A DNA stretch of 64,000 bases, taken from assembly GCA_022925895.1 (NCBI GenBank), contig JAKSYS010000100.1:1-64000 (forward strand), given 5' to 3'. The notes below the pieces were generated by a model, which worked only from the letters and a program-made list of their open reading frames with translations, did no database searches and had not been told where the DNA came from. The translations under genes and the position numbers were made by a program. The first letter of the stretch is position 1, and the number at the start of each line of letters is the position of its first letter. This document shows positions 1 to 64,000 of this stretch, piece after piece. Source of the DNA: Fragilaria crotonensis (Eukaryota; Bacillariophyta; Fragilariophyceae; Fragilariales; Fragilariaceae).

Positions 1-15
1 TGTTTGCAAGCCAAA

Positions 16-2805
16 ATGAGATGGCGACTGACCTGTCCACGACCAGGAAATGAAGGTAGCATGGGATCTTCAGCCGGTGAAAATGGTCATGCTTTCACGC
101 CGAAAACAAGTAATGTATGCGCAGGAAGGGTTGCCTTTGTTCTGTGTCTAATGGCGACGGCAGTTATCCTTGGCTTTCTCGCACACATTTCCATAGCCAG
201 GTCAGAGGAAGGTTTGGCAACCGCTCAATACGATGCCCTCGCCGATCAATACGATTCGATTGCTGACCGAGCACTGGTTGCTGCATTAGGAATCAACTTG
301 CGGAAACGCTTGGGAACAATCAGCCTTGCAACCATCCTTTCGTTTTCTTCTCCTGACGCGGACGCTTGGCCATTCGTAACTCTTCCTGGATACGAAAACA
401 TTACTTCAAACTTGATTAAAACTTCCTCGGGCAGGGAAATGGGCGTAGCTCCGATTGTCACGCCTGACCAACTGTCAGATTTCGAGGATTTCGCATATGA
501 CTTCTTCGAGAACAAGCATCGTCCTCCGTTTCCTAATGGAACTGGAATGAGTTCCTTCGGCAAAGGAATTTGGGGAATGGATCTCAACCTGAATACGTCT
601 GACCATCGATATCGAATTACAAACGCAACTCGAAATTACGATACCCCAAACATGGTGTTTCTACCACTTTTGCAGCATAACGCTGGTCCGCATCGAGCCC
701 TCATACTTGACGTGCGCTTTGAAGAGATGAGAGGGAAAACGTTTGATCGGATTGTCGAATGCGCACAAAAGCGGGTGGAATCTGGAGAATTCGTGGAGTG
801 TGGAGCACTGACTCCCACGATATATCTCGCGATACAGAATGTATCCGACGGTCCAGCCGCTCTCGTTATGCAACCCATCTTTCCTGCCAACAACCTGACG
901 ACGGTGAGTGTCGTGATATTCATTCTTTATACATGTCTTTATCCACCGAGTCTAACATTGCTTTGTTGTTCCCCAACGATAGATGACGGCAGTGGTAACG
1001 TCGTCCATAGTTTGGAAAGAGGTACTTCAGGACGTTTTTAGCAGAGACGTCCAAGGAATTGATTGCATTCTTCAAAGTGACTTGGATGTATATACATACA
1101 CCATTATAGATGGTGTTGCGCACTACGTTGGCGAAGGAGATCTACACCAGCGGGAATACGACAGCTATCGCCGAGCAGTTACTCTCACTCCAGAAGAGTA
1201 TTTCTCGAGCTTGTCGTCCAACTATACTCTCACCCTGTACCCTACTCTCGAATTCTACAAGGTCTACAACACCCACAATGCAATATTTGTCGCTCTCGGA
1301 GCCGTCGGCATTATCGTTTTTGTTTCCTTCCTATTCTGCCTCTACGACAGTTGCGTTCGCCGAGACATCACCGCGAAGGCTCAGCTGTTGGACGCCAAGC
1401 GGGCCTTTGTCCGCTTTGTGTCTCACGAGGTGCGCACGCCATTGAACTCGGTGTGCATGGGTTTGGCGCTGATGCAAGACGAGATTGCCAAGAGTGTGGG
1501 CTGTAAATCAGTCGATCAGTTGGTTGCCAAGGCAAAGGAGGATGAAAAACACCCAGAAGCAACCAGCGGTAATAGCGGTCCTCTAGCGTGTTTCCGATTG
1601 TCTCAGGAGATCCATACCAACGTCCTTCGATCGGTTGGTGTGCTCAATGACCTGCTTAACTATGACAAAATCGAAATGGGAAATCTTACATTGGAGCTCA
1701 CTGTCATTCCATTTCAGGATCTCGTGGAGAGCACAGTGAAGGAATTTGCTGTCGCCGCTTCGCAAAAGAAGCTTGCGATGACTGTTGACTTTGACCAAGT
1801 CGATAACGATCTGAAGGCTGCGCAAGCGAGTAATCCTTTTGATGGTCCCGCGAGCTCGCGTGATTGTCGAACGGTTGGCGATGAAATTCGACTTCGACAG
1901 GTGATGCGGATTTGCTCTCCAATGCCATCAAGTTCACACCAGAGAGTGGCGAGATTCGTGTGAGCGCATCGTGGGTCCACGCGTGTGGTACCAAGGAACC
2001 ACGAACCTTGAGCAAGTTTACTCTGAGTAACGGAGTCGAGCTGTCCGCACCTCGATGTGGTTGGTTGAAAGTTAGTGTAGTTGATTCCGGTGCTGGTATG
2101 ACGGCCGACCAGGTGTCGAAAGTATTTGGCGTCGGAGTTCAGTTCAACGCGAACGAGCTTCAAGGTGGAAACGGCACCGGGCTGGGATTGCATATCGCCA
2201 AGGGTATAATGGAGCAACACGGAGGCACTCTAAATGTCTCTTCAGAAGGAATTGGACACGGTAGCACCTTCACGTTAAAGATTCCCATCCACAATGTTCC
2301 TCCGGAAAATGACAAGTCTGCTTCCCTCGACAACACCGAGCGAAGAAGATCTCTTAGTGTGACTGTGCCGACCGATTTTGAAGCGTCTCCTCTGAAGATT
2401 CTGATAGTGGATGATGCCGCTATGAATCGAAAGCTGCTCGCTCGTTTATTGCGAAATCATGGCCATCAATGTGACGAAGCTGAGGACGGGGACGTTGCCG
2501 TCCGATTGGTGAAACAAGGTATGGACGACTCTCAACCATACGATACCGTCCTTCTCGACAACGAAATGCCAGTGATGGATGGCCCTACAGCGGCCGAGCA
2601 AATGCGTCAGATCGGGAGTGACGTGTTCATTGTGGGTATTACGGGGAATCTTTTGCCCGAGGACGTGGCGCACTTCAAAGAGAAGGGTGCCAATGCTGTT
2701 CTGCCCAAGCCATTCAAGCTGTCCGATTTGGAGAGTTTGTGGGTGGAATACGATGTTCACAAAGGAATGGACAGTCAAGGATTCATTGACGGAAGTGGTT
2801 GTTAG
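16..2805 (+). CDS. Hybrid sensor histidine kinase, copy 1 (one intron, one apparent 1-bp frameshift)
   Basis: Membrane-bound two-component hybrid kinase. Exon 1 (first ATG at 16; the frame is open to the window edge) has an N-terminal membrane segment (VAFVLCLMATAVILGFL) and a long extracytoplasmic sensor region. Exon 2 starts at 983 in phase 0. A second membrane segment (AIFVALGAVGIIVFVSFLF) precedes the HisKA H-box FVSHEVRTPLN. HATPase motifs follow (DSGAGM, GGNGTGLGL), then a C-terminal receiver with VDD, phospho-acceptor Asp in LLDNEMPVMDG and Lys in LPKPF. The reading frame changes at about 1908-1911, inside the ATPase N-box: the DNA reads GCGGATTTGC where the paralogue at 12721-15535 reads GCGAAATTTGC, so one base is missing. 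Either this copy is a recent pseudogene or the base is an assembly error. The sensed ligand is unknown. Confidence 0.85.
904..982 (+). other. Intron of hybrid kinase copy 1 (79 nt)
   Basis: Begins GTGAGTG and ends CGATAG. Removing it joins exon 1 (...NNLTT) to exon 2 (MTAVVTSS...) in phase 0. The paralogue has an intron of the same length at the same place but with different sequence, which supports the call. Confidence 0.85.
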
Positions 2806-2952
2806 CGCAGGATACCTCTCGATCTTCGAAGTTAGGGAACGCCACTGAATTATGATACGCATCGACATGGGCACCACGAGTTGCCACAACTTATAGTCAA
2901 AACATAATATGTTTAAATTTAGATTTCTTTCGCATCTGAATTAAGGTTCTCG

Positions 2953-5595
2953 TTAGAGATCCGATGTGCTGTAGTCTTTCGTAGCTCGTTGAGCAGCTAT
3001 CACACTGGAGATACTTATGGCGATCACCATGGCTGTCACGATTCCAACCTCTAATAAAACTGTCCATCCGGCATGTTCACGGCCTTGATTGTAGTGGTGT
3101 TGATGACCCGTACTGAAATGGAGAGGCACGAAGCTGACTCGTCGATATTGGTCCGTGTTGCTTCGATGTTCATTCTCGAGGCGGAAGAAGCCCCATATAG
3201 TTCGTCGCATGAGTTCGAGGCCCATTGTGACTGCTGACAAATACTGAGGAATTTCAAAGCGAGCCCCCGATTGCGGTGGAACCAACGTCAGCACCCACAT
3301 GAAGCGAAGCACAATATCCAACAGAATGACGCAATAGTATGTAGAACGATTGGGATACATCAAGCGCTGAGACAAGTAACCAAACTTCGCATCACCCAAG
3401 CCCCAATCCATAAAGACATCCCAAAAAAAGCTATACAATGACGACGACACGAACAGGGCCATCCAGAAGACCTGAAACCACTTGATCCCGTGCTCGTCGT
3501 GTTGCCTGTGCATCAAATACAAAGGGTGAAAAGCACCAAATAGAGTCACCGTCTGCGACATGGCATACTTCAACGCATTTGCGAGGTTTGGCATTCTCTT
3601 CCCTGTGTCGGTGTATCGTCTCAAGCATTGATTGAATCTTATCCAAAGCGGAAAGAGACAAATTAAGGGAATGAGAATGTTCTTATACCAGAGTGAGTTT
3701 TGCCAAATGTGCACGCTGGCTTGTTTGGAATCCTCACTTTTGAGAAAGTCGCCGGACAGCAGGAAACAGGCCGTCCATGCAAAGTCTTGGAAAACCTTAA
3801 TCATACTGGTGAAGACGTCAGCCATGTAGATCGTGAAAAATGTTGGAGATACAAAAGGAGCCATCAGCACGCTCCCAATCGTCCTCCACAAAGGCATTCG
3901 AATTCGAAGCGGGAAAATGAGGCATGATAGTGTGTAGAGCACAAGGATGGCTGGAAAGTAACCGGTTGGAAGCATGTTGGGAATGTCATGAGCTCCGGCT
4001 TTGTAGTAGAGCAGCATGAGCACTAGAAAGACCAAGGTTTCGTCCACAGCATCATTGAAGATTGAGATGGGACTGCGCACGGTTTTTGGGTTCAAATCGA
4101 AGAGAAAAATGTAATTGACCCGGAAGCGCGTCCAGATATAGACTGAAACACCCCAGAACCAGTGCAGCATCAGTAAGCCGCCACATCCCCGAAAGACCGG
4201 AAATGCAATGCGGCCGCCAATGGTACTGTTTCCATCCCTGACTAATCCCCAGATGCAATCCCAGCAGACCCATAAAGTGAGTATGGCGCACATACCCAAG
4301 CGATATCCCAGTCGAAGTTGCGACCAATCCATTTGGAGACCGTCGCCTCGTTTGGGCAACAATTGTGCTGTCGCTTCTCGAACGTTGCCTTCGCAAAACC
4401 AATCGGCATACACCTTTTCCAATCTTGTTTCCAAGGCTTCCACTTCCTTGCCCTCATTACAAATATTTGCGTCCTTCAGAACATTTTTGTATTTTCTCTC
4501 TTGATCAGGACAAAGTTTGTCGAATTTCTTGCCGATCTTCACAAACCCAGTGTAATTCATGATCGCAAAGTTGTGCAGGAACTTGCACATTCGGTATTGA
4601 TCTCCCAGTGCTCGTTGAATAGACTCCGATTCTCGCAATTGGGCCATGAGAGGATCATCCTCGGCATAAACATCATCTTGTTCTTCATCCTGCAATAATT
4701 TCGCGACCTTCTTCTTTATCAACAGGGGCGGGGTTCGGTCAAGAGGATAACTGCGCTGTCGTTGATGGGGTGGCCGTTGGTGTGAGGAGTGTGGGCTATG
4801 CGAGTGCTGATGATTCACCATGGATTTCAATTGCGTCAATTGTGTCACAACAAGTTCAGCAACGGATCGTCGAACTCGGTGTGTTTTCCTGGTTTCGGCC
4901 GCGACAACGGGCCCATCGACGCTGTCCACCAAGACCGTCAAACGCTTATCCAATTCTTCAGCCTTTTTAATGTAAAATTGGTTTACCTTGGCAACCTCCT
5001 TGACAAGTTCCTCTTGGCCTTGAATGCGCAACTCGTCAATTCGTTTCAATTGATCTCGATACTGCTTTTGATATCGAGCAGTGGGAAGATATCCAGATGC
5101 GACACCGGCCAGTGTGGTAGCAAACGAGGAGGTGGAACCTCCTTCCGCTCCAGTGCCATCAGCGGAAAACAACGAAACCTCACTATCAAAAGTACGTCCG
5201 TAACTGCTACCCATTGAATTTGAGGTCAACAGGGGTTGTTCTTCGGGATTGACAGATCTCTCGGAAATCGCGACGAGCGGAAGCGTAGGATCAGCTATGC
5301 TTGTTGAAGTTTCCTCTGGAGGAGGTGGTGGTATTGCTGATATTCCTGGTGTGTCCTTGTTCTGAAAGTTTGCAAAACGCAGTCGAGCCGACAACGATGA
5401 TGTCCCTTCAAACTTGGGTACAAAGTCTTGGCTCACCTCGTCTGCTAAATCGGGTTTACGTTGATGGAGTTCCTCCTTTTTCTTCATGGCTGACTTGAGC
5501 TTATCCAGAATTGCTTTTAGTTTTTCGTAGTCAATGTATTCGTCGGCCCAATCGGCGACCTTATTGTCTTCGAGCTTCAATCCGAACTCGACCAT
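2953..5595 (-). CDS. XPR1: SPX-EXS domain phosphate exporter (XPR1/SYG1/PHO1 family)
   Basis: 880 aa, no intron visible. The N-terminus MVEFGLKLEDNKVADWADEY with a tyrosine/lysine-rich first helix is a typical SPX start. The SPX core ends with NYTGFVKIGKKFDKL, the lysine cluster that binds inositol pyrophosphates in this family. The region in between holds an acidic, serine- and His-rich linker. The C-terminal half has many hydrophobic segments and the EXS signature RRTIWGFFRLENEH near residue 800. Family members export inorganic phosphate from the cytosol and are regulated through SPX; here that role is inferred. Its stop lies about 150 bp from the stop of kinase copy 1, tail to tail. The start ATG (5593-5595) fits the conserved SPX N-terminus. 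Confidence 0.93.
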   Translation of the reverse strand: MVEFGLKLEDNKVADWADEYIDYEKLKAILDKLKSAMKKKEELHQRKPDLADEVSQDFVPKFEGTSSLSARLRFANFQNKDTPGISAIPPPPPEETSTSIADPTLPLVAISERSVNPEEQPLLTSNSMGSSYGRTFDSEVSLFSADGTGAEGGSTSSFATTLAGVASGYLPTARYQKQYRDQLKRIDELRIQGQEELVKEVAKVNQFYIKKAEELDKRLTVLVDSVDGPVVAAETRKTHRVRRSVAELVVTQLTQLKSMVNHQHSHSPHSSHQRPPHQRQRSYPLDRTPPLLIKKKVAKLLQDEEQDDVYAEDDPLMAQLRESESIQRALGDQYRMCKFLHNFAIMNYTGFVKIGKKFDKLCPDQERKYKNVLKDANICNEGKEVEALETRLEKVYADWFCEGNVREATAQLLPKRGDGLQMDWSQLRLGYRLGMCAILTLWVCWDCIWGLVRDGNSTIGGRIAFPVFRGCGGLLMLHWFWGVSVYIWTRFRVNYIFLFDLNPKTVRSPISIFNDAVDETLVFLVLMLLYYKAGAHDIPNMLPTGYFPAILVLYTLSCLIFPLRIRMPLWRTIGSVLMAPFVSPTFFTIYMADVFTSMIKVFQDFAWTACFLLSGDFLKSEDSKQASVHIWQNSLWYKNILIPLICLFPLWIRFNQCLRRYTDTGKRMPNLANALKYAMSQTVTLFGAFHPLYLMHRQHDEHGIKWFQVFWMALFVSSSLYSFFWDVFMDWGLGDAKFGYLSQRLMYPNRSTYYCVILLDIVLRFMWVLTLVPPQSGARFEIPQYLSAVTMGLELMRRTIWGFFRLENEHRSNTDQYRRVSFVPLHFSTGHQHHYNQGREHAGWTVLLEVGIVTAMVIAISISSVIAAQRATKDYSTSDL

Positions 5596-6067
5596 GATGT
5601 GACGGTTCCGATTGGCGATACAAGTACCTGGTACAACAGTCTCGAGACGACGGCTACAATGGTGCTAACTGCTTGATTCGATGGAAATGAGAGACAATTT
5701 GATATCCACAAATTGATGAATCTAAAGGTGTTGTCGACGCGTTCCTCTGTTACCGTGCGTGACAGGCTCGTCGAATTCGGAAAAAATATGTATGGTGCGC
5801 AGAGTCTGAAGTACTCGGAGTATGTTGATAACATCAAGGATGCGGGCTGTTCTGTGAGTCAAAGCCATCGAACAGACCTGAAACAATTCTGGGATCACGT
5901 TTTGTGATTTCGACGTGGACGATGTCAAGCCGGTGACGTAATTCCTCATACACATAGCCAGTAGAAGGACAGGTAAACGAGAAATTTAGTGATCTTTACC
6001 CTTAAGTCTAACAGTCATTCACCGCCCCTTGGACTTCATGGGTGTATTAGAAAAATGTGAATGACAA
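5596..6067. other. Intergenic 5' region of the SPX-EXS gene
   Basis: About 470 bp between the SPX-EXS start and the left end of the Harbinger element. It should contain the SPX-EXS promoter. Only short unconvincing ORFs are present. Confidence 0.5.
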
Positions 6068-6074
6068 CCGGGCT

Positions 6075-6161
6075 AAAGGAAATCCTTTAGAGATTTCTTT
6101 TAGCTTTGACTCAGAACCGGTTCTGAGTCATGCTAAGGGAAATCTCTAAAGGATTTCCTTT
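6075..6161. repeat. Long imperfect palindrome at the left end of the Harbinger element
   Basis: The arms 6075-6118 and 6119-6161 are inverted copies with a few mismatches and one small indel. The central 22 bp (6108-6129, half-site GACTCAGAACC) are a perfect palindrome. The arms include the terminal repeat core, so the end could fold as a hairpin of about 43 bp. It may serve as transposase binding sites. No equivalent full hairpin is seen at the right end, which has only two of the motifs. Confidence 0.85.
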
Positions 6162-6406
6162 CAAAGTTAACTGAAATTTGCCGAAATATGCCGACTTAAG
6201 GGATACGATTTCCCTTAGAGATTTCCCTTAGCTCAATTGTCTTCCACGTGTTTGTTTTGTCGTTCTTGTACTCCACGTGTTACTTTATTTTAGTGCAGCA
6301 CCTGTAGAGCCAGTACAAAATAGACTTCCGAATAGGAAGGGCGGCAAACAAGCATCAACACAGCAAGGAGCTATTTCAAAACATATCTATTGCTGAAGCC
6401 AACATC

Positions 6407-7369
6407 ATGGAAGAACAAGAAGGAGCACAAGAACCACAGCAGCATGTGCCTCCTCCACCACAAGTGGAACAGGCACCTGCAATGGTGCTGACAAGCACTA
6501 TCAGAACACGCCTCAAATGGCACCCCATTTCCATGAGGCTGGAAGGCAGTGCCGGCGGATCATCTAAAGTCATACATCCATTTCTGATTCATCATCGTGA
6601 TAATTGGATGGATGATATGCTGGTGCGTACACTGATGGTAGAACAACCATTTGCTGCATCATTTGGGAAGGCAGGGTTGGCATGGAAGGAATTTGCTTTT
6701 GGCCTCAGCCTTACAGAAGATCCCGACGGACATCTCATATACGGGCAGATAGGAATCAGTGATAAGGCAGCAAAGAAACGGTGCGAAGAGCTGATGGCAT
6801 ACGTTAAGAAACGACAAAGCGAGGTTCCCTTTCAAACTGGGTGCGATGATCAAGCACCGGCAACAGCGCTCGAGCATGCGCTCGATGATTTGTATGAAAT
6901 ATACACCGAGAAACTCAGTAGTACAAAGATTGCGAGCACATCAGTAGCTGCACAAAAAACTGCAGACAAGGCAAATGCTCAAACCATCAGAGACTCATCA
7001 CTTGGATTGCTAACCCCTCAAGACAAGACCAAGTTAAAGGAAGGAACATCCAACTCTAGCGGAGGTAGTGCTGCTGGTACAGCTAGTAGTGCCAGGAAGA
7101 GAAATTCAAGCATGGTTGTTGACATGATGGAGAATGCCAGTGAGCGATTGACATATCGGCGTGAGAGTCATGTTGCAAAGGAGGCTAGGAGAAGAGAAAA
7201 ACAAGTGTCAAAGGCGCTGGAGCGGGAGAGAGAGTTTAACTTTAAAGTAGAGGAGGCAAAAAAAGCGAGTGAATTACAGAAGATGCAATTGGAGATAAAT
7301 GTTGAAATGCTTCGATTTCTTCGGTCACAGAAGGAAAAGGAAGGTAAGGACAACAGCAAAGAAGAATGA
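6407..7369 (+). CDS. Harbinger Myb/SANT-like DNA-binding protein
   Basis: 320 aa. After a glutamine/proline-rich N-terminus there is a SANT/trihelix-like region (NWMDDMLVRTL ... LAWKEFAFGLSL ... ISDKAAKKRCEELMAYVKK, residues about 65-150) in which conserved tryptophans precede the recognition helix. The C-terminal third is a charged coiled coil (KEARRREKQVSKALERERE). In PIF/Harbinger elements the second protein recognises the subterminal repeats and helps import the transposase into the nucleus; that role is taken from the family. It lies convergent with the transposase inside the same terminal repeats. Confidence 0.75.
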   Translation: MEEQEGAQEPQQHVPPPPQVEQAPAMVLTSTIRTRLKWHPISMRLEGSAGGSSKVIHPFLIHHRDNWMDDMLVRTLMVEQPFAASFGKAGLAWKEFAFGLSLTEDPDGHLIYGQIGISDKAAKKRCEELMAYVKKRQSEVPFQTGCDDQAPATALEHALDDLYEIYTEKLSSTKIASTSVAAQKTADKANAQTIRDSSLGLLTPQDKTKLKEGTSNSSGGSAAGTASSARKRNSSMVVDMMENASERLTYRRESHVAKEARRREKQVSKALEREREFNFKVEEAKKASELQKMQLEINVEMLRFLRSQKEKEGKDNSKEE

Positions 7370-7576
7370 TTGGGAAATAGGATAAAAAGCAGGTTACTAA
7401 CAAGAAGATTCAGTCTTTCTTTTCAATATCAATAAGCATCGACTAGGGCCTGAGGGTCTAAGCGTGACAACCTAATCGAGTTTTGTGGACTTGTTTTGTT
7501 TTTGATTTCAACAAATTTGAACTCAGCATCAACATCTACATCTCAAGAACCATAACACGTCAAACTCGCTGACATT

Positions 7577-8136
7577 GTCCTGTGCTGGTTTGTTGTATGA
7601 ACAACGCAGCCATGAAGTTTGGTTGCGATAGATACGAGGCTTGGCTGTCAACGAAATGTGTTTGTATCGTGACACGAGATTTTTTTGCTCAAATCGAATT
7701 ACTCAAGACTCAGCATGGGCGTCTATACCTCAAGAACGACGGCACTTGCAACTGTAAGACTTCGTCCTGTGCTTGATGGATGTATTAACAACGCAGTCGC
7801 GAAGTTTGGTTGCGATAGGTACGAGGCTTGGCTGTCAACGAAATGTGTTTGTGTCGTGATTCTTGATTTTTTTGCTCAAATCGAATTACTCAAGACACAG
7901 CATGGGCGTCCATATCTCAAGAACAACGGCACTTGTAACTGTAAGATTTCGTCCTGTGCTGGTTTGTTGTACGAACAACGCAGTCGCGAAGTTTGGTTGC
8001 GATAGATACGAGGCTTGGCTGTCAACGAAATGTGTTTGTATCGTGACACGAGATTTTTTACTCGAATCGAATTACTCAAGACACAGCATGGACGTCCATA
8101 TCTCAAGAACGGCAGCCGTTTAAGCTACTAGACTTT
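7577..8136. repeat. Tandem repeat, three units of about 187 bp, inside the Harbinger element
   Basis: Units start at 7577, 7764 and 7951 (each opening GTCCTGTGCT), with a partial fourth start at 8137. Period is 187, 187 and 186 bp with a few per cent divergence. The array fills the space between the two convergent transposon genes. The small ORFs running through it repeat each other and are not credible genes. Confidence 0.9.
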
Positions 8137-8220
8137 GTCCCATGCTAGCCAGTTATATAAACAAGACACCTACAACATCTCATATAGGTTTCACTTATTT
8201 GAGGACTTCCTTTGCATTAT

Positions 8221-9510
8221 TTAAAAGTTGTCAATAAGAGAAAGGTATTCATCGAGAGTCATGGTCTCGCAAGCAAAGTACTCCATAGTCTGGTTGCCAT
8301 AGAAACATGTTCTCAGGTTTACCAAGAATGCTGCTATTATGTAGTATTCTGCAATCGGACTCTTGAACACCATCATTGCTGCTGTGAAATCCAGGAACGC
8401 CCAGTTTGTGGTGATGTTTGCAAATCCCCATTCAACAACTTCCCGCACTTTAGACATTTGGGTGTTCCATGCAGCCTGCGGAGAGCCTCGGGGTGGATTT
8501 CTGTAGCCGCCAAATACATACATAGACTGTGGATAGGCGGGATCCCCATACAGGGAGTATACAACCTCGCCACCAAGAGGATGTTGTTGACGATTACGAG
8601 GCTCCGGCATGAAGGCACGGAGTCGCTCCATAAGTCCACTCCTGGCAAGCATGTATGAATCATGCCGATTTCCAGTTATTGGACCATACATGCATGCAAA
8701 CAAACCATCTGGGGTTACAATGGATTGGAACTTAATCCCGTGGCATCGTTTGTGCCCACTGTAGAGCAACTTTTGAAAGTAGGAAGGCCGACACGTCTTC
8801 CTCAAGGTTCCGTCTATGAAGCCCCACACTGTCGCCACTAAGCCACACTTATTGAAGATTCGGTTGGCATAATATGGCATCTTGTGATGAAAGATTCTAG
8901 GATTGTCAAGGTAGAGTATTGCAAGGGAATGCATTGCATCAACCATAGCCTTTATCCCAGAAGAAATCTTGGATCGCCGTATCCCAAAGAACCCCTCCAT
9001 TTCCTTTCTAATACGTCGAGGCCTTGAGAAACGATAAAAAACCATGAGAAGTAGAGTCTCATAGGGGCAAGAATACCGGCCATCATCAAATGTAATAGCA
9101 TTCTTGCTTCCAATGAGGTATGGCTGAAGTCGGGGCCAGAGCTTGTCGGCAATTTCCTGCAAGTGCTTCTTTCTGAATCGAAAATGGAAAATAGAGTCAT
9201 CTTCAGATAAATCATCAACAAGCAGCCTTTTACCCTGCCACTCAATAGATTCATCTTCCATGCCGCCTTCAATGTCATTGTATAGCTCACTGACAGCCTG
9301 CAGTGCTGTTGCTAATTCATCGGACAGTGTAGTGCTGTTGGAACTGCTGCTACCGCTGCTGGTGGTGCTGCTGTTGCTGGATTCACTGCTGGAGCTGGTC
9401 CCATTTGAGCTACTCCCATCTGACATTTCTTCCATAAGTGCAGCAGCATACACTGACATTGCTAGCATTTGCCTGTGCTCAAGGACAGAGCCCCAACGTC
9501 GAAATGACAT
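8221..9510 (-). CDS. HARBI1-like DDE transposase
   Basis: 429 aa, intact. The N-terminus is a serine/threonine-rich low-complexity stretch (residues about 30-65). The DDE_Tnp_4 catalytic core is clear: Asp233 in GFIDGT, Asp284 in TGNRHDSY and Glu360 in VVEWGF. The family motif YGDPAYP lies between the second and third. The protein would cut and paste the surrounding element. It is convergent with the Myb-like gene and its start lies about 200 bp from the right terminal repeat. Confidence 0.92.
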   Translation of the reverse strand: MSFRRWGSVLEHRQMLAMSVYAAALMEEMSDGSSSNGTSSSSESSNSSTTSSGSSSSNSTTLSDELATALQAVSELYNDIEGGMEDESIEWQGKRLLVDDLSEDDSIFHFRFRKKHLQEIADKLWPRLQPYLIGSKNAITFDDGRYSCPYETLLLMVFYRFSRPRRIRKEMEGFFGIRRSKISSGIKAMVDAMHSLAILYLDNPRIFHHKMPYYANRIFNKCGLVATVWGFIDGTLRKTCRPSYFQKLLYSGHKRCHGIKFQSIVTPDGLFACMYGPITGNRHDSYMLARSGLMERLRAFMPEPRNRQQHPLGGEVVYSLYGDPAYPQSMYVFGGYRNPPRGSPQAAWNTQMSKVREVVEWGFANITTNWAFLDFTAAMMVFKSPIAEYYIIAAFLVNLRTCFYGNQTMEYFACETMTLDEYLSLIDNF

Positions 9511-9729
9511 GCTGTTGTCTGATCACGTTGTGAGTGAGTTTTGTGCCGATGAAGATTTAGCTTTGATGATCTGTCCGCTTGTCTGCATTTGTGGGAGAAT
9601 TGGAGTCAAGGGAAAAGTTGATGTGTCTGATCCTACCCGGATGATGTTTGCTAAAGGATATCCGTTAGAGATTTCCCTTAGCTCGGTTAAAAAGGGTTAC
9701 GGTTACTTAAGGGATTTCCTTTAGCCCGG

Positions 9730-10083
9730 AACTCTCTAATACTTCCATGTCATACATACCTGGTACTAGTACCGGTATAGGAGGAGTATGCCAACTATTT
9801 GCATTTTCAGAAAACGCTGTCACCCGACCGTTATGAAATATTACCTTGGTACGCCGTAACGCAATTAACGTATTCTATCAGTATTCTATCATACCATACA
9901 TAAACACATGCTATGCATACATAGTACCGAAGTACTAGTGCTGTACACTCTTGCTAGAGTACTGTACTGTGTACTCGGCTACTAGAGAGTATTCTCCACT
10001 CCCCATCAGCCATCAGACACTGCAGGTCATGGAGTACTGCTACCGGTGTCAGGACATCAAAACACCGACTCCAATCATCACTC
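9730..10083. other. Intergenic, GTAC-rich, 5' of the Sm-like gene
   Basis: About 350 bp dense in AGTAC/GTACT words (for example 9763-9778 and 9926-9980). It probably contains the Sm-like gene promoter. No ORF of note. Confidence 0.5.
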
Positions 10084-10602
10084 ATGTCCGAAGACAATGG
10101 CAAAGACAAAAAGAGAAACAACACCGCCACTAGTAAGAAGCAGAACCTGAATCCAGGCCGTCTCAATCCTTATAAGAGCCTTGCATCATATCTGAAGTAT
10201 CTCGAAGGTGAGGAACTGATCGTCGAACTGAAGAATGGATGTCAATTCACTGGCATCTTGCAGCACGCTGAGGAGCCGTCTATGAACCTGACTTTGGCGG
10301 TTCCTAATCGACAGTCCACCAGTACTAGTAGTACCGGTAGTGCAGTTGCGTCTATCAACCAAACTGGAGATACAAGTACCGGTACAGTTGACGCATCGAC
10401 ACAAATTGAAAGGCGAGAATGTGAACCAGAACAGCCGACATTAAAACCATCATCCGTTCCACAATTCCGTCCACTCCATTTGCGAGGACCAGCCATTCGG
10501 TACATTCATTTTACCGCTGACAACTACCTGGCGACGATACGTGCCAATCAAGATCGAGAACGGAGTGCCAAACAGAAGTACCAACGGGGGTTGCGCAAGT
10601 AA
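10084..10602 (+). CDS. Sm-like (LSM) RNA-binding protein with a split Sm fold
   Basis: 172 aa. Sm1 motif: LASYLKYLEGEELIVELKNG followed by the turn and EEPSMNLTL. Sm2 motif: LHLRGPAIRYIHF. The two are separated by about 75 residues of Ser/Thr/Gln-rich sequence, much longer than the usual loop. The C-terminus is basic (SAKQKYQRGLRK). Sm-fold proteins assemble in rings on uridine-rich RNA. The extended Sm2 and tail recall the LSM10-like/U7 type, but that subfamily assignment is tentative. The start ATG at 10084 precedes a Lys/Asn-rich N-terminus. The next gene starts 90 bp downstream on the same strand. Confidence 0.78.
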   Translation: MSEDNGKDKKRNNTATSKKQNLNPGRLNPYKSLASYLKYLEGEELIVELKNGCQFTGILQHAEEPSMNLTLAVPNRQSTSTSSTGSAVASINQTGDTSTGTVDASTQIERRECEPEQPTLKPSSVPQFRPLHLRGPAIRYIHFTADNYLATIRANQDRERSAKQKYQRGLRK

Positions 10603-10691
10603 AAACATAGTTTGATTGCAAACTCAAGACTTATACGCACTGCACGACACACACTGAGCGACGGACTGAGTGAGAGTAGTGTGAGCACTGC

Positions 10692-12456
10692 ATGAAACCA
10701 TCGCAATTTTCATCATCACTGGTCCTGTGGTGCGTTCGTTCAAGTCGATTACGGAGCGTATCTACAGTGCGGACTTCTAGTCCTCGTAGTTACATTCAGG
10801 TAAATACTGCCATGACACTCCAAACCAGCAGCGACTCCAACCATCATAACATTGGCACTTCATCCATCCCATCACCACTGGTCGTCTGCACCAAGTGCCG
10901 AGGCGAAGGTAAAGTCAGATCGAAACGACCGTCCAAAAAGGCGCGCCATCTGCATCCATCGGATTCCAACACCAAAAACCCAACAACGAAACCCGACCCG
11001 CAGAACCTCATCAAGCCCTGCCAATTTTGCCAAGGGTCCGGATTGACGCGATGCGACACACATGAGGAAACGTCACAATCCTCATCAACAGCATCAACAA
11101 CAGCAGCAGCAATTCATTTACCATCCGTTGCCATTGTTGGCGGTGGTATTGGAGGGTTGGCGTTGGGTTTGGCATGCTGGCATCGCAAAATTCCGTTTCG
11201 TATCTATGAACGAGACGCATCCTTTCTAGAACGGCAGCAGGGATACGGCTTGACCTTGCAACAAGCTTCCAAGGCTCTGAAGGGATTTGGATTCTTGCCA
11301 CGAGAAGGAGACACTCGTGAGGGAGACGACGCAGGATCACTTCGGGGAGCCATTTCATCCACTAGACACGTTGTTTTTACACCTCAAGGTGATCAAGTGG
11401 GAGAGTGGGGATTACGAAAATGGGGACGGGATTCAAAAACTGCTGCAAAGCGTCAAAACTTCCACATTGCCAGACAAGCGCTTCGAGGACAGCTGTTGGA
11501 TGCCCTGCAACACCAGGTGCAATGGGATTGCCGATTGTGCTCCATGAATGAGACGGACGTAGACGTGGAATTGACCTTTTGTAAGTCGGATGGAACGGAA
11601 ACTACCGCAAGGGCTGACTTTGTGGTGGGGGCAGATGGCATTCGTAGCACTGTTCGAAGTCTCCTCCTTGGAGAGTCGACCACACCTCTCCGATATCTGG
11701 GTTGTTTGGTGGTGCTTGGCATATGCCCTCTTGACGCAATAGCAGCCGAATCAGAACTATTGGATGGGAAAACGGTTTTCCAAACAGCCGATGGTTCGAC
11801 GCGGTTGTATGCTATGCCTTATTCTGAAACTCAATACATGTGGCAGCTCAGTTTTCCTCTCGACGAACAAGAGGCCGTGGCGGTTGCGAAGGAGAATCGG
11901 CTTCATGAAGCGGCGCTGGAAAAATGTGGACAATGGCACACGCCCATTCCGCAACTGTTGCGAGCCACGCCCTCTGATCTCATTTCAGGATATCCTGTTT
12001 ACGATCGTGCACTATTGGAACCCAAGTTGCTCGACAAATCTAAACGTATATCTCTGCTGGGGGATGCAGCACAGTAAGTACTTACGTCACATGTTCGACG
12101 CTCGTTTTATCGTCCCATTGGTAAGTGTCTCACTTGATCCACTTAAATTTTCGAACATAACCAGCCCCATGAGTCCCTTCAAAGGCCAAGGAGCCAACCA
12201 AGCGCTTCTTGATGCCCTTTCCTACGCACGAATCCTTTACAGAAACTGCAAAAACAACAGCACGTCACCTTCATCGTCGACTCCACATGATTGGTTGAAG
12301 GAATACGAATTGGAGATGCTGAAACGAAGTGCTATCAAGGTGAAAGCATCAGCTGATGCGGCAGAATTTTTGCATAGTGACATCGTCCTTCAAAAGGGAA
12401 ATTGTACTCGAGGCGCGGTAGCAGCCAAAACTGCGGTTGTTGACGGTGGAGTGTGA
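10692..12456 (+). CDS. FAD-dependent monooxygenase with an N-terminal DnaJ-type CxxCxGxG pair (one intron)
   Basis: Two exons (10692-12073, 12165-12456) give 557 aa. The FAD/NAD(P)H-binding fold is shown by VAIVGGGIGGLALGLA followed by YERD, the DG motif VVGADGIRSTVR, and the GD motif LLGDAAH, split by the intron and followed by PMSPFKGQGANQA. This is the group A aromatic hydroxylase (PHBH-like) pattern. Upstream of the flavin fold are CTKCRGEGK and CQFCQGSGL, two CxxCxGxG repeats as in DnaJ zinc fingers, preceded by an Arg/Ser-rich possible targeting peptide (residues 1-35). An internal ATG at 10812 is an alternative start. The substrate is unknown. Confidence 0.85.
12074..12164 (+). other. 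Intron of the FAD monooxygenase (91 nt)
   Basis: Starts GTAAGTACTT and ends CATAACCAG. Removing it splits a His codon (CA|C) and restores the conserved GDAAHPMSPFKGQGAN motif of flavin monooxygenases, with the downstream frame open to the stop at 12456. Confidence 0.9.
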
Positions 12457-12720
12457 TCACGTTTATAATCGTGGAGTCACCGCTCTCCACGTACTAGCAA
12501 CTACTCTAGTCGAACGCCACACAATCCGGCAGACCTCTCAAGTACCAAGGCCCTAAGTCAGATTTGACTGATTATGCATTTGTTACAGCACGCATTAGCT
12601 ATGTAGCGTTTTGCAAAGATATGTTTACAACAAGGCGTGTGGATCGTGCCAAACCGTCGTGGCGATATAGATACGATTCTCGAAACATATCACGCGAGAA
12701 CAATCGCTAAGGACGTCGCA

Positions 12721-15535
12721 TCATCTGCTGGCGACACTGTTGTAGATGTCATATTCCACCCACAAACTCTCCAAATCGGCCAGTTTGAAAGGCTTGGGCA
12801 ACACGAAATTCGCACCCTTCTCTTTGAAGTGCGCCACATCCTCGGGCAAAAGGTTCCCTGTAATTCCCACAATGAACACGTCACTCCCCATCTTTCGCAT
12901 ATGCTCGGCCGCTGTAGGGCCGTCCATCACTGGCATTTCATTGTCGAGAAGAACAGTGTCGTACGGTTGAGAGTCGTCAATGCCTTGCTTCAACAATCGG
13001 ACAGCAACCTCCCCATCCTCAGCTTCGTCACATTCATGGCCGTGATTTCGTAATAAACGAGCTAGCAACTTTCGATTCATAGCTGCGTCATCCACTATCA
13101 GAATCTTCAGAGGAGACGCTTCAAAATCGGTCGGCGTCGACGTATTGAGAAACCTCCTTCGCTCGGTGCTGCCGAGGCTGCCAGACTTTTCATTCTCTGC
13201 AGGAACATCGTGGATGGGAATCTTCAATGTGAAGGTGCTCCCTCGTCCAAGCCCTGCCGACGTCACTTTCAAGGTACCTCTGTGCTGCTCCATGATACCC
13301 TTGGCGATGTGCAGTCCGAGCCCGGTGCCGTTTCCACCTTGAAGCTCGTTCGCATTGAACTGAACTCCGACGCCAAAAACTTTCGACACCTGGTCGGCCG
13401 TCATACCAGCACCGGAATCAATTACACTAACTTTCAGCCAACCACATCGAGGTGCAGACACCGTGACTCCATTTCTTAGAGTAAATTTGCTCAAGGTCCT
13501 TTGTTCTTTGGAACCACTTGAGTGGACCCACGATGCGCTCACACGAATTTCGCCGTTCTCTGGTGTGAATTTGATGGCATTGGAAAGCAAATTTCGCATC
13601 ACCTGTCGAAGGCGCATCTCATCGCCGACCGTTCGACAATAACGCGAGCTCGCGGGACCGTCAAAGGGAGTACTAGCTTGCGCAGCCTTCAGATCGTTAT
13701 CAACTTGGTCAAAGTCAACAGTCAAAACAAGCTTCTTTTGTGACGCGGCGATACCAAATTCCTTCACTGCGCTCTCGACGAGATCCTGCATATCGATGAC
13801 CGTGAGCTCCAATGAAAGATTTCCCATTTCGATCTTGTCATAGTTGAGCAAGTCATTGAGCACACCGACGGATCGAAGGACATTGGTTTGGATCTCCTGA
13901 GACAATCGGAAGCGCGCCAGAGGAGCGCTATGAATGCTAGTTGCTTCAGGGCGTTTTTCATCCTCCTTTGCCTTAACAATCAGCTGATCGACTGATGTAC
14001 AACCGACACTCTTGGCAATCTCCTCTTGCATCAGCGCCAAACCTATGCACACCGAGTTCAATGGCGTGCGAACCTCGTGAGACACAAAGCGCACATAGGC
14101 GCGCTTGGCGTCCAACAGCTGAGCCTTCGCAGTGATGTCTTGGCGAACACAACTGTCATAGAGGCAGAATAGGAAGGAAACAAACACGATAATGCCGACG
14201 GCTCCGAGAGCGACAAGCGTTGCATTGTTTGTGCTGTAGACCTTGTAAAAGGTGTTCGAAGGGTACAGAGAGAGCGTATAGTTGGCTGACATATTCGAGA
14301 AATACAAGTGGGGAGTAAGAGTAATTGATCTGTGAAACCTGTCATATTCTTGTTGATGCAGATCTCCTTCGCCGACAAAGTGCGCAATACCATCCACGAT
14401 AGTGTAGGTGTGTATTTCTAAGTCACTTTTAAGAACACAATCAATTCCTTGGACGTCACTGCTAAAGGCGTCCTGGAGCACTTCATTCCACACTATAGTC
14501 GACTCTAGTATTCCTGTCAGCTGTCGTCGGTGAACAAGAAGGAAACGTCAGAGCCTGTGAATGATGCCAAACGGTGCGTTGTGAACTAAGTGCACTCACC
14601 GTTGAAACATTATTGGCAGGAAAGATTGGTTGGAGGAAGAGAGCTCCAGGACCAAGTGACACATCTTGCGTCGCGAGGTATAAAAAAGGAGTGATTGCTC
14701 CACATTCCAATAAGTCTCCAGATTCCACCCGCAATTGCGCACATTCGATAATCCGATCGATCGTCCTACCTCTCAACTCTTCAAAGCGCAGGTTAAGCAT
14801 TAGGGCTGGATCCGAACCGTTGCTGTGTTGTAGAATCGGGAAGTACATCCTGTTTGGGCTATCGTAGCTTGGCGTAGCGTTTGTAATCCGATATCGGTGG
14901 TCAGACGTATTCAGGTTGAGATCTAATCCCCAAATTCCCTTACCGAACGAACTCTCTCCCGTTCCCTTAGGAAAAGGAGGGTCGTGCCTGTTCTCGAAAA
15001 AGTCATAGGCGAAGTCCTCGAAATCTGACAGTTGGTCAGGTGTGACCAGTGGAGCGAAGGCCATTTCCCTGCCCGAGGAAGTTTTGATCAAGTTCGAAGT
15101 GATGTTTTCATATCCAGGAAGAGTAACGAATGGCCACGCATCCGCGTCTGGAAGAGAATACGAAAGGATGGTTGACAGGCTGATTGTTCCTAAGCGTTTA
15201 AACAAGTTGATTCCTTGTGCTGCAACGAGCGCTCGATCGGCAATCGAATCGTACTGTTCGGCGAGGGCGTCGTATTGAGCGGTCGCTAAACCTTCCTCTG
15301 TCCTGGTGATGGAAAAACTTGCAAGAAAGCCTAGAACAACAGCTGTCGTCACCAGGCAAAGGACAAACGCTATCCTCCCTGCCCCTATTACATTACTTGT
15401 TTTCGGTATGGTCGTGTGACCAATGTCACTTCCTGCTGTTGACCCACTTGCATGCGATCGAATGGAGCAGCGCTTCGCTCTCATGATTGCACGCACGATA
15501 TGGTTGGACTTGCAACACAAATCTGATAGGAGCAT
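12721..15535 (-). CDS. Hybrid sensor histidine kinase, copy 2 (intact)
   Basis: Two exons (15535-14600 and 14520-12721) give 911 aa with no interruption. Order: N-terminal membrane segment (IAFVLCLVTTAVVLGFL), large sensor region, second membrane segment (ALGAVGIIVFVSFLFCLYD), HisKA H-box SHEVRTPLNS near residue 457, N-box NLLSNAIKFTPENG near 625, G-boxes DSGAGM and GGNGTGLGL, and a receiver with LLDNEMPVMDG near 837 and LPKPF. It should autophosphorylate and pass phosphate to its own receiver. It is a close paralogue of 16-2805 in inverted orientation, with the same domain order and intron position. The product is probably a plasma- or endomembrane receptor of unknown ligand. Confidence 0.92.
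14521..14599 (-). other. Intron of hybrid kinase copy 2 (79 nt)
   Basis: On the minus strand it starts GTGAGTGCAC and ends CCGACGACAG, phase 0, joining ...NNVST to LTGILEST. Its length and position match the intron of copy 1, but its sequence does not. Confidence 0.88.
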
Positions 15536-16200
15536 CGATTGTCACGACAGAGATGCGAACATGAGTCGACTGGTATACTACTTATATTGCACACATTCTG
15601 CGGTCATTTTGGTTTTGAAAGTGTTTTAATTGACAGCGTGGGTGAGAACTCTCTACTCTAGAGACTCTACTTGAGTATCTACAGTACGTCATCTTTGTTT
15701 TAGTAGCTAGTACCAAAAACCAATAATACGAGTAATAATCCTACGAGAACCTCCTCAACACCTCCTTCCTCCAGACATCCCACTGCTCTCTTGAGAGACA
15801 GACATAAAAGTCGTTGCTGTTTTGGATTCCATACTCCATTGTACTAGAGTTGTTTCTACATGGATGCTTGTTAGGGAAAGGTTCGGTGTTCTGTTTATCC
15901 AAAGTAGAATGCAGGGTTCCGACATGATGGTGGGAAATAGCCTTCGAAGGAAAGAAAAATGTCACTTCTACGTGGTCAACGTAATGACCGGAGATAGGTC
16001 CTTTAATAAAAACATATAAGCGGTATAAGTGGAAGTGCTCGTTGTCCAGACATATTCGCGTTGCCTTGATTCACCGTTGGGATAAAACAGTCACGCCTAC
16101 AAATATCAGAAAGCAGTCATTTAACGCATAACTGCATGGCTGGGTGTAAATATGTAGCGATACTCATTGAAACGTACGGACAGACAGTCGATAAAATCGG
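15536..16200. other. Intergenic, 5' region of kinase copy 2
   Basis: Contains only short, unsupported ORFs on both strands and some tandem CTCTA/GTAC-like words (15640-15690). Presumed promoter side of kinase copy 2. Confidence 0.45.
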
Positions 16201-18760
16201 TTTTGTGGATTTAGACTATTTGCCTTGTTAACACGTTAGCATTCATTTGCCAGCTTCAATTTTTGGCCCCAATCAATTGTCTTCTCAATGCTCTTCTGCC
16301 TATGTCCAGGGCAATCATACCCAATATAGTCTTTAGATTGCGCATTGTCACTCTTGGATGGGGATGGTGATTGGCCTCACTATGTATGATCCAAACGCAA
16401 GCTTGCAAACATTGTTCAAGAGAGATGGAGTGCCCCAATCTGATATAAGAAGATTGATAAGCCCTTTTGTGCACAGCATCCTCAATCCTAATGATGCAAC
16501 TCACTCCGCAATGTCTTGCATTCCATAAGCTCCGTTTGTGAGCAATTTCTATAGTAGCACTGGACACTGCTTGCTGGTATCAGCATCAAAGTACACCCTG
16601 TCGCAATTTTCAAATAAGAGTTTCATCTTCATTTTAAGAACATTGTTGTCATCAGTGAGGAGTGTGTCCACCCAATATTTAATTGGCAGCATACTACAGC
16701 AGGTTGAAATGATGTTCATGATCATGATGAACAGCACATTCTTAACTGTTCTCAGTCTAAAATGGAGCATTCCCCACTAGTAGGTGCAGTAATGTCTGAT
16801 GGGGCCAAAACATGACAGTCCTGCCAACTTACTAGGATTTGGTGTGGAGCACATTAGTTTGATCTGCTGCTTATGGAGGAAGACATTGATCAAGAACACT
16901 GACTTTCTAGGAACAAGAATGATCAGGTCGTGTAGTGCGGCCGGTGTTGATAAACTTGTGACATACCAGCAGGCATCTGTGCATGCTTTCTCCATTGAAG
17001 GCAACACAATTGATTCTTGTACAGACAAGGCAGTCAAGAACCACAAACAATTAATCGGAGGGCATCAAATTTGGAGACTCACCACTGCATGTCCATGTAT
17101 GCCACAAGCTGTGCATTGCAGGCACCACATGGGTAGTGTAGGCTGCTAACGTTACAAGAAAACTATAGTTCATCATGTCACAACTACTAGGTATCATTGT
17201 TAAAACTCACAATGAAACTTTGATATCACACCCAGCCGCAATCTGTCACAAGCTGAGTAAGAATTATGGAGTCCAAGAAAGCAGTGTGCTGCTGGTGGGA
17301 AAGATCCATGATGCTGCTGGCTGTCATGCAATATGTTGATGTTGTTGTATGTCTGTCACACATGTCTGTGTTCCCATTGTATGGCAATTTCACCTCAAAC
17401 TCTCCAAATGTAGTACAGCTTGAGTTTAAACAACACAAAATATCTCTGAGAAATCTTTCTGCAATTAGGCTCACTCCTTGTTCATCACTGCTAAACTCAC
17501 ACTTCATTTGCATCATCATTATTCTTGCTTCCTTCAATTCAGAACTGACAAAACCCCTGTAACAGTCAAGAGCAGGGCTCCAGTGTGCCTTGCAGTTGTT
17601 TGTAAGCCTGTGAATCTCAAGTTGCAACAATTCCTGCTTTGCAGTACAAGTACCGACCTGAGGAGCAGTGTTCAATGCAGTTGGGTTCTCATCATCAACA
17701 GGAATGGTACCACCGCTCCCGTGTAATCCAACGTGCTCCTATTCTCCTCAACATGGTGGAAAAGTACACACATACACCCACTTGCACTGGATGCAAACTT
17801 CCCAATTCTATGCTTTGTCAACACAATGTAGGCCAACTGCAGTCCTACAAAAGCTATTGAAGTTGTTCCATCCTCCTTGTTGTTCAATTGTTTGTGCTAA
17901 CTCCTCCTCTTGAAGCTATTCTCAGGTGTACACACTAGGATGATGCTGTTGGAGTGTTGCTCAGACAGCATAGCTAGACGCAACGTCTTGTTTGATCTCT
18001 CCACCAGTTTTCTTCTTCTCCTTGTCTTTTGGTGACACCATGTACCATGGATCTGTCCCTCTGTAAAATCACGCTCCGCATGGTGTTGCAACCCTCAATG
18101 CAGGTGAGTACAGACCGAGGTGTCATCCTTCTTCTTGAATACTAATCATTGTGGTTGTTCTTCCAAAACCCTCGCGCTCCTCTGTATTGTTTAGACATAA
18201 TCTGAGCACCTCTCAGTGCTGCTCGATTGCATTTGTGACCATGGCCCTGGCAGTGGTTGAACAGAAAGACATGCATATTCAAAAAATTAACTTGTAATAA
18301 ATCAACAATGTCCTCAAACTTATGCTCTGATCCAATATCCTACATTCTTGTTCACACCAAAATCAAGATAGTTTGCTAGCAGGGGCAACTCTGTGAGTCC
18401 TCCATGGATTTCAATGTGCTGCTTCTTGTACACCATCAACATAAGTGCTGACGATCCAGTGCCTATCTGAATTCTCTTTTGCGCATGCCGCATATGTTGT
18501 CTCTTGGCCAACAACATCAAGTTGTATGGAAACAAATGCAGACAATGCATATCCATCACCTTGGACTTTTGGAGCAGTGGGCGCTGACCAGCAGGTCCAA
18601 TCTGAGTCTGTGATCCTAACAGCAAGTACATGGCAACGATGTCTTGGCCACAATCATGATGATCCGTGGCGTTGCGCTGGAGGAAACCCTTGTATTGGGT
18701 TGACTATACTTGATTGAAGGTGCATTAATTTTCCTTGGCTTCAATATCAATGTGGGGCTC
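16200..18760 (-). mobile_element. Old decayed repeat-derived coding region, family not established
   Basis: The base composition differs from the neighbouring genes. The minus strand keeps short stretches that look like degraded protein: a HCQGHGHK-like motif around 18240, PWYMVS around 18040, and an ORF of about 150 codons at 17226-17675. I recall similar stretches from repeat-derived proteins in diatom genomes, but cannot name the family with certainty. No terminal repeats are visible and the coding sequence is broken many times, so it looks ancient. Confidence 0.4.
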
Positions 18761-20620
18761 TAGCATTTTGATTGTTGTTGATAATGTTATAGTAGTAGCA
18801 TTATCCCTAGTCAATGTCTTAGTAGACCATCATTGCTTGTTGTAGCTGTACTCTTTGGTACCTCTACCCAGCATCACATACAATTCTTTTCCAACTCTGT
18901 GAGGTAGCGCTTGCAGAATTCGTTGCAAAATTCAATGACATCTTCACACTTGTTATGACCGTCAACAACAAGGCAGTGTACAAAGCTAGTTTTCTAGCAT
19001 CACACTTTGGAATTTGAGCTACCAGCTACATCTAGCACCAGCAAGCCATAGTAAAGGCCAAAGATTCACGTCTATGCTGCTGTGCCTTAAGAAATGATGA
19101 TATTGATTGTTTATTGATAAGGAGGACTCTGGTGGCAGGTGCGTCAGCATTGCCGACCTCCTCTCATCAACACCAAGAACAGAAATAGCGATTCCAGCAT
19201 TTGAAACCTCTCCACCCCGCTTCCAGCAGCACGGTCTAGCAATCAGGTCATGCTACGGCATTTATTCTTAATGCCACTAGGTTTTGATGGCAAAAAATGT
19301 ATCAATCTGCACCTAGGAGGCTGATTATCTCTAGAACCCGGCCAAGAGAGAGGTTCTTGCTTGCCACAGGACAGGGATGGGATACAGCAGGAAGACACCA
19401 GCATTTTGTTCTGTAATAGTCTGGTTCTTGTAGAATGTACTAGCGTGGTTCATTCCATGACTATTTTTCAGGCGCCTACATTCGCACCTCTCTCAACAAA
19501 TCTTCCCAGGTGTTTACATATCTCTTTGCAACAATCTCCCCATGTCAATCAGTTCATGTTGTCAAGTTCCAGCCAGATGATCGGCACAGCACAACAATGT
19601 TGACTCCTGTTGCATCCAAGGAATTTCGGCTTTTGTGCAAAAGTTTCTCACATCTCTGCCAACAACACAGGATTCCACCAGCTATCTCAATAGTCATGGA
19701 CCAACTATCGCAGTTGAATTTGGCGCTCTAGCCCTCTTGTGGGTCTCTCGGGCAGCAAAAGAATTAGACCTTCATAGCCTCGCGGTTTTGTCTGTGTCTT
19801 TTACCTAGAGCCTCAAGCTTGTCAGTTTCATGAACTTCTTCATCATCGTCGATTTTCGTGTCAGATACAGCACTGCTTGATTGCTCTCGGTCTCGCGCTT
19901 AATGATCCAGGCATAAAGAATGAACATTATCCGCTTGCGCAAAAACTTCTCTTTCAAAGCATTACTATAAAGAGGAATGTGTTATGCAGCATTTTTAAAA
20001 AGGCAGACGAAGAGTTGACACACGCAACTCAATCGGATCACACCACTTCGGTTAGTAGCTACCAACAAATAGAGTCATCATCACACCAATTAATGTGGAC
20101 TTTGACATGGCAGTATTGAATTTTGAGCATTGACAAGAATCACATTGGTATGATCAATGTGGCCAGATTTTGCCAATGCCTTGGCCCAAGTTATCGCTGG
20201 AAGAAGCCAAAAGTTTGACATTCTTGGTCTGTACTGCTGGTTGCTGGTGTAAATCTAGCGTCTGCCTTTGTAATAATTGAGTTGATACCACCACTGTCAG
20301 TCATTGCAGACCAACTCATCCAGTCTGTTTGATACTCTTCAGGGTCCTAAAGAAGGCAACTGTTGGGATTCATCAATCTGCAAAAAGTGCAAAACATAAA
20401 ATCAACAATCTCATTGTGGAACTCATGCATTTAAGGTTAAAGGCGATACAATTCTTGAGCTACTTACATTGAATCTTGGTTTCTAGTATTGGCTTACATT
20501 TGTAGTACCAAGCTGAATGATGGAGGTATTACTTCCAAAATGAGATTCTTGTTGGATTTGAAGGCAGGGCCCAAGCATCTGTCCTCCTTCAAAACCAGAA
20601 TATGCATTTAAGAACATTCC
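18761..20620. other. Gene-poor stretch
   Basis: No credible coding region. Small ORFs of 60-80 codons lack any recognisable motif. The composition resembles the decayed element to its left, so it may be more of the same debris. Confidence 0.4.
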
Positions 20621-20623
20621 AAA

Positions 20624-20834
20624 TACCAACCACCACACCATAGAGTTGGAATTGGTATTGGGCTATGAAGCCTCTACAATTTTTAATATGCATTTAACTT
20701 TCCAAGTACCAACCACCACACAAAGGCTATGGTTGGAATAGATATCGGCCTATGAAGCCTCTACTATTGCTACCAACCACGATACAAATGCTATGGTTTG
20801 AATTGATATTGGGCTATGAAGTCGCTACTATGCT
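20624..20834. repeat. Short tandem repeat, three units (83, 64, 64 bp)
   Basis: Units start at 20624, 20707 and 20771, each opening TACCAACCAC and containing GGAAT/TTGAAT, GGCCTATGAAG or GGGCTATGAAG, and TCTACTAT-like words. The first unit has about 20 extra bases. Confidence 0.85.
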
Positions 20835-21647
20835 TATACTTCTCTTCAATTCTTACATACCCTCTCGGCTAATACTCTCAAATTTTTCATAAACATTGAT
20901 TTTGCAAGAAATCCTCGTCTTGCTGCATCAGCCTAGCTACGTAGTGGTGGCTATTCTTCATTCTGACAATGCGGACACAGCAGTGTCAAACCAACTCCTT
21001 GATGGATAGCTCCTGTTGTGTCGCATTGAATCCCTTTCCATGTCCCGCCATCGTTGGAAACCGTCATTTGTTGGTTCAATGGATGGCGGTTGAGTTATGG
21101 ACAAGGACTTGTAATTTCATGTACAGTACTCGTTATGGACTTTTCCCTGACTGTTGCGAACAAGACTTCTAGCATTCACGAGTGATACGTAGACTGACTC
21201 ATGAGTCAAGGTATGGAATTGAATGACATGAGTTACTTGGAGCTGATACCCTATTACAGTGACAATGTTTACCACCATGGTGCCACCTGGGGTAAAGAAT
21301 TTGAGCGGCGACGTAGTGACCTGGCATTCATTCAAATGATGGCTGACGTTTGTTTAGCATCAGTTAAGAAATTATTCTTCGTTCGACGTTCAGTCATCCT
21401 TGAAGAAATGATCGATTTCGTCCTGCCACCGTTCGTCCAGGACCCAGGCCCTGAAGTCGTTTACCTTCCAAGCAACGTTTTGTTGCACACCAACACAACA
21501 TCGTCACAGTTATTAGATTCCATTTTGTTGAACGTGACCAGAACAGTCTGCTCGCAGTTACGTGGCAGGAAAAGGAAACGAATTCTTGTCGATCGCACAT
21601 GTGTATATATTGTATGTACTTGTTCATGGTTGGTAGTAATGTCTTAA

Positions 21648-22255
21648 GTCCGAAACGAGGAACGCTTCTTTGAGAATGCATGGAACAAGCGACATCATAA
21701 GCCGTGTTTCTGATGTCCTTGGATTTGAGATATTTTCAGCTCCCGGATGATAAGGCGACAATGTCTTCAGTCATGAAGTAAATGTTCTACGGTTGTTGCA
21801 CGCGTTCGCCGGACTACATATCCAGCGCAAGTGCCAGTTGCAAGTCATTCACGCTTGGCAGTGTCGCACTACGAATGCAATCCAGGCATTTCAATGCGCA
21901 AGATGGTCATTCTCCGCATCATACGATACAAAATTTTCCGGAAACTCACGTCACCCTCGAAAGGATTCGGTTGTACTGGAGTACATACAAGAACTTGAGT
22001 ATTGGAGTACCGAACGTAGATAAATATCGTCTAGATTTTCTTGTGGTCAAGACTGACGTCATTTACGACTTGAGAGGTGAAATCTGCGGCTTCGGCGTGT
22101 GAAGCCTGAAGGCGCATTATGTAAGCGGTGCGTGACGCATGAGGAATGACCGCACCCAACCCATGTCAAGAACAGGGAAAAATATATACTGTAGCTGCAC
22201 TATATTGCCCATTTGCACTTGAGTTTTCTCATGATCACATTTGTTGCTTTTTGTT
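21648..22255. other. Intergenic, 5' of the STAND ATPase
   Basis: No supported gene. An AT-rich AAAAATATATACTG stretch lies at about 22180, roughly 75 bp before the ATPase start, and could be a TATA-like promoter element. Confidence 0.35.
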
Positions 22256-25200
22256 ATGACCATTCCATTGCTCAGCATGTTGGAGCACGAACGACTTGAC
22301 CTCAACGCCAAACATTGGTGGCTCTTCGGACGAGAACGGGAGCTGGCGATATTAGACGGAGCGCTGGAGCGTGCCTCGTCAGGAAGTCGAGAATTGGTCT
22401 TTGTCGCCGGACCGTCGGGGATGGGCAAAGCAAGTATTGCGGAGTACTTGAACCATGGTCAGAAATGCTTGTTTGCCAGGGGAAAGTTTGATGCCATTCC
22501 GAACGCTCCCTTTGCTGCAATCATCAGCGTATGCGTCGAATTGATCACCATCACATGCAGAGACAAGCCTCTCAAGGAGAAGGTATCAAACAGTATGTCG
22601 CACGAAATGACGGAAGCGGATTTGTCCTCATTGCTAGCCTTTCTTCCGACATTTCGAGACTTATTGGACAACCAGAACCGCTCGTGCAGGGTGGCTGCTC
22701 TATCTCAAGCTCACAACAGCATTTCTCACAAGAAGGACTTGCTAACTCAAATAAAGTTTGCGGTTCGTGCCTTCCTGCGCATCGTCACCAGACACTCCAG
22801 CTGTCCCCTCATCCTGTGCCTTCAAGATCTGCAGTGGGCCGATGACACAAGCATGGATCTCCTGGAATTCATCGCCGAAGACCGCGATCAGACCCGTTTT
22901 ATTATCGCAGTCACTTACAGCGCAGAGGACACTGATATTGGCCGTCGAGCCCAGCAATGGGTGAAACGAGTTTCGACCAGCAAGACACAGAAAGCCACAG
23001 TCAGTAATATACATGTTGACCCTCTGGTATTGGAACAACTCAATAGGTTGCTCTCAGTGGTGATGAAAATGAGGGAGGAAGAAACGATGCCTCTTGCTGT
23101 TCATTTAATGCCGCTAACGACCGGAAACTTGTTTGCTGCACTGCAGATTATGGAACAATGGGAAAATCAGGGTGTGCTCACCTATAATACCTCAATGTCT
23201 CACTGGGAGTGGGATCTCGAGAAGTCTAAAGGTATATCCGTGTCAGAAGGGCTTGCCGATATGCTCTCGAATCGCATCCGCCGCCTCCCGTCAGACGTTC
23301 AACGAGTGTTGCAGCTTAGTGCTTGCCTAGGCTACAGATTCGAACCATCATTTTTGGAAGCTATTAAGGAGGCGCTCCCAGGAGACCTTCTGGATGTGAA
23401 GAGCATCCTTCAGTTTTGCTTCGATGAGAGTTTACTAGAGCCCCAGGGTGATGGGCGTGTCATGTTCCTTCATAAAACGATTCACCAAGGAGCCCTGTTG
23501 TACCTTCCACAAGGCGATGAATTGGAGAAGTTGCATCTGCGGATCGGTATATTGCTCTGGCATCATCTTAAGCACAAACAAATTTCAAACGACCGGACCC
23601 TTTTTCTATGTGTCGACTATATGATCATGGGATCGAACCATGTCGAAGATGACATCATGCTGCTTGAGTTGGCAGAGTTGTGCAACGTGGTCGGCAACAA
23701 GGCCCTTGAACTTTCTGCCTTTGTCATTGCTGCTAATTACTTCAAGAAAGGCATCGAACTCCTCAACAAGATTTGTTGTAGCAAGTGGGATGACTTCCAT
23801 GAATTGACTGAGTCCATGTTTGTTAGCTTTGCCGAACTTCAGTACTATAACGGCAAGTTCGGAGAATGCCTCAAGGCAATCCACGAGCTACTGGCTAACA
23901 AACCCTCCGAATCTGCATGTGCCAACCTCACCCGTTTGCAGATTTTGAAGGATAAGGGCAATCTGAGGAAGTTTGTGGTGTCGTCGTTGGTATTCTTGAA
24001 TGAGCTGGGAGTGACTTTTCCGTCACGTTTCACGATGGAGCGTGCGCGTCTGCTGCGTTACGCGGTGATGAAGAAGCTGAATGGGATGCACGACGCGACG
24101 ATTATGAATCTACCGAGAGTCACGGATCTGACGACGATTACCGTTATGAAAGTGTTGAACCTGATGACAGTCGCAGTCATAGAGCTCGGTCTGGTCCATC
24201 TTAGTGCAATGACGTTGCACAAAGCCGTACTGCTCAGCCTCACCCAAGGTTTATCAGATTCAAGTCCTGGGGCCTTCGTTCTTCTTGGCGCTTACCTTAT
24301 CAGTGAGAAAGGCATGCTACCAGAGGGCTATCGAATGGGACAGCTTGCAATTAACATGTCCCAGGAACTCGACATGTCAACTGCAGACGGTTTTGTTGCC
24401 CACTGGGTCCACGGCATGACTGGGCTATGGCAAAGGACAACTCTGGCGGAACGCCTCCCTCCCCTGTTACAGGGACACGTAACGGCGTTGAAAAATGGCG
24501 ATCCCTGCGCCGCCTTCATGTCGATAAACCAATACATCACCATCAGCTTCTTCAGTTCAACGAACTTGTGTTACCTGATGGAGGATATGGAGAAATACTC
24601 CATTCTGATGTTGGAATACGGTCAGAAGTCCATCTTTCTTCAAATTCTACCGCTATGGCAATGCATATTGAATTTATCTGGTCGCAGCCAAGACCCCTCG
24701 ACATGACACACGGCGAAGCCATGGACAGGCAGGATTTGGTGGGAAATGAGCACGGTATTGGATTGAAGGCATGCTGGTCCTTCCTGATGCAGCTTGCGTT
24801 CTACATGGGTAACTTTGAACTGGCCTCCAGCTTGTCTGAGAAGCTTCAATCTCTCAACATTGGCTTTATGAAGTCGCATGTACAGTATCAGGCTCACGTG
24901 TTGTTCTTTGGACTGGTTGCCATTGAAAATGCTCGTAAGACTGGCAAATCAAAGTACAGGAAGGAGGCCGCGAAGCATCTTTCCGTGATGCGACGTTGGG
25001 TGGACAAGAAGGCAGCCAATGTCGTTCACAAAACCATGATTCTCGAAGCCGAATACGACAGTTTATTTGTCAGAAGGAGTAGCAACACCACCACCACCAC
25101 CACCACCACCATCACCACTAGCAGCAGAAATCACAGGAACAAGTTGAGGGCAAGTGGCCTTACCTCTATGAAAGCCAAGTACGATGGTGCGATTGCAGCG

Positions 25201-25566
25201 TCGGTCAAATCGGATTTCATGCAAGACGCGGCTCTTGCGGCACAGTTGGCAGGCAGGGCTTTCTTCCGTTTCAAGGATACCGCACCCCTGGCAGAATCGT
25301 ACTTTGCCATGTCACACGGCATGTGGGAGTATTGGGGTGCGTTTGCCGTGTCCAATTGTCTCGGTGCGAAATTGATGAATGACTTTCCAGGAATCAATCT
25401 AGCCGACGCTTCTGCGAACTATAGCAGAAGTCAAGGCTTTGGTTTTGGTGACAAGTTTGCGCTGGACTCTGGGAGCAATCATGGCAAATCTCGAGACCGC
25501 CGTTCCAGTGGCAATCAATGGAGCTTGAATGACTCGGAAACCATTGCTCTAGACTCCGGTGCTTAA
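22256..25566 (+). CDS. STAND-type predicted ATPase with a helical-repeat C-terminus (one apparent frameshift)
   Basis: First in-frame ATG at 22256. An AAA_16-like NTPase module opens with LFGRERELAILDGAL. Walker A is GPSGMGKAS near residue 52 and Walker B LILCLQDLQWADD near 186. A winged-helix/arm region (LPSDVQRVLQLSACLGYRFE) and a long helical TPR-like region follow to the C-terminus, with a threonine run encoded by ACC repeats at about 25086-25115. Proteins of this type act as nucleotide-controlled signalling scaffolds, often fused to a kinase or cyclase; none is fused here. The frame changes at about 24701-24706: the first frame ends ...SQDPST, and the second begins MTHGEAMD with similar helical sequence. 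A missing base explains this best, since no GT-AG intron fits. Confidence 0.82.
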
Positions 25567-25567
25567 A

Positions 25568-25581
25568 GTCAGATCAGACTT
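25568..25581. repeat. Target-site duplication, LINE left copy
   Basis: GTCAGATCAGACTT, identical to 34908-34921. It begins two bases after the stop codon of the ATPase gene. Confidence 0.93.
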
Positions 25582-25595
25582 AAAAAAAAAAAAAA
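25582..25595 (-). repeat. T14 tract at the sense 3' end of the LINE
   Basis: Fourteen A on the plus strand, hence T14 in the sense of the element, directly abutting the target-site duplication. It replaces the A-rich tail usual in many LINEs. Confidence 0.85.
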
Positions 25596-25709
25596 ACCCA
25601 GACCTAATTAACGTGCTGCCGCGGTGTTCAGACTAAAAACACTCGACCCACACGACTAGACACTACCTGGTACTGGTAGCGGCTAGCATGACTCCCATGA
25701 ATTGTATCC

Positions 25710-27191
25710 TCACTTAGTCCCGAAATAGTGACGGATGGACTTAACTCCTTGGATTGCCTTGGCTTTTGCGCGCTTTATGCTCATCTTGACAAGCGGACCG
25801 TAGACGGCAATCCAATTCTTATTATACGTCACCGTTTTTGAAAAGTGATCCGTGATATCCTGGTGTAACAGTCGTCGTACACTCGGCTCCATTTGATTTC
25901 GAAAATCGTATATATCAATCAGCGTGCGGTCGATGACTCGTCTTTCCGCTAGGGCTTTAGCACTAGCATCTGCCCCATGGAGATCTTTGTTGCGCTGTTC
26001 CCAAAGGAGAAACCATTGTTGCCAAATGGCACCAATAATAGCGATCTGCCATCGGTGCCCCGTTTGACGTTTAGTCTCCGTAGCCCTTGCCTGCCGCGCA
26101 TAATACTCATCTTGGAGAGAACTCCATTCGCTGCTAAACCTCCCCAGAAAAAGATGGTCCCAGCCGATAGCATTCTGTTGGTGTAACAGACGTCGTATGC
26201 CGAGAGGAGCGTCTGACATGTCCACAGTGAACTCGCTGTCATCAGAAGAGTTATGATGTGTCCAATCGCCGATGGCCTTCAAGAGCAATCGTTTGAGACG
26301 GGGCATCGTACACAATTCATCACATTTCCGTTCTAGATTCCGGAGCATCGCTCGCCTCCAGGTGACGCGTAGCTCGGAAGAACATCGCAAAATATGTTGC
26401 CACGTCTCTGGGCATTGGCGACAACTGGGACACGTTCGTTTTCTTGGATCGCTCCGATGAATCTTTGCGTTCGTAGGAAGCAAACCATGGACTAACTTCA
26501 CTAGATGTGTTCGTCTATTGAGGTGGCGATGCAAAGCTTTCCCATGCGCTTCCCAATTGATCACTTCCATGGTGTGTTTTGACCATGAGTAACGTTCCAT
26601 CATGTGTGATTTCAAATCGGGTGCCGTCGCTTGAAATCGCAACGCCGTCTCATAGTGAGATGTAACAGTACCGGTTGGAAACTCCAAGTGCACGCCCGCC
26701 CATTCGGTGAGAAGAACGGTTGGTTGAAAGGACCCGAAGTCCCGCTGGTATCTCGACGCCTGGGTATCCGCATCCACATTTAACTGAGCCAAGAGAGAGA
26801 GTCGATGGTATGGAATCTCTCGATCTTGGTGTCCTTTGACATGCTGCAATCTGACGTCCGGCATACCTTGGAGCAAAGCCTGAATACCTCGGACTATATC
26901 CCATTCGGGGATGGTTGGCTCTAACGGGAAACTCTTAATCGGGGGCGCCATCTCGCTCTGAGAAAGATGCGTGACACCAAGGACACCTGGAGGGTTCTTT
27001 TGTAACACTGTATCAACCAGACTCTGGCTGTCGGTGGCAATAATACCCGTCCAGTTGTCATGCTTGCCCGTGAATTCCGCAAGGCGTCGAAGAAAACATA
27101 ACAACGACAACAAGCCGTAACTTTCTGACCGGTAGGCATGTGGAGGCGCTGCGTGCAGGGCCCATGCCACATGCGCACCGGTCCCCCACAT
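25710..27191 (-). CDS. LINE RNase H domain and C-terminal zinc finger
   Basis: Continuation of the EN-RT polyprotein in another frame. RNase H residues: the first Asp (AVSDGSDWD, about 27245) lies at the end of the preceding frame. Glu in YRSESYG (about 27120), Asp in ATDSQSLV (about 27035) and Asp in NVDADTQ (about 26775) lie here. Then comes CPSCRQCPETWQHILRC (about 26390-26440), a Cys/His zinc-binding motif typical of LINE C-termini, and a Trp-rich tail with AIGWDHLFLGRFSSEW. The frame change from the RT ORF lies at about 27140-27180; the listed ATG is not a real start. Confidence 0.85.
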   Translation of the reverse strand: MWGTGAHVAWALHAAPPHAYRSESYGLLSLLCFLRRLAEFTGKHDNWTGIIATDSQSLVDTVLQKNPPGVLGVTHLSQSEMAPPIKSFPLEPTIPEWDIVRGIQALLQGMPDVRLQHVKGHQDREIPYHRLSLLAQLNVDADTQASRYQRDFGSFQPTVLLTEWAGVHLEFPTGTVTSHYETALRFQATAPDLKSHMMERYSWSKHTMEVINWEAHGKALHRHLNRRTHLVKLVHGLLPTNAKIHRSDPRKRTCPSCRQCPETWQHILRCSSELRVTWRRAMLRNLERKCDELCTMPRLKRLLLKAIGDWTHHNSSDDSEFTVDMSDAPLGIRRLLHQQNAIGWDHLFLGRFSSEWSSLQDEYYARQARATETKRQTGHRWQIAIIGAIWQQWFLLWEQRNKDLHGADASAKALAERRVIDRTLIDIYDFRNQMEPSVRRLLHQDITDHFSKTVTYNKNWIAVYGPLVKMSIKRAKAKAIQGVKSIRHYFGTK

Positions 27192-29960
27192 CTGTACTCA
27201 TTACCCAACCAAATGCTCCCTGAATCTGATCCCAATCGGACCCGTCGCTGACGGCCCGAAGACCATGTTCTAACGCCAGAGCGACGGAGAAGGGGTCGTC
27301 AGACATTTCCACGTGTTGCAAGAGTTCCATCTCCCACGATGGGAGGGACGCGATAAATTGCCTGAACGTCCCAGCACAAGGTGGAGTGTTGACCTCCAGG
27401 ATATAACTTTGATGGGAGATTTTCCACAACCCCGGTGCCGATTGTGTCGCTAATATCGGGACCGCTTGCGATGGGAGTGAGGCCCAATCTCTCGCCCAGT
27501 TTGATTCGCGAAATACTCGGTGGGACTCAGCGTGGCATTTGACGTACTGATCTTGGATTTTGACCCATAACCGACCACCAAACCAATACGCCGGGTGACG
27601 CTGGCGCATCTTATGCAAAGGAAGAACCCAATCTCCCAACGGCTGAATAAGAGAACCATCCGGTCGACTCCATAACGCATTTGCTCTCTTCCACAACTTC
27701 CACGAGGACTCCGATGGTCGTTCTTGATAAATTGCCGTGCCATGCGTCCGACTGCTGAGAAGATCATGATTTCCAACAAGCTTGTTCATATCCAGTTGGC
27801 GTCCATTAATGGTTGTCAAATCCGACAACGTAACGACATTAAGATATAGACGACAATAGTTAAGTTTGCAGATCTCCGATGGTGAAAAAATTTCCGAAGA
27901 TTGAATTACGTCCATAATACACGCGTCATGCAAACGTTGTAACTCAGGCAAATACTGTGTATCGAGCCGAAGCTTGGCATTTATTCGTTTTAAAAACGAT
28001 CTGAGAGAACTGAGCCATTTGGATTCCAGGTGTGGTAGCGAGCTATGGACTTGTTCCAAGATGGAAAAGGAGACTCCTACTTGGGCCTGGAACCACGAGA
28101 CAGAAATGCGTAGTAATTTCCCCGTGATGGAATTCTTCCGCCAATGTCGTACAAACATCAGGATTTGAGCGACTCCTTGTTGGACGTATAACGATCGAAA
28201 GTTTGCTCCCCCATATGCTAAGGGACCGTAAAGAATTGCCTTCTTGGTGTTGCGATTAAAGCCGCACCTTGGGACAATGATCGACATCGCTTTCTTCTGT
28301 ACGCAGTCGAGTTGTCGCTGTGTAAGGGATGAACTGGCCAGCGGGTAGCTCACGGACGGTAAATAGCACGCATAGTAGAATGTCCACGCCTCTCGTCGCG
28401 TTAATGGTGTTTCCCACAGAAACGCAGTAACTGAATCGCTTTTCTTTTGTAACTGTCGAAATTGTTCCTTTTGGGTCCCCGCGGGATCTTTGTAGTGTCC
28501 GAGGGTCTTATGTGCAGTGTAGGCCGGGAGGACTTGCAAGTGCTGATCCTTTTGCTCTTGACGATCCCAAACTTTGATGGATACTTCTTCAGCCGAGTGC
28601 GCTGGGACCAACACAGGAGCGCCGGACATCGAAAACTGCCACTGGAGAATGTGATTCGAACACTTGCTGAGCTCAAGGGCACCACCACTAGCGTGTAACA
28701 GGTCTGACCAGCATTGTGCATTCGATTGGGCTTGGGATGCGATTTGCTGGACTGTATCGATGGAACCATCGTTGTCGAATGCGTTTGTTTGGCCATTACA
28801 ATCGTCAACGAACCCGATAAGACCTAATTGAACACTCGTATCGCCGTTGGTGTCCCAATAAGTTGCCTGGGACGCCCTTGTATCATAACAGTCAAACAAC
28901 GTACTCGATAAGAAGCACCAAATTGCTGGAGAGTTGGCACTTCCTTGGCCCGTACCATACACAGGGAATTCCGATTCATGGTGATATCCCGAGGGAGATA
29001 TACCAAGTTCAGTACGTACATGAAATTCTGCCTTTTCGAGAGTGATCGCATTACATGCAGTGACCATTGCGGGAACTCCGTACTTCTGACTCACGGTCAT
29101 GCCCAGATTAGGTATGATGCGATCGTAACAAGCGGTAGCGTCGTAATTAGTGAGGATAACCGGTTTCCGGGTAGCTCTGGAGATTTCCAGTTGAAGTTCT
29201 TCTATGAACACGGGATCTGTGGCATTACGTAACGGTCGGGAACCAAATTGGCCGTCGTTTAAGATACGAAGATCTTCCGCTTGATGCATCGCTGAACGCC
29301 ACTTGAGACCCAGGAATAAGTTAAAGTCTGCTTCATAAATATGAATGACTCTCGTTCGGTGAAGACGCACGTTATCGGGGTCTTTAAACAGCATAGTATT
29401 GACAACTTTTTGCCACCGTTGAAATGAATAACCCCGCTCCAATGCGTAATTGAGCAGATCCAAACGAAGCTGACGTATCGCTTGTTGTCGGTAATTTAAT
29501 TCATCGCGTTTCGCCTTAAATTCCGGCGTCACCTCATCATCCGCTGCTTCTGACGAAAAGGAATGTCTTGCTATCAGAGCCTTATAATGCCCCAGATGCA
29601 TTCCGGAAGGTGATGTTGTGGTGGATTCTGACCAGAGGCGCAATTTAGCACAAAAATCCTCGTCGCATATTGTAGGTCGGATGGTATCGACTGACCACTC
29701 GTGAGTATATTGCAGATGGTTCAAGAGGAGTTGGACACTGTCATCATACCCTGTAGTATCGAAGGTCCCGTGCAAGAGCTGGCGTTGCGTTTCGCTTATG
29801 CCAGTGTAACCCAAAAGGTCGGCCAAGGGCGAGATCGTAAAGGGGGTCCCGTGAGCCTGACCGAAATGGAGTCTATTCCGCTCTTGAAGGAGCTTGACGA
29901 TCTCTGTTGGAACATCGATCTGCTGCCATTGCGTGCATTTCTTTGGGTCCTCCCACTGTG
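27058..29960 (-). CDS. LINE reverse transcriptase
   Basis: The open frame runs from about 29960, upstream of the apparent ORF start at 29826, because the sequence before it (QWQQIDVPTEIVKLLQERN) continues the polyprotein. RT motifs: NTMLFKDPD, the first catalytic Asp in YDATACYDRI (about 29130), GTGQGSANSP (about 28950) and the FVDD box (about 28810), a variant of YxDD. Downstream comes the RT thumb/connection and the first RNase H Asp. No start codon is needed if the region is made from the endonuclease frame. The break between the two frames lies near 29955. Confidence 0.92.
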
Positions 29961-31664
29961 TAGCGGAATCTCTAACCGAACCACTCCTGAACGATGAGTC
30001 TTCCCTCTAACGTTACGTAATTTGGTCATGACCGCTTTAATATCCTCAGCTTTGCGAATACGACGTAGCCTTGTCGCCGTGTGTTTATCAGACTTTCGGA
30101 TCGACTGCTCTAACTCTTGGATACGCTGTCGACTTTCGACGTCTCGGATAACGAAGCTATGCTTGACGATACGACGGACTTCCTGGTTTGCGAGCCGAAG
30201 CAATCGAGAGCATTGGCTTTGAGTGCGCGGGGTTTCGTGTTCCGGAAAAGCGGTGGCATATTCTTGTAAGAGAGTAGATGAATCAAGTCCATTTCGAAGC
30301 ATTGATAAACACTTCCGGAGTTGTTGTACTCGACGCCGAGCATTCGATAATTCGATAGACCATGCGTGTTCGCCGAATTGAGGAATGGCTGTCTCTGCTG
30401 CTAGACTCGCTGCAAGAACATCTCGATCTAGACGCTCCGCAAATTGATGGCGGTTTCCCGGATACGTTAATCGTGTTCCACGGTCAAATGCGTTGTGAGC
30501 CATGAGAAGTTCGTACATTTTGTTAATATACGTTGTAACTTGCGCCGTGTTGTTTGCTTTGAGCATGCGTCTCTTTAAACTCGCCAAATCTGAAGTCGGA
30601 TTCCCAAAAAGTTTGTCGGTGTCGAAATCCAAAAAGAATCCGCGATGGTCAGATGACAGACGAACATTGAACGGATCATACCCCAATGCGATCAATGCGT
30701 CACGCATGCGTGCGCTACCCAAGGCGTAGTCGAGACACTTTGTTCCTCTTGAGTACGTTGCTGGAACGATCATGGAAGGGTGCCGAGTGGCTGCGAGATT
30801 AACCAGTGACAGTTCCCCAGCGATAAAACTCAAGCCATCTGGGTCGGAGCCAAAGGGTTCATTGAAATCGCCAACTAAAAGAATTTCTGCACCTGCATTT
30901 TTATACTTGCGCAACGCTTCCAGGAGATCCCTGCGAAATGCTGACCTTGGATTGCTCACGGTGTCTTGAGAATGGAGGAGAAGACTCCTGTGCTGACTTG
31001 CGACCGTCATCCCTCCTTCTTGTCCTCTTTTATCGACAGGTTGATAAGCAGACACGATTGCCACTCTACGACCAGACCGCCCCGAGAATTCTTGAATGAC
31101 CCATCGTCCCCATCGATCCTGGACTTGATGAACTATCCTCCCGGATAAGTTTCCAATCGTGAGCATGAACGTACCGCCAGGTTTGTATGGTGTCGCAAAT
31201 GGGATTGGGGTTGTGCCGGCGATGAATTTCGCTCGATCCCAATGCTGTTGAACTGTGTCATACAGAGTACTCCGAATACTCAATTGAGTAACGTCAAGGT
31301 TATGTTCCTGACCGCAAAAAAGGTCCGCCTGGACCTCTTGAATGACCTCGCACACGTTATTCAGCTGCCCACCTCGACGATCAAACGACAGACCATTCAC
31401 ATTTTGAATATATACACGTGTGTGGTGCCCTGCTTTCTCTACCAAAGGATCACCCCATGGTTGGTTCTCTCGCTGGTTTCTGTGCGTGAGGCTCCTTGGT
31501 TGGGACTCCGGCCGGTTGGTTCCTCCTGACACTGCTGCGGACAACGGTCTACTAAACAAATTCCTCCATTGTTCCTGAGCTCGATCCAATCGAATGTCGA
31601 TATCCGAAACGTTTTCCGTGTTCCGAATGCCGCTCGTAGTTTCAGAGACCACTCGGCTTCTCAT
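29796..31664 (-). CDS. LINE APE-type endonuclease
   Basis: The exonuclease-endonuclease-phosphatase fold is shown by IQNVNGL, the catalytic Glu in GQEHN (about residue 120), GDFNEP (about 266), the DYALGS turn and the terminal SDHRGFF (about 338). It nicks target DNA for target-primed reverse transcription. The C-terminal third is arginine-rich and leads into the RT region in another frame, so the last ~45 residues of this ORF are probably not native. Its ATG overlaps the stop of the 88-aa ORF as ATGA (31661-31664). Confidence 0.9.
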   Translation of the reverse strand: MRSRVVSETTSGIRNTENVSDIDIRLDRAQEQWRNLFSRPLSAAVSGGTNRPESQPRSLTHRNQRENQPWGDPLVEKAGHHTRVYIQNVNGLSFDRRGGQLNNVCEVIQEVQADLFCGQEHNLDVTQLSIRSTLYDTVQQHWDRAKFIAGTTPIPFATPYKPGGTFMLTIGNLSGRIVHQVQDRWGRWVIQEFSGRSGRRVAIVSAYQPVDKRGQEGGMTVASQHRSLLLHSQDTVSNPRSAFRRDLLEALRKYKNAGAEILLVGDFNEPFGSDPDGLSFIAGELSLVNLAATRHPSMIVPATYSRGTKCLDYALGSARMRDALIALGYDPFNVRLSSDHRGFFLDFDTDKLFGNPTSDLASLKRRMLKANNTAQVTTYINKMYELLMAHNAFDRGTRLTYPGNRHQFAERLDRDVLAASLAAETAIPQFGEHAWSIELSNARRRVQQLRKCLSMLRNGLDSSTLLQEYATAFPEHETPRTQSQCSRLLRLANQEVRRIVKHSFVIRDVESRQRIQELEQSIRKSDKHTATRLRRIRKAEDIKAVMTKLRNVRGKTHRSGVVRLEIPLHSGRTQRNARNGSRSMFQQRSSSSFKSGIDSISVRLTGPPLRSRPWPTFWVTLA

Positions 31665-31927
31665 GGGCGCGTCGCTCCAGCTAAATCCGTTGTAGGGTTG
31701 TATTGTGGATTTAGGGGAGCAGGATATGGCGAGGTGAGGGAGTGTAGCTGGTGGCCGCTATCGGCCTGGTGATTCGACGTAATGCTACCAGCCCTTGGGG
31801 TGACTGGGGAAGATACATCCTCTTGAGTACTGAACACGTCATCCAAATTATGACAGACTGCCATATAATCTAAACCTTGACCGACTTCCAGGTCGTCGGA
31901 GAATGCGTGAGAATCATTCATACCCAT
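31661..31927 (-). CDS. LINE small linker ORF (88 aa)
   Basis: MGMNDSHAF... acidic in the first half, then proline-rich; no known domain. Its second Met codon (31919-31921) overlaps the stop of the 750-aa ORF as ATGA, and its own stop overlaps the endonuclease start as ATGA. This placement suggests a translated spacer or the true N-terminus of a coupled ORF2, but function is unknown. Confidence 0.55.
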   Translation of the reverse strand: MGMNDSHAFSDDLEVGQGLDYMAVCHNLDDVFSTQEDVSSPVTPRAGSITSNHQADSGHQLHSLTSPYPAPLNPQYNPTTDLAGATRP

Positions 31928-34170
31928 CCGGTGTTGGAGTCCAGTTTTCTCATGGGAGCGCTGTTTCTTCTTCTCCGGGAGCTGTAGATGGTAGACGATG
32001 CATCTGATTGAACCGAGGTTTTTGACGTAGAAGATCCTGATGTTGTGCTGTCGCTGCTGGCAGTTGACTGTAGATCATTTGGGATCCCGCGAATGTCCGC
32101 TGAACGAGATCCGACACCTCCGTTTGACGCTTGTGTGAAGGCAGAGGAAGCTTTTGTACGATCAAGTTCCATTTTTGTAGCTAAACCTTCCATAAACGCT
32201 GACATTTTTTCGAAATGTCCTCGCAAATCAAGCAGTGTGGTGGACATCTTATGCTGGCACTCCATATTTGAGAGGAGGCGTTGGTTCATCTCTGTGAATT
32301 GCTGTGCTGTATGAACTTTCAATTCGGCCATATCGGATGAGATTTCTTGATGAGTCGAGGTGGATAATTCCATTTGTTTAGTTGCGGCATCTAACGTTTT
32401 GTTTACGGCAGCCAATTTTTTGTCCATGTCATCGATACGATGGAACTGCTGTTCCATTGAGAGAAGACGGTTCAAAGAAGCCTTTCCAGACGCGTCCAAT
32501 GCTTGCAGTTTCTTGTTCATCTGGAGCTCCAATTCCGAGAATCTTGCGTCCGTCGCCGAAGTTCTAGAGGCATGAGTAAGAGATCGGGTAGAAGCTGTGC
32601 TCCTGTCATCGTCGGTAGTACCGATAGACGTATCTCCACCGGTGCTATGTTGTTCAGAGTCCTCGAGACTCTGCTGATTTGGCCTTGTCGTTTGGTCCCT
32701 GGGCTTTTGACGTGGAGATACTTCCGCTGGGGTGGGCCACCCTGACCGAGCGTTAAGTTGTTGATTGATTCCGATCCTCCTATTATACCTGTTTTCATCT
32801 GCTGCACTTACTGTGGATGGATTTCGAGAGGACTCTGAAGTCAGCTGCCACACTGAGGCTTCCGATAATTTTTCGAAGAAGGACACATGAGCTTCGATTT
32901 CTGCTTGGATATGAATCACGTGCGGCAATCCCGGGAGATTGTCTCGAAACCTTGCTTCGCGATGACGCGGGGGGAACAACCGAGCTTTATACTGTTGCCA
33001 TTCCTGTTGAACCACCTGTAGGTAATGACTTGGAACTAATAGATATGCTTTGAAATCAGGGGGTCCATTCACGACATCACAAAGGGCTGGAGAATTCTGA
33101 TCTGGCGCCAAAATTGTTGCCATCCACTCCCGGGTAGATCGCTCCAAAGTTGTACCGTCCTCATGGTATTCGATCCGCTTTTGATCAAGGTGGTTTACGT
33201 GAGGTGACAATGGGACAGCTTTAAGAGACTTACACCACTTTTCATGAAAGAGAAAGTGACGTCGAATTTGTTCATCAGCCATCGCACCGAGTGCATATCT
33301 TGGAATAAACATTGCGCTCCCACGACCCGTCAACACTGGGAGTAACGCTTGGCATAAAGGGGTGACATGCTTTTCGCCGCATTGAATCCTGAGATGAGGG
33401 ATGAACTGATCCAAGGGTGTCTTCTTGTATCTTACCACATCAAAATACGGGGTCTGCTCTGGGAGAATGCTACGCAAGAATTGTGTATACCGAGTGAGTT
33501 GAGTGGTGTTGGGTGCTTTCAACAACACGTATCCCGCCGTCACCATTTTTCCACTCGTGCTGGTAGAATTGGAAACAGAAACATCAATCGTTTTTGATTT
33601 GATAAAGCCTTTGATGAGATCAGAACGCATCCATTGACCGGGAGGGATCCGAAAACCGAGTCTGATACCGAACACAATCTGTTGTTGGGCATGAATAAAC
33701 GTGATTGCTGGGGAAATAAAATCTCGGAGATCGAGAGCTGTCATGTCCTTAACGATTTTTGATAGGACCAGGTCTTCGCTTTCCCAACGATAGAGCACCC
33801 CTACGGTGTCCGGGACAATCTCGCGCACAAGCTCGTAGATCGCGTCATGCAATTTCTTTTTATCTTTCTCATACGCATGGGTACTTTCGGGTGGATTCCA
33901 CTTGACGTTAACTCTGTGAGTGCCGTCGTTTGTGGGAACCGTTCGGTATGAGTTGGGTTTGTCAGATTGCATATTAGTAGAAGTACCTTTAGACGCCGAG
34001 TCGCTCTCAAAATTGGTACCGCTATTTGAGAGAGCATCTTCTTCATTTTCATCATCTACTTCAACCACGGTGGTAACCGGAGGGAGTCCTTGGGACCAGG
34101 AAACTTGGGTGCGCGATTTCTTCTTTTGGGGTTTCGGTTTGCCTGCAGGTTGCCCTCCTTTGGTTGTCAT
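31918..34170 (-). CDS. LINE ORF1-like protein (750 aa)
   Basis: Opens with a Lys/Pro-rich stretch (KPKPQKKKSRTQ) and continues into a large globular region without recognised motifs. A strong coiled coil follows at about residues 540-650 (LQALDASGKASLNRLL ... QMELSTSTHQEISSDM), then a Ser/Thr-rich tail with basic RRRRNS near the end. The coiled coil and basic patches suit an RNA-binding ORF1p; no zinc knuckle is present. Its ATG overlaps the stop of the preceding ORF (ATGA, 34167-34170). Confidence 0.75.
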   Translation of the reverse strand: MTTKGGQPAGKPKPQKKKSRTQVSWSQGLPPVTTVVEVDDENEEDALSNSGTNFESDSASKGTSTNMQSDKPNSYRTVPTNDGTHRVNVKWNPPESTHAYEKDKKKLHDAIYELVREIVPDTVGVLYRWESEDLVLSKIVKDMTALDLRDFISPAITFIHAQQQIVFGIRLGFRIPPGQWMRSDLIKGFIKSKTIDVSVSNSTSTSGKMVTAGYVLLKAPNTTQLTRYTQFLRSILPEQTPYFDVVRYKKTPLDQFIPHLRIQCGEKHVTPLCQALLPVLTGRGSAMFIPRYALGAMADEQIRRHFLFHEKWCKSLKAVPLSPHVNHLDQKRIEYHEDGTTLERSTREWMATILAPDQNSPALCDVVNGPPDFKAYLLVPSHYLQVVQQEWQQYKARLFPPRHREARFRDNLPGLPHVIHIQAEIEAHVSFFEKLSEASVWQLTSESSRNPSTVSAADENRYNRRIGINQQLNARSGWPTPAEVSPRQKPRDQTTRPNQQSLEDSEQHSTGGDTSIGTTDDDRSTASTRSLTHASRTSATDARFSELELQMNKKLQALDASGKASLNRLLSMEQQFHRIDDMDKKLAAVNKTLDAATKQMELSTSTHQEISSDMAELKVHTAQQFTEMNQRLLSNMECQHKMSTTLLDLRGHFEKMSAFMEGLATKMELDRTKASSAFTQASNGGVGSRSADIRGIPNDLQSTASSDSTTSGSSTSKTSVQSDASSTIYSSRRRRNSAPMRKLDSNTGWV

Positions 34171-34814
34171 AAGACTGGTGAACTCTGCAACAGACGGGGA
34201 AGGGAGCCCTTGGATACTTCAGAACCCAATCCCGAAACTAGAGGCTGGTCTTCCTGCAAAGAATCGGTTGGAGGGCTTTTAGAGCGTCTTCGGCGTTGAA
34301 CTGGAATCCATGCCGCCTGATCGTCCATCTCCATACGATTCATAAAGGGCATTGTTTTCCAAGAGTACGCCAACGTATCAGTCTCGTTTAAGGTCGTGGG
34401 ATCAAAATGGAGAAGGTACACTCGGGATACATCCATCGCCCATGTGTTCAACAACGGGGGAATAGGCATCTCTTGATCGATATGGTATCGAAAGTTATAC
34501 CAGATCGCTCGATGAACTTGGAGCGGATTTGCCTCCATGTTTTCCCATAGTTTATCGCATTCAAAACAATCTTCGAATACGAAGAAACCGAGGAGAAGAT
34601 AACGATACCACTGTTCTTTTGTCCCTCTCTGGCGGTAAGCATACGCATTGGCCTCACGACGAGCTCGTTCTTCAGTTGAGAACCAATCTGGTCCTGTTGT
34701 TTCGGGGTACGGGAGCCAAATGTCACATCGGAAACCATCCAATGGTTGCAACGGATCCCACTCCGTGGGGAACGCAGATGGAATGACAAGAGCCGTTCCA
34801 TCGGTCATGGTCAT
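34167..34814 (-). CDS. LINE 5' ORF of unknown function (215 aa)
   Basis: First ATG at 34814; the frame is open further upstream to 34856 without an ATG. Rich in Trp, Tyr and Phe (FRCDIWLPYPETTGPDWF; LLGFFVFEDCFECDKLW), C-terminal basic stretch RRRRSKSPP. It resembles no family I know. Its stop is embedded in the ATGA that starts the 750-aa ORF, and it lies wholly inside the target-site duplications, so it belongs to the element. Confidence 0.65.
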   Translation of the reverse strand: MTMTDGTALVIPSAFPTEWDPLQPLDGFRCDIWLPYPETTGPDWFSTEERARREANAYAYRQRGTKEQWYRYLLLGFFVFEDCFECDKLWENMEANPLQVHRAIWYNFRYHIDQEMPIPPLLNTWAMDVSRVYLLHFDPTTLNETDTLAYSWKTMPFMNRMEMDDQAAWIPVQRRRRSKSPPTDSLQEDQPLVSGLGSEVSKGSLPRLLQSSPVL

Positions 34815-34907
34815 GATGCTAAAGGTACGCGACAACTTCCTATTTAATGTACGCAATTACGGACTGCGGACAGACTGTACTTGCGAAACTCCAAACTAGA
34901 AAATTGT

Positions 34908-34921
34908 GTCAGATCAGACTT
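34908..34921. repeat. Target-site duplication, LINE right copy
   Basis: GTCAGATCAGACTT, identical to 25568-25581. Sequence to its right (from 34922) was originally continuous with the 3' flank of the ATPase gene. Confidence 0.93.
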
Positions 34922-35530
34922 GACAGAACGCAATATTCGTAAGTACTGCTATATAAACAAACCCGCCAAGAGAAAGAGGGCACAGCCCATGAATGGGCGA
35001 AAGAGCTGGGGTGTCGAGGATAGAATACAAAATCCGACAGCAGGCCAAAGGCCAAAGGCGAACACCAAACTCGAGACGATTGTATACCAAATGATGGACT
35101 TCATGCAGAATGCCGTTGAAAGTAAATTCAACCGCATTGCCCAATCAAGCATATATGTTGTGCTACATTGCTTTTCTATAGATGAGCAGTTGCTATATTT
35201 TGTAGAGCAATAATCCACGTCTTGATAGGGCACTACTACGAGATTAGCGCAAGTCCAACCTTGCAACAAGAAAGGCAGTCCACACCGGTAGTCATTGTAT
35301 TAGTAAAATTAGTCGTACAATTTCAAAGGTGCGTAGGATCCACACCTACCTCGACTATCGAGCCGTTGTTCCCTTCTTCTTGGTGAGATCTCCATCCATC
35401 CACCGATCCGCATCTAGTATCCTTGTCCACTCACCAATAAACGCACTCACGAACACATGCCCACCCACCAATACACACACATACTCCCGCACTTGAAATT
35501 GTGTGCGTGTTGGCGTCCCTCACAAACACT
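34922..35530. other. Original 3' flank of the ATPase gene and intergenic DNA
   Basis: About 600 bp without a credible gene. It should include the polyadenylation region of the ATPase gene, now displaced 9.3 kb from the stop codon, and the 3' region of the minus-strand membrane protein. CACCCACCAATACACACACA-type low-complexity sequence lies near 35450-35485. Confidence 0.5.
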
Positions 35531-35534
35531 CCAT

Positions 35535-36104
35535 TTACAACATATCTTGTTCGGCTGGAGAAAATGGTGCAGCTTCATCAGCACTTGTTGGTTGTCGTTC
35601 TTGTGTACGCCGTTTGTGACACCAGAGTGCAAAACGACGACCAAAACAAAATCCAAGGATGCAAACGAGTACCAATACCGCGACGGTAATTCCAAAGATT
35701 TCGGCTGGACTCAAGTCATCCGCGGCAGTCTTTTCCATGGTTCCTGCCGTTTCGACAAATGTCCTTTTGTGAGGGGCATAGGACATGCCAGGATCTGGAA
35801 TGGGAGGGTACGGAGCCATGGTAGTGGGAGCTTCAAGGGTGGGACTCTCAGCAGGAGAAGCCGAAGGAGCGTTCACAGTAGGCACTGGCGTTGGCTCAGG
35901 AGATGGAGCGGCAGCAACGTCAGGTAGAGAAGGGGCATCCGATGAAACATCATCCGTAGGATTAGCAACAGGCTTTTCCGTAGGGACATCGGGGGCTTCC
36001 GTAGGGTCAGCAACGGGGGCTTCCGTAGGGTCAGCAACGGGGGCATCCGAAGGACCATCAACGGGTGAGTCTGCTGTTGGTGGTGGAGCCACGGGAGTAC
36101 TCAT
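35535..36104 (-). CDS. Proline/threonine-rich single-pass membrane protein
   Basis: 189 aa from the first ATG at 36104. About 125 residues of PT/AP-rich sequence with repeated PTEAPVADPTEAP units (likely O-glycosylated) lead to a membrane segment (IFGITVAVLVLVCILGFCFG), then the basic stop-transfer RRFALWCHKRR and a short acidic tail. No signal peptide is seen at this start, so an upstream exon may be missing. The build is that of a type I surface protein, but function is unknown. It is probably unrelated in its ectodomain to the family at 37.4-45.4 kb, although linker and tail style are similar. Confidence 0.7.
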   Translation of the reverse strand: MSTPVAPPPTADSPVDGPSDAPVADPTEAPVADPTEAPDVPTEKPVANPTDDVSSDAPSLPDVAAAPSPEPTPVPTVNAPSASPAESPTLEAPTTMAPYPPIPDPGMSYAPHKRTFVETAGTMEKTAADDLSPAEIFGITVAVLVLVCILGFCFGRRFALWCHKRRTQERQPTSADEAAPFSPAEQDML

Positions 36105-37355
36105 TTTCAAGTATCAAAAGTGAAGGTACAGTGAACAAGTGCTCAATCTATGATTTCAATAGCGAAGAATACTATTACTGAGCAACCGCAATCCGGATTA
36201 CTGTTACAGAGCAAGAAGCAAAGAGCGAGCAAAGATCAGTAATCTAATCACAATGACAAATGCAAATTTGGCCACCTCCGACCAAGCTGCGGGGGAAAAA
36301 CCAATTGCGAATGGGACTTGGTACACTTGTACTGCATCTGCGCGTAGTATTCAATGGTTGTCCGTATTACTTGGTAGTAGTGTTTCTTGGGCTACGTGCA
36401 ATGCGAGCAATGCGTTAGGTGCAAATGCCATTTAGCAGAGATTCGTTAAAAAAGGATGACCATCCGCACGAGCCATCTTGCTCGGTAAATAACCGTCCAG
36501 GACAAAACCTATACTCCAGTACAACTGTATCCAACTTTTTAGATACTTGTGATCCAGCACTGTCGAGTGCTCTACCGCACGTAGAGGGGTAGTACAAGTA
36601 GTCTACTCGTCTACACTCCGAGTAAAAATCAAGAATTTTATCTCGGTGGTCGTCTACTCCGTACTGTATAAACCATACGTTCAAAATGTACAGGTACCTG
36701 TACTACTGATAGTAGTAATATTGTACTCGGAGTATTCCAGAAATTTACCGTTGTAGTCGTACGGTTGAGATCCACAGCCACGCCGTATCACGTACAGGTA
36801 CCACGTATCACCGCCTACTTGCAATCGTGCCCTTCGCTGGCATTGTCACACTAGACACTGGACTACTTGACTGCGACGACGTGACATGTGAGATATCGTG
36901 TATGAATACACAATTAAAAAAGTGCCTTTTTGAACCATTGTTGCATGGTGCCGAAACAATGAGACTTGCGCGGCTACGTGAGGCCTCTAGTAACAAGAGC
37001 TACCTGGTTCTATGACGACAACGTTTGCTTTGCCCTCAAATACTCTATGCATTGCCAAAATCCAAAATACCAAGTCCACGGAGTATTACCATCAACAATC
37101 ACCAGCTTACTAGTAAACGACAATGCTATTGCCAGGCACGCTGGCAGAATCTAGATGCGTCGCCATTTGTTACTATGCTTTAGACTTTAGAGTAAGCCAC
37201 ATCGCCCAAGCAGAATGCAATCTTTCATTATTCCCGTCCTCGCCCGTGATGGACGGATCTCACATACAATCACAAATAAAAATCGTCGAAACTCACAAGT
37301 GAACCCATCCATACCAACAAATAAAGAAACAGCCGTGCGCGCTCTCTCTCTCTTA
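36105..37355. other. Intergenic, GTAC-rich
   Basis: About 1.25 kb with no credible gene. The stretch 36570-36740 is dense in GTACT/AGTAC words; a CGTATCACGTACAGGTACCACGTATCACC-like palindromic patch lies at about 36782-36810. Promoter of the 35.5-kb gene and 3' region of the next gene are expected here. Confidence 0.45.
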
Positions 37356-38660
37356 CTAGATCCCACGTCGTGACGATCGCACACGACTTGGAGGCATCAG
37401 CACAACTTCTTCCCCTTGAGCTGCAAACAGAAATGGAGAATCATGATCCACTGATGTTGATACTTCATTGTCGTCAGGATTCCAATTCTTATCCGCTTCA
37501 TACGAATCCGTCGACTGACTCTGCTCCACCACAGAAAAATGTGATGGGGTGAGCAACGTATCCTTTGTCTTTTTCACACTCTCATGTGGAATCGCCGACG
37601 ACCACGTTGTTTCCAACATGTCTTTCTTTAATGATACTTGCCGGTCTCTCTCAAAGGATTCCGTCTGCATCAATGTGTGGGATACGCGAGGGAATAATTT
37701 ACCCGAACGGACCGTGTACGCATCCGTGGCATTGGTGCTCATGGTCCACATGGAATGTGACACGGATTCCGCCTCTTCAAATTTGGGTAGATTCTGACCA
37801 GTTTCCAATGTATCACCTTCTTCCGAATCATCATCATCTTCCTCACCATCTCCTGTAATATCATCATCAATACCACCCGCAGGTGTTACACGACGTTTCG
37901 CGCCACCTTCACCAATCGGTTCCACAGTCGCACTACGTCGTCGGCCTCCCACAGCAATAGCTGCCAATATCACCAAGGATATGATTGCAACGCCTCCAAC
38001 AATAGCTGCCACAAAGGCAAAGGAGTGAGTTGGATTGGTTTCGGTGGTTTGAACCCTAGAAATGTCATCGGTGCCGCCTTGTGATGATCCTGATCCTGGT
38101 GGTGCTGCGGCTGCTGGCGATGGTGTTGGCGGTGCTGAAAGAGAATTGAATTCAATTTTTTCAACAGTATTCAAATCTGTTTCGGCTTGAAGGATTTCCA
38201 ACAAGTTCCCCTCAAGTGCCTGACTGACCCATTCATTGACTTCTTCCAGAGGCGGTTTCCCCCCTCGAAAACTGGCAACGCCGCCAGAAACCTCAAGTAC
38301 TGCAGAACTATCATCTTGTTGGAGGTGTCTCCACCGGACACGACCATGATTGCTTACTATCAAATCAACATAGTCAACAGTGACGCCTTGATCAAGTTTG
38401 GTGGGCAAATAATCATGCAATACATCCTCGGCCAACTCTTCAATCAAGTCTCCTTGGGTTGTTGTCAACGCACTCGCTGGAGTCAAAGTCAAAGTAAATG
38501 GAGGGATTATCACACGGTACGGAGCTCCAGTACCATCTTGAGAATCATTGGTAACGTACTCGGTATCATTATTCGTCGTTGCTGCTGCTGCTGACCAAGA
38601 CCTTGTTGACAGTGTCAACATTGACAGCATGATATATTTGGCAGACATGGTGAATTGCAT
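37356..38660 (-). CDS. Type I membrane protein, local family member 1
   Basis: 434 aa. Signal peptide (YIMLSMLTLSTRSWSAAAA) followed by an ectodomain with IIPPFTLTLTPASALTTTQ, LAEDVLHDYL, VDYVDLIV, GGVASFRGG and EVNEWVSQALEGNLLEIL. A TPSPAAAA linker leads to a membrane segment (FAFVAAIVGGVAIISLVILAAIAV), basic RRR stop and a long acidic tail (DDDITGDGEEDDDDSEEGD). The ectodomain fold is unknown to me; its order of motifs is shared with 40496-41590 and the decayed 44.3-45.4 kb copy. Cell-surface function is inferred only from topology. Confidence 0.85.
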   Translation of the reverse strand: MQFTMSAKYIMLSMLTLSTRSWSAAAATTNNDTEYVTNDSQDGTGAPYRVIIPPFTLTLTPASALTTTQGDLIEELAEDVLHDYLPTKLDQGVTVDYVDLIVSNHGRVRWRHLQQDDSSAVLEVSGGVASFRGGKPPLEEVNEWVSQALEGNLLEILQAETDLNTVEKIEFNSLSAPPTPSPAAAAPPGSGSSQGGTDDISRVQTTETNPTHSFAFVAAIVGGVAIISLVILAAIAVGGRRRSATVEPIGEGGAKRRVTPAGGIDDDITGDGEEDDDDSEEGDTLETGQNLPKFEEAESVSHSMWTMSTNATDAYTVRSGKLFPRVSHTLMQTESFERDRQVSLKKDMLETTWSSAIPHESVKKTKDTLLTPSHFSVVEQSQSTDSYEADKNWNPDDNEVSTSVDHDSPFLFAAQGEEVVLMPPSRVRSSRRGI

Positions 38661-40495
38661 CGTTTAGTGTCTGTGTACGAGCCGTGTTTGTTTTGCTGCC
38701 TTGAGAGAGAGAACAACAACAAACTAAAAAAAACGTTGTTGATGAGCCCTTCGTTGCTACCAGGTAATAGCAGAGAAATTGAGTGCCGACTCTTGTGCAC
38801 CTTAGTACGGAGACCTAGGCAGGATGTGCTTTGGGATCCACGGCCGAAAATGGTACGAGCATTGCACGAAGAATACGCATGCGAAAATAATTAACTGTAT
38901 CTAAGTGCGCATTTGCTACTGAGGTAGGTTTGCGCAATTCGGTATACTCCGAGTGGAACAACATGCTAAACTCTTAGGCACTATTACCCCAAATAAATAT
39001 TTGGACGTTAAACTGACCTTTTACTTAGATGATATCAGTCCGGCGTCCTCGTTCAAAAATTATTTTTCACGACTGCACTTCGTATAGTATGTATCAAATT
39101 CATGTGTGGCATATTGACCTTCTACCCCAGGGTGCTACTGTAGTAGTTGTATGAACATAGTACCATGGTACAAAGCAGAGCAGACGGCCGACGACAGTGA
39201 TGTCAAGTGACGTCTACAGTACATTGATACTTGGCACGTTTCGCTCCCCCTCGACCCTCGACATTCGAACGGAAATATGTAGTAGCAGTAACGTATCACC
39301 TTGCGTACAACTCGGTTCTCTTTACATTGCAGTAGGTCGTTGATTCGTAATGCAAGTTCCTACTAGGACTGTATATACTTTATATATATATACATGTAAA
39401 ATTGGAGTATTGTCGGCACCGCGGGAAATTTCGCGAGAATGTCCGATAGTTAGTTTTCAAAAAATCCGTCTTTTCGGGATTTTGTTATCTTCACCAACGC
39501 AACAACCGTTATCATGCCATGATCGGTCGCCGTCCAACCTATGCAAACTTCATCCAACTGCCAACCTGCAGTTCAGCTGCATCAACCCCTCAATTCTCAA
39601 AAAAGGCAAGGATGGTGATCCAAGAATAGCACTAATCCATTGATCAGACAACAGACCACACCCACCAGTACCATCTGCCGTGATGATGAGTGCGATTTGC
39701 TCCATGCGGGAATGTTCAACATGGTACAACTCACTTTCCCTCTGGAATCCTCTTCTGAAGCTGAAACCCAATTTATATGGAGGAACGCATGTATGATGCC
39801 TTTGTCTGTTCTTTGGAAACGGAGTATACTTGAGCATCCCAAGGCAATATTGTCACAAAATGGTCGCAATATTGTCACAAAATGGTCACGCAGCGGCAGT
39901 CTCACTTGCAACAAACGACGCCACCAAGATGACTGTCGCACACATGATACCCTACAGCATCGCTCTTTTGAGAGGCATGGGCTTGAGGTGAATCAAATCG
40001 GCATACCGTGAAGGGCCTTCTTGAGTGACTCTCACGACGATGTGCCATTCAGAACAACAAGGGTTTCCAAAACGCATGTCCTTGTGATCCTTGTCTGTAC
40101 TTGACCACGCACTGCGTTGTTGCTCATGAAACAAACTTGTGATTCACCAGCGACCAGAACTTTTGACTATATACTCTGTTTCTCAACGGATTACCTGGCT
40201 TGGGAAGAAATGCGATTCGAATCTGGTGGAATCCTAGTAACATGGTTTGGCACCATCGAACGACAAGGATGACCAATGCAGAGTTTGAGCAATCGAAACA
40301 TGCACAAGCCTCAAGGCCAGTTACACCATTACCATTTGCAATAATGCTCGAGTTCCTGGGACAGCCTATTGCTTAACGAGATCATAACAAGCGTCAGAAT
40401 AGAAGAGATGCTGTTGAGACGCCCTCCTTCACACTCCCATAACATGCAATACTAAATCAGACGCACCACTCAACTATAGACCTTAACAATACAAT
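38661..40495. other. Intergenic between membrane-protein paralogues
   Basis: About 1.8 kb without a supported gene. Contains TATATATATATACATG at about 39380 and a 22-bp direct repeat (GCAATATTGTCACAAAATGGTC) twice in tandem at 39844-39887. ORFs of up to 123 codons on both strands at 39.6-40.0 kb show no motif. Confidence 0.45.
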
Positions 40496-41590
40496 TTATT
40501 TATTCTTGGAAACATGACAAATGCAAGCATTGTCAATCACTTGCAATGCGCAGAGGAATCCAGCCCCTCCCGATGCTTTCTTCACATCCGCAGGTTCTTC
40601 TTGTTGTGCAACAACCGTCCCATCCGTGCTCACGGAAGCCGTGGATGGCGACACCGATGCAGCATCACTTTGAGAACGTTGAACATTCCGGCCCGTGTCC
40701 GGGGTATTTGGATTCTCAACCGTAATAAGGAATTCACCACCAGAGGCTAGGCTTCGAGTATCGTCAGCAGCAATACGATACTGATCACCAGCCTTGGGGG
40801 TAACATCTTCATCCGACTCTTCTGCGATATCAGTGGTGACAAGCGGCAAACTTTTACCTGCGGCAGCGTCATCATCAACTTCATCAACGACAGCATCCTC
40901 TTTCACACCACGTTGTTGTCGTCGTCTCATAAACAGGGCCACCAATATCACCAACGAAACGAATACCATGCCACCGACGATCGATGCCGCGATCGCGGAG
41001 GAGTTAGGAGGATTGGCTTGAGGGTTTTCCAAGCTCGATACGCCGACAGTATTGGAGGATGGCGACAACGTCGGTGGCACCGTGAGGGAAGTGAATACAA
41101 TACTATCCACGGTGGTCAACACTGTTTCTTCGTGAAGCAGCTCCAATAAATTCCCCTCCAGTGCCTGGCTGGTCCACGCATTCACTTCGTCCACAGACGG
41201 TTCGCCACCATGGAAACTGGCAATCCCGCCAGCAACCGGAAGCACGGCAGTAGCATTACTGTCTTGAAGTTGTCTCCTCCTGACAAGAGCTTGATTCCTT
41301 ACAACTAAACTGACAAAATCGACAGTGGTGCCTTGACTAACTTGGGTTATAAAAAAGTCGAGCAGTGCGTCCTCTGCCAACAGTTTGATCACATGTTGTT
41401 GCGTCCCCGTCAGTGCCGATGTAGGAGAAAACGTTAGAGTGAAAGGAGGGATCCTCACTCGGCTACCTCCTCCACTGCTATCCGCAGATTGATCAGTGTA
41501 TTCTTCCAAAGACGTTGTTGCCCAACAACTTGTTGACAGTGTCAACAGTGCCAGGATCACACATTTGGACGTTAGGGTCAATTGCATCAT
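40496..41590 (-). CDS. Type I membrane protein, local family member 2
   Basis: 364 aa from ATG 41590 (the frame extends to 41629 without an ATG). Signal peptide KCVILALLTLSTSCWA, ectodomain with RIPPFTLTFSPTSALTGTQ, VDFVSLVV, GGIASFHGG and EVNAWTSQALEGNLLELL, then TPSPS linker, membrane segment (IAASIVGGMVFVSLVILVALF), RRRQQR stop and acidic tail ending VIDNACICHVSKNK. It is the closest relative of the decayed copy at 44.3-45.4 kb, including the unusual C-terminal NAC(I/L)CHV motif. Confidence 0.87.
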   Translation of the reverse strand: MMQLTLTSKCVILALLTLSTSCWATTSLEEYTDQSADSSGGGSRVRIPPFTLTFSPTSALTGTQQHVIKLLAEDALLDFFITQVSQGTTVDFVSLVVRNQALVRRRQLQDSNATAVLPVAGGIASFHGGEPSVDEVNAWTSQALEGNLLELLHEETVLTTVDSIVFTSLTVPPTLSPSSNTVGVSSLENPQANPPNSSAIAASIVGGMVFVSLVILVALFMRRRQQRGVKEDAVVDEVDDDAAAGKSLPLVTTDIAEESDEDVTPKAGDQYRIAADDTRSLASGGEFLITVENPNTPDTGRNVQRSQSDAASVSPSTASVSTDGTVVAQQEEPADVKKASGGAGFLCALQVIDNACICHVSKNK

Positions 41591-42262
41591 GTGCAACCTT
41601 TTACTGTCCACGCTTTTGTTGTTACTCACGCGATGTGGAAACTGCTGGATTGAAGGCTGACGACGATGTAATAGCTCAAGTGTTCGTTCTCATGTGTTGG
41701 AATTTGGAAATTACAGTGCCTAAATCCAGGCGTATGTATGTGTGTACCGGTAGTCTCGCGTGAGCGAAAAATCAAAATATATCTCGACGATATACATATA
41801 CGGCGCATGGACGACACTTACGGCGGATTAGATAAATTTAGCGGGTTGGCGTATTCCGATAAATGCCTCGGTCCTTGGTGGTTCGTGGGCATTTTGAGCA
41901 TACATACCTGGTTGTGACCAACATCCACAACTTACTTAACGGAAACTGCGGGAGCGACGTTCATGTCGACGTTTATTGTAGAATTAAAGAATCTATATCC
42001 GGCATCCTCGCATAAAATTTTGTTCTATAAGACTGGAACTTGGTGTGTACGCCAAAAGTTTACACCACCAAAAAGCATGACAGCATGACAGACACTTTGA
42101 TGGCCTTTTGACGAGAAGGCCGACCCTGCCAGCTGCCAGCCACTCATCCAACATCCGACATGATCGAACAATAGATGATCCGGTGTCGCCATTAGATACT
42201 ACCCAACTATCGGTAGTGATCATCCAACACAACAGTCGAATTCCTTCGACTCTCGAAGCAAC

Positions 42263-43436
42263 ATGGCAAGTACATTATCATTATTGACAAGAAGGGTTCG
42301 TTGTTCGTTGCGGTGTCGGATTCCGTCACCAAGAACGTCGTGCCGATCTCTCTCCTTCGACGCTTCACACACTGCAGAGGCTCAAGAAAAAACCAACAAG
42401 AAACGTTTGGATGTTGCCATTGTTGGTGCCCCGAATGCTGGAAAATCTCAACTCTTGAATGTCATGACGCAATCAACTGTGGCTGCGGTCTCTCGCAAGC
42501 GCCACACAACTCGTGGTGGTATTCTGGGGGCCAGGACCTTGGACGACACCACTCAACTTGTTTTTGGATACACCAGGCTTTATGCAACACGAGGCGGCAC
42601 GACACGAAGGGTTGGAACGGAATCTCATGATTTCTGCGGCGCAAGAAATGGAAAATGTAGATTATTCCCTCTTGGTCGTCGATGCGGCTCGTGTCTTGAC
42701 GGACCAGTACAAGGAATCGCTCGTTTCATTGATGAACCACGCCCTGGGGTCGGACGGAAGGGAAGAAGCAGTTTATGATGAAGATTATGTTCCTGAACAG
42801 CCTGTCGAGGCTTTTGGTATTGTGCTGAATAAAGTGGATTTGGTGCATCCAAAGGATCAACTTCTAGATCTCGCCGACGAGCTTGGAAATATGGCAGAGA
42901 CCTGCATTGCCTATTACTTGGAAAATGCCGAGGAACCCAGAAGTGGAAGCATGGAGGACATTTTTCCTCCTATTTTTTATACCAACGCACGAGAAGGAGA
43001 AGGGATCGATGATATTCTGAACCATTTAAAAGAACTTGCGACTCCGTGTATGGTTTGGGCTGTGGAAGCAGGCCAGACAACGATCATGACCCCACTGGAA
43101 CGAGTTGAGGAGGTCATTCGAGAGAAGATTTATCGCACCCTACACCAAGAGATACCTCACGCTGTAAGGCAAGTGAACCGTGGGTACACGCAGAGGGCTG
43201 GTGGAATTGTGGAGATTCAGCAAGATTTGGTCGTGAAAACCAAAAGCCATTACTCGATAATCGCGGGACGAAGCCTTGCCACGATACAACAAACAGCTCA
43301 GCGAGAATTGGAAAAGTCAGTGTTTACAAACATGAAAGTGGTTCTGCGTCTGCATCTTAAACTGAACAAGGGACAACACGATCGTTTCTCCAGTGCAGAT
43401 ATGCAGGGAACGGTGGAGTTTAGGCCGCGTCGTTGA
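42263..43436 (+). CDS. ERA: Era-like GTPase, organellar type (one apparent frameshift)
   Basis: The N-terminus is Arg/Ser-rich (targeting-like). G1 GAPNAGKS, G2 region SRKRHTTRGGILG, G3 DTPGF, G4 NKVD and G5-like TNAREGEG, then a KH-like C-terminus (EIPHAVRQVNRGY ... EIQQDLVVKTKSHYSIIAGR). Era proteins bind the small-subunit rRNA 3' end in ribosome assembly, so a mitochondrial or plastid role is likely. The frame changes at the T5 run 42561-42565, between TTQLVF and LDTPGF. Removing one base restores continuity, so either a real 1-bp insertion or a homopolymer error. It lies head-to-head with membrane protein 2, about 670 bp apart. Confidence 0.87.
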
Positions 43437-44290
43437 GACTTTCAGGCATCAACAGGGCTGAAGCGCATCACCAGCCGCAAAGTGATTGCATGGGCATGCT
43501 GACGACACGCGCTGGATTTGTGGAGCGTAGTTGCAGTTGTCTTGCCAAAAGTTCATTTTTCTGTCCAGCTTCGGTGCTCACGATTTTATTGGATTCCTCG
43601 GCTCTACCTTGAATTGCTTCTCCACCTTGAGTGCTCTGGATGTGTTTGTTCAGGGCATCTTTGTCCACGTATTTCCAAAGGCTCGCGTCCATTCATCGGT
43701 GAAGTTTCATCAGATCGAACATCAATGGCCGTGTTCGATGCCGGCCGCAATAGCCTCCCATCAAGGATGTCAAGAAATTGCTTCATGTATTCTCTTCCGT
43801 TCTCCCTCCATTCACTCCGCACTTTGAATCTCCCCAACGTTATCGCAGAAAAGTTCTCTCAGTTTAGAGAGAGGCTAGCCAACTTAAATTAGCATATATC
43901 TCTGATAAACATCGTCTCCTCGCAAACTTTGTGCGGCATCAGAAGGTATTTCTTTAACAATGGAATGTGAATAGAGCATGTGCCGTGATGTTTGCAAGGT
44001 GCTATAGTGTTCTCTTGCTACGTAAATGTTGTTCACAGATGTATGACAATTTATGATTGTATGATGAATACATCGATAATTCATGGAATCTGGAAATCTT
44101 GAGTCGTCCCGGTATAATAATTGCTGAAAACAATTCGTCTCGATGCTTTCCTATGCTTGAACTATTATGGTACAAACACTGGAAGGCGTGACTTTCGGCG
44201 CAAAGCGCGGCACAAGCATGAGGAGGCACATGCGTAAACTGTAAAGCACGCTCAACACCGAAGACATGCACCCGTGCGATTGACAAACTT
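43437..44290. other. Intergenic 3' of the GTPase, left part of the local duplication
   Basis: About 43440-43700 is the template of the copy at about 45880-46060 (shared words such as AGGGCT.AAGCGCATCAC and GGATTCCTCGGCTCTACCTTG). The rest shows no supported gene. Confidence 0.6.
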
Positions 44291-45409
44291 TTATCCTGAC
44301 CTCCTCCAAAGTCTCCGACGATGCGCAATTCGCCGAGTACTAAGCTGTAACATCGCATGGGGGTACACCACACAACTACCAGGTACATCCTTATAACAAA
44401 GTTTATTTTTTTCTCTGAAAACATGACACAAGCATGCATTGACAATCACTTCAAACCTGCAGATGAACCCTGTCTCCCCATATCCTTGCCAAACATCCGC
44501 GTATTCTTGTTGAGCAACCGCGCCGTCCGTTCTCACGGTGGACGTGAAGGCGACACCGATCCAGCCGCCCAGTCTGTACTTGGAACATGCCGGCCTCTTC
44601 CTATTTTGTTATAATGTTAATCCATGGCAAGGAACCCACCACCAGCCTTCAGGGTATCACCTTCCGCAATCTCAGTGTCGACAAGAGTAAAGCCTTTCGC
44701 TGTGGCAGATTCATACCCAACCCCCTCAACATGTCATCGGCCTTCCTGCTAACAACACCAACGAAACTAAAGCAAACCCCCCGATGACAGCTGCCGCAAA
44801 AACCAAGGTGAAAGTAGGATTGTTTGGAGTACTTTCAAAGTTGGACACACTTTCGATAACTTGTGGAGTTGATGGCGATGGCGTCGGCGGCGCTGTGAGG
44901 GACCTAAATACAATACTTTCCACAGTGGTCAACTCTGATTTTTCTTGAAGCATCGCCAACAGAAATCCCTCCAGTGCCTGACTGGCCCACGCATTCACTT
45001 CACCCCGAGCCGGTACGCCCCCTCGAAACCTGGCAGTCCCGCCAGAAAACGAAAGCACGGCGGTGTTATTATCAAGGGGTTGTCGCCTCCTGAAGATAGT
45101 ATGATTGCGTTTTATAAGTAAACTGACAAAATCGACAGTGGCGCAATCATTGAATTTGGTTGAAAAAAAGTCAAGCAATACCTCCTCGGCTGACTCTCTG
45201 ATCACGTCATGTTGGGTTTCTGTCAGATCAGTTGTAGGATAAAACGCCAGAATGAACGGTGGGATCCTCACGCGGTGGGTTACGCCGGCTCTTGCGCAAT
45301 CTGTGGATTCGTTGGTAAAGTTCCACGAAGAGTTTGTTGTTGCACAACAACCTGTTGTCAGCGTCAACAGTGTCAGAATCATACATTTGTACTCCAGAGT
45401 CAAATGCAT
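44291..45409 (-). pseudogene. Decayed third copy of the type I membrane-protein family
   Basis: The N-terminal part (45409-44726) is still open: signal peptide CMILTLLTLTTGCCA, RIPPFILAFYPTTDLTETQ, VDFVSLLI, GGTARFRGG, EVNAWASQALEGFLLAML, TPSPS linker and most of the membrane segment. After LVSLVLLAG the frame is lost, and the cytosolic tail survives only in pieces; a stretch at 44.3-44.54 kb still matches the C-terminus of paralogue 2 (VIVNACLCHV). It is a duplicate of 40496-41590 that has lost its tail. Confidence 0.82.
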
Positions 45410-45789
45410 TGTGTATTGAGTCCAACCTTTTTTTTGTGCACAATGCTAAAAAGATGGATTGAAGGCAGTCGGCTGTACGTGATGTAAGGTGCGTTCTTGA
45501 TGCGTTGGATTCTGCAAACTACGGTGCACTTATCAATCAATGCCTATATCCATATATGTATACATGTGATTAGTCGCACGAGTCCTGAGTGATAAAAATC
45601 AAGTTCATGGGTCTGCAAAACTTTATAATTGCATGCTCAATCACCATGGTATCTAGACTGTTTTTAGCTAAGAAACCTACCTACGACGTTTTTCGGTGTA
45701 TCATGTTTTGTATGATACACGTGGCATACATGATCATGGCGCACGCCATGAATTCATCACAACTCTAGGCCTCGCACTGGTAACATGAA

Positions 45790-46085
45790 AGTCATGATGC
45801 ATCTGCATCTTACGGTTGTGGACAGCATGATCGTTTCTATCGAGCCAGATACGGAGGGAACGGTGGCATTGAGGCCGCGTCGGTGAGACTGTCAGAGATC
45901 GACAGGGCTAAAGCGCATCACACCAGCCGGAGGGAGATCATATGGCAAAGATTGTTAGAGTTGCCTCAGCAGAATTCCATTTTCTGTCAAGTTTCGGTGG
46001 TCGTGATGTATTGGATTCCTCGGCTCTACCTTGCATTGCTTGTGCAGCGCTGGGTGTTCTGAGCGTGTTTGTTCACGGCACTGTT
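45790..46085 (+). pseudogene. 3' end fragment of the Era-like GTPase and its flank
   Basis: Duplicated remnant of about 43345-43640. It keeps CTGCATCTTA, GATCGTTTC, GGGAACGGTGG, GAGGCCGCGTCG.TGAGACT and, downstream, GGATTCCTCGGCTCTACCTTG. Only the last codons of the GTPase are represented; G1 to G5 are absent. Confidence 0.75.
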
Positions 46086-46493
46086 ACTCTCGAATGATAC
46101 GACGATAGCAAGGAAAACAGCATCATCATATTGAAAGCTTCAAGGAGAGCGTTTGTGCGCTTTCTCACGATCCATGATCAGCACTATTAAGCAGCTCAAT
46201 CTCATCTAGACAGGCATTTCGAGTGGTGATAAAACAACGCGTTCTTCGGTCCTATCGATGTTATCAATGCTTTACTCCCCAGTACCAGGTATGTGGTTCT
46301 TGCTTGCAGGTGGTCCTGCATGAGAACATGCCAGTATGGTACTGCACTACTGTAGCATGTTCGTAAGTGGGCGATACGACGAAGTACTGGTACTTGAGTC
46401 TTGAGACTGGTGCACGCTAGTACTGTGACTACAGTACAGGGTCCATGCACTGTGAATTCGCCGAACAACAGCCTGCGAGTACAGCGATTGAAA

Positions 46494-47578
46494 ATGGCAG
46501 TCTCCAACGGCTTGGTGAGTAGCACTTGCCGAAGTCAGACACTCCTATTACAAAGATGCGTTCGCCGGCATTCGCTAGTGGGTCTACTTCGGCGGTCCAT
46601 CCTATCTGCTTCATTTTCTACAAGGCCACCGAATTTTCCTCTAGATTCTCCCAAACGTATTGTGTTTGCCTCTTGTTCTGATTCCTCCATGGATCTGTCC
46701 TATTGGGATACCATCCGATCCATACAACCAGATCTCGTCATCATGATGGGTGACAATGTGTATGGTCGGAAATCGTCACTCAAAGAGGAGTACAAAAGTT
46801 GGCCACACATCCAGCGTTTCGACGAGCACAGGACGATGATAAGCTATGCATTCTCGCAACTCTGGATGACAATGATTATGGTGCCAGGGGCGGTGGTGAC
46901 AAGACGCAACTCGAATCTCCCCAAGATGCCGTCGAACTTTTCAAGGATTTCTTCCAACCAACGTTAGTCAGCAACACTGCTGCTGGGACGTATCAATCCT
47001 ATCAATGGACGGACCACCTTCAAATTATATTGCTTGATCTACGGTGTTCGTCGTCTCCACGACTCCCCGGGATCGAGCCCGGGATGCAATTCACTCCAGA
47101 CTACCATGATACGACAAAAACCTGGTTGGGCGCAGATCAGTGGCGTTGGCTTGAGAAGGAGATTACAACAACCCATGTCAATCTACGTCTCATTGTTTCC
47201 CCATTGCAAGTCTTGGCCACTGGACATTCGTTCGACTGTTGGAATCAATTACCGTACGAGAGAATCAAGCTGCTCAAGTTATTGAAAAGCAGCATCAACA
47301 ACAACAGCAATCAGCGGACGATTTTGCTTTCTGGTGATCGTCACGTATCAGCCTTGTACAGTCAGGATGGTCTTCACGAGATCACGTCTTCTTCCTTGAC
47401 TCACACTGTTCCGTTGGGTATGCTGGAAGACGAGCATGATGTTACTAGACAATCGCCATTCACCTACGAAAATAATTTTGGTGTGCTGGAACTCGGACAA
47501 GACCATGTTTTAGCAAAAATCTGCAGCACTCGTGCCGGGGGCGAGATTTTGCAGCAATGGCACCTACAACTGTCTTGA
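46494..47578 (+). CDS. PhoD-like metallophosphatase (alkaline phosphatase D family; one apparent frameshift)
   Basis: ATG at 46494 (an in-frame ATG at 46401 is possible). The basic N-terminus (RCVRRHSLVGLLRRS) resembles a targeting peptide. Metal-binding motifs in order: RIVFASCSD, LVIMMGDNVYG, ATLDDNDYG, LLDLR and LLSGDRHVSAL. The set matches PhoD-type phosphatases, which remove phosphate from esters or diesters. The frame changes at the A4 run 46794-46797: one extra A gives YKKLATHPAFRR, the expected family sequence. It is probably a homopolymer indel in the assembly or a recent loss. With the SPX-EXS exporter it is the second phosphate-linked gene in the window. Confidence 0.83.
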
Positions 47579-48895
47579 GAAATCAATGTTGTTGGATGGG
47601 ACGCGGTCACACACAAACAAACATGCGTGTCACCTGAATTTGTACGTGTTGGCCCCTATAACGCGATCGAGACTTTGAGTAATGCTTTCTACTATAGCGC
47701 GGAGAAGTACTGCACACTTGAGGGAGCCAACCCTAGGACGTGTGATAAGTGTTGAATGGCAGAGAATGGACGTCGACAATTGTGATCATCAATCAATATA
47801 CGACGACAGAAACGTTGGGATGAGCCATTCTGTTGTGCGAACTATTCCAGCAACGAAAACGACAGTCGATTCTTTGCCTTCCTTGGAACACGTCAGTTCG
47901 CATGGGTCAACCAAAGACGGACTCACAAATCCAAGTAAAGTCCGCCTGCTACGTCTTCTCTAACTCAGGATGATTCACCATCAATTCTTTGTGCAAGCGG
48001 TAGCATATCCCCTTCGAACGGTTTCAAATTAGAGAAAAGGTTCCGATGGAGGTTCCTGCTATTTCAGGTCTGTAACAACTTCCTCGCACCTTGAACCGGA
48101 AGTGCCTTGTCCGTGAGGGATGCAAAACACAACATCTTTCATCTCCACGTGCCATCAAGGCTGTCTTCTACCATCCTTACATTCGTCGTTTTTCCAGAGT
48201 GTTACCTCTCCATCATCCATACACTCAAAACTGTCGAAACCTCTCTGCGCGTGCTGGAGCATCAACTTCCATGGCACTGCGAACTATAGTCTGATGTTTT
48301 CTCTAATTCGATAATACGACAGGCAGAGTACCTGAAGCACTCATGTCCCCATGTCATTGTCTCATATGCTGGTACGAGTCACGCGGGCTCGGTCGCATCG
48401 GCAAGAGGGAGTCAAGATTGTCTGTGGTCACTGGTCACCCTTGACGCTGGATCGTGCTGAAAGAGAACGCCTATAGCACGAAAAAAATAGCTGCGCGATA
48501 TCTTATCCACAATTTGGTCGTGAGTCGTGACGTCGTGACTCCTTTAAATCACGACGTCAGGTTTCAGGTATCATCAACAAGATATCGATTGATCAAGTGA
48601 ATAGATTCATCACTACCGGTAGTAATGATGTTTGTCCCAAACTGCTAACGCTCTGACAGGAGCTGCCTGCGTCGCAACTGTTCCAGTCGCCATCATGACT
48701 TCGATGCAACTTCCCTCAAGACACTTTGTTCAACCAAGATGCCATGCTCGGTTACCCTACCGAACTCACGAATTAGACGCGAACTCGGATGTCTAATGAG
48801 CATTCAGCGATGCCAACACGAACCAGAATACATAGAAGACCAATGTGGCGGTCACGGATACACGGGACCTTCATCCGTGAAATTGTCCGCACGAC
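47579..48895. other. Intergenic
   Basis: About 1.3 kb between the phosphatase and the cysteine-rich protein. ORFs of 60-93 codons lack motifs. A GTCGTGAGTCGTGACGTCGTGACTCC-type cluster of GTGAC/GTCAC words at about 48517-48560 could be a regulatory patch. Confidence 0.45.
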
Positions 48896-48961
48896 ATGAA
48901 TTTAACTCTTGATTACATTCTTCAAGGATTCCTCACCAGATCACAAAAACAATTTGGAGAA

Positions 48962-50749
48962 ATGAACATGCACCGCATCGCAGCATCTGGGCTAGTCCTC
49001 CTCGTTACGTTGACATTGGGCTCGTACGCCCAGCAAGTCGATGTGGTACCTGAAGCTACTTGCCCTGACATCCAACCTGAATTCGGCGCCTCCTGCTCCC
49101 CCATGGCCTTCAGCAACGAGACATGCACCTATGGCGAGATTTGTTGCCCTGGAGATGGGGGAGGATGCGCGCCCGAGACAACTTGCTACTGCGACAGCGA
49201 CTTTTCTTATTGGTACTGCTATGAAGGAGGAGGGGAGACGATCCCTTGCCCATCATTGTGCCCCGAGACCCCGCCTGAAACGTCTGACACATGCGATATT
49301 GATAGGCGCTTTTCTTGTGTGTACGGCGACCCGGTTGTCTGCGATGAAGCCGAAATGACGTTTGAAAGTGAGCGAGAATGTTCCTGCTACGATGGCCAGT
49401 ACCTCTGCACCAAGAACATCTGTCCAGTGGCTTGTCCAGCGACTCAACCAGTTCAAGGCGAAGCGTGCTCGCCCCTCATCGACTCTTATTGTTATTATGA
49501 TGAGTTCTGCTGCCCTGACGAAGGGGGTGCGTGTGCGCCCGAGACAGTTTGTTACTGTGAAGATGGAGTGACTGGCTGCTACGAAAACCAAGTTTGGGCA
49601 AGCATTCCCTGCAATTCGACGTGCCCTGACACGCCACCCACTAGTTATGTCGACTCATGTGACATTGACAGCCGATTCAAGTGTTCATATGGCGAACCGT
49701 TTTATTGCAATAGCACCGACATGTCGTACGAGAGCGAGAGAGACTGCCATTGTTCTGACGGAGTCTTTGTATGCTATGAGAACTTTTGTCCCGTCCAATG
49801 TCCGGTGGTCAAGCCAGCTGATGGCGATGTTTGCTCGCCCTTCATCGATTACTATTGCTCCTACGGGGAGTTCTGTTGCCCTACAGGAGGCACCAATGAG
49901 ACTTGCGTGCCAGATAAGACATGTTATTGCGAAGATTCAGTCACCACCTGTTACCAAGGTGCCTACGAAGGCAGTCTTCCCTGCCCATCAATGTGTCCCG
50001 AGAGTCCGCCTGACACGTTCGATACATGCGATATTGACAGCCGCTTTTCGTGTGTCTACGGCGACGCATTTGTCTGTGATGAGGTTGGATGGGAGTACGA
50101 GTATGAAAAACAATGTGTCTGTACTGACGGTCATTTCTATTGCACTTCCAATGCTTGTCCAGTTGCATGCCCAGCGACACAACCTGTTGAAGGCGAGGCT
50201 TGTACTCCGTTCAAGGATTATTATTGCTCCTACGACGAGTTCTGCTGCTCTGGTGACGACGCTGACGTGTGCGTCCCAAAGACGGAATGCTATTGCAACA
50301 GCAATATGACAATCACATGCTACGAACCCACGATCAGCTGCCCCTCGGTTTGTCCCGTGTCGACACCAATCGATAACAACTCGTCGCTCTGCACTATTGA
50401 TGAGCGATATTTGTGCAACTACGAGAATGGGACATGCGAAAGTCCATACGAAGCAGGAGGCATAAGCTGCACTTGTACCTCTGGGCTTTTTACGTGTACT
50501 CAACAGTGCATGGGTGACGATTTTATCTTTTTTGAAGTTATTGATAATGGTGCTGCTGGGAATTCTGATCCACTTGAGACTGTTGAAGAGGAGGAGGAGA
50601 ACGTGGAGCCTCGCAGCATCACTTCGGATGAGGCAGAAAGCAAAGATCCGAGCAATGGCAAGAAGCAAATGAAGAAGAAGAAGCACGCGAACGCGATGAG
50701 AGGTCAGATGAAGAAAGACGGCAAGGCGAGGACGCTCCTGAGACGTTAG
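48962..50749 (+). CDS. Secreted cysteine-rich repeat protein
   Basis: 595 aa from ATG 48962, which gives a good signal peptide (IAASGLVLLVTLTLGSYAQQ); an upstream ATG at 48896 is also in frame. The body is four or so modules of about 125 residues. Each has CP..QP..G..CSP, a C(S/Y)Y.E.CCP.. segment with C.P.T.CYC, then PCPS.CP..PP, CDID.RF.C.YG and C.CSDG...C. The last module is divergent. The regular cysteine spacing points to disulfide-bonded extracellular modules. The C-terminus switches to a Lys/Arg-rich tail (KKQMKKKKHANAMRGQMKK). I do not recognise the family; cell-wall or matrix role is a guess. Confidence 0.82.
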   Translation: MNMHRIAASGLVLLVTLTLGSYAQQVDVVPEATCPDIQPEFGASCSPMAFSNETCTYGEICCPGDGGGCAPETTCYCDSDFSYWYCYEGGGETIPCPSLCPETPPETSDTCDIDRRFSCVYGDPVVCDEAEMTFESERECSCYDGQYLCTKNICPVACPATQPVQGEACSPLIDSYCYYDEFCCPDEGGACAPETVCYCEDGVTGCYENQVWASIPCNSTCPDTPPTSYVDSCDIDSRFKCSYGEPFYCNSTDMSYESERDCHCSDGVFVCYENFCPVQCPVVKPADGDVCSPFIDYYCSYGEFCCPTGGTNETCVPDKTCYCEDSVTTCYQGAYEGSLPCPSMCPESPPDTFDTCDIDSRFSCVYGDAFVCDEVGWEYEYEKQCVCTDGHFYCTSNACPVACPATQPVEGEACTPFKDYYCSYDEFCCSGDDADVCVPKTECYCNSNMTITCYEPTISCPSVCPVSTPIDNNSSLCTIDERYLCNYENGTCESPYEAGGISCTCTSGLFTCTQQCMGDDFIFFEVIDNGAAGNSDPLETVEEEEENVEPRSITSDEAESKDPSNGKKQMKKKKHANAMRGQMKKDGKARTLLRR

Positions 50750-51790
50750 TTGGAGCGTCCATTGGGAAGGATCGCAGTTCCAGAATAGACGAAAGTTGAA
50801 GGAAATCGTACCGAGCAATGACGTGTGTCGCACTTGATGAAGACTATATACTGTGCGCATGATCAACTGTGCTGAGACGAAACGTAAGGGGAAGAAATGG
50901 TCACGTTGCAAACTAGAACAACACAGCTTACCATACATAACACCAATTCTTCATCTCCACACCTTACGAACATGTACCAGGGGCTACCCCTTACAAGCGT
51001 GCTTTATATTCGAGACTCTTTTACGCAGCCATCTAGTTCGTTGACTGAAATTCCCAGATGTTATGTTGTCGGTATGCAGAGTTCTCGACTGCTACTTCAG
51101 TGTGCCGTCGTTCCAACATGATACAACACATTTGCGTGCCATCCGCGTAAGCGAACATTGTATTCTTGAAAAGCATAATGCATTACTTCCAACACCCATC
51201 TTGGTATTCACTTCTCCCAGTCCCTATTTTCGAGCTAACTTTCTGCTTATGTAAAAAGGAGAGTTAGAAGTTCGGGGGAAATTGCTAACCTTTCGGAATG
51301 CTTCCTGATAAGCGGTGGAGGAAATCATACACCTAAGGTTTGACTCTAAAAAGGTACGGAAATGATATTGGGAAATGAAGTTATCCAATGTTCGTTATAT
51401 TGAAACATGCAACCATCAAGTATCAATAAGACAGGAATGTGTGCATCGCTTTCCGTAGCGCATAACCGCATAACGTAGCACATTGCGTAGTACCAGTACT
51501 AGCGTACTCCATTACGTAGTACATTAGATAGTACTCCGAGTGCCAGGTACAGTACATAACGTTGAACATACGAGTACTACTATCATAGTAAATTACATGG
51601 TACTGTAATATACTTGTACTTCGAGTACACGGTAACAGATTACGTGGTGCATTAGGCAGTGAATTCCGTAGTAAATTCCGTAATAAAATCCGAAGTACAT
51701 TCCGTAGTACAGTGCTTTAGATTCTAGGAGTTCAGTAATAACAATTTGTATTCCAGAGTTCCAGAGTTCCATAAAAACCTAACTTCAATT
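50750..51790. other. Intergenic, ending in a GTAC-rich tract
   Basis: No supported gene. The part 51475-51720 is a dense field of AGTAC/GTACT words mixed with a degenerate short-period repeat (TTCCGTAGTA, TTCCGTAATA, TCCGAAGTAC). Confidence 0.5.
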
Positions 51791-52070
51791 TTTATCGTGC
51801 TGCCGCGGCATCCTTGATAAGGAATACTCAACCCACATGGATGGGCACTAACTTGGATAAGATAGCAGCCACCAATTTTTATTCCAGCAGATTCCAGATA
51901 CAGTCAGCCAGAGTATTGCTACAAGCAACGCACAACTCTGTCGGATTGTTCTCATGTCTCCTTTGGCTAGAGTCCATCTATTCCTCCATAATTGGACCAT
52001 CATTGGTGGATATACAAACTTCTCTTCATGGGGCATCTGCCAAACATCTTCTCCTCAAAAACATTTGACA
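51790..52070 (-). mobile_element. LINE 3' end fragment
   Basis: The word CGTGCTGCCGCGG followed about 20 bp later by ACTC.ACCCACA is shared with the 3' untranslated region of the full-length LINE (about 25611-25655), in the same orientation. The adjoining minus-strand sequence keeps a WNKNW motif like YNKNW of the intact LINE. It is a short, broken relative. Confidence 0.55.
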
Positions 52071-52399
52071 AAAGAATACATGGAATCTGTCCACCCTTAA
52101 ATTGATCAACTGCTGCAACTGCAAAGCTCATTATAATGCCACCATTTACCAGCCTTTAGTGGCCCAGACTCATGTGGTCAAACTCCAGATCAAGCAAACA
52201 AATCTGATTGCAAATCTGATTGCGGAGATCAAAGGTGTGTCTTTTTGTCCGGGTCAGCCACACAAGAATGCACAAGGATCACACCCAGCCACAGCATTAG
52301 TACTACTACTATATGGTGTGCTGAGCATGGCTATTGCATAGAATGGCACAATCAGTTCTTGACTGGACTTTGATTTCTTTTTTCAGTCAAACACCTTCC

Positions 52400-52660
52400 T
52401 GCTGCTTTGTGCTGCCCTATTGTTGGATGGGTTATACCAGTGCTGGCTGGTTCTGCTCCTGAACCCATATGTGAGAGCTATCACCCCACAGTGCAACACA
52501 TAATCATACAACACAACAGGATTGGATGGGCTCCATTACTTTGGAGGAGATTTAGCATGGGCTGCAGTCAACACCAGCAATGCTACTTATCGCCTCAATG
52601 AGGTGGCTGACACGATGACCTTGATCAATATAGCTACGCACCAGCATGACTGGCCAATGT
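52400..52660 (+). mobile_element. Decayed LINE C-terminal fragment
   Basis: Plus-strand reading gives QHNRIGWAPLLWRRFSMG around 52500-52565, matching QQNAIGWDHLFLGRFSSE in the C-terminal tail of the intact LINE (about 26120-26180). The rest of the region to about 53.1 kb has the composition of old repeat debris and no open frame. Confidence 0.5.
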
Positions 52661-53100
52661 AATTCAACTAATATGCTTGGAACAATGGTACAGCTTTGGA
52701 AACAGCAGAATCAAGAGACACACGGGCACTTTGAGGACACCCAAGCAGAGGCCTCAATATGCAAAATGTGCCAGCAATTAATGGAGAACTAATACTGACA
52801 TTCTCATTCAATGCAGTACGCGACAAAAGTTCAGCAGTTGTCACATCAAGACATTTCCAATCACAACCAACATTCCCTCAAGTAGGAGTCACCAAAATTG
52901 GTTGTAATTCATGCGCCTATCTTGTTTTGGAAAAGTTATTAACTTATCAGCAGAGAATTTTTTATTTGGTTGTCATGACTATGTCACCCAATGGAAAATG
53001 ACTGCAGATCCCACCAGTGTAGTGCCTATCTATGTTAGTCAAATGCCTTCATCTTAGGGGAATTGGTAGCAGGTTAAATAGACTTGTTATTATTTTTAAT

Positions 53101-53690
53101 TTTTATCAGCCAGCATAGTTGTTTTAGTTGTTGACAACACGAACTGCCACGACAAAACGCTGGATACAATGGTACTGTACTACTGTAGTACTGCATTATT
53201 GTAGTTCGTTTTTCTTATGTACTGTACTTGGAGTACTGTTGCACAATCTGGATTAGTGCGCGAAACTCAAAATGTTGAAGTAAGTACTGGGGAATAACCA
53301 TTTTTTAACTGTCAACGCTCGTCAAAACACGGACGTGAATTGGATTAGGGACGCGCGGAAAGTCATACAACTTAGTGTATGATTTTCGACATTTGCCCTT
53401 GTTCCTACGTGTCGTTTGTACGAGAATGTACGCACAACTGGACTTTAGGGCAGGTCGGAAAGTATACTTTAATTGTATGACTCCCGGGAAAATCCTTGTA
53501 CTGTACTGCAGTGTATACTCCGCTCAGGTCCTGAGTAGTCTAGAAGTACATGTGCGAGTGTACGAGTGCAAGGCAACATACCCAAGTATTCCTGAGTACC
53601 ACCTAGGTAGTACAAGCACAAGTATGTACGAGTGCAAGGCAATGTACATAGAAGTATGCGAACAGGACCTCGTCCCAAGTTCGGCGTACA
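53101..53690. other. Intergenic, GTAC-rich
   Basis: No supported gene. Dense GTACT/AGTAC and GTACGAGTGCAAGGCA repeats (two copies, about 53557 and 53626). Confidence 0.5.
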
Positions 53691-53702
53691 AGTACCCCAT
53701 AC

Positions 53703-54369
53703 CCAGGCCACTTTAATAGTGGCATTTTCTGGGAAAAACCACTATTAGCCACTATTAACCTTTCTGGTGGCGCCACTATTAACGAGTTTTTTTACGTAGA
53801 ATCCATACTACGGCGCATTTGCACGCCTTAACTTTACTAGTACAGTACTAGTACATAGTACACACTTCATTGATCATGACTCCGAACAAGAGCAGAATAC
53901 ACTGTTCAATGAAGGCCATGCCATTGCATATGGCCTCACAGTATGTGAGCAAGTGGATGCACAGACAGCACAGTCAGTAGTTTCAGTTTCACATAAATTC
54001 TGTTTACATTTCAGTCATGATGTGAAGACTTTGAGTGGAGGCTTTGTAGCCACTGCATTGTTTCCAGGGACATCAATTGTTGAGAGTGACTTCTCTGAAG
54101 TAAAGTGAAGAATGATTGCTGAACTGGTCTTAAGGACTTTCTTTTGGTGGATGGCATTCTGCATTCTACTACATTCCAAGCAGTTTACAATGCTTCAATC
54201 AAGAGCGTATTCCTACGGAGACTACTACTTGTACCTGTGGCTCCTACTGTAGTAGTGTTTCTTGCGTACACTGGCACGTGACCACTATTAGCCACTATTA
54301 ACTTTCTGACGGCGCCACTATTAGCTTAATAGTGGTAATAGTGGCGTCCGCCACTATTAAAGTGGCCTG
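53703..54369. mobile_element. hAT-like non-autonomous DNA transposon (667 bp)
   Basis: 20-bp perfect terminal inverted repeat CAGGCCACTTTAATAGTGGC at 53704-53723 and its complement at 54350-54369. CCCCATAC lies on both sides (53695-53702, 54370-54377), an 8-bp target duplication as in hAT, with one extra base at the left junction. A subterminal direct repeat (ACCACTATTAGCCACTATTAAC...) occurs at about 53738 and 54280. The centre (about 54030-54200) reads FPGTSIVESDFSEVK and later HSKQF, a remnant of the hAT C-terminal dimerisation region. So it is an internally deleted derivative. Confidence 0.85.
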
Positions 54370-54377
54370 CCCCATAC

Positions 54378-55220
54378 CCCATAGCATGCAGCAGGACAGA
54401 ATCGAGACCACGACCTGCTACCCGACGCATACATGACCCGACCAGGTGGGGTCCTCCTCATCGCTTTTTGGGGTTCGTGAAGTCGACGATGATGACTTTT
54501 GGGGGGGTCCATGAGATTCAAGATTGGTTGTTCACCTGGTAGTAAAATCTTGTAGAATCTACTGCCAGAAAACCCCCAAGGAGGTCCGGTAAAATGACGT
54601 TTCTTCTCGTAGCTTCTAGATGCAATTAATACCAAGCAGAGGTGCGTGGCCGGACCTTCCAGGCGTTGTCGCTGGCAAACTTTCATGGGATTCGTGCAAC
54701 TCAGTGGACATTTGCACTGACTTGAATACAGTCGTATTCCGTCAATGTGCAAGCTCTGGCTTTCGCCTATGGTACAAGTATGGCATACAAGGATAGTCCG
54801 ACTTTTCTAACGAAACAGGATTCGTCATGTTGTCATCATCCGAAAACGCGAGGTATCGATCGAATTTTACTACCAGTACCAGGTACTGCCCACACCTGAG
54901 AATTTCGGAAAACGTTCAACAAATCGCCACGTACTGTGAAGAACGGATTGCGTACTTTCCAAGAACATCTAAAGAAGCTCGTAACATAGGTAATCTGTAT
55001 GCCTGGACATCACATTCATTACTGAAGAAGACACGACAAGGAGCGGGCGAAGACTTTTCCGTAACCAGTATTGTTGCACAGCAGCAGTAAAATACTTAAA
55101 GTACTGAGTACTTGTTTCCAGTAGGAATGTCTTCTAGAGAGTACAGGTAGGATTGACAAAGGAGGCATGGACCGTTTTATCTATTATAGATCCCATGTAT
55201 CCTTCAAAGTATGAACAATC
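54378..55220. other. Intergenic
   Basis: About 840 bp with no recognised gene; an 87-codon ORF at 54827-55090 has no motif and is left uncalled. Confidence 0.4.
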
Positions 55221-55224
55221 ATCC

Positions 55225-56190
55225 GTCACTCTGTAGGAAGTATACGTCCTTTCGGTTGGTCTTCCAGGTACGAAGTGTACTTGGTACTACACAAACCCAT
55301 CGACCACGATCCGCTGCATTCGGCTTGATATGAGTCAACAGTTGCTCCTCTCGATGGACCATTACCAGTGGCGATTCGCTCTCCCGAGACTAACAACCCA
55401 ACCGAAGGCACCTTGTGTTTGGAACTTTGAGGATCCATCGCTGCCCGCCAAAAAATTGTTTTGAAGTTCCAATACAGCGAGACGGGGATCAACATTCATA
55501 CGGGTATTCCGAAGTAAATCATTCTCCCAAGGATCCAAGGAATCGATAAAAGATGAAAAGGTCGACCAATCCATCGCCCTCCAATGCAGGTTCTCTTCGT
55601 ACTCTACCGTGGCTGGGACCGCATCGTTCGGAATTTCTTGATAGCGGATAACTTTCTCCGTTTCACAATACACACAATCCGTCTGATCTTTTCCGACAAA
55701 CGACGTAACCATCCATCACCCTCACTGCCACTCGGTTTCGATAATGATAAGCAAAGAGTTCTACGCGGCGTGTTCGATGTGGTTGAAGCCATTTTCCCAG
55801 GGGAACGTCCAGATTTCCGGAAGGCGTAGACCACAAGAATCGATTGGCTTCTTTCCACAATCTCCATTCTGCTTTAGAAGGATTCTCTTGGTGAATCGAC
55901 AACCATCTTAATCGGCTGCTTTGAAGTGTCGGCGCACCTGCCAATTTCGACTTATCAAGGGTGGAACCAGCTGTGTCTGTCAAGTCCGAAAGTGTCGCTG
56001 CATTTAAGAATAATCGGCAGTAATTAATCTTCCTGATTTCCGACGCAGCGAATTGTCCTGATCTAATCACGTCCTCCATAATATAGCGATAGTGTTCCCG
56101 GTCGAGCGGTGGAATACCACCATTGTCCACTTGGATGGATGCTCCTATGTGTCTTAGATACTCTCGTAGCGACGCCACCCACTTCATCTA
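55225..56190 (-). mobile_element. Truncated LINE fragment (RT C-terminus to start of RNase H)
   Basis: Two minus-strand frames (56187-55663 and 55712-55362) match, in order, the middle of the intact LINE: EIRKINYCRLFLNAATLSDLT against EICKLNYCRLYLNVVTLSDLT, then WRLWKEANRFLWSTPSGNL, and GSDGSSKFQTQGAFGWV at the RNase H start. The two sequences differ at many residues, so this is a second, related LINE lineage. It is missing both ends and is broken by at least one frame change. Confidence 0.85.
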
Positions 56191-56667
56191 AGGGCACAGG
56201 GATGAGGTTCAACCTTATTAACTTAAGATTTTATTCATTTAAATGAATTATTTTTCATAGATACGTATTCTGTTCATTATTCCGTACTTTGATGAAGTAA
56301 AACTGAGCCAATTAAAAAAAACTTTTATTTGTGTTTTTCTTACGTACGCAGTACAATTACATAGTATGAATTTGACTTATGTCATAAGTACGTTATAATA
56401 CCAAGTTTTACCGGAATAATTCATTTTCTGTGAGCATTTCATTATTACGTAATTTTTGTTGCTTTAATCTGCTTTTTTATTTCCAGTTACTACAAGTCTG
56501 ATTTCAGGAATATGAATGTGTTTTCAGGTTTTGAATGGCACCCTATTACACTGGTTGCCTTCTCCCGATAGAATAGAGCACCGCAACCAGTATTTTGCCT
56601 TGTTACCAATTGCCTTTTTTTGCAGCAGTTTCTGAATGCTGCTGCAATATTGTTTGCTCCTTATGCC
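56190..56667. other. AT-rich flank left of the CACTA/Plavaka-like genes
   Basis: About 480 bp, clearly more AT-rich than its surroundings, probably the 5' end and promoter region of the transposase gene's element. A terminal inverted repeat could not be identified. Confidence 0.45.
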
Positions 56668-59481
56668 ATGTCATCTTTCCTCTGTCTCAATCCGCACTGC
56701 AACGGACGCCGTCGGCGGTTTGTAAGCGAGAAATCGTTTGGAATGCATTTACAAAAATCCACTTCGTGTTGGCATTTCTTTCGTGCCCGAATGTCTGCAG
56801 GTTCAGGTTCCGCGTTGGATACTAGTTGCCGTATCACACCTTGCCTGAAAAGCAGTGTGTCAGCAGACACAAATGCCGTCTACTACGAAAGCTCTCAACG
56901 CCCTGTGCCACTACGTTGCGATTTTGTAAATGACAATTTCTCTTTATCAGGATCAACTTCTTATCCAATTGATGACGGAGGCGTCCCTCATGTCCCGGGT
57001 CCACCAAACATGCCGCACGAGGCTTGTTCAGTGCCGTCGCCGCCTGTCTATTTTCCATTCTCTAAAAACCAAAAGTGGACTGTGGCACTATTGAAACTGC
57101 TTAATGATATGAATGCACCGGACTATGCTTTTAAAGCAATTCTCACATGGGCGCGTGCTGCCATCGCTGACGGCTTTTCTTTTGAACCAGAGGGAGGCCA
57201 AACACATCGCCGAAATGTCGATCGTCTTTATGCTATGATGAATAACGCCACGCAACTGTTGCCGTCAGTACGCACGGTTGCCGTGCCACACGGGCCTCCA
57301 TGTGATGTCATAACATATGATTTTGTTCCTCAACTGTTACAATTGTTACAAAATCGAACAATTATGATTCAGGAAAATCTCCTTATTGACGTGCAGGACC
57401 CATTGCGACCGTACACCAGTCCAGATGGTGTTCGAGGCGAAGCTTTGTCCGGTCAGGTGTATCAAGATGCTTATCGGCGCCTTGTTACGAATCCTCAACG
57501 TCAACTTTTTGTCCCAATCATTCAATGGATTGATCGAACGTCTGTCACTGGCAACGATCGATTTTCACTCAAACCTTACATGTTTACTCCTGCCATATTT
57601 GCTGAGCCATTTCGACGCACTATCCACGCATGGGCATACCATGGGTTTCTGCCAAAACCTAAAACTTCATCGGCGCAAAATCAAACATTCAAACTCGGTG
57701 ATAACATTCGCAACTATCACGCGCAGTTGCAAGTTGTGCTGTCCTCATTTCGGACCTCCGCTTCACGCCTTCGCAACGTACGATTACCTTTGGGACCGAC
57801 CGGCTCTATACATGTTGATATTGTTACCTGTATTCTATTTGTTATACAGGACATGCAAGAAGGTGATGCTCTTTGCGGTCGTTATGGCCCCCACACGCCG
57901 CAGGTGCAACGCCATTGTCGATCATGCAATGTCAGTTATGAAGATTTAGATTCTCCCTATTTCACATGTCGTTACTTGCTTGCCGAACCAATGGCAATGA
58001 TTGCTGCCAGTGACAACAAGGCAATTCGCGCCAGGTGGTCACAACATGCAGTGCACAATGCCTTTCAAGATGTAGTGCTTGCTGATCATGTACGCGGTAT
58101 CTTTGGTGCAACTCCTGTGGAAACCATGCATGCCTTTCGCAAAGGTTTAATTGAGCACGTTACCTTTTTGGTGTTAGAAAATGTTCCTGCTTCTCGCAAA
58201 GCCGCTCTGGACAATCTTGCAATTCAATTTCATCAGCGACACCGTCAAACGTACCGCTCACGATATCCGGCTACCGACTTTAGTCGTGGTGTGACCAATC
58301 TAACAAAGGTAACTGCGCGCGAACGCCTCGGTTTGGTTTTCCTGTTTGTCATATTGTCCCAATATGATGAAGGCTGGGATATATTGGACGAAACGTTTGA
58401 GCGCCGAAGCATTGCTACTGTGAAAAACATTGTTGAAGTGTTTGAAGCACTTCTCTGTTTTGATGCCTGGCTTATGCAAGACAGATTTTGGGATACTTCA
58501 AACAGCACAAACGCAATTCAATCTGCACGTTCGTCAATAGAAGCGTTATTACGGTTGTGTAAAACCAATATCCCTGCATTGAAGGAAAATTGTTGGAAAT
58601 TTCCAAAGTTTCATGAATTGTTGCACATTGTTGATGACATTGAACGATTTGGGGCACCACGAAACTTTAATGCCGAACGACCAGAATCGCTATTGATTTA
58701 TGCTGCCAAACGTCCTGGACGTCGGGCTCAAAAAAGACATGCAGGAATTTTGTATGAACTGCAATCTGCACAACGCCTTGCGGACTCCCATATCATAAAT
58801 CTGGTTCACACACGTATCTGGGGGGACAACCAAAATATCGATGAATCAAGCGACTCCAACGAAAACAGCGATGATGATGACGACACAACCGAATCTGCCA
58901 TTCTGCAAACGTCCGGCCACGCCACTTTTGCGACCGTGACATGCGTTGTTGAAGGGTCTCGCGGCATTGCTCCGCAATGCAAAGTGGTATGGCATAGCTG
59001 TACTGACCTTCAACGGATGCGATTGCCAACAGCATTGCTCGAGTTTCTGACTGAACATTTTGGTCTTCATGTCCGCATTGCAACTGAATATGTGCGGCAC
59101 ATTTATACTTTTCGATGTCATCCTGCCTACCAATCTGGCGGAGCTGTCTACGATTGGATGAATGTCCAGTTCAATGATGATAGTATTTGTCCTTGTCGAT
59201 TAGCTGCCGTTGTTGTATTGGATGACGATCCAAACAACCCGGAGCGATTTGCTTTGGTTGTTCAGGCAGCTATGAAACGGTCCCACATTGATTCCGTTTT
59301 ATTTACAGAATGGAGTTGGTCAAGCACCTACCTGACCATATCACCCAACGCAATTGATTCCCCTTGTTTTGTGGTTTCCATTAAGGATGATGATTCAAAA
59401 GTTTTGGTAACAAAACCGTATGACGAGTGGCCCGCCCAGTTTACCACTCTCTATCACTATCCATCACAGAATTCAACTTAA
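56668..59481 (+). CDS. CACTA/Plavaka-like transposase
   Basis: 937 aa from the first ATG at 56668, uninterrupted. The N-terminus carries a C2H2-like finger (CLNPHCNG ... FGMHLQKSTSCWHF). The central region has PIIQWIDRTSVTGNDRFSLKP (likely first catalytic Asp near residue 286), MFTPAIF, CGRYGPH ... CRSCN (near 404), FGATPVETMHAFRKG (near 481) and KFPKFHELLHIVDDIERFGAPRNFN (near 645), the order expected of Plavaka/CACTA-type DDE transposases. A Ser/Asp-rich acidic patch precedes the C-terminal domain. It is convergent with the GNAT-Ulp1 gene, stops 111 bp apart. Confidence 0.8.
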   Translation: MSSFLCLNPHCNGRRRRFVSEKSFGMHLQKSTSCWHFFRARMSAGSGSALDTSCRITPCLKSSVSADTNAVYYESSQRPVPLRCDFVNDNFSLSGSTSYPIDDGGVPHVPGPPNMPHEACSVPSPPVYFPFSKNQKWTVALLKLLNDMNAPDYAFKAILTWARAAIADGFSFEPEGGQTHRRNVDRLYAMMNNATQLLPSVRTVAVPHGPPCDVITYDFVPQLLQLLQNRTIMIQENLLIDVQDPLRPYTSPDGVRGEALSGQVYQDAYRRLVTNPQRQLFVPIIQWIDRTSVTGNDRFSLKPYMFTPAIFAEPFRRTIHAWAYHGFLPKPKTSSAQNQTFKLGDNIRNYHAQLQVVLSSFRTSASRLRNVRLPLGPTGSIHVDIVTCILFVIQDMQEGDALCGRYGPHTPQVQRHCRSCNVSYEDLDSPYFTCRYLLAEPMAMIAASDNKAIRARWSQHAVHNAFQDVVLADHVRGIFGATPVETMHAFRKGLIEHVTFLVLENVPASRKAALDNLAIQFHQRHRQTYRSRYPATDFSRGVTNLTKVTARERLGLVFLFVILSQYDEGWDILDETFERRSIATVKNIVEVFEALLCFDAWLMQDRFWDTSNSTNAIQSARSSIEALLRLCKTNIPALKENCWKFPKFHELLHIVDDIERFGAPRNFNAERPESLLIYAAKRPGRRAQKRHAGILYELQSAQRLADSHIINLVHTRIWGDNQNIDESSDSNENSDDDDDTTESAILQTSGHATFATVTCVVEGSRGIAPQCKVVWHSCTDLQRMRLPTALLEFLTEHFGLHVRIATEYVRHIYTFRCHPAYQSGGAVYDWMNVQFNDDSICPCRLAAVVVLDDDPNNPERFALVVQAAMKRSHIDSVLFTEWSWSSTYLTISPNAIDSPCFVVSIKDDDSKVLVTKPYDEWPAQFTTLYHYPSQNST

Positions 59482-59592
59482 ATTAATAAGATCAGAAATT
59501 AAATGTCAAACTTAATGTAAAGCAATCAACAATGTAAAGCAATCAAATGAATGTCATACGTAATGTAAATCATTCACATAGATTGTAGTTCC

Positions 59593-62500
59593 TTATGCAA
59601 GCGTCATCAGATCAAGTTTGTGCTTTTTGTCCCTTTGTACCTTAGGAAATACCCGACGAAAGCGAACAAATGAACTCTTCACATCTGCTGTTGAAGTGCA
59701 ATAATCAAGTGCCTCTTGGCACAACGGGAGTGCAACGACTTCATTTGCGTCATACACAAATCCTCCATGAATTGTTACCGCATGAGAACAATTGCCGTCA
59801 GACGCGTACAAGACACCAACCAAAATATGGCGCTCATCAATAGATCTTTCTGCCAATCAAAACTTTTAGGGATCCTTTCAATAACAATCCACTTAGGTAG
59901 AATTTTCCTTGCACGCAGCATCACGCAATCAAGAGCATCAACGACAGCACCTTTCAAGATTTCCTCACCATAGAAATCTATTTCTGCGGCTTCTTTCTCA
60001 AATCCAAGTGAGTGAAGAGCTGAAGCTAACGATTTCGACACGCACAAATCCTTGCCATCCTTCTGTGTGAAGCGTACGGTCAGGGCACCAGGAACCTCAA
60101 ATGAGGATGCAGATGCAGATGAGAATGTTTAAAATCTCCAACTGGAACATCCACGAAACCTCTCTTTGAACTCTTAAGTTCATTAGCAAAGCGTCACCGA
60201 AATTTTCCTGACAAAAGTCTCGTCAAGGTCTGTTTCTTTCCCATTGTTCATTCTGCCGACCCACTTTTCTTTTATATTGATCGTTTTGCGAGGCTCTGGT
60301 TCGTCATCTTCTTCTTCGTCAAAGATTGTTCCTTAAAGGTTTTGCCCGTCTTTTTCTTAAATGCCAGACGAATCGCTCTAGCTCTACTTGAACGTCTATT
60401 CTGCTTCTCTCTCAAATACTTTGTCATTGCCTCACTGTCAATGACGCGCATCTGTCGAGGTCCAGTGTAACGCACACGAACAATTTTTTGTTTTCCGATC
60501 CACACCTCGATGTCCCGCGGAGCTTGTATCCAAGTATTGTCAAGGCGCATGTGACAAAAAATCTCGCCACTGTTTTCACAACAAAAAGTAGGCATGTTTG
60601 CTCTGGAAAAAAGATCATCAAACAAGAAGTCGTCGTTTCGAGGGAGAAATTCACGGAACAATATTCCAATTGTTGCACAGACACCAACACCACAATTGTA
60701 GCCATCGCTCTGCAATGGGAAGTATCCATCTTCGTTGACGCGCAGTGCGGGGAAAAGATCGGTCCCTAACATGTCTCCTTCAGTATTTGATCCAAAAGGT
60801 TCCATAAATGTAATTCGTTGACTTCCCAGGTTCGACTTCATGTGCATTTCGTAGGAAGCACACAAGTTCAAAAACCAAATGACACCTTGATTTAATGCAA
60901 CCTTGCGTGTACCATCATTGCGCAATGAGCAATACCGAAGAAGCAAGGTCGCAGGACTGTCCCTGTGTTCGACGAAGAGTCGCTTTGTTCTTTGCTTTCA
61001 AAAATGGAATCGGCATTGAACACAAACGTGGCAGACCAATGGTCGCGACCTTCACGAAATGGAAACACAATTATTCTTCGTTGAAGCAAACCAGGATTCC
61101 GACTGACAACTTTGACAAGAAGGTTGCTCATGTGATTATTGTATTCGGACAATGCATCTGCAACCTCACGTCCGAGATTATCTCTAACGACCACGTCCAC
61201 GTCTTCTAAGGAACGAGTTCCGTCATCAAGCATTGCCTGAAGCGTTGCGGCTTGCGTCAACAACTTCTTATACCTAACGTATGAACCAAAGGCAATCGAT
61301 ATGCCTTCGCAAATACTAAACGGCACTACAAAAGCGGAATCTTCGTAACGTCCGTCGAGCATCAAAGTTGCAACCATCAAGTCCATTTCACTAGATGACA
61401 TCAAGTTGTGCCTTCAGAGTGGCTATGTATGATCCTTCGCAATATCGATATGTGACCTTTGACTGGAAGAGATGTCGCAGGCACAGGGTTTGCATAGGTT
61501 GGAGGTAATAGTTCTTGAATGCGTGGAAGTCCTTTGAAGCTTTTCAATCAAAGAAATTGAATACGACAGTCGAATCCCATTCGGTCCAAAACGTGGTGGT
61601 GGATACTCACACCACGTAGCTTTCAAGGTATGTGAACATTTTCGTCCAGTTGCAGGCCTTCCTTCGTTGCTTCTAACACCACCACAGATCCATCGTCGTC
61701 AATTTCAATCACGGTTCGTAATTGTTGGTGGCCCAGGTGCATCAACTTAGTGGCGGATTGCCCAACTTGTTCGGGATCATCACCCCAGAATGAAAATGTA
61801 GATTGTCGATGACTTCCCTTTCTCTTATTCGGTGGAACTGCAAATAGGACGTCTTGCAACTTCTGTGGAAGCAATGTGAAACCATCGTCGTGATTAGAAT
61901 TGAGTCGTTGGAAGCCCAGCATACAGTAAAATCTGAATGCGCCCGGCTCATGGCATTGCAAAAAGACTTCAATATTGACTCCATCTTGGAATGCTGCACA
62001 TTGCTTGATAATGAGTATAAACATGAACTGGCCAATCCCTTGTCGACGCCATGATGCAGCAATAGATGGCATCGGATGTGTCCTGTCAGAAACTGCCAAC
62101 CATGTTAGCATGACATTGGTCTCCTTGGTCTCCTTATCAGCGTCGTCCAAAGACGCAGATTTTGGAGCCGTAGACGTAGCCGGAGATATGGATCCAGAGG
62201 GCTTGAGTCATCATCTTTTCATCAGGACATACAGAACGATACGATGCAGCTGATACGACATGAACGTGTTTGCGTAAATAAAATGTTGATTTGGGCAAGT
62301 CCTTGCTTCCAACTTTCGATGCCAATAACATAACTGTCGTATCCCGATTCAGCGACAGATCAATTTTGTAGGTATTCTCCTCATTTGCCTCAAACATGGT
62401 TAAATAAAACTTTCTTGCAAGACCTGTAAAGAATTCAAGCTTTGCCGAGGAAGCTTCCGCATGTTTCATTTTATCAACATGAAAAACTGTTGCCCTGGGA

Positions 62501-63062
62501 TCGACAACAACGATATTGTAGAGCCACTTTGAATTATCGCCTTCGTTCGGTTCAAGAAAGCGCCACATTCGCAAGTCCGTGCCCCATCCTTTAAATCTTT
62601 CTAATTGCGTTTCGAACACACCCACTCGACGTATCGTTTTAAAGCGTTGCACAACACCTCGGAGAATGCTTTCCATCACTTGGCAATTTTGTAGCTCCGA
62701 CAGCCCAGTGAAGCAGTACGCATCGGTGCGATATGTCCAAGAAGAAAGTGGCATGTCGCATGACAAACTTTGGGGGCTTTAGCTCCCAGACTGGATGAAG
62801 CTGTGTCTGTGTATGATTCCATTTTCTCTTCGCCTGTCTCTAATTGTAAAGATCCTTCAAAAGTAGGAGAATTCGTTGTGGTTAGAGCATGCACCGCTCG
62901 ATGTACTTGTGAAGCATTGCTTGCTGCACTATCCCTTGTCTCAACAGCTGCAGCATTGACTGATTGAGAATTTGCCGCAGTTGAAAGAAGACCAACTGCT
63001 GCATCAGCGTGCGATGCAGCAGTTGCCATTATTGTCAATCCATCATCAGTATTAACCGACAT
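59593..63062 (-). pseudogene. GNAT plus Ulp1-type cysteine protease gene of the same element (frame-broken)
   Basis: Six or so consecutive minus-strand frames make one protein-like series. First an Ala/Ser-rich N-terminus (63062), then a region with WGTDLRMWRF. A GNAT acetyltransferase core follows (SWRRQGIGQFMF ... FRFYCMLGFQRLN, about 61910-62075), then WCEYPPPRFGPNGIRLSYS. The Ulp1/C48 protease has His in GRDHWSATF (about 61040) and Gln/Cys in LQSDGYNCGVGVC (about 60700). A C-terminal domain ends with HAVTIHGGFVYDANE (about 59750). Single-base frame changes separate these parts (for example near the G5 run 62772-62776, near 62200 and near 60940), with no introns fitting. Ulp1 genes are known passengers of CACTA and MULE elements; the acetyltransferase is unusual. 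Confidence 0.72.
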
Positions 63063-64000
63063 AATTGAATTGAATGGATCTCATAGCTGATCTTCCTTTC
63101 TTCAAAGAACAAGTATCAAGAATGGGACGGTCACTAGAGAATGACCGGGATTTGTTGAATCAACAACCTCAAGGACGTCCACTAAGTCTCAGGTGCTTTG
63201 CTGGTTAGGCACGACGTGCGGACACACTACTTTAAATGAATAAAGCAAGATTCCCCAGGTGACCAGCGTCCACACAAGAAACAGATGTAACGCCAAGCCC
63301 CCACTCTTGGTACAAGTCTTTCCGAAAGGAATGACCAATGGTATTCGAAAAGGGTTGCTTGCTTTGTTGCTTGTTGAAGCAAAGGACTGTAAAGGTGGTG
63401 AAGTAGGACAAGAGAAGTGAGTGTGAAATGTATACACGGACGGTAAAAGTGGTTGCGCTGATCAAACACTGTGTCCTTGATACAGTAGAACAATACTGCG
63501 TACGGAGTTATGCGGTACTGTGCTACAGTACTGTACTGCTGTAGGTACCTACTGTACCGACATTGAGAAATCACGTGCACTGGGCAGTTTCGTATATCCG
63601 GGTTACAAGACGATTTCACACAACAGCAAAATGATGAAGTCCATTCATAAACGGGGGAAAAAACAACAACACAAACACAGAACTCACACAAATAAGACCA
63701 ATGAGATGGTGGTGATCAAGAGGAGGTGTTCAGAAGAAAAGAGGTGGCAATGGGAAGGTGTGAAGAGAGTGAAGTATGCTGTTGAAGGTGACAGGTTGTG
63801 TGCATTTGCTGTCAAACAACAACAAGATCGCTCGAAATAACGTCTTTTAACGACTATTTAACGAGATTTAAAAATATCTAATGCCGAGTAGTGGAGTACT
63901 ACTCCAGTACTGTAGTACACACCTAAGTGCGACACCACCAGTCAGTAGTCAGTACTACCAATCGAGGAGTCCTCGTACTTCGACATCTTAGTACAGCATC
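63063..64000. other. Right-hand intergenic region
   Basis: About 940 bp to the window end with no recognised gene. ORFs of 82-154 codons on both strands overlap each other and carry no motif. GTAC-rich at 63500-63560 and 63880-64000. Confidence 0.45.

Follow-up and report, generated by a model that had tools for sequence, protein, structure and literature searches.

A LINE retrotransposon of the alga Fragilaria crotonensis raises the question of how many proteins a single transcript of such an element is able to yield. In the window, a stretch of 64,000 nucleotides of contig JAKSYS010000100.1, the element is read on the minus strand as four successive open reading frames (ORFs), and the stop codon of each of the first three is embedded in the start of the next as ATGA. 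A preliminary description was correct in placing these overlaps, which we call junctions 1, 2 and 3 in the following; it went on to propose that four cistrons are translated by chained re-initiation.

The element and its relatives

The insertion is delimited as follows:

25582..34907, minus strand: whole LINE insertion, 9326 bp, with the 14-bp direct repeat AAGTCTGATCTGAC on both flanks
34908..34921, no strand: target-site duplication on the 5' side of the element (14-bp repeat)
25568..25581, no strand: target-site duplication on the 3' side of the element (14-bp repeat)
34815..34907, minus strand: 5' UTR, 93 nt, between the duplication and the first ATG
25582..25622, minus strand: 3' terminal signature GCGGCAGCACGTTAA..., the sense strand ending in 15 T
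29799..31664, minus strand: endonuclease part of the second ORF (Exo_endo_phos, Pfam E 4.1e-12, above the cut-off)
27061..30006, minus strand: reverse-transcriptase frame (RVT_1, Pfam 3e-07, above the cut-off), shifted against the endonuclease in the window copy
25710..27197, minus strand: C-terminal part of the second ORF, again shifted in the window copy, with a weak zf-RVT match below the cut-off

With these domains and this target-site duplication, the element is a non-LTR retrotransposon (LINE) with an apurinic-type endonuclease. Long terminal repeats are absent between 22000 and 38000, where the largest direct repeats are 36 nt or shorter. Pfam detected no RNase H in the frames of the window copy or in the uninterrupted frame of the relative L002, and the L002 frame had no match among PDB sequences at E 0.01. 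The genome holds many diverged copies of the element, with 57 matches to its reverse transcriptase (RT); a search of viral contigs with RT peptide patterns returned no relatives, in a set that may exclude records of the same or a close genome. The enzyme ORF of the window copy contains two further frame changes, and relatives have uninterrupted open frames over the RT match of up to 2116 codons. In the relative L015, a further ATGA is found at a frame change late in the RT frame.

Junctions 1 and 2

Upstream of the enzymes, the window copy is read as three ORFs:

34167..34814, minus strand: ORF1 as read, 215 aa, the N-terminal part of the family's ORF1 of ~1000 codons
31918..34170, minus strand: ORF2 as read, 750 aa, the middle part of the family ORF1, with no convincing domain match
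31661..31927, minus strand: ORF3 as read, 88 aa, first ATG at 31927
31661..32074, minus strand: open frame of ORF3, the C-terminal part of the family ORF1
34167..34170, minus strand: junction 1, ATGA, a by-product of a frame change, both open frames overlapping at 34218-34170
31918..31921, minus strand: junction 2, ATGA, a by-product of a frame change upstream, PEKKKQRSH standing in the ORF3 frame ahead of ATG 31927

Judged from the frames of relatives, ORF1, ORF2 and ORF3 of the window are together a single frame of about 1000 codons. Continuous ORF1 frames extend over 1064 codons in L016, 1053 in L018, 1001 in L020 and 994 in L021, and ORF3-like matches occur in L009, L010, L012, L013, L014 and L015. 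Twelve copies have homology to either side of 34170, and nine of them run across it in a single open frame; L017 keeps the same frame with stops in it, and L015 and L019 are shifted. At junction 2, the conserved ORF1 stretch PEKKKQRSH stands in the ORF3 frame 5' of any ORF3 start, including the first ATG (31927), which is two codons ahead of the ATG in the second ATGA, and relatives read through it. As to the nature of the ORF1 protein, Pfam matches were weak throughout (E 0.0049 at best, for one member, and 0.014 for the window, below the cut-off shown), comparison with PDB gave no match better than E 0.075, the matches being largely coiled coils, and a structure model computed from one sequence for a part of ORF1 was discarded at a mean pLDDT of 35.6.

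How easily such overlaps arise by accident was calculated on nine uninterrupted ORF1 stretches of relatives. When one base was deleted at random, the shifted frame ended in an ATGA containing an ATG of the main frame 17.7% of the time; inserting one base never had this outcome, and deletions and insertions overall gave 8.8%. The window copy has four frame changes, and the probability that at least two of them give such an ATGA is then ~4% (at 8.8%) to 15% (at 17.7%). The two accidental ATGA amount to a mild coincidence, and the observation had been selected by eye.

The succession of three ATGA at ORF borders is what speaks for four cistrons being translated off a single transcript, with re-initiation three times in a row. 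We regard this plan as barely credible, considering that relatives read a single frame through the first two places, that conserved ORF1 residues lie 5' of the ORF3 start, that the hairpin model R1 described below has no match at junction 1 or 2, that the enzyme ORF is itself broken twice more, and that ATGA is common after random deletion. Because relatives are open through junctions 1 and 2, a four-cistron chain finds no support, and chained expression was rejected as the plan of the family. On this comparison, the overlaps at 34170-34167 and 31921-31918 are frame changes of a decayed copy.

Junction 3 is an old gene border

31661..31664, minus strand: junction 3, ATGA, the stop-start overlap conserved between ORF1 and ORF2, 9 nt downstream of the hairpin

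The third overlap, at which ORF4 as read starts (31664, minus strand), behaves differently among relatives. The ORF1 stop overlaps the next ATG (stop at -2 to +5 from the ATG) in 57 of the 78 copies examined, as ATGA, the commonest form, in 37, as TAATG in 7, as ATGATTAA in 5 and in other forms in the rest. In another 13 copies, the motif is present next to a frame that is broken, or the stop stands 4-11 nt away, and the junction was not found in seven (L039, L051, L056, L063, L075, L078 and L087). The survey took in 60 of 66 candidate junction regions; among 20 long copies, three are without an endonuclease start (L011, L025 and L026). All 65 assigned stop offsets are within -8 to +11 (+1 in 40, +5 in 11, -2 in 8 and others in 6), the assignment being partly by hand and L060 being counted at +5 when it belongs at +1: its homologous frame ends at ATGA, like that of the near-identical L062, and not at ATGATTGA.

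On a tree of 38 endonucleases, 37 rows imply at least five changes of relative frame and at least nine changes of form; with six doubtful rows left out (31 rows), the minimum is three and eight, respectively. Both the stop form and the relative frame have thus changed several times on the tree, while the proximity of stop and ATG was kept. The overlap is kept across strongly diverged copies and is therefore far beyond chance; it is a real and old border between two genes of the LINE family, and it is probably a coupled stop-restart site.

The ORFs overlap in different frames, which might point to an ORF1-ORF2 fusion protein made by programmed frameshifting. This is very improbable: the overlap is mostly 4-8 nt, and an in-frame AUG is present at the site in most copies (it is absent from the aligned endonuclease frame in six of 78). 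A fixed programmed frameshift was rejected, as both relative frames occur among relatives and a single direction of shift cannot serve all copies.

The preliminary description had asked whether all three ATGA are conserved in other copies and named in-frame fusions among the observations that would speak against it. Such fusions are what relatives have at junctions 1 and 2, and conservation holds for junction 3. Of the re-initiation that it envisaged, one step, in an ordinary two-ORF LINE, is plausible from the sequence, and the three chained steps are not.

A conserved hairpin upstream of junction 3

31674..31720, minus strand: conserved RNA hairpin, model R1, 68.9 bits

Unexpectedly, a strongly covarying hairpin whose loop carries the constant motif CRAUACA lies directly 5' of junction 3. 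Positions 31720-31716 pair with 31678-31674 and 31714-31707 with 31688-31681, enclosing a loop of 18 nt in the window (31706-31689) that contains CAAUACA. Junction 3 is the sole match of R1 in the window up to E 10, and 43 of 80 loci were matched, once each. Counting the window, ATGA or TAATG comes next in 43 of 44 matches and CRAUACA is present in 44 of 44. In an alignment of 27 distinct copies, selected for a readable junction, the covariation score is 0.393 as compared with 0.166 +- 0.019 in shuffles (0 of 500 reaching it), and slid controls are at or below 0.186. Two-sided changes occur in eight of the 13 hairpin pairs, and four of the 13 are unpaired in 8 to 12 of the 27 rows.

Since the arms also encode the semi-conserved ORF1 residues APL..QY....AGA, with APL and AGA partly conserved, the hairpin could be a by-product of protein conservation at the ORF1 C-terminus. 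We consider this quite unlikely. Residues change yet pairing is kept, as the two-sided changes indicate, and synonymous recodings fold on average less stably than the natural sequence: across 25 copies the mean z is -2.34, compared with +0.18 in a control region. Single copies beat 99% of their recodings in only 12 of 25, and 17 of 516 windows along ORF1 of the window copy fold more stably than the hairpin region. Downstream of the junction (0 to +175), consensus folding found no structure in the window's clade; the TAATG group has mild structure there (z -2.1; L021 alone -2.8).

LINE RNAs require protein-binding signals, and a loop motif that is constant in every match is what a protein-binding loop would be expected to have. 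The hairpin could thus serve RNP assembly instead of restart: it would be an assembly or template-recognition signal that sits at the end of ORF1 by chance, the overlap would reflect genome compaction, and ribosomes would get to the second ORF by leaky or rare scanning or by internal entry. This is unlikely, although it deserves more weight than the other alternatives. ATGA or TAATG directly follows the hairpin in 42 of 43 locus matches; upstream structure recurs in lineages with differing ORF1 C-termini, with uneven support; and at least three to five changes of relative frame left the proximity intact, which compaction alone does not need.

Proposed expression of the second ORF

We propose, with good though not full confidence, that the window holds a decayed copy of a two-ORF LINE whose family expresses its second ORF by hairpin-aided coupled re-initiation at junction 3. 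Frame changes have broken up the long ORF1 of this copy, which now looks like three ORFs, two of them ending on ATGA by accident. In an intact element, the ribosome would finish ORF1 at a stop codon that shares bases with the following AUG or lies close to it; the post-termination 40S subunit would be kept on the RNA with the help of the CRAUACA-loop hairpin and restart, and the second ORF, with its endonuclease and reverse transcriptase, would be made by coupled termination and re-initiation. We infer that the hairpin acts in translation as a tether, and the target of the tether may be 18S rRNA, eIF3 or another factor. An exact SSU probe of the genome found no nuclear SSU gene; its matches were confined to contigs C880 and C881, which are probably organellar. 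C881 also carries a RuBisCO large subunit, a sign of a photosynthetic host, and features of PT-rich proteins may suggest a diatom.

Comparison with known stop-restart systems

In eukaryotes it is unusual for re-initiation to be coupled to termination at the end of a long ORF; the reviews cited here assign it mostly to RNA viruses, with SART1 as the LINE case. One genome here supplies dozens of natural junction variants that differ in stop codons, relative frames and covarying stems, and the needs of a restarting ribosome are therefore readable from evolution and directly testable. The locus also calls for caution, as a single decayed copy is misleading about multi-cistron plans.

According to the cited passages, the silkworm non-LTR retrotransposon SART1 couples translation of ORF1 and ORF2 through a UAAUG stop-start overlap (PMC5972666, PMC5902531). 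Our family is likewise a non-LTR element with an ORF1/ORF2 stop-start overlap, seven copies using TAATG; the difference is that the hairpin described as necessary in SART1 lies 34 nt downstream, whereas the conserved structure here is upstream and AUGA is the commonest form. For ORF2 of mammalian LINE-1, also a two-ORF LINE, an unconventional termination/re-initiation is proposed in the source as cited (PMC5972666); unlike LINE-1, with its 63-nt spacer, the family of the window has overlapping stop and start. TURBS of caliciviruses and influenza B are described there as a structured element located within 40-90 nt on the 5' side of AUGA, UAAUG or AUGn-stop (PMC5972666, PMC3542737), and a structured element upstream of such sites is shared by our family. 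TURBS motif 1, UGGGA, is absent within about 90 nt upstream in all 38 copies of the window's lineage; it is present in five of six copies of the distant group B1, where it also forms Trp-Asp codons.

The layout of junction 3 resembles the stop-restart signals of victoriviruses more closely than that of SART1, by analogy of arrangement. In the passages cited, the ORF border of victoriviruses carries AUGA, UAAUG or AUGnnUAG and is directly preceded by RNA structure, and in Helminthosporium victoriae virus 190S 38 nt including AUGA are necessary and sufficient (PMC6631646, PMC3542737). The LINE family has AUGA, UAAUG and AUGnn-stop with directly upstream RNA structure; it differs in being a genomic LINE and not a dsRNA virus, and in that its modelled structure is a covarying hairpin rather than an established H-type pseudoknot. 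More tentatively, it is quite possible that virus-like modules for stop and restart (upstream structure with AUGA, UAAUG or AUGn-stop) are present across a whole LINE superfamily of one alga and were maintained or rebuilt while ORF1 lost all recognisable similarity, and that in at least one lineage a new loop signal, CRAUACA, and not the TURBS motif, holds the ribosome.

ORF1 and the second ORF of the window LINE

A plan of four cistrons translated by chained re-initiation, which the preliminary description had proposed for this LINE, is not supported, since relatives read through junctions 1 and 2 in one ORF1 frame; a proposed two-ORF stop-restart plan is, on sequence comparison, well supported. 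The ORFs and all three ATGA overlaps are present on the minus strand (junction 1 at 34170-34167, junction 2 at 31921-31918 and junction 3 at 31664-31661). Their conservation in other copies, which the chained plan implied, holds for junction 3 and fails for junctions 1 and 2, which are in-frame in relatives. The element is 9326 bp long, with a 5' UTR of 93 nt and a tail of T15 on the sense strand, and is bounded by a target duplication:

34921-34908 and 25581-25568: target duplication, 14 bp, AAGTCTGATCTGAC

By Pfam, the element encodes an Exo_endo_phos endonuclease and a reverse transcriptase (RT). The window copy's second ORF, starting at junction 3, changes frame twice, between endonuclease and RT (open-frame overlap 30006-29799) and between RT and C-terminus (open-frame overlap 27197-27061); in relatives, the open frame across the RT match runs unbroken for up to 2116 codons.

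The genome searched comprises 62 Mb in 881 contigs (window, G000:C5:1-64000) and holds at least 57 matches to the RT and at least 133 to the endonuclease N-terminus. Twenty long copies were retrieved for frame analysis, and junction 3 was sampled in 78 copies, namely 17 long copies, the window copy and 60 short regions out of 66 candidates. The counterpart of window ORF1, ORF2 and ORF3 is a single frame in the relatives L016 (1064 codons), L018 (1053), L020 (1001) and L021 (994). Homology lies on both sides of junction 1 in 12 copies, nine of which cross it in one open frame (L009, L010, L013, L016, L018, L020, L021, L022, L024); L017 keeps the frame but has intervening stops, and the frame is shifted in L015 and L019. 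At junction 2, the peptide PEKKKQRSH or a near form lies within the ORF1 frame of L009, L012, L014 and L020. The window copy has this peptide in the ORF3 frame, ahead of any ORF3 ATG (the first, at 31927, is two codons ahead of the second ATGA), and the ORF2 frame nearby is out of register until its TGA; L010 and L013 also change frame near this stretch. Given the one-frame reading in relatives and the register of PEKKKQRSH, the overlaps at junctions 1 and 2 are by-products of frame changes.

Random one-base indels in nine unbroken ORF1 stretches, scored for an ATGA with a main-frame ATG, yielded one in 3511 of 19791 deletions (17.7%) and 0 of 19982 insertions, 8.8% overall. By arithmetic from these rates, four frame changes would produce at least two ATGA with a probability of about 4% to 15%; thus, their presence at junctions 1 and 2 is a mild coincidence.

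Among the copies, some 3.5 kb of L014 (2762-6227 of the oriented copy) interrupts the endonuclease region without endonuclease homology and is probably a nested insertion. In the window, the neighbouring minus-strand ORFs at 37356-38660 and 40496-41590 share, towards the N-terminus, the stretches IPPFTLT and SALT and look, by eye, like diverged duplicates.

The 3' end

The LINE ends (25622-25582, minus strand) in a conserved tag, GCGGCAGCACGT(T/A)AA, then a sense-strand T run. Across the genome this pattern has 67 forward and 190 reverse matches, several registers matching at a single place, and at least 51 distinct places by hand count among the matches listed; the reversed control had 0 matches. 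Because the window T run directly adjoins the target duplication, the LINE RNA may have an oligo(U) 3' end, in contrast to poly(A) LINEs. Upstream of L020 and L025, on the same strand, lies the end of another family copy with 3' tag and T run. Three tags on one strand within 2.3 kb (G000:C53:77065, 77883, 79302) are perhaps short elements borrowing the LINE tail.

Stop-start overlap at junction 3

In 57 of the 78 copies the ORF1 stop and the endonuclease ATG overlap, as ATGA (37), TAATG (7), ATGATTAA (5, near-identical copies), ATGATTAG (4), and ATGATTGA, ATGAATAG, ATGTTAG and TGATG (once each). For the ATGATTGA copy, L060, ATGA is the better reading, and in the TGATG copy, L076, the hairpin described below adjoins an ATGA instead. 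The hairpin is present in 9 of the 21 non-overlap copies: in eight, a broken frame adjoins ATGA or TAATG (L019, L020, L023, L024, L030, L044, L046, L085), and L055 has CTGA. The stop is 4 to 11 nt off in five copies (L050, L058, L061, L065, L070), and in seven of the 78 no junction was found (L039, L051, L056, L063, L075, L078, L087). Counted from the endonuclease ATG, the stop offsets of 65 assigned borders, which are selected for proximity because they are partly hand-assigned, are +1 (40), +5 (11), -2 (8), +11 (2), and +8, +4, -4 and -8 (one each). An endonuclease tree with 37 of 38 rows labelled requires, with corrected labels, at least five changes of relative frame and nine of form; without six doubtful rows (31 rows), the minimum is three and eight. 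Stop-start proximity is maintained as relative frame and stop codon change.

L079 has the window-type hairpin (67.2 bits) with TAATG, and a very long endonuclease branch grouping with the other lineage; it may be a recombinant, or the grouping may be a long-branch artefact.

A conserved hairpin upstream of junction 3

Structure upstream of junction 3 was an unexpected outcome of folding. Within 120 nt upstream, nine copies of the window clade fold into a common structure (consensus energy -17.8 vs -0.2 in column shuffles), and consensus folding of these copies found none in the 175 nt downstream. The hairpin ends 9 nt before the ATG:

31720-31716 with 31678-31674, minus strand: hairpin arms
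31714-31707 with 31688-31681, minus strand: hairpin arms

Across 27 distinct sequences, 85.4% of alignment cells pair and 8 of 13 pairs show two-sided changes; at pairs 7-56 and 18-44 to 20-42, pairing is absent from 8 to 12 of the 27 rows. The covariation score is 0.393 vs 0.166 +- 0.019 shuffled (0/500 shuffles) and at most 0.186 in slid controls, which matter because relatedness inflates the shuffles. Further pair types show no excess (15 vs 16.0 in shuffles). A model of the hairpin, R1, has a sole match in the window (31726-31661, up to E 10) and one match each in 43 of 80 loci; these 44 matches are 31 distinct 66-mers, 27 of them R1 training sequences or kin. They are followed by ATGA (33), TAATG (10) or CTGA (1), and the loop region reads CAATACA in 41 and CGATACA in 3. 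Because ORF1 uses both CAA and CAG (213:140) and both TAC and TAT (69:62), the constant CAATAC suggests RNA-level constraint.

The natural hairpin is more stable than synonymous recodings of its peptide (mean z -2.34, range -4.06 to -0.99, 25 copies), beyond 99% of recodings in 12 of 25; the region upstream, as control, gives +0.18 (24 copies). In six of eight copies no other 60-nt window of the ORF1 stretch folds more stably; L012 has three more stable windows and the window copy has 17. It is the upstream hairpin that merits further study.

Lineages with other ORF1 C-termini

Under a lenient column-shuffle null, the 120 nt upstream are structured in lineages B1 (z -7.2), B2 (-7.3) and B3 (-11.0), and weakly in L027, L028 and L054; downstream and at -240 to -100, z in these lineages is -1.2 to +0.3. 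Covariation is good in B3 (0.257 vs 0.088, 1/500 shuffles), moderate in B1 (0.212 vs 0.145, 15/500) and weak in B2 (0.300 vs 0.210, 55/500). Synonymous recoding is mixed: mean z is -1.05 in B1 (5 copies), -1.81 in B2 (5) and -2.45 in L027/L028/L054, and one of the 13 copies equals or surpasses 99% of recodings. B3, in homologous frames, gives -2.65 (L060), -2.78 (L062), -2.24 (L061), +0.30 (L065) and -0.09 (L067).

The ORF1 proteins of L027 and L028 align to window-type ORF1 (34170-31918 in the window) at only 15-17% identity, although identity reaches 48-53% in endonuclease and RT; an ORF1 exchange is possible.

Comparison with known stop-restart systems

Coupled restart sites are described in reviews (PMC5972666, PMC3542737, PMC5902531) as AUGA, UAAUG or AUGn(2,5,8,14)UGA, with TURBS within 40-90 nt upstream and the SART1 structure downstream; PMC2881922 and PMC5563155 are further sources. 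The TURBS core UGGGA occurs at -28 from the ATG, within a hairpin, in five of six B1 copies (L052, L053, L058, L059, L066), confounded by the conserved Trp-Asp codons formed by the same bases; three of these carry UGUGGGA, reported as RHDV motif 1 in PMC3542737. Among papers listed on stop-start LINEs, LINE restart structures and algal LINEs, in several cases 15 or 20 out of 28 to 233 and with few subscription papers covered, no title or abstract describes a conserved hairpin ahead of a stop-start overlap in a LINE. Victoriviruses, which combine AUGA or UAAUG with a pseudoknot lying upstream (PMC6631646), have the layout closest to that of the LINE junction.
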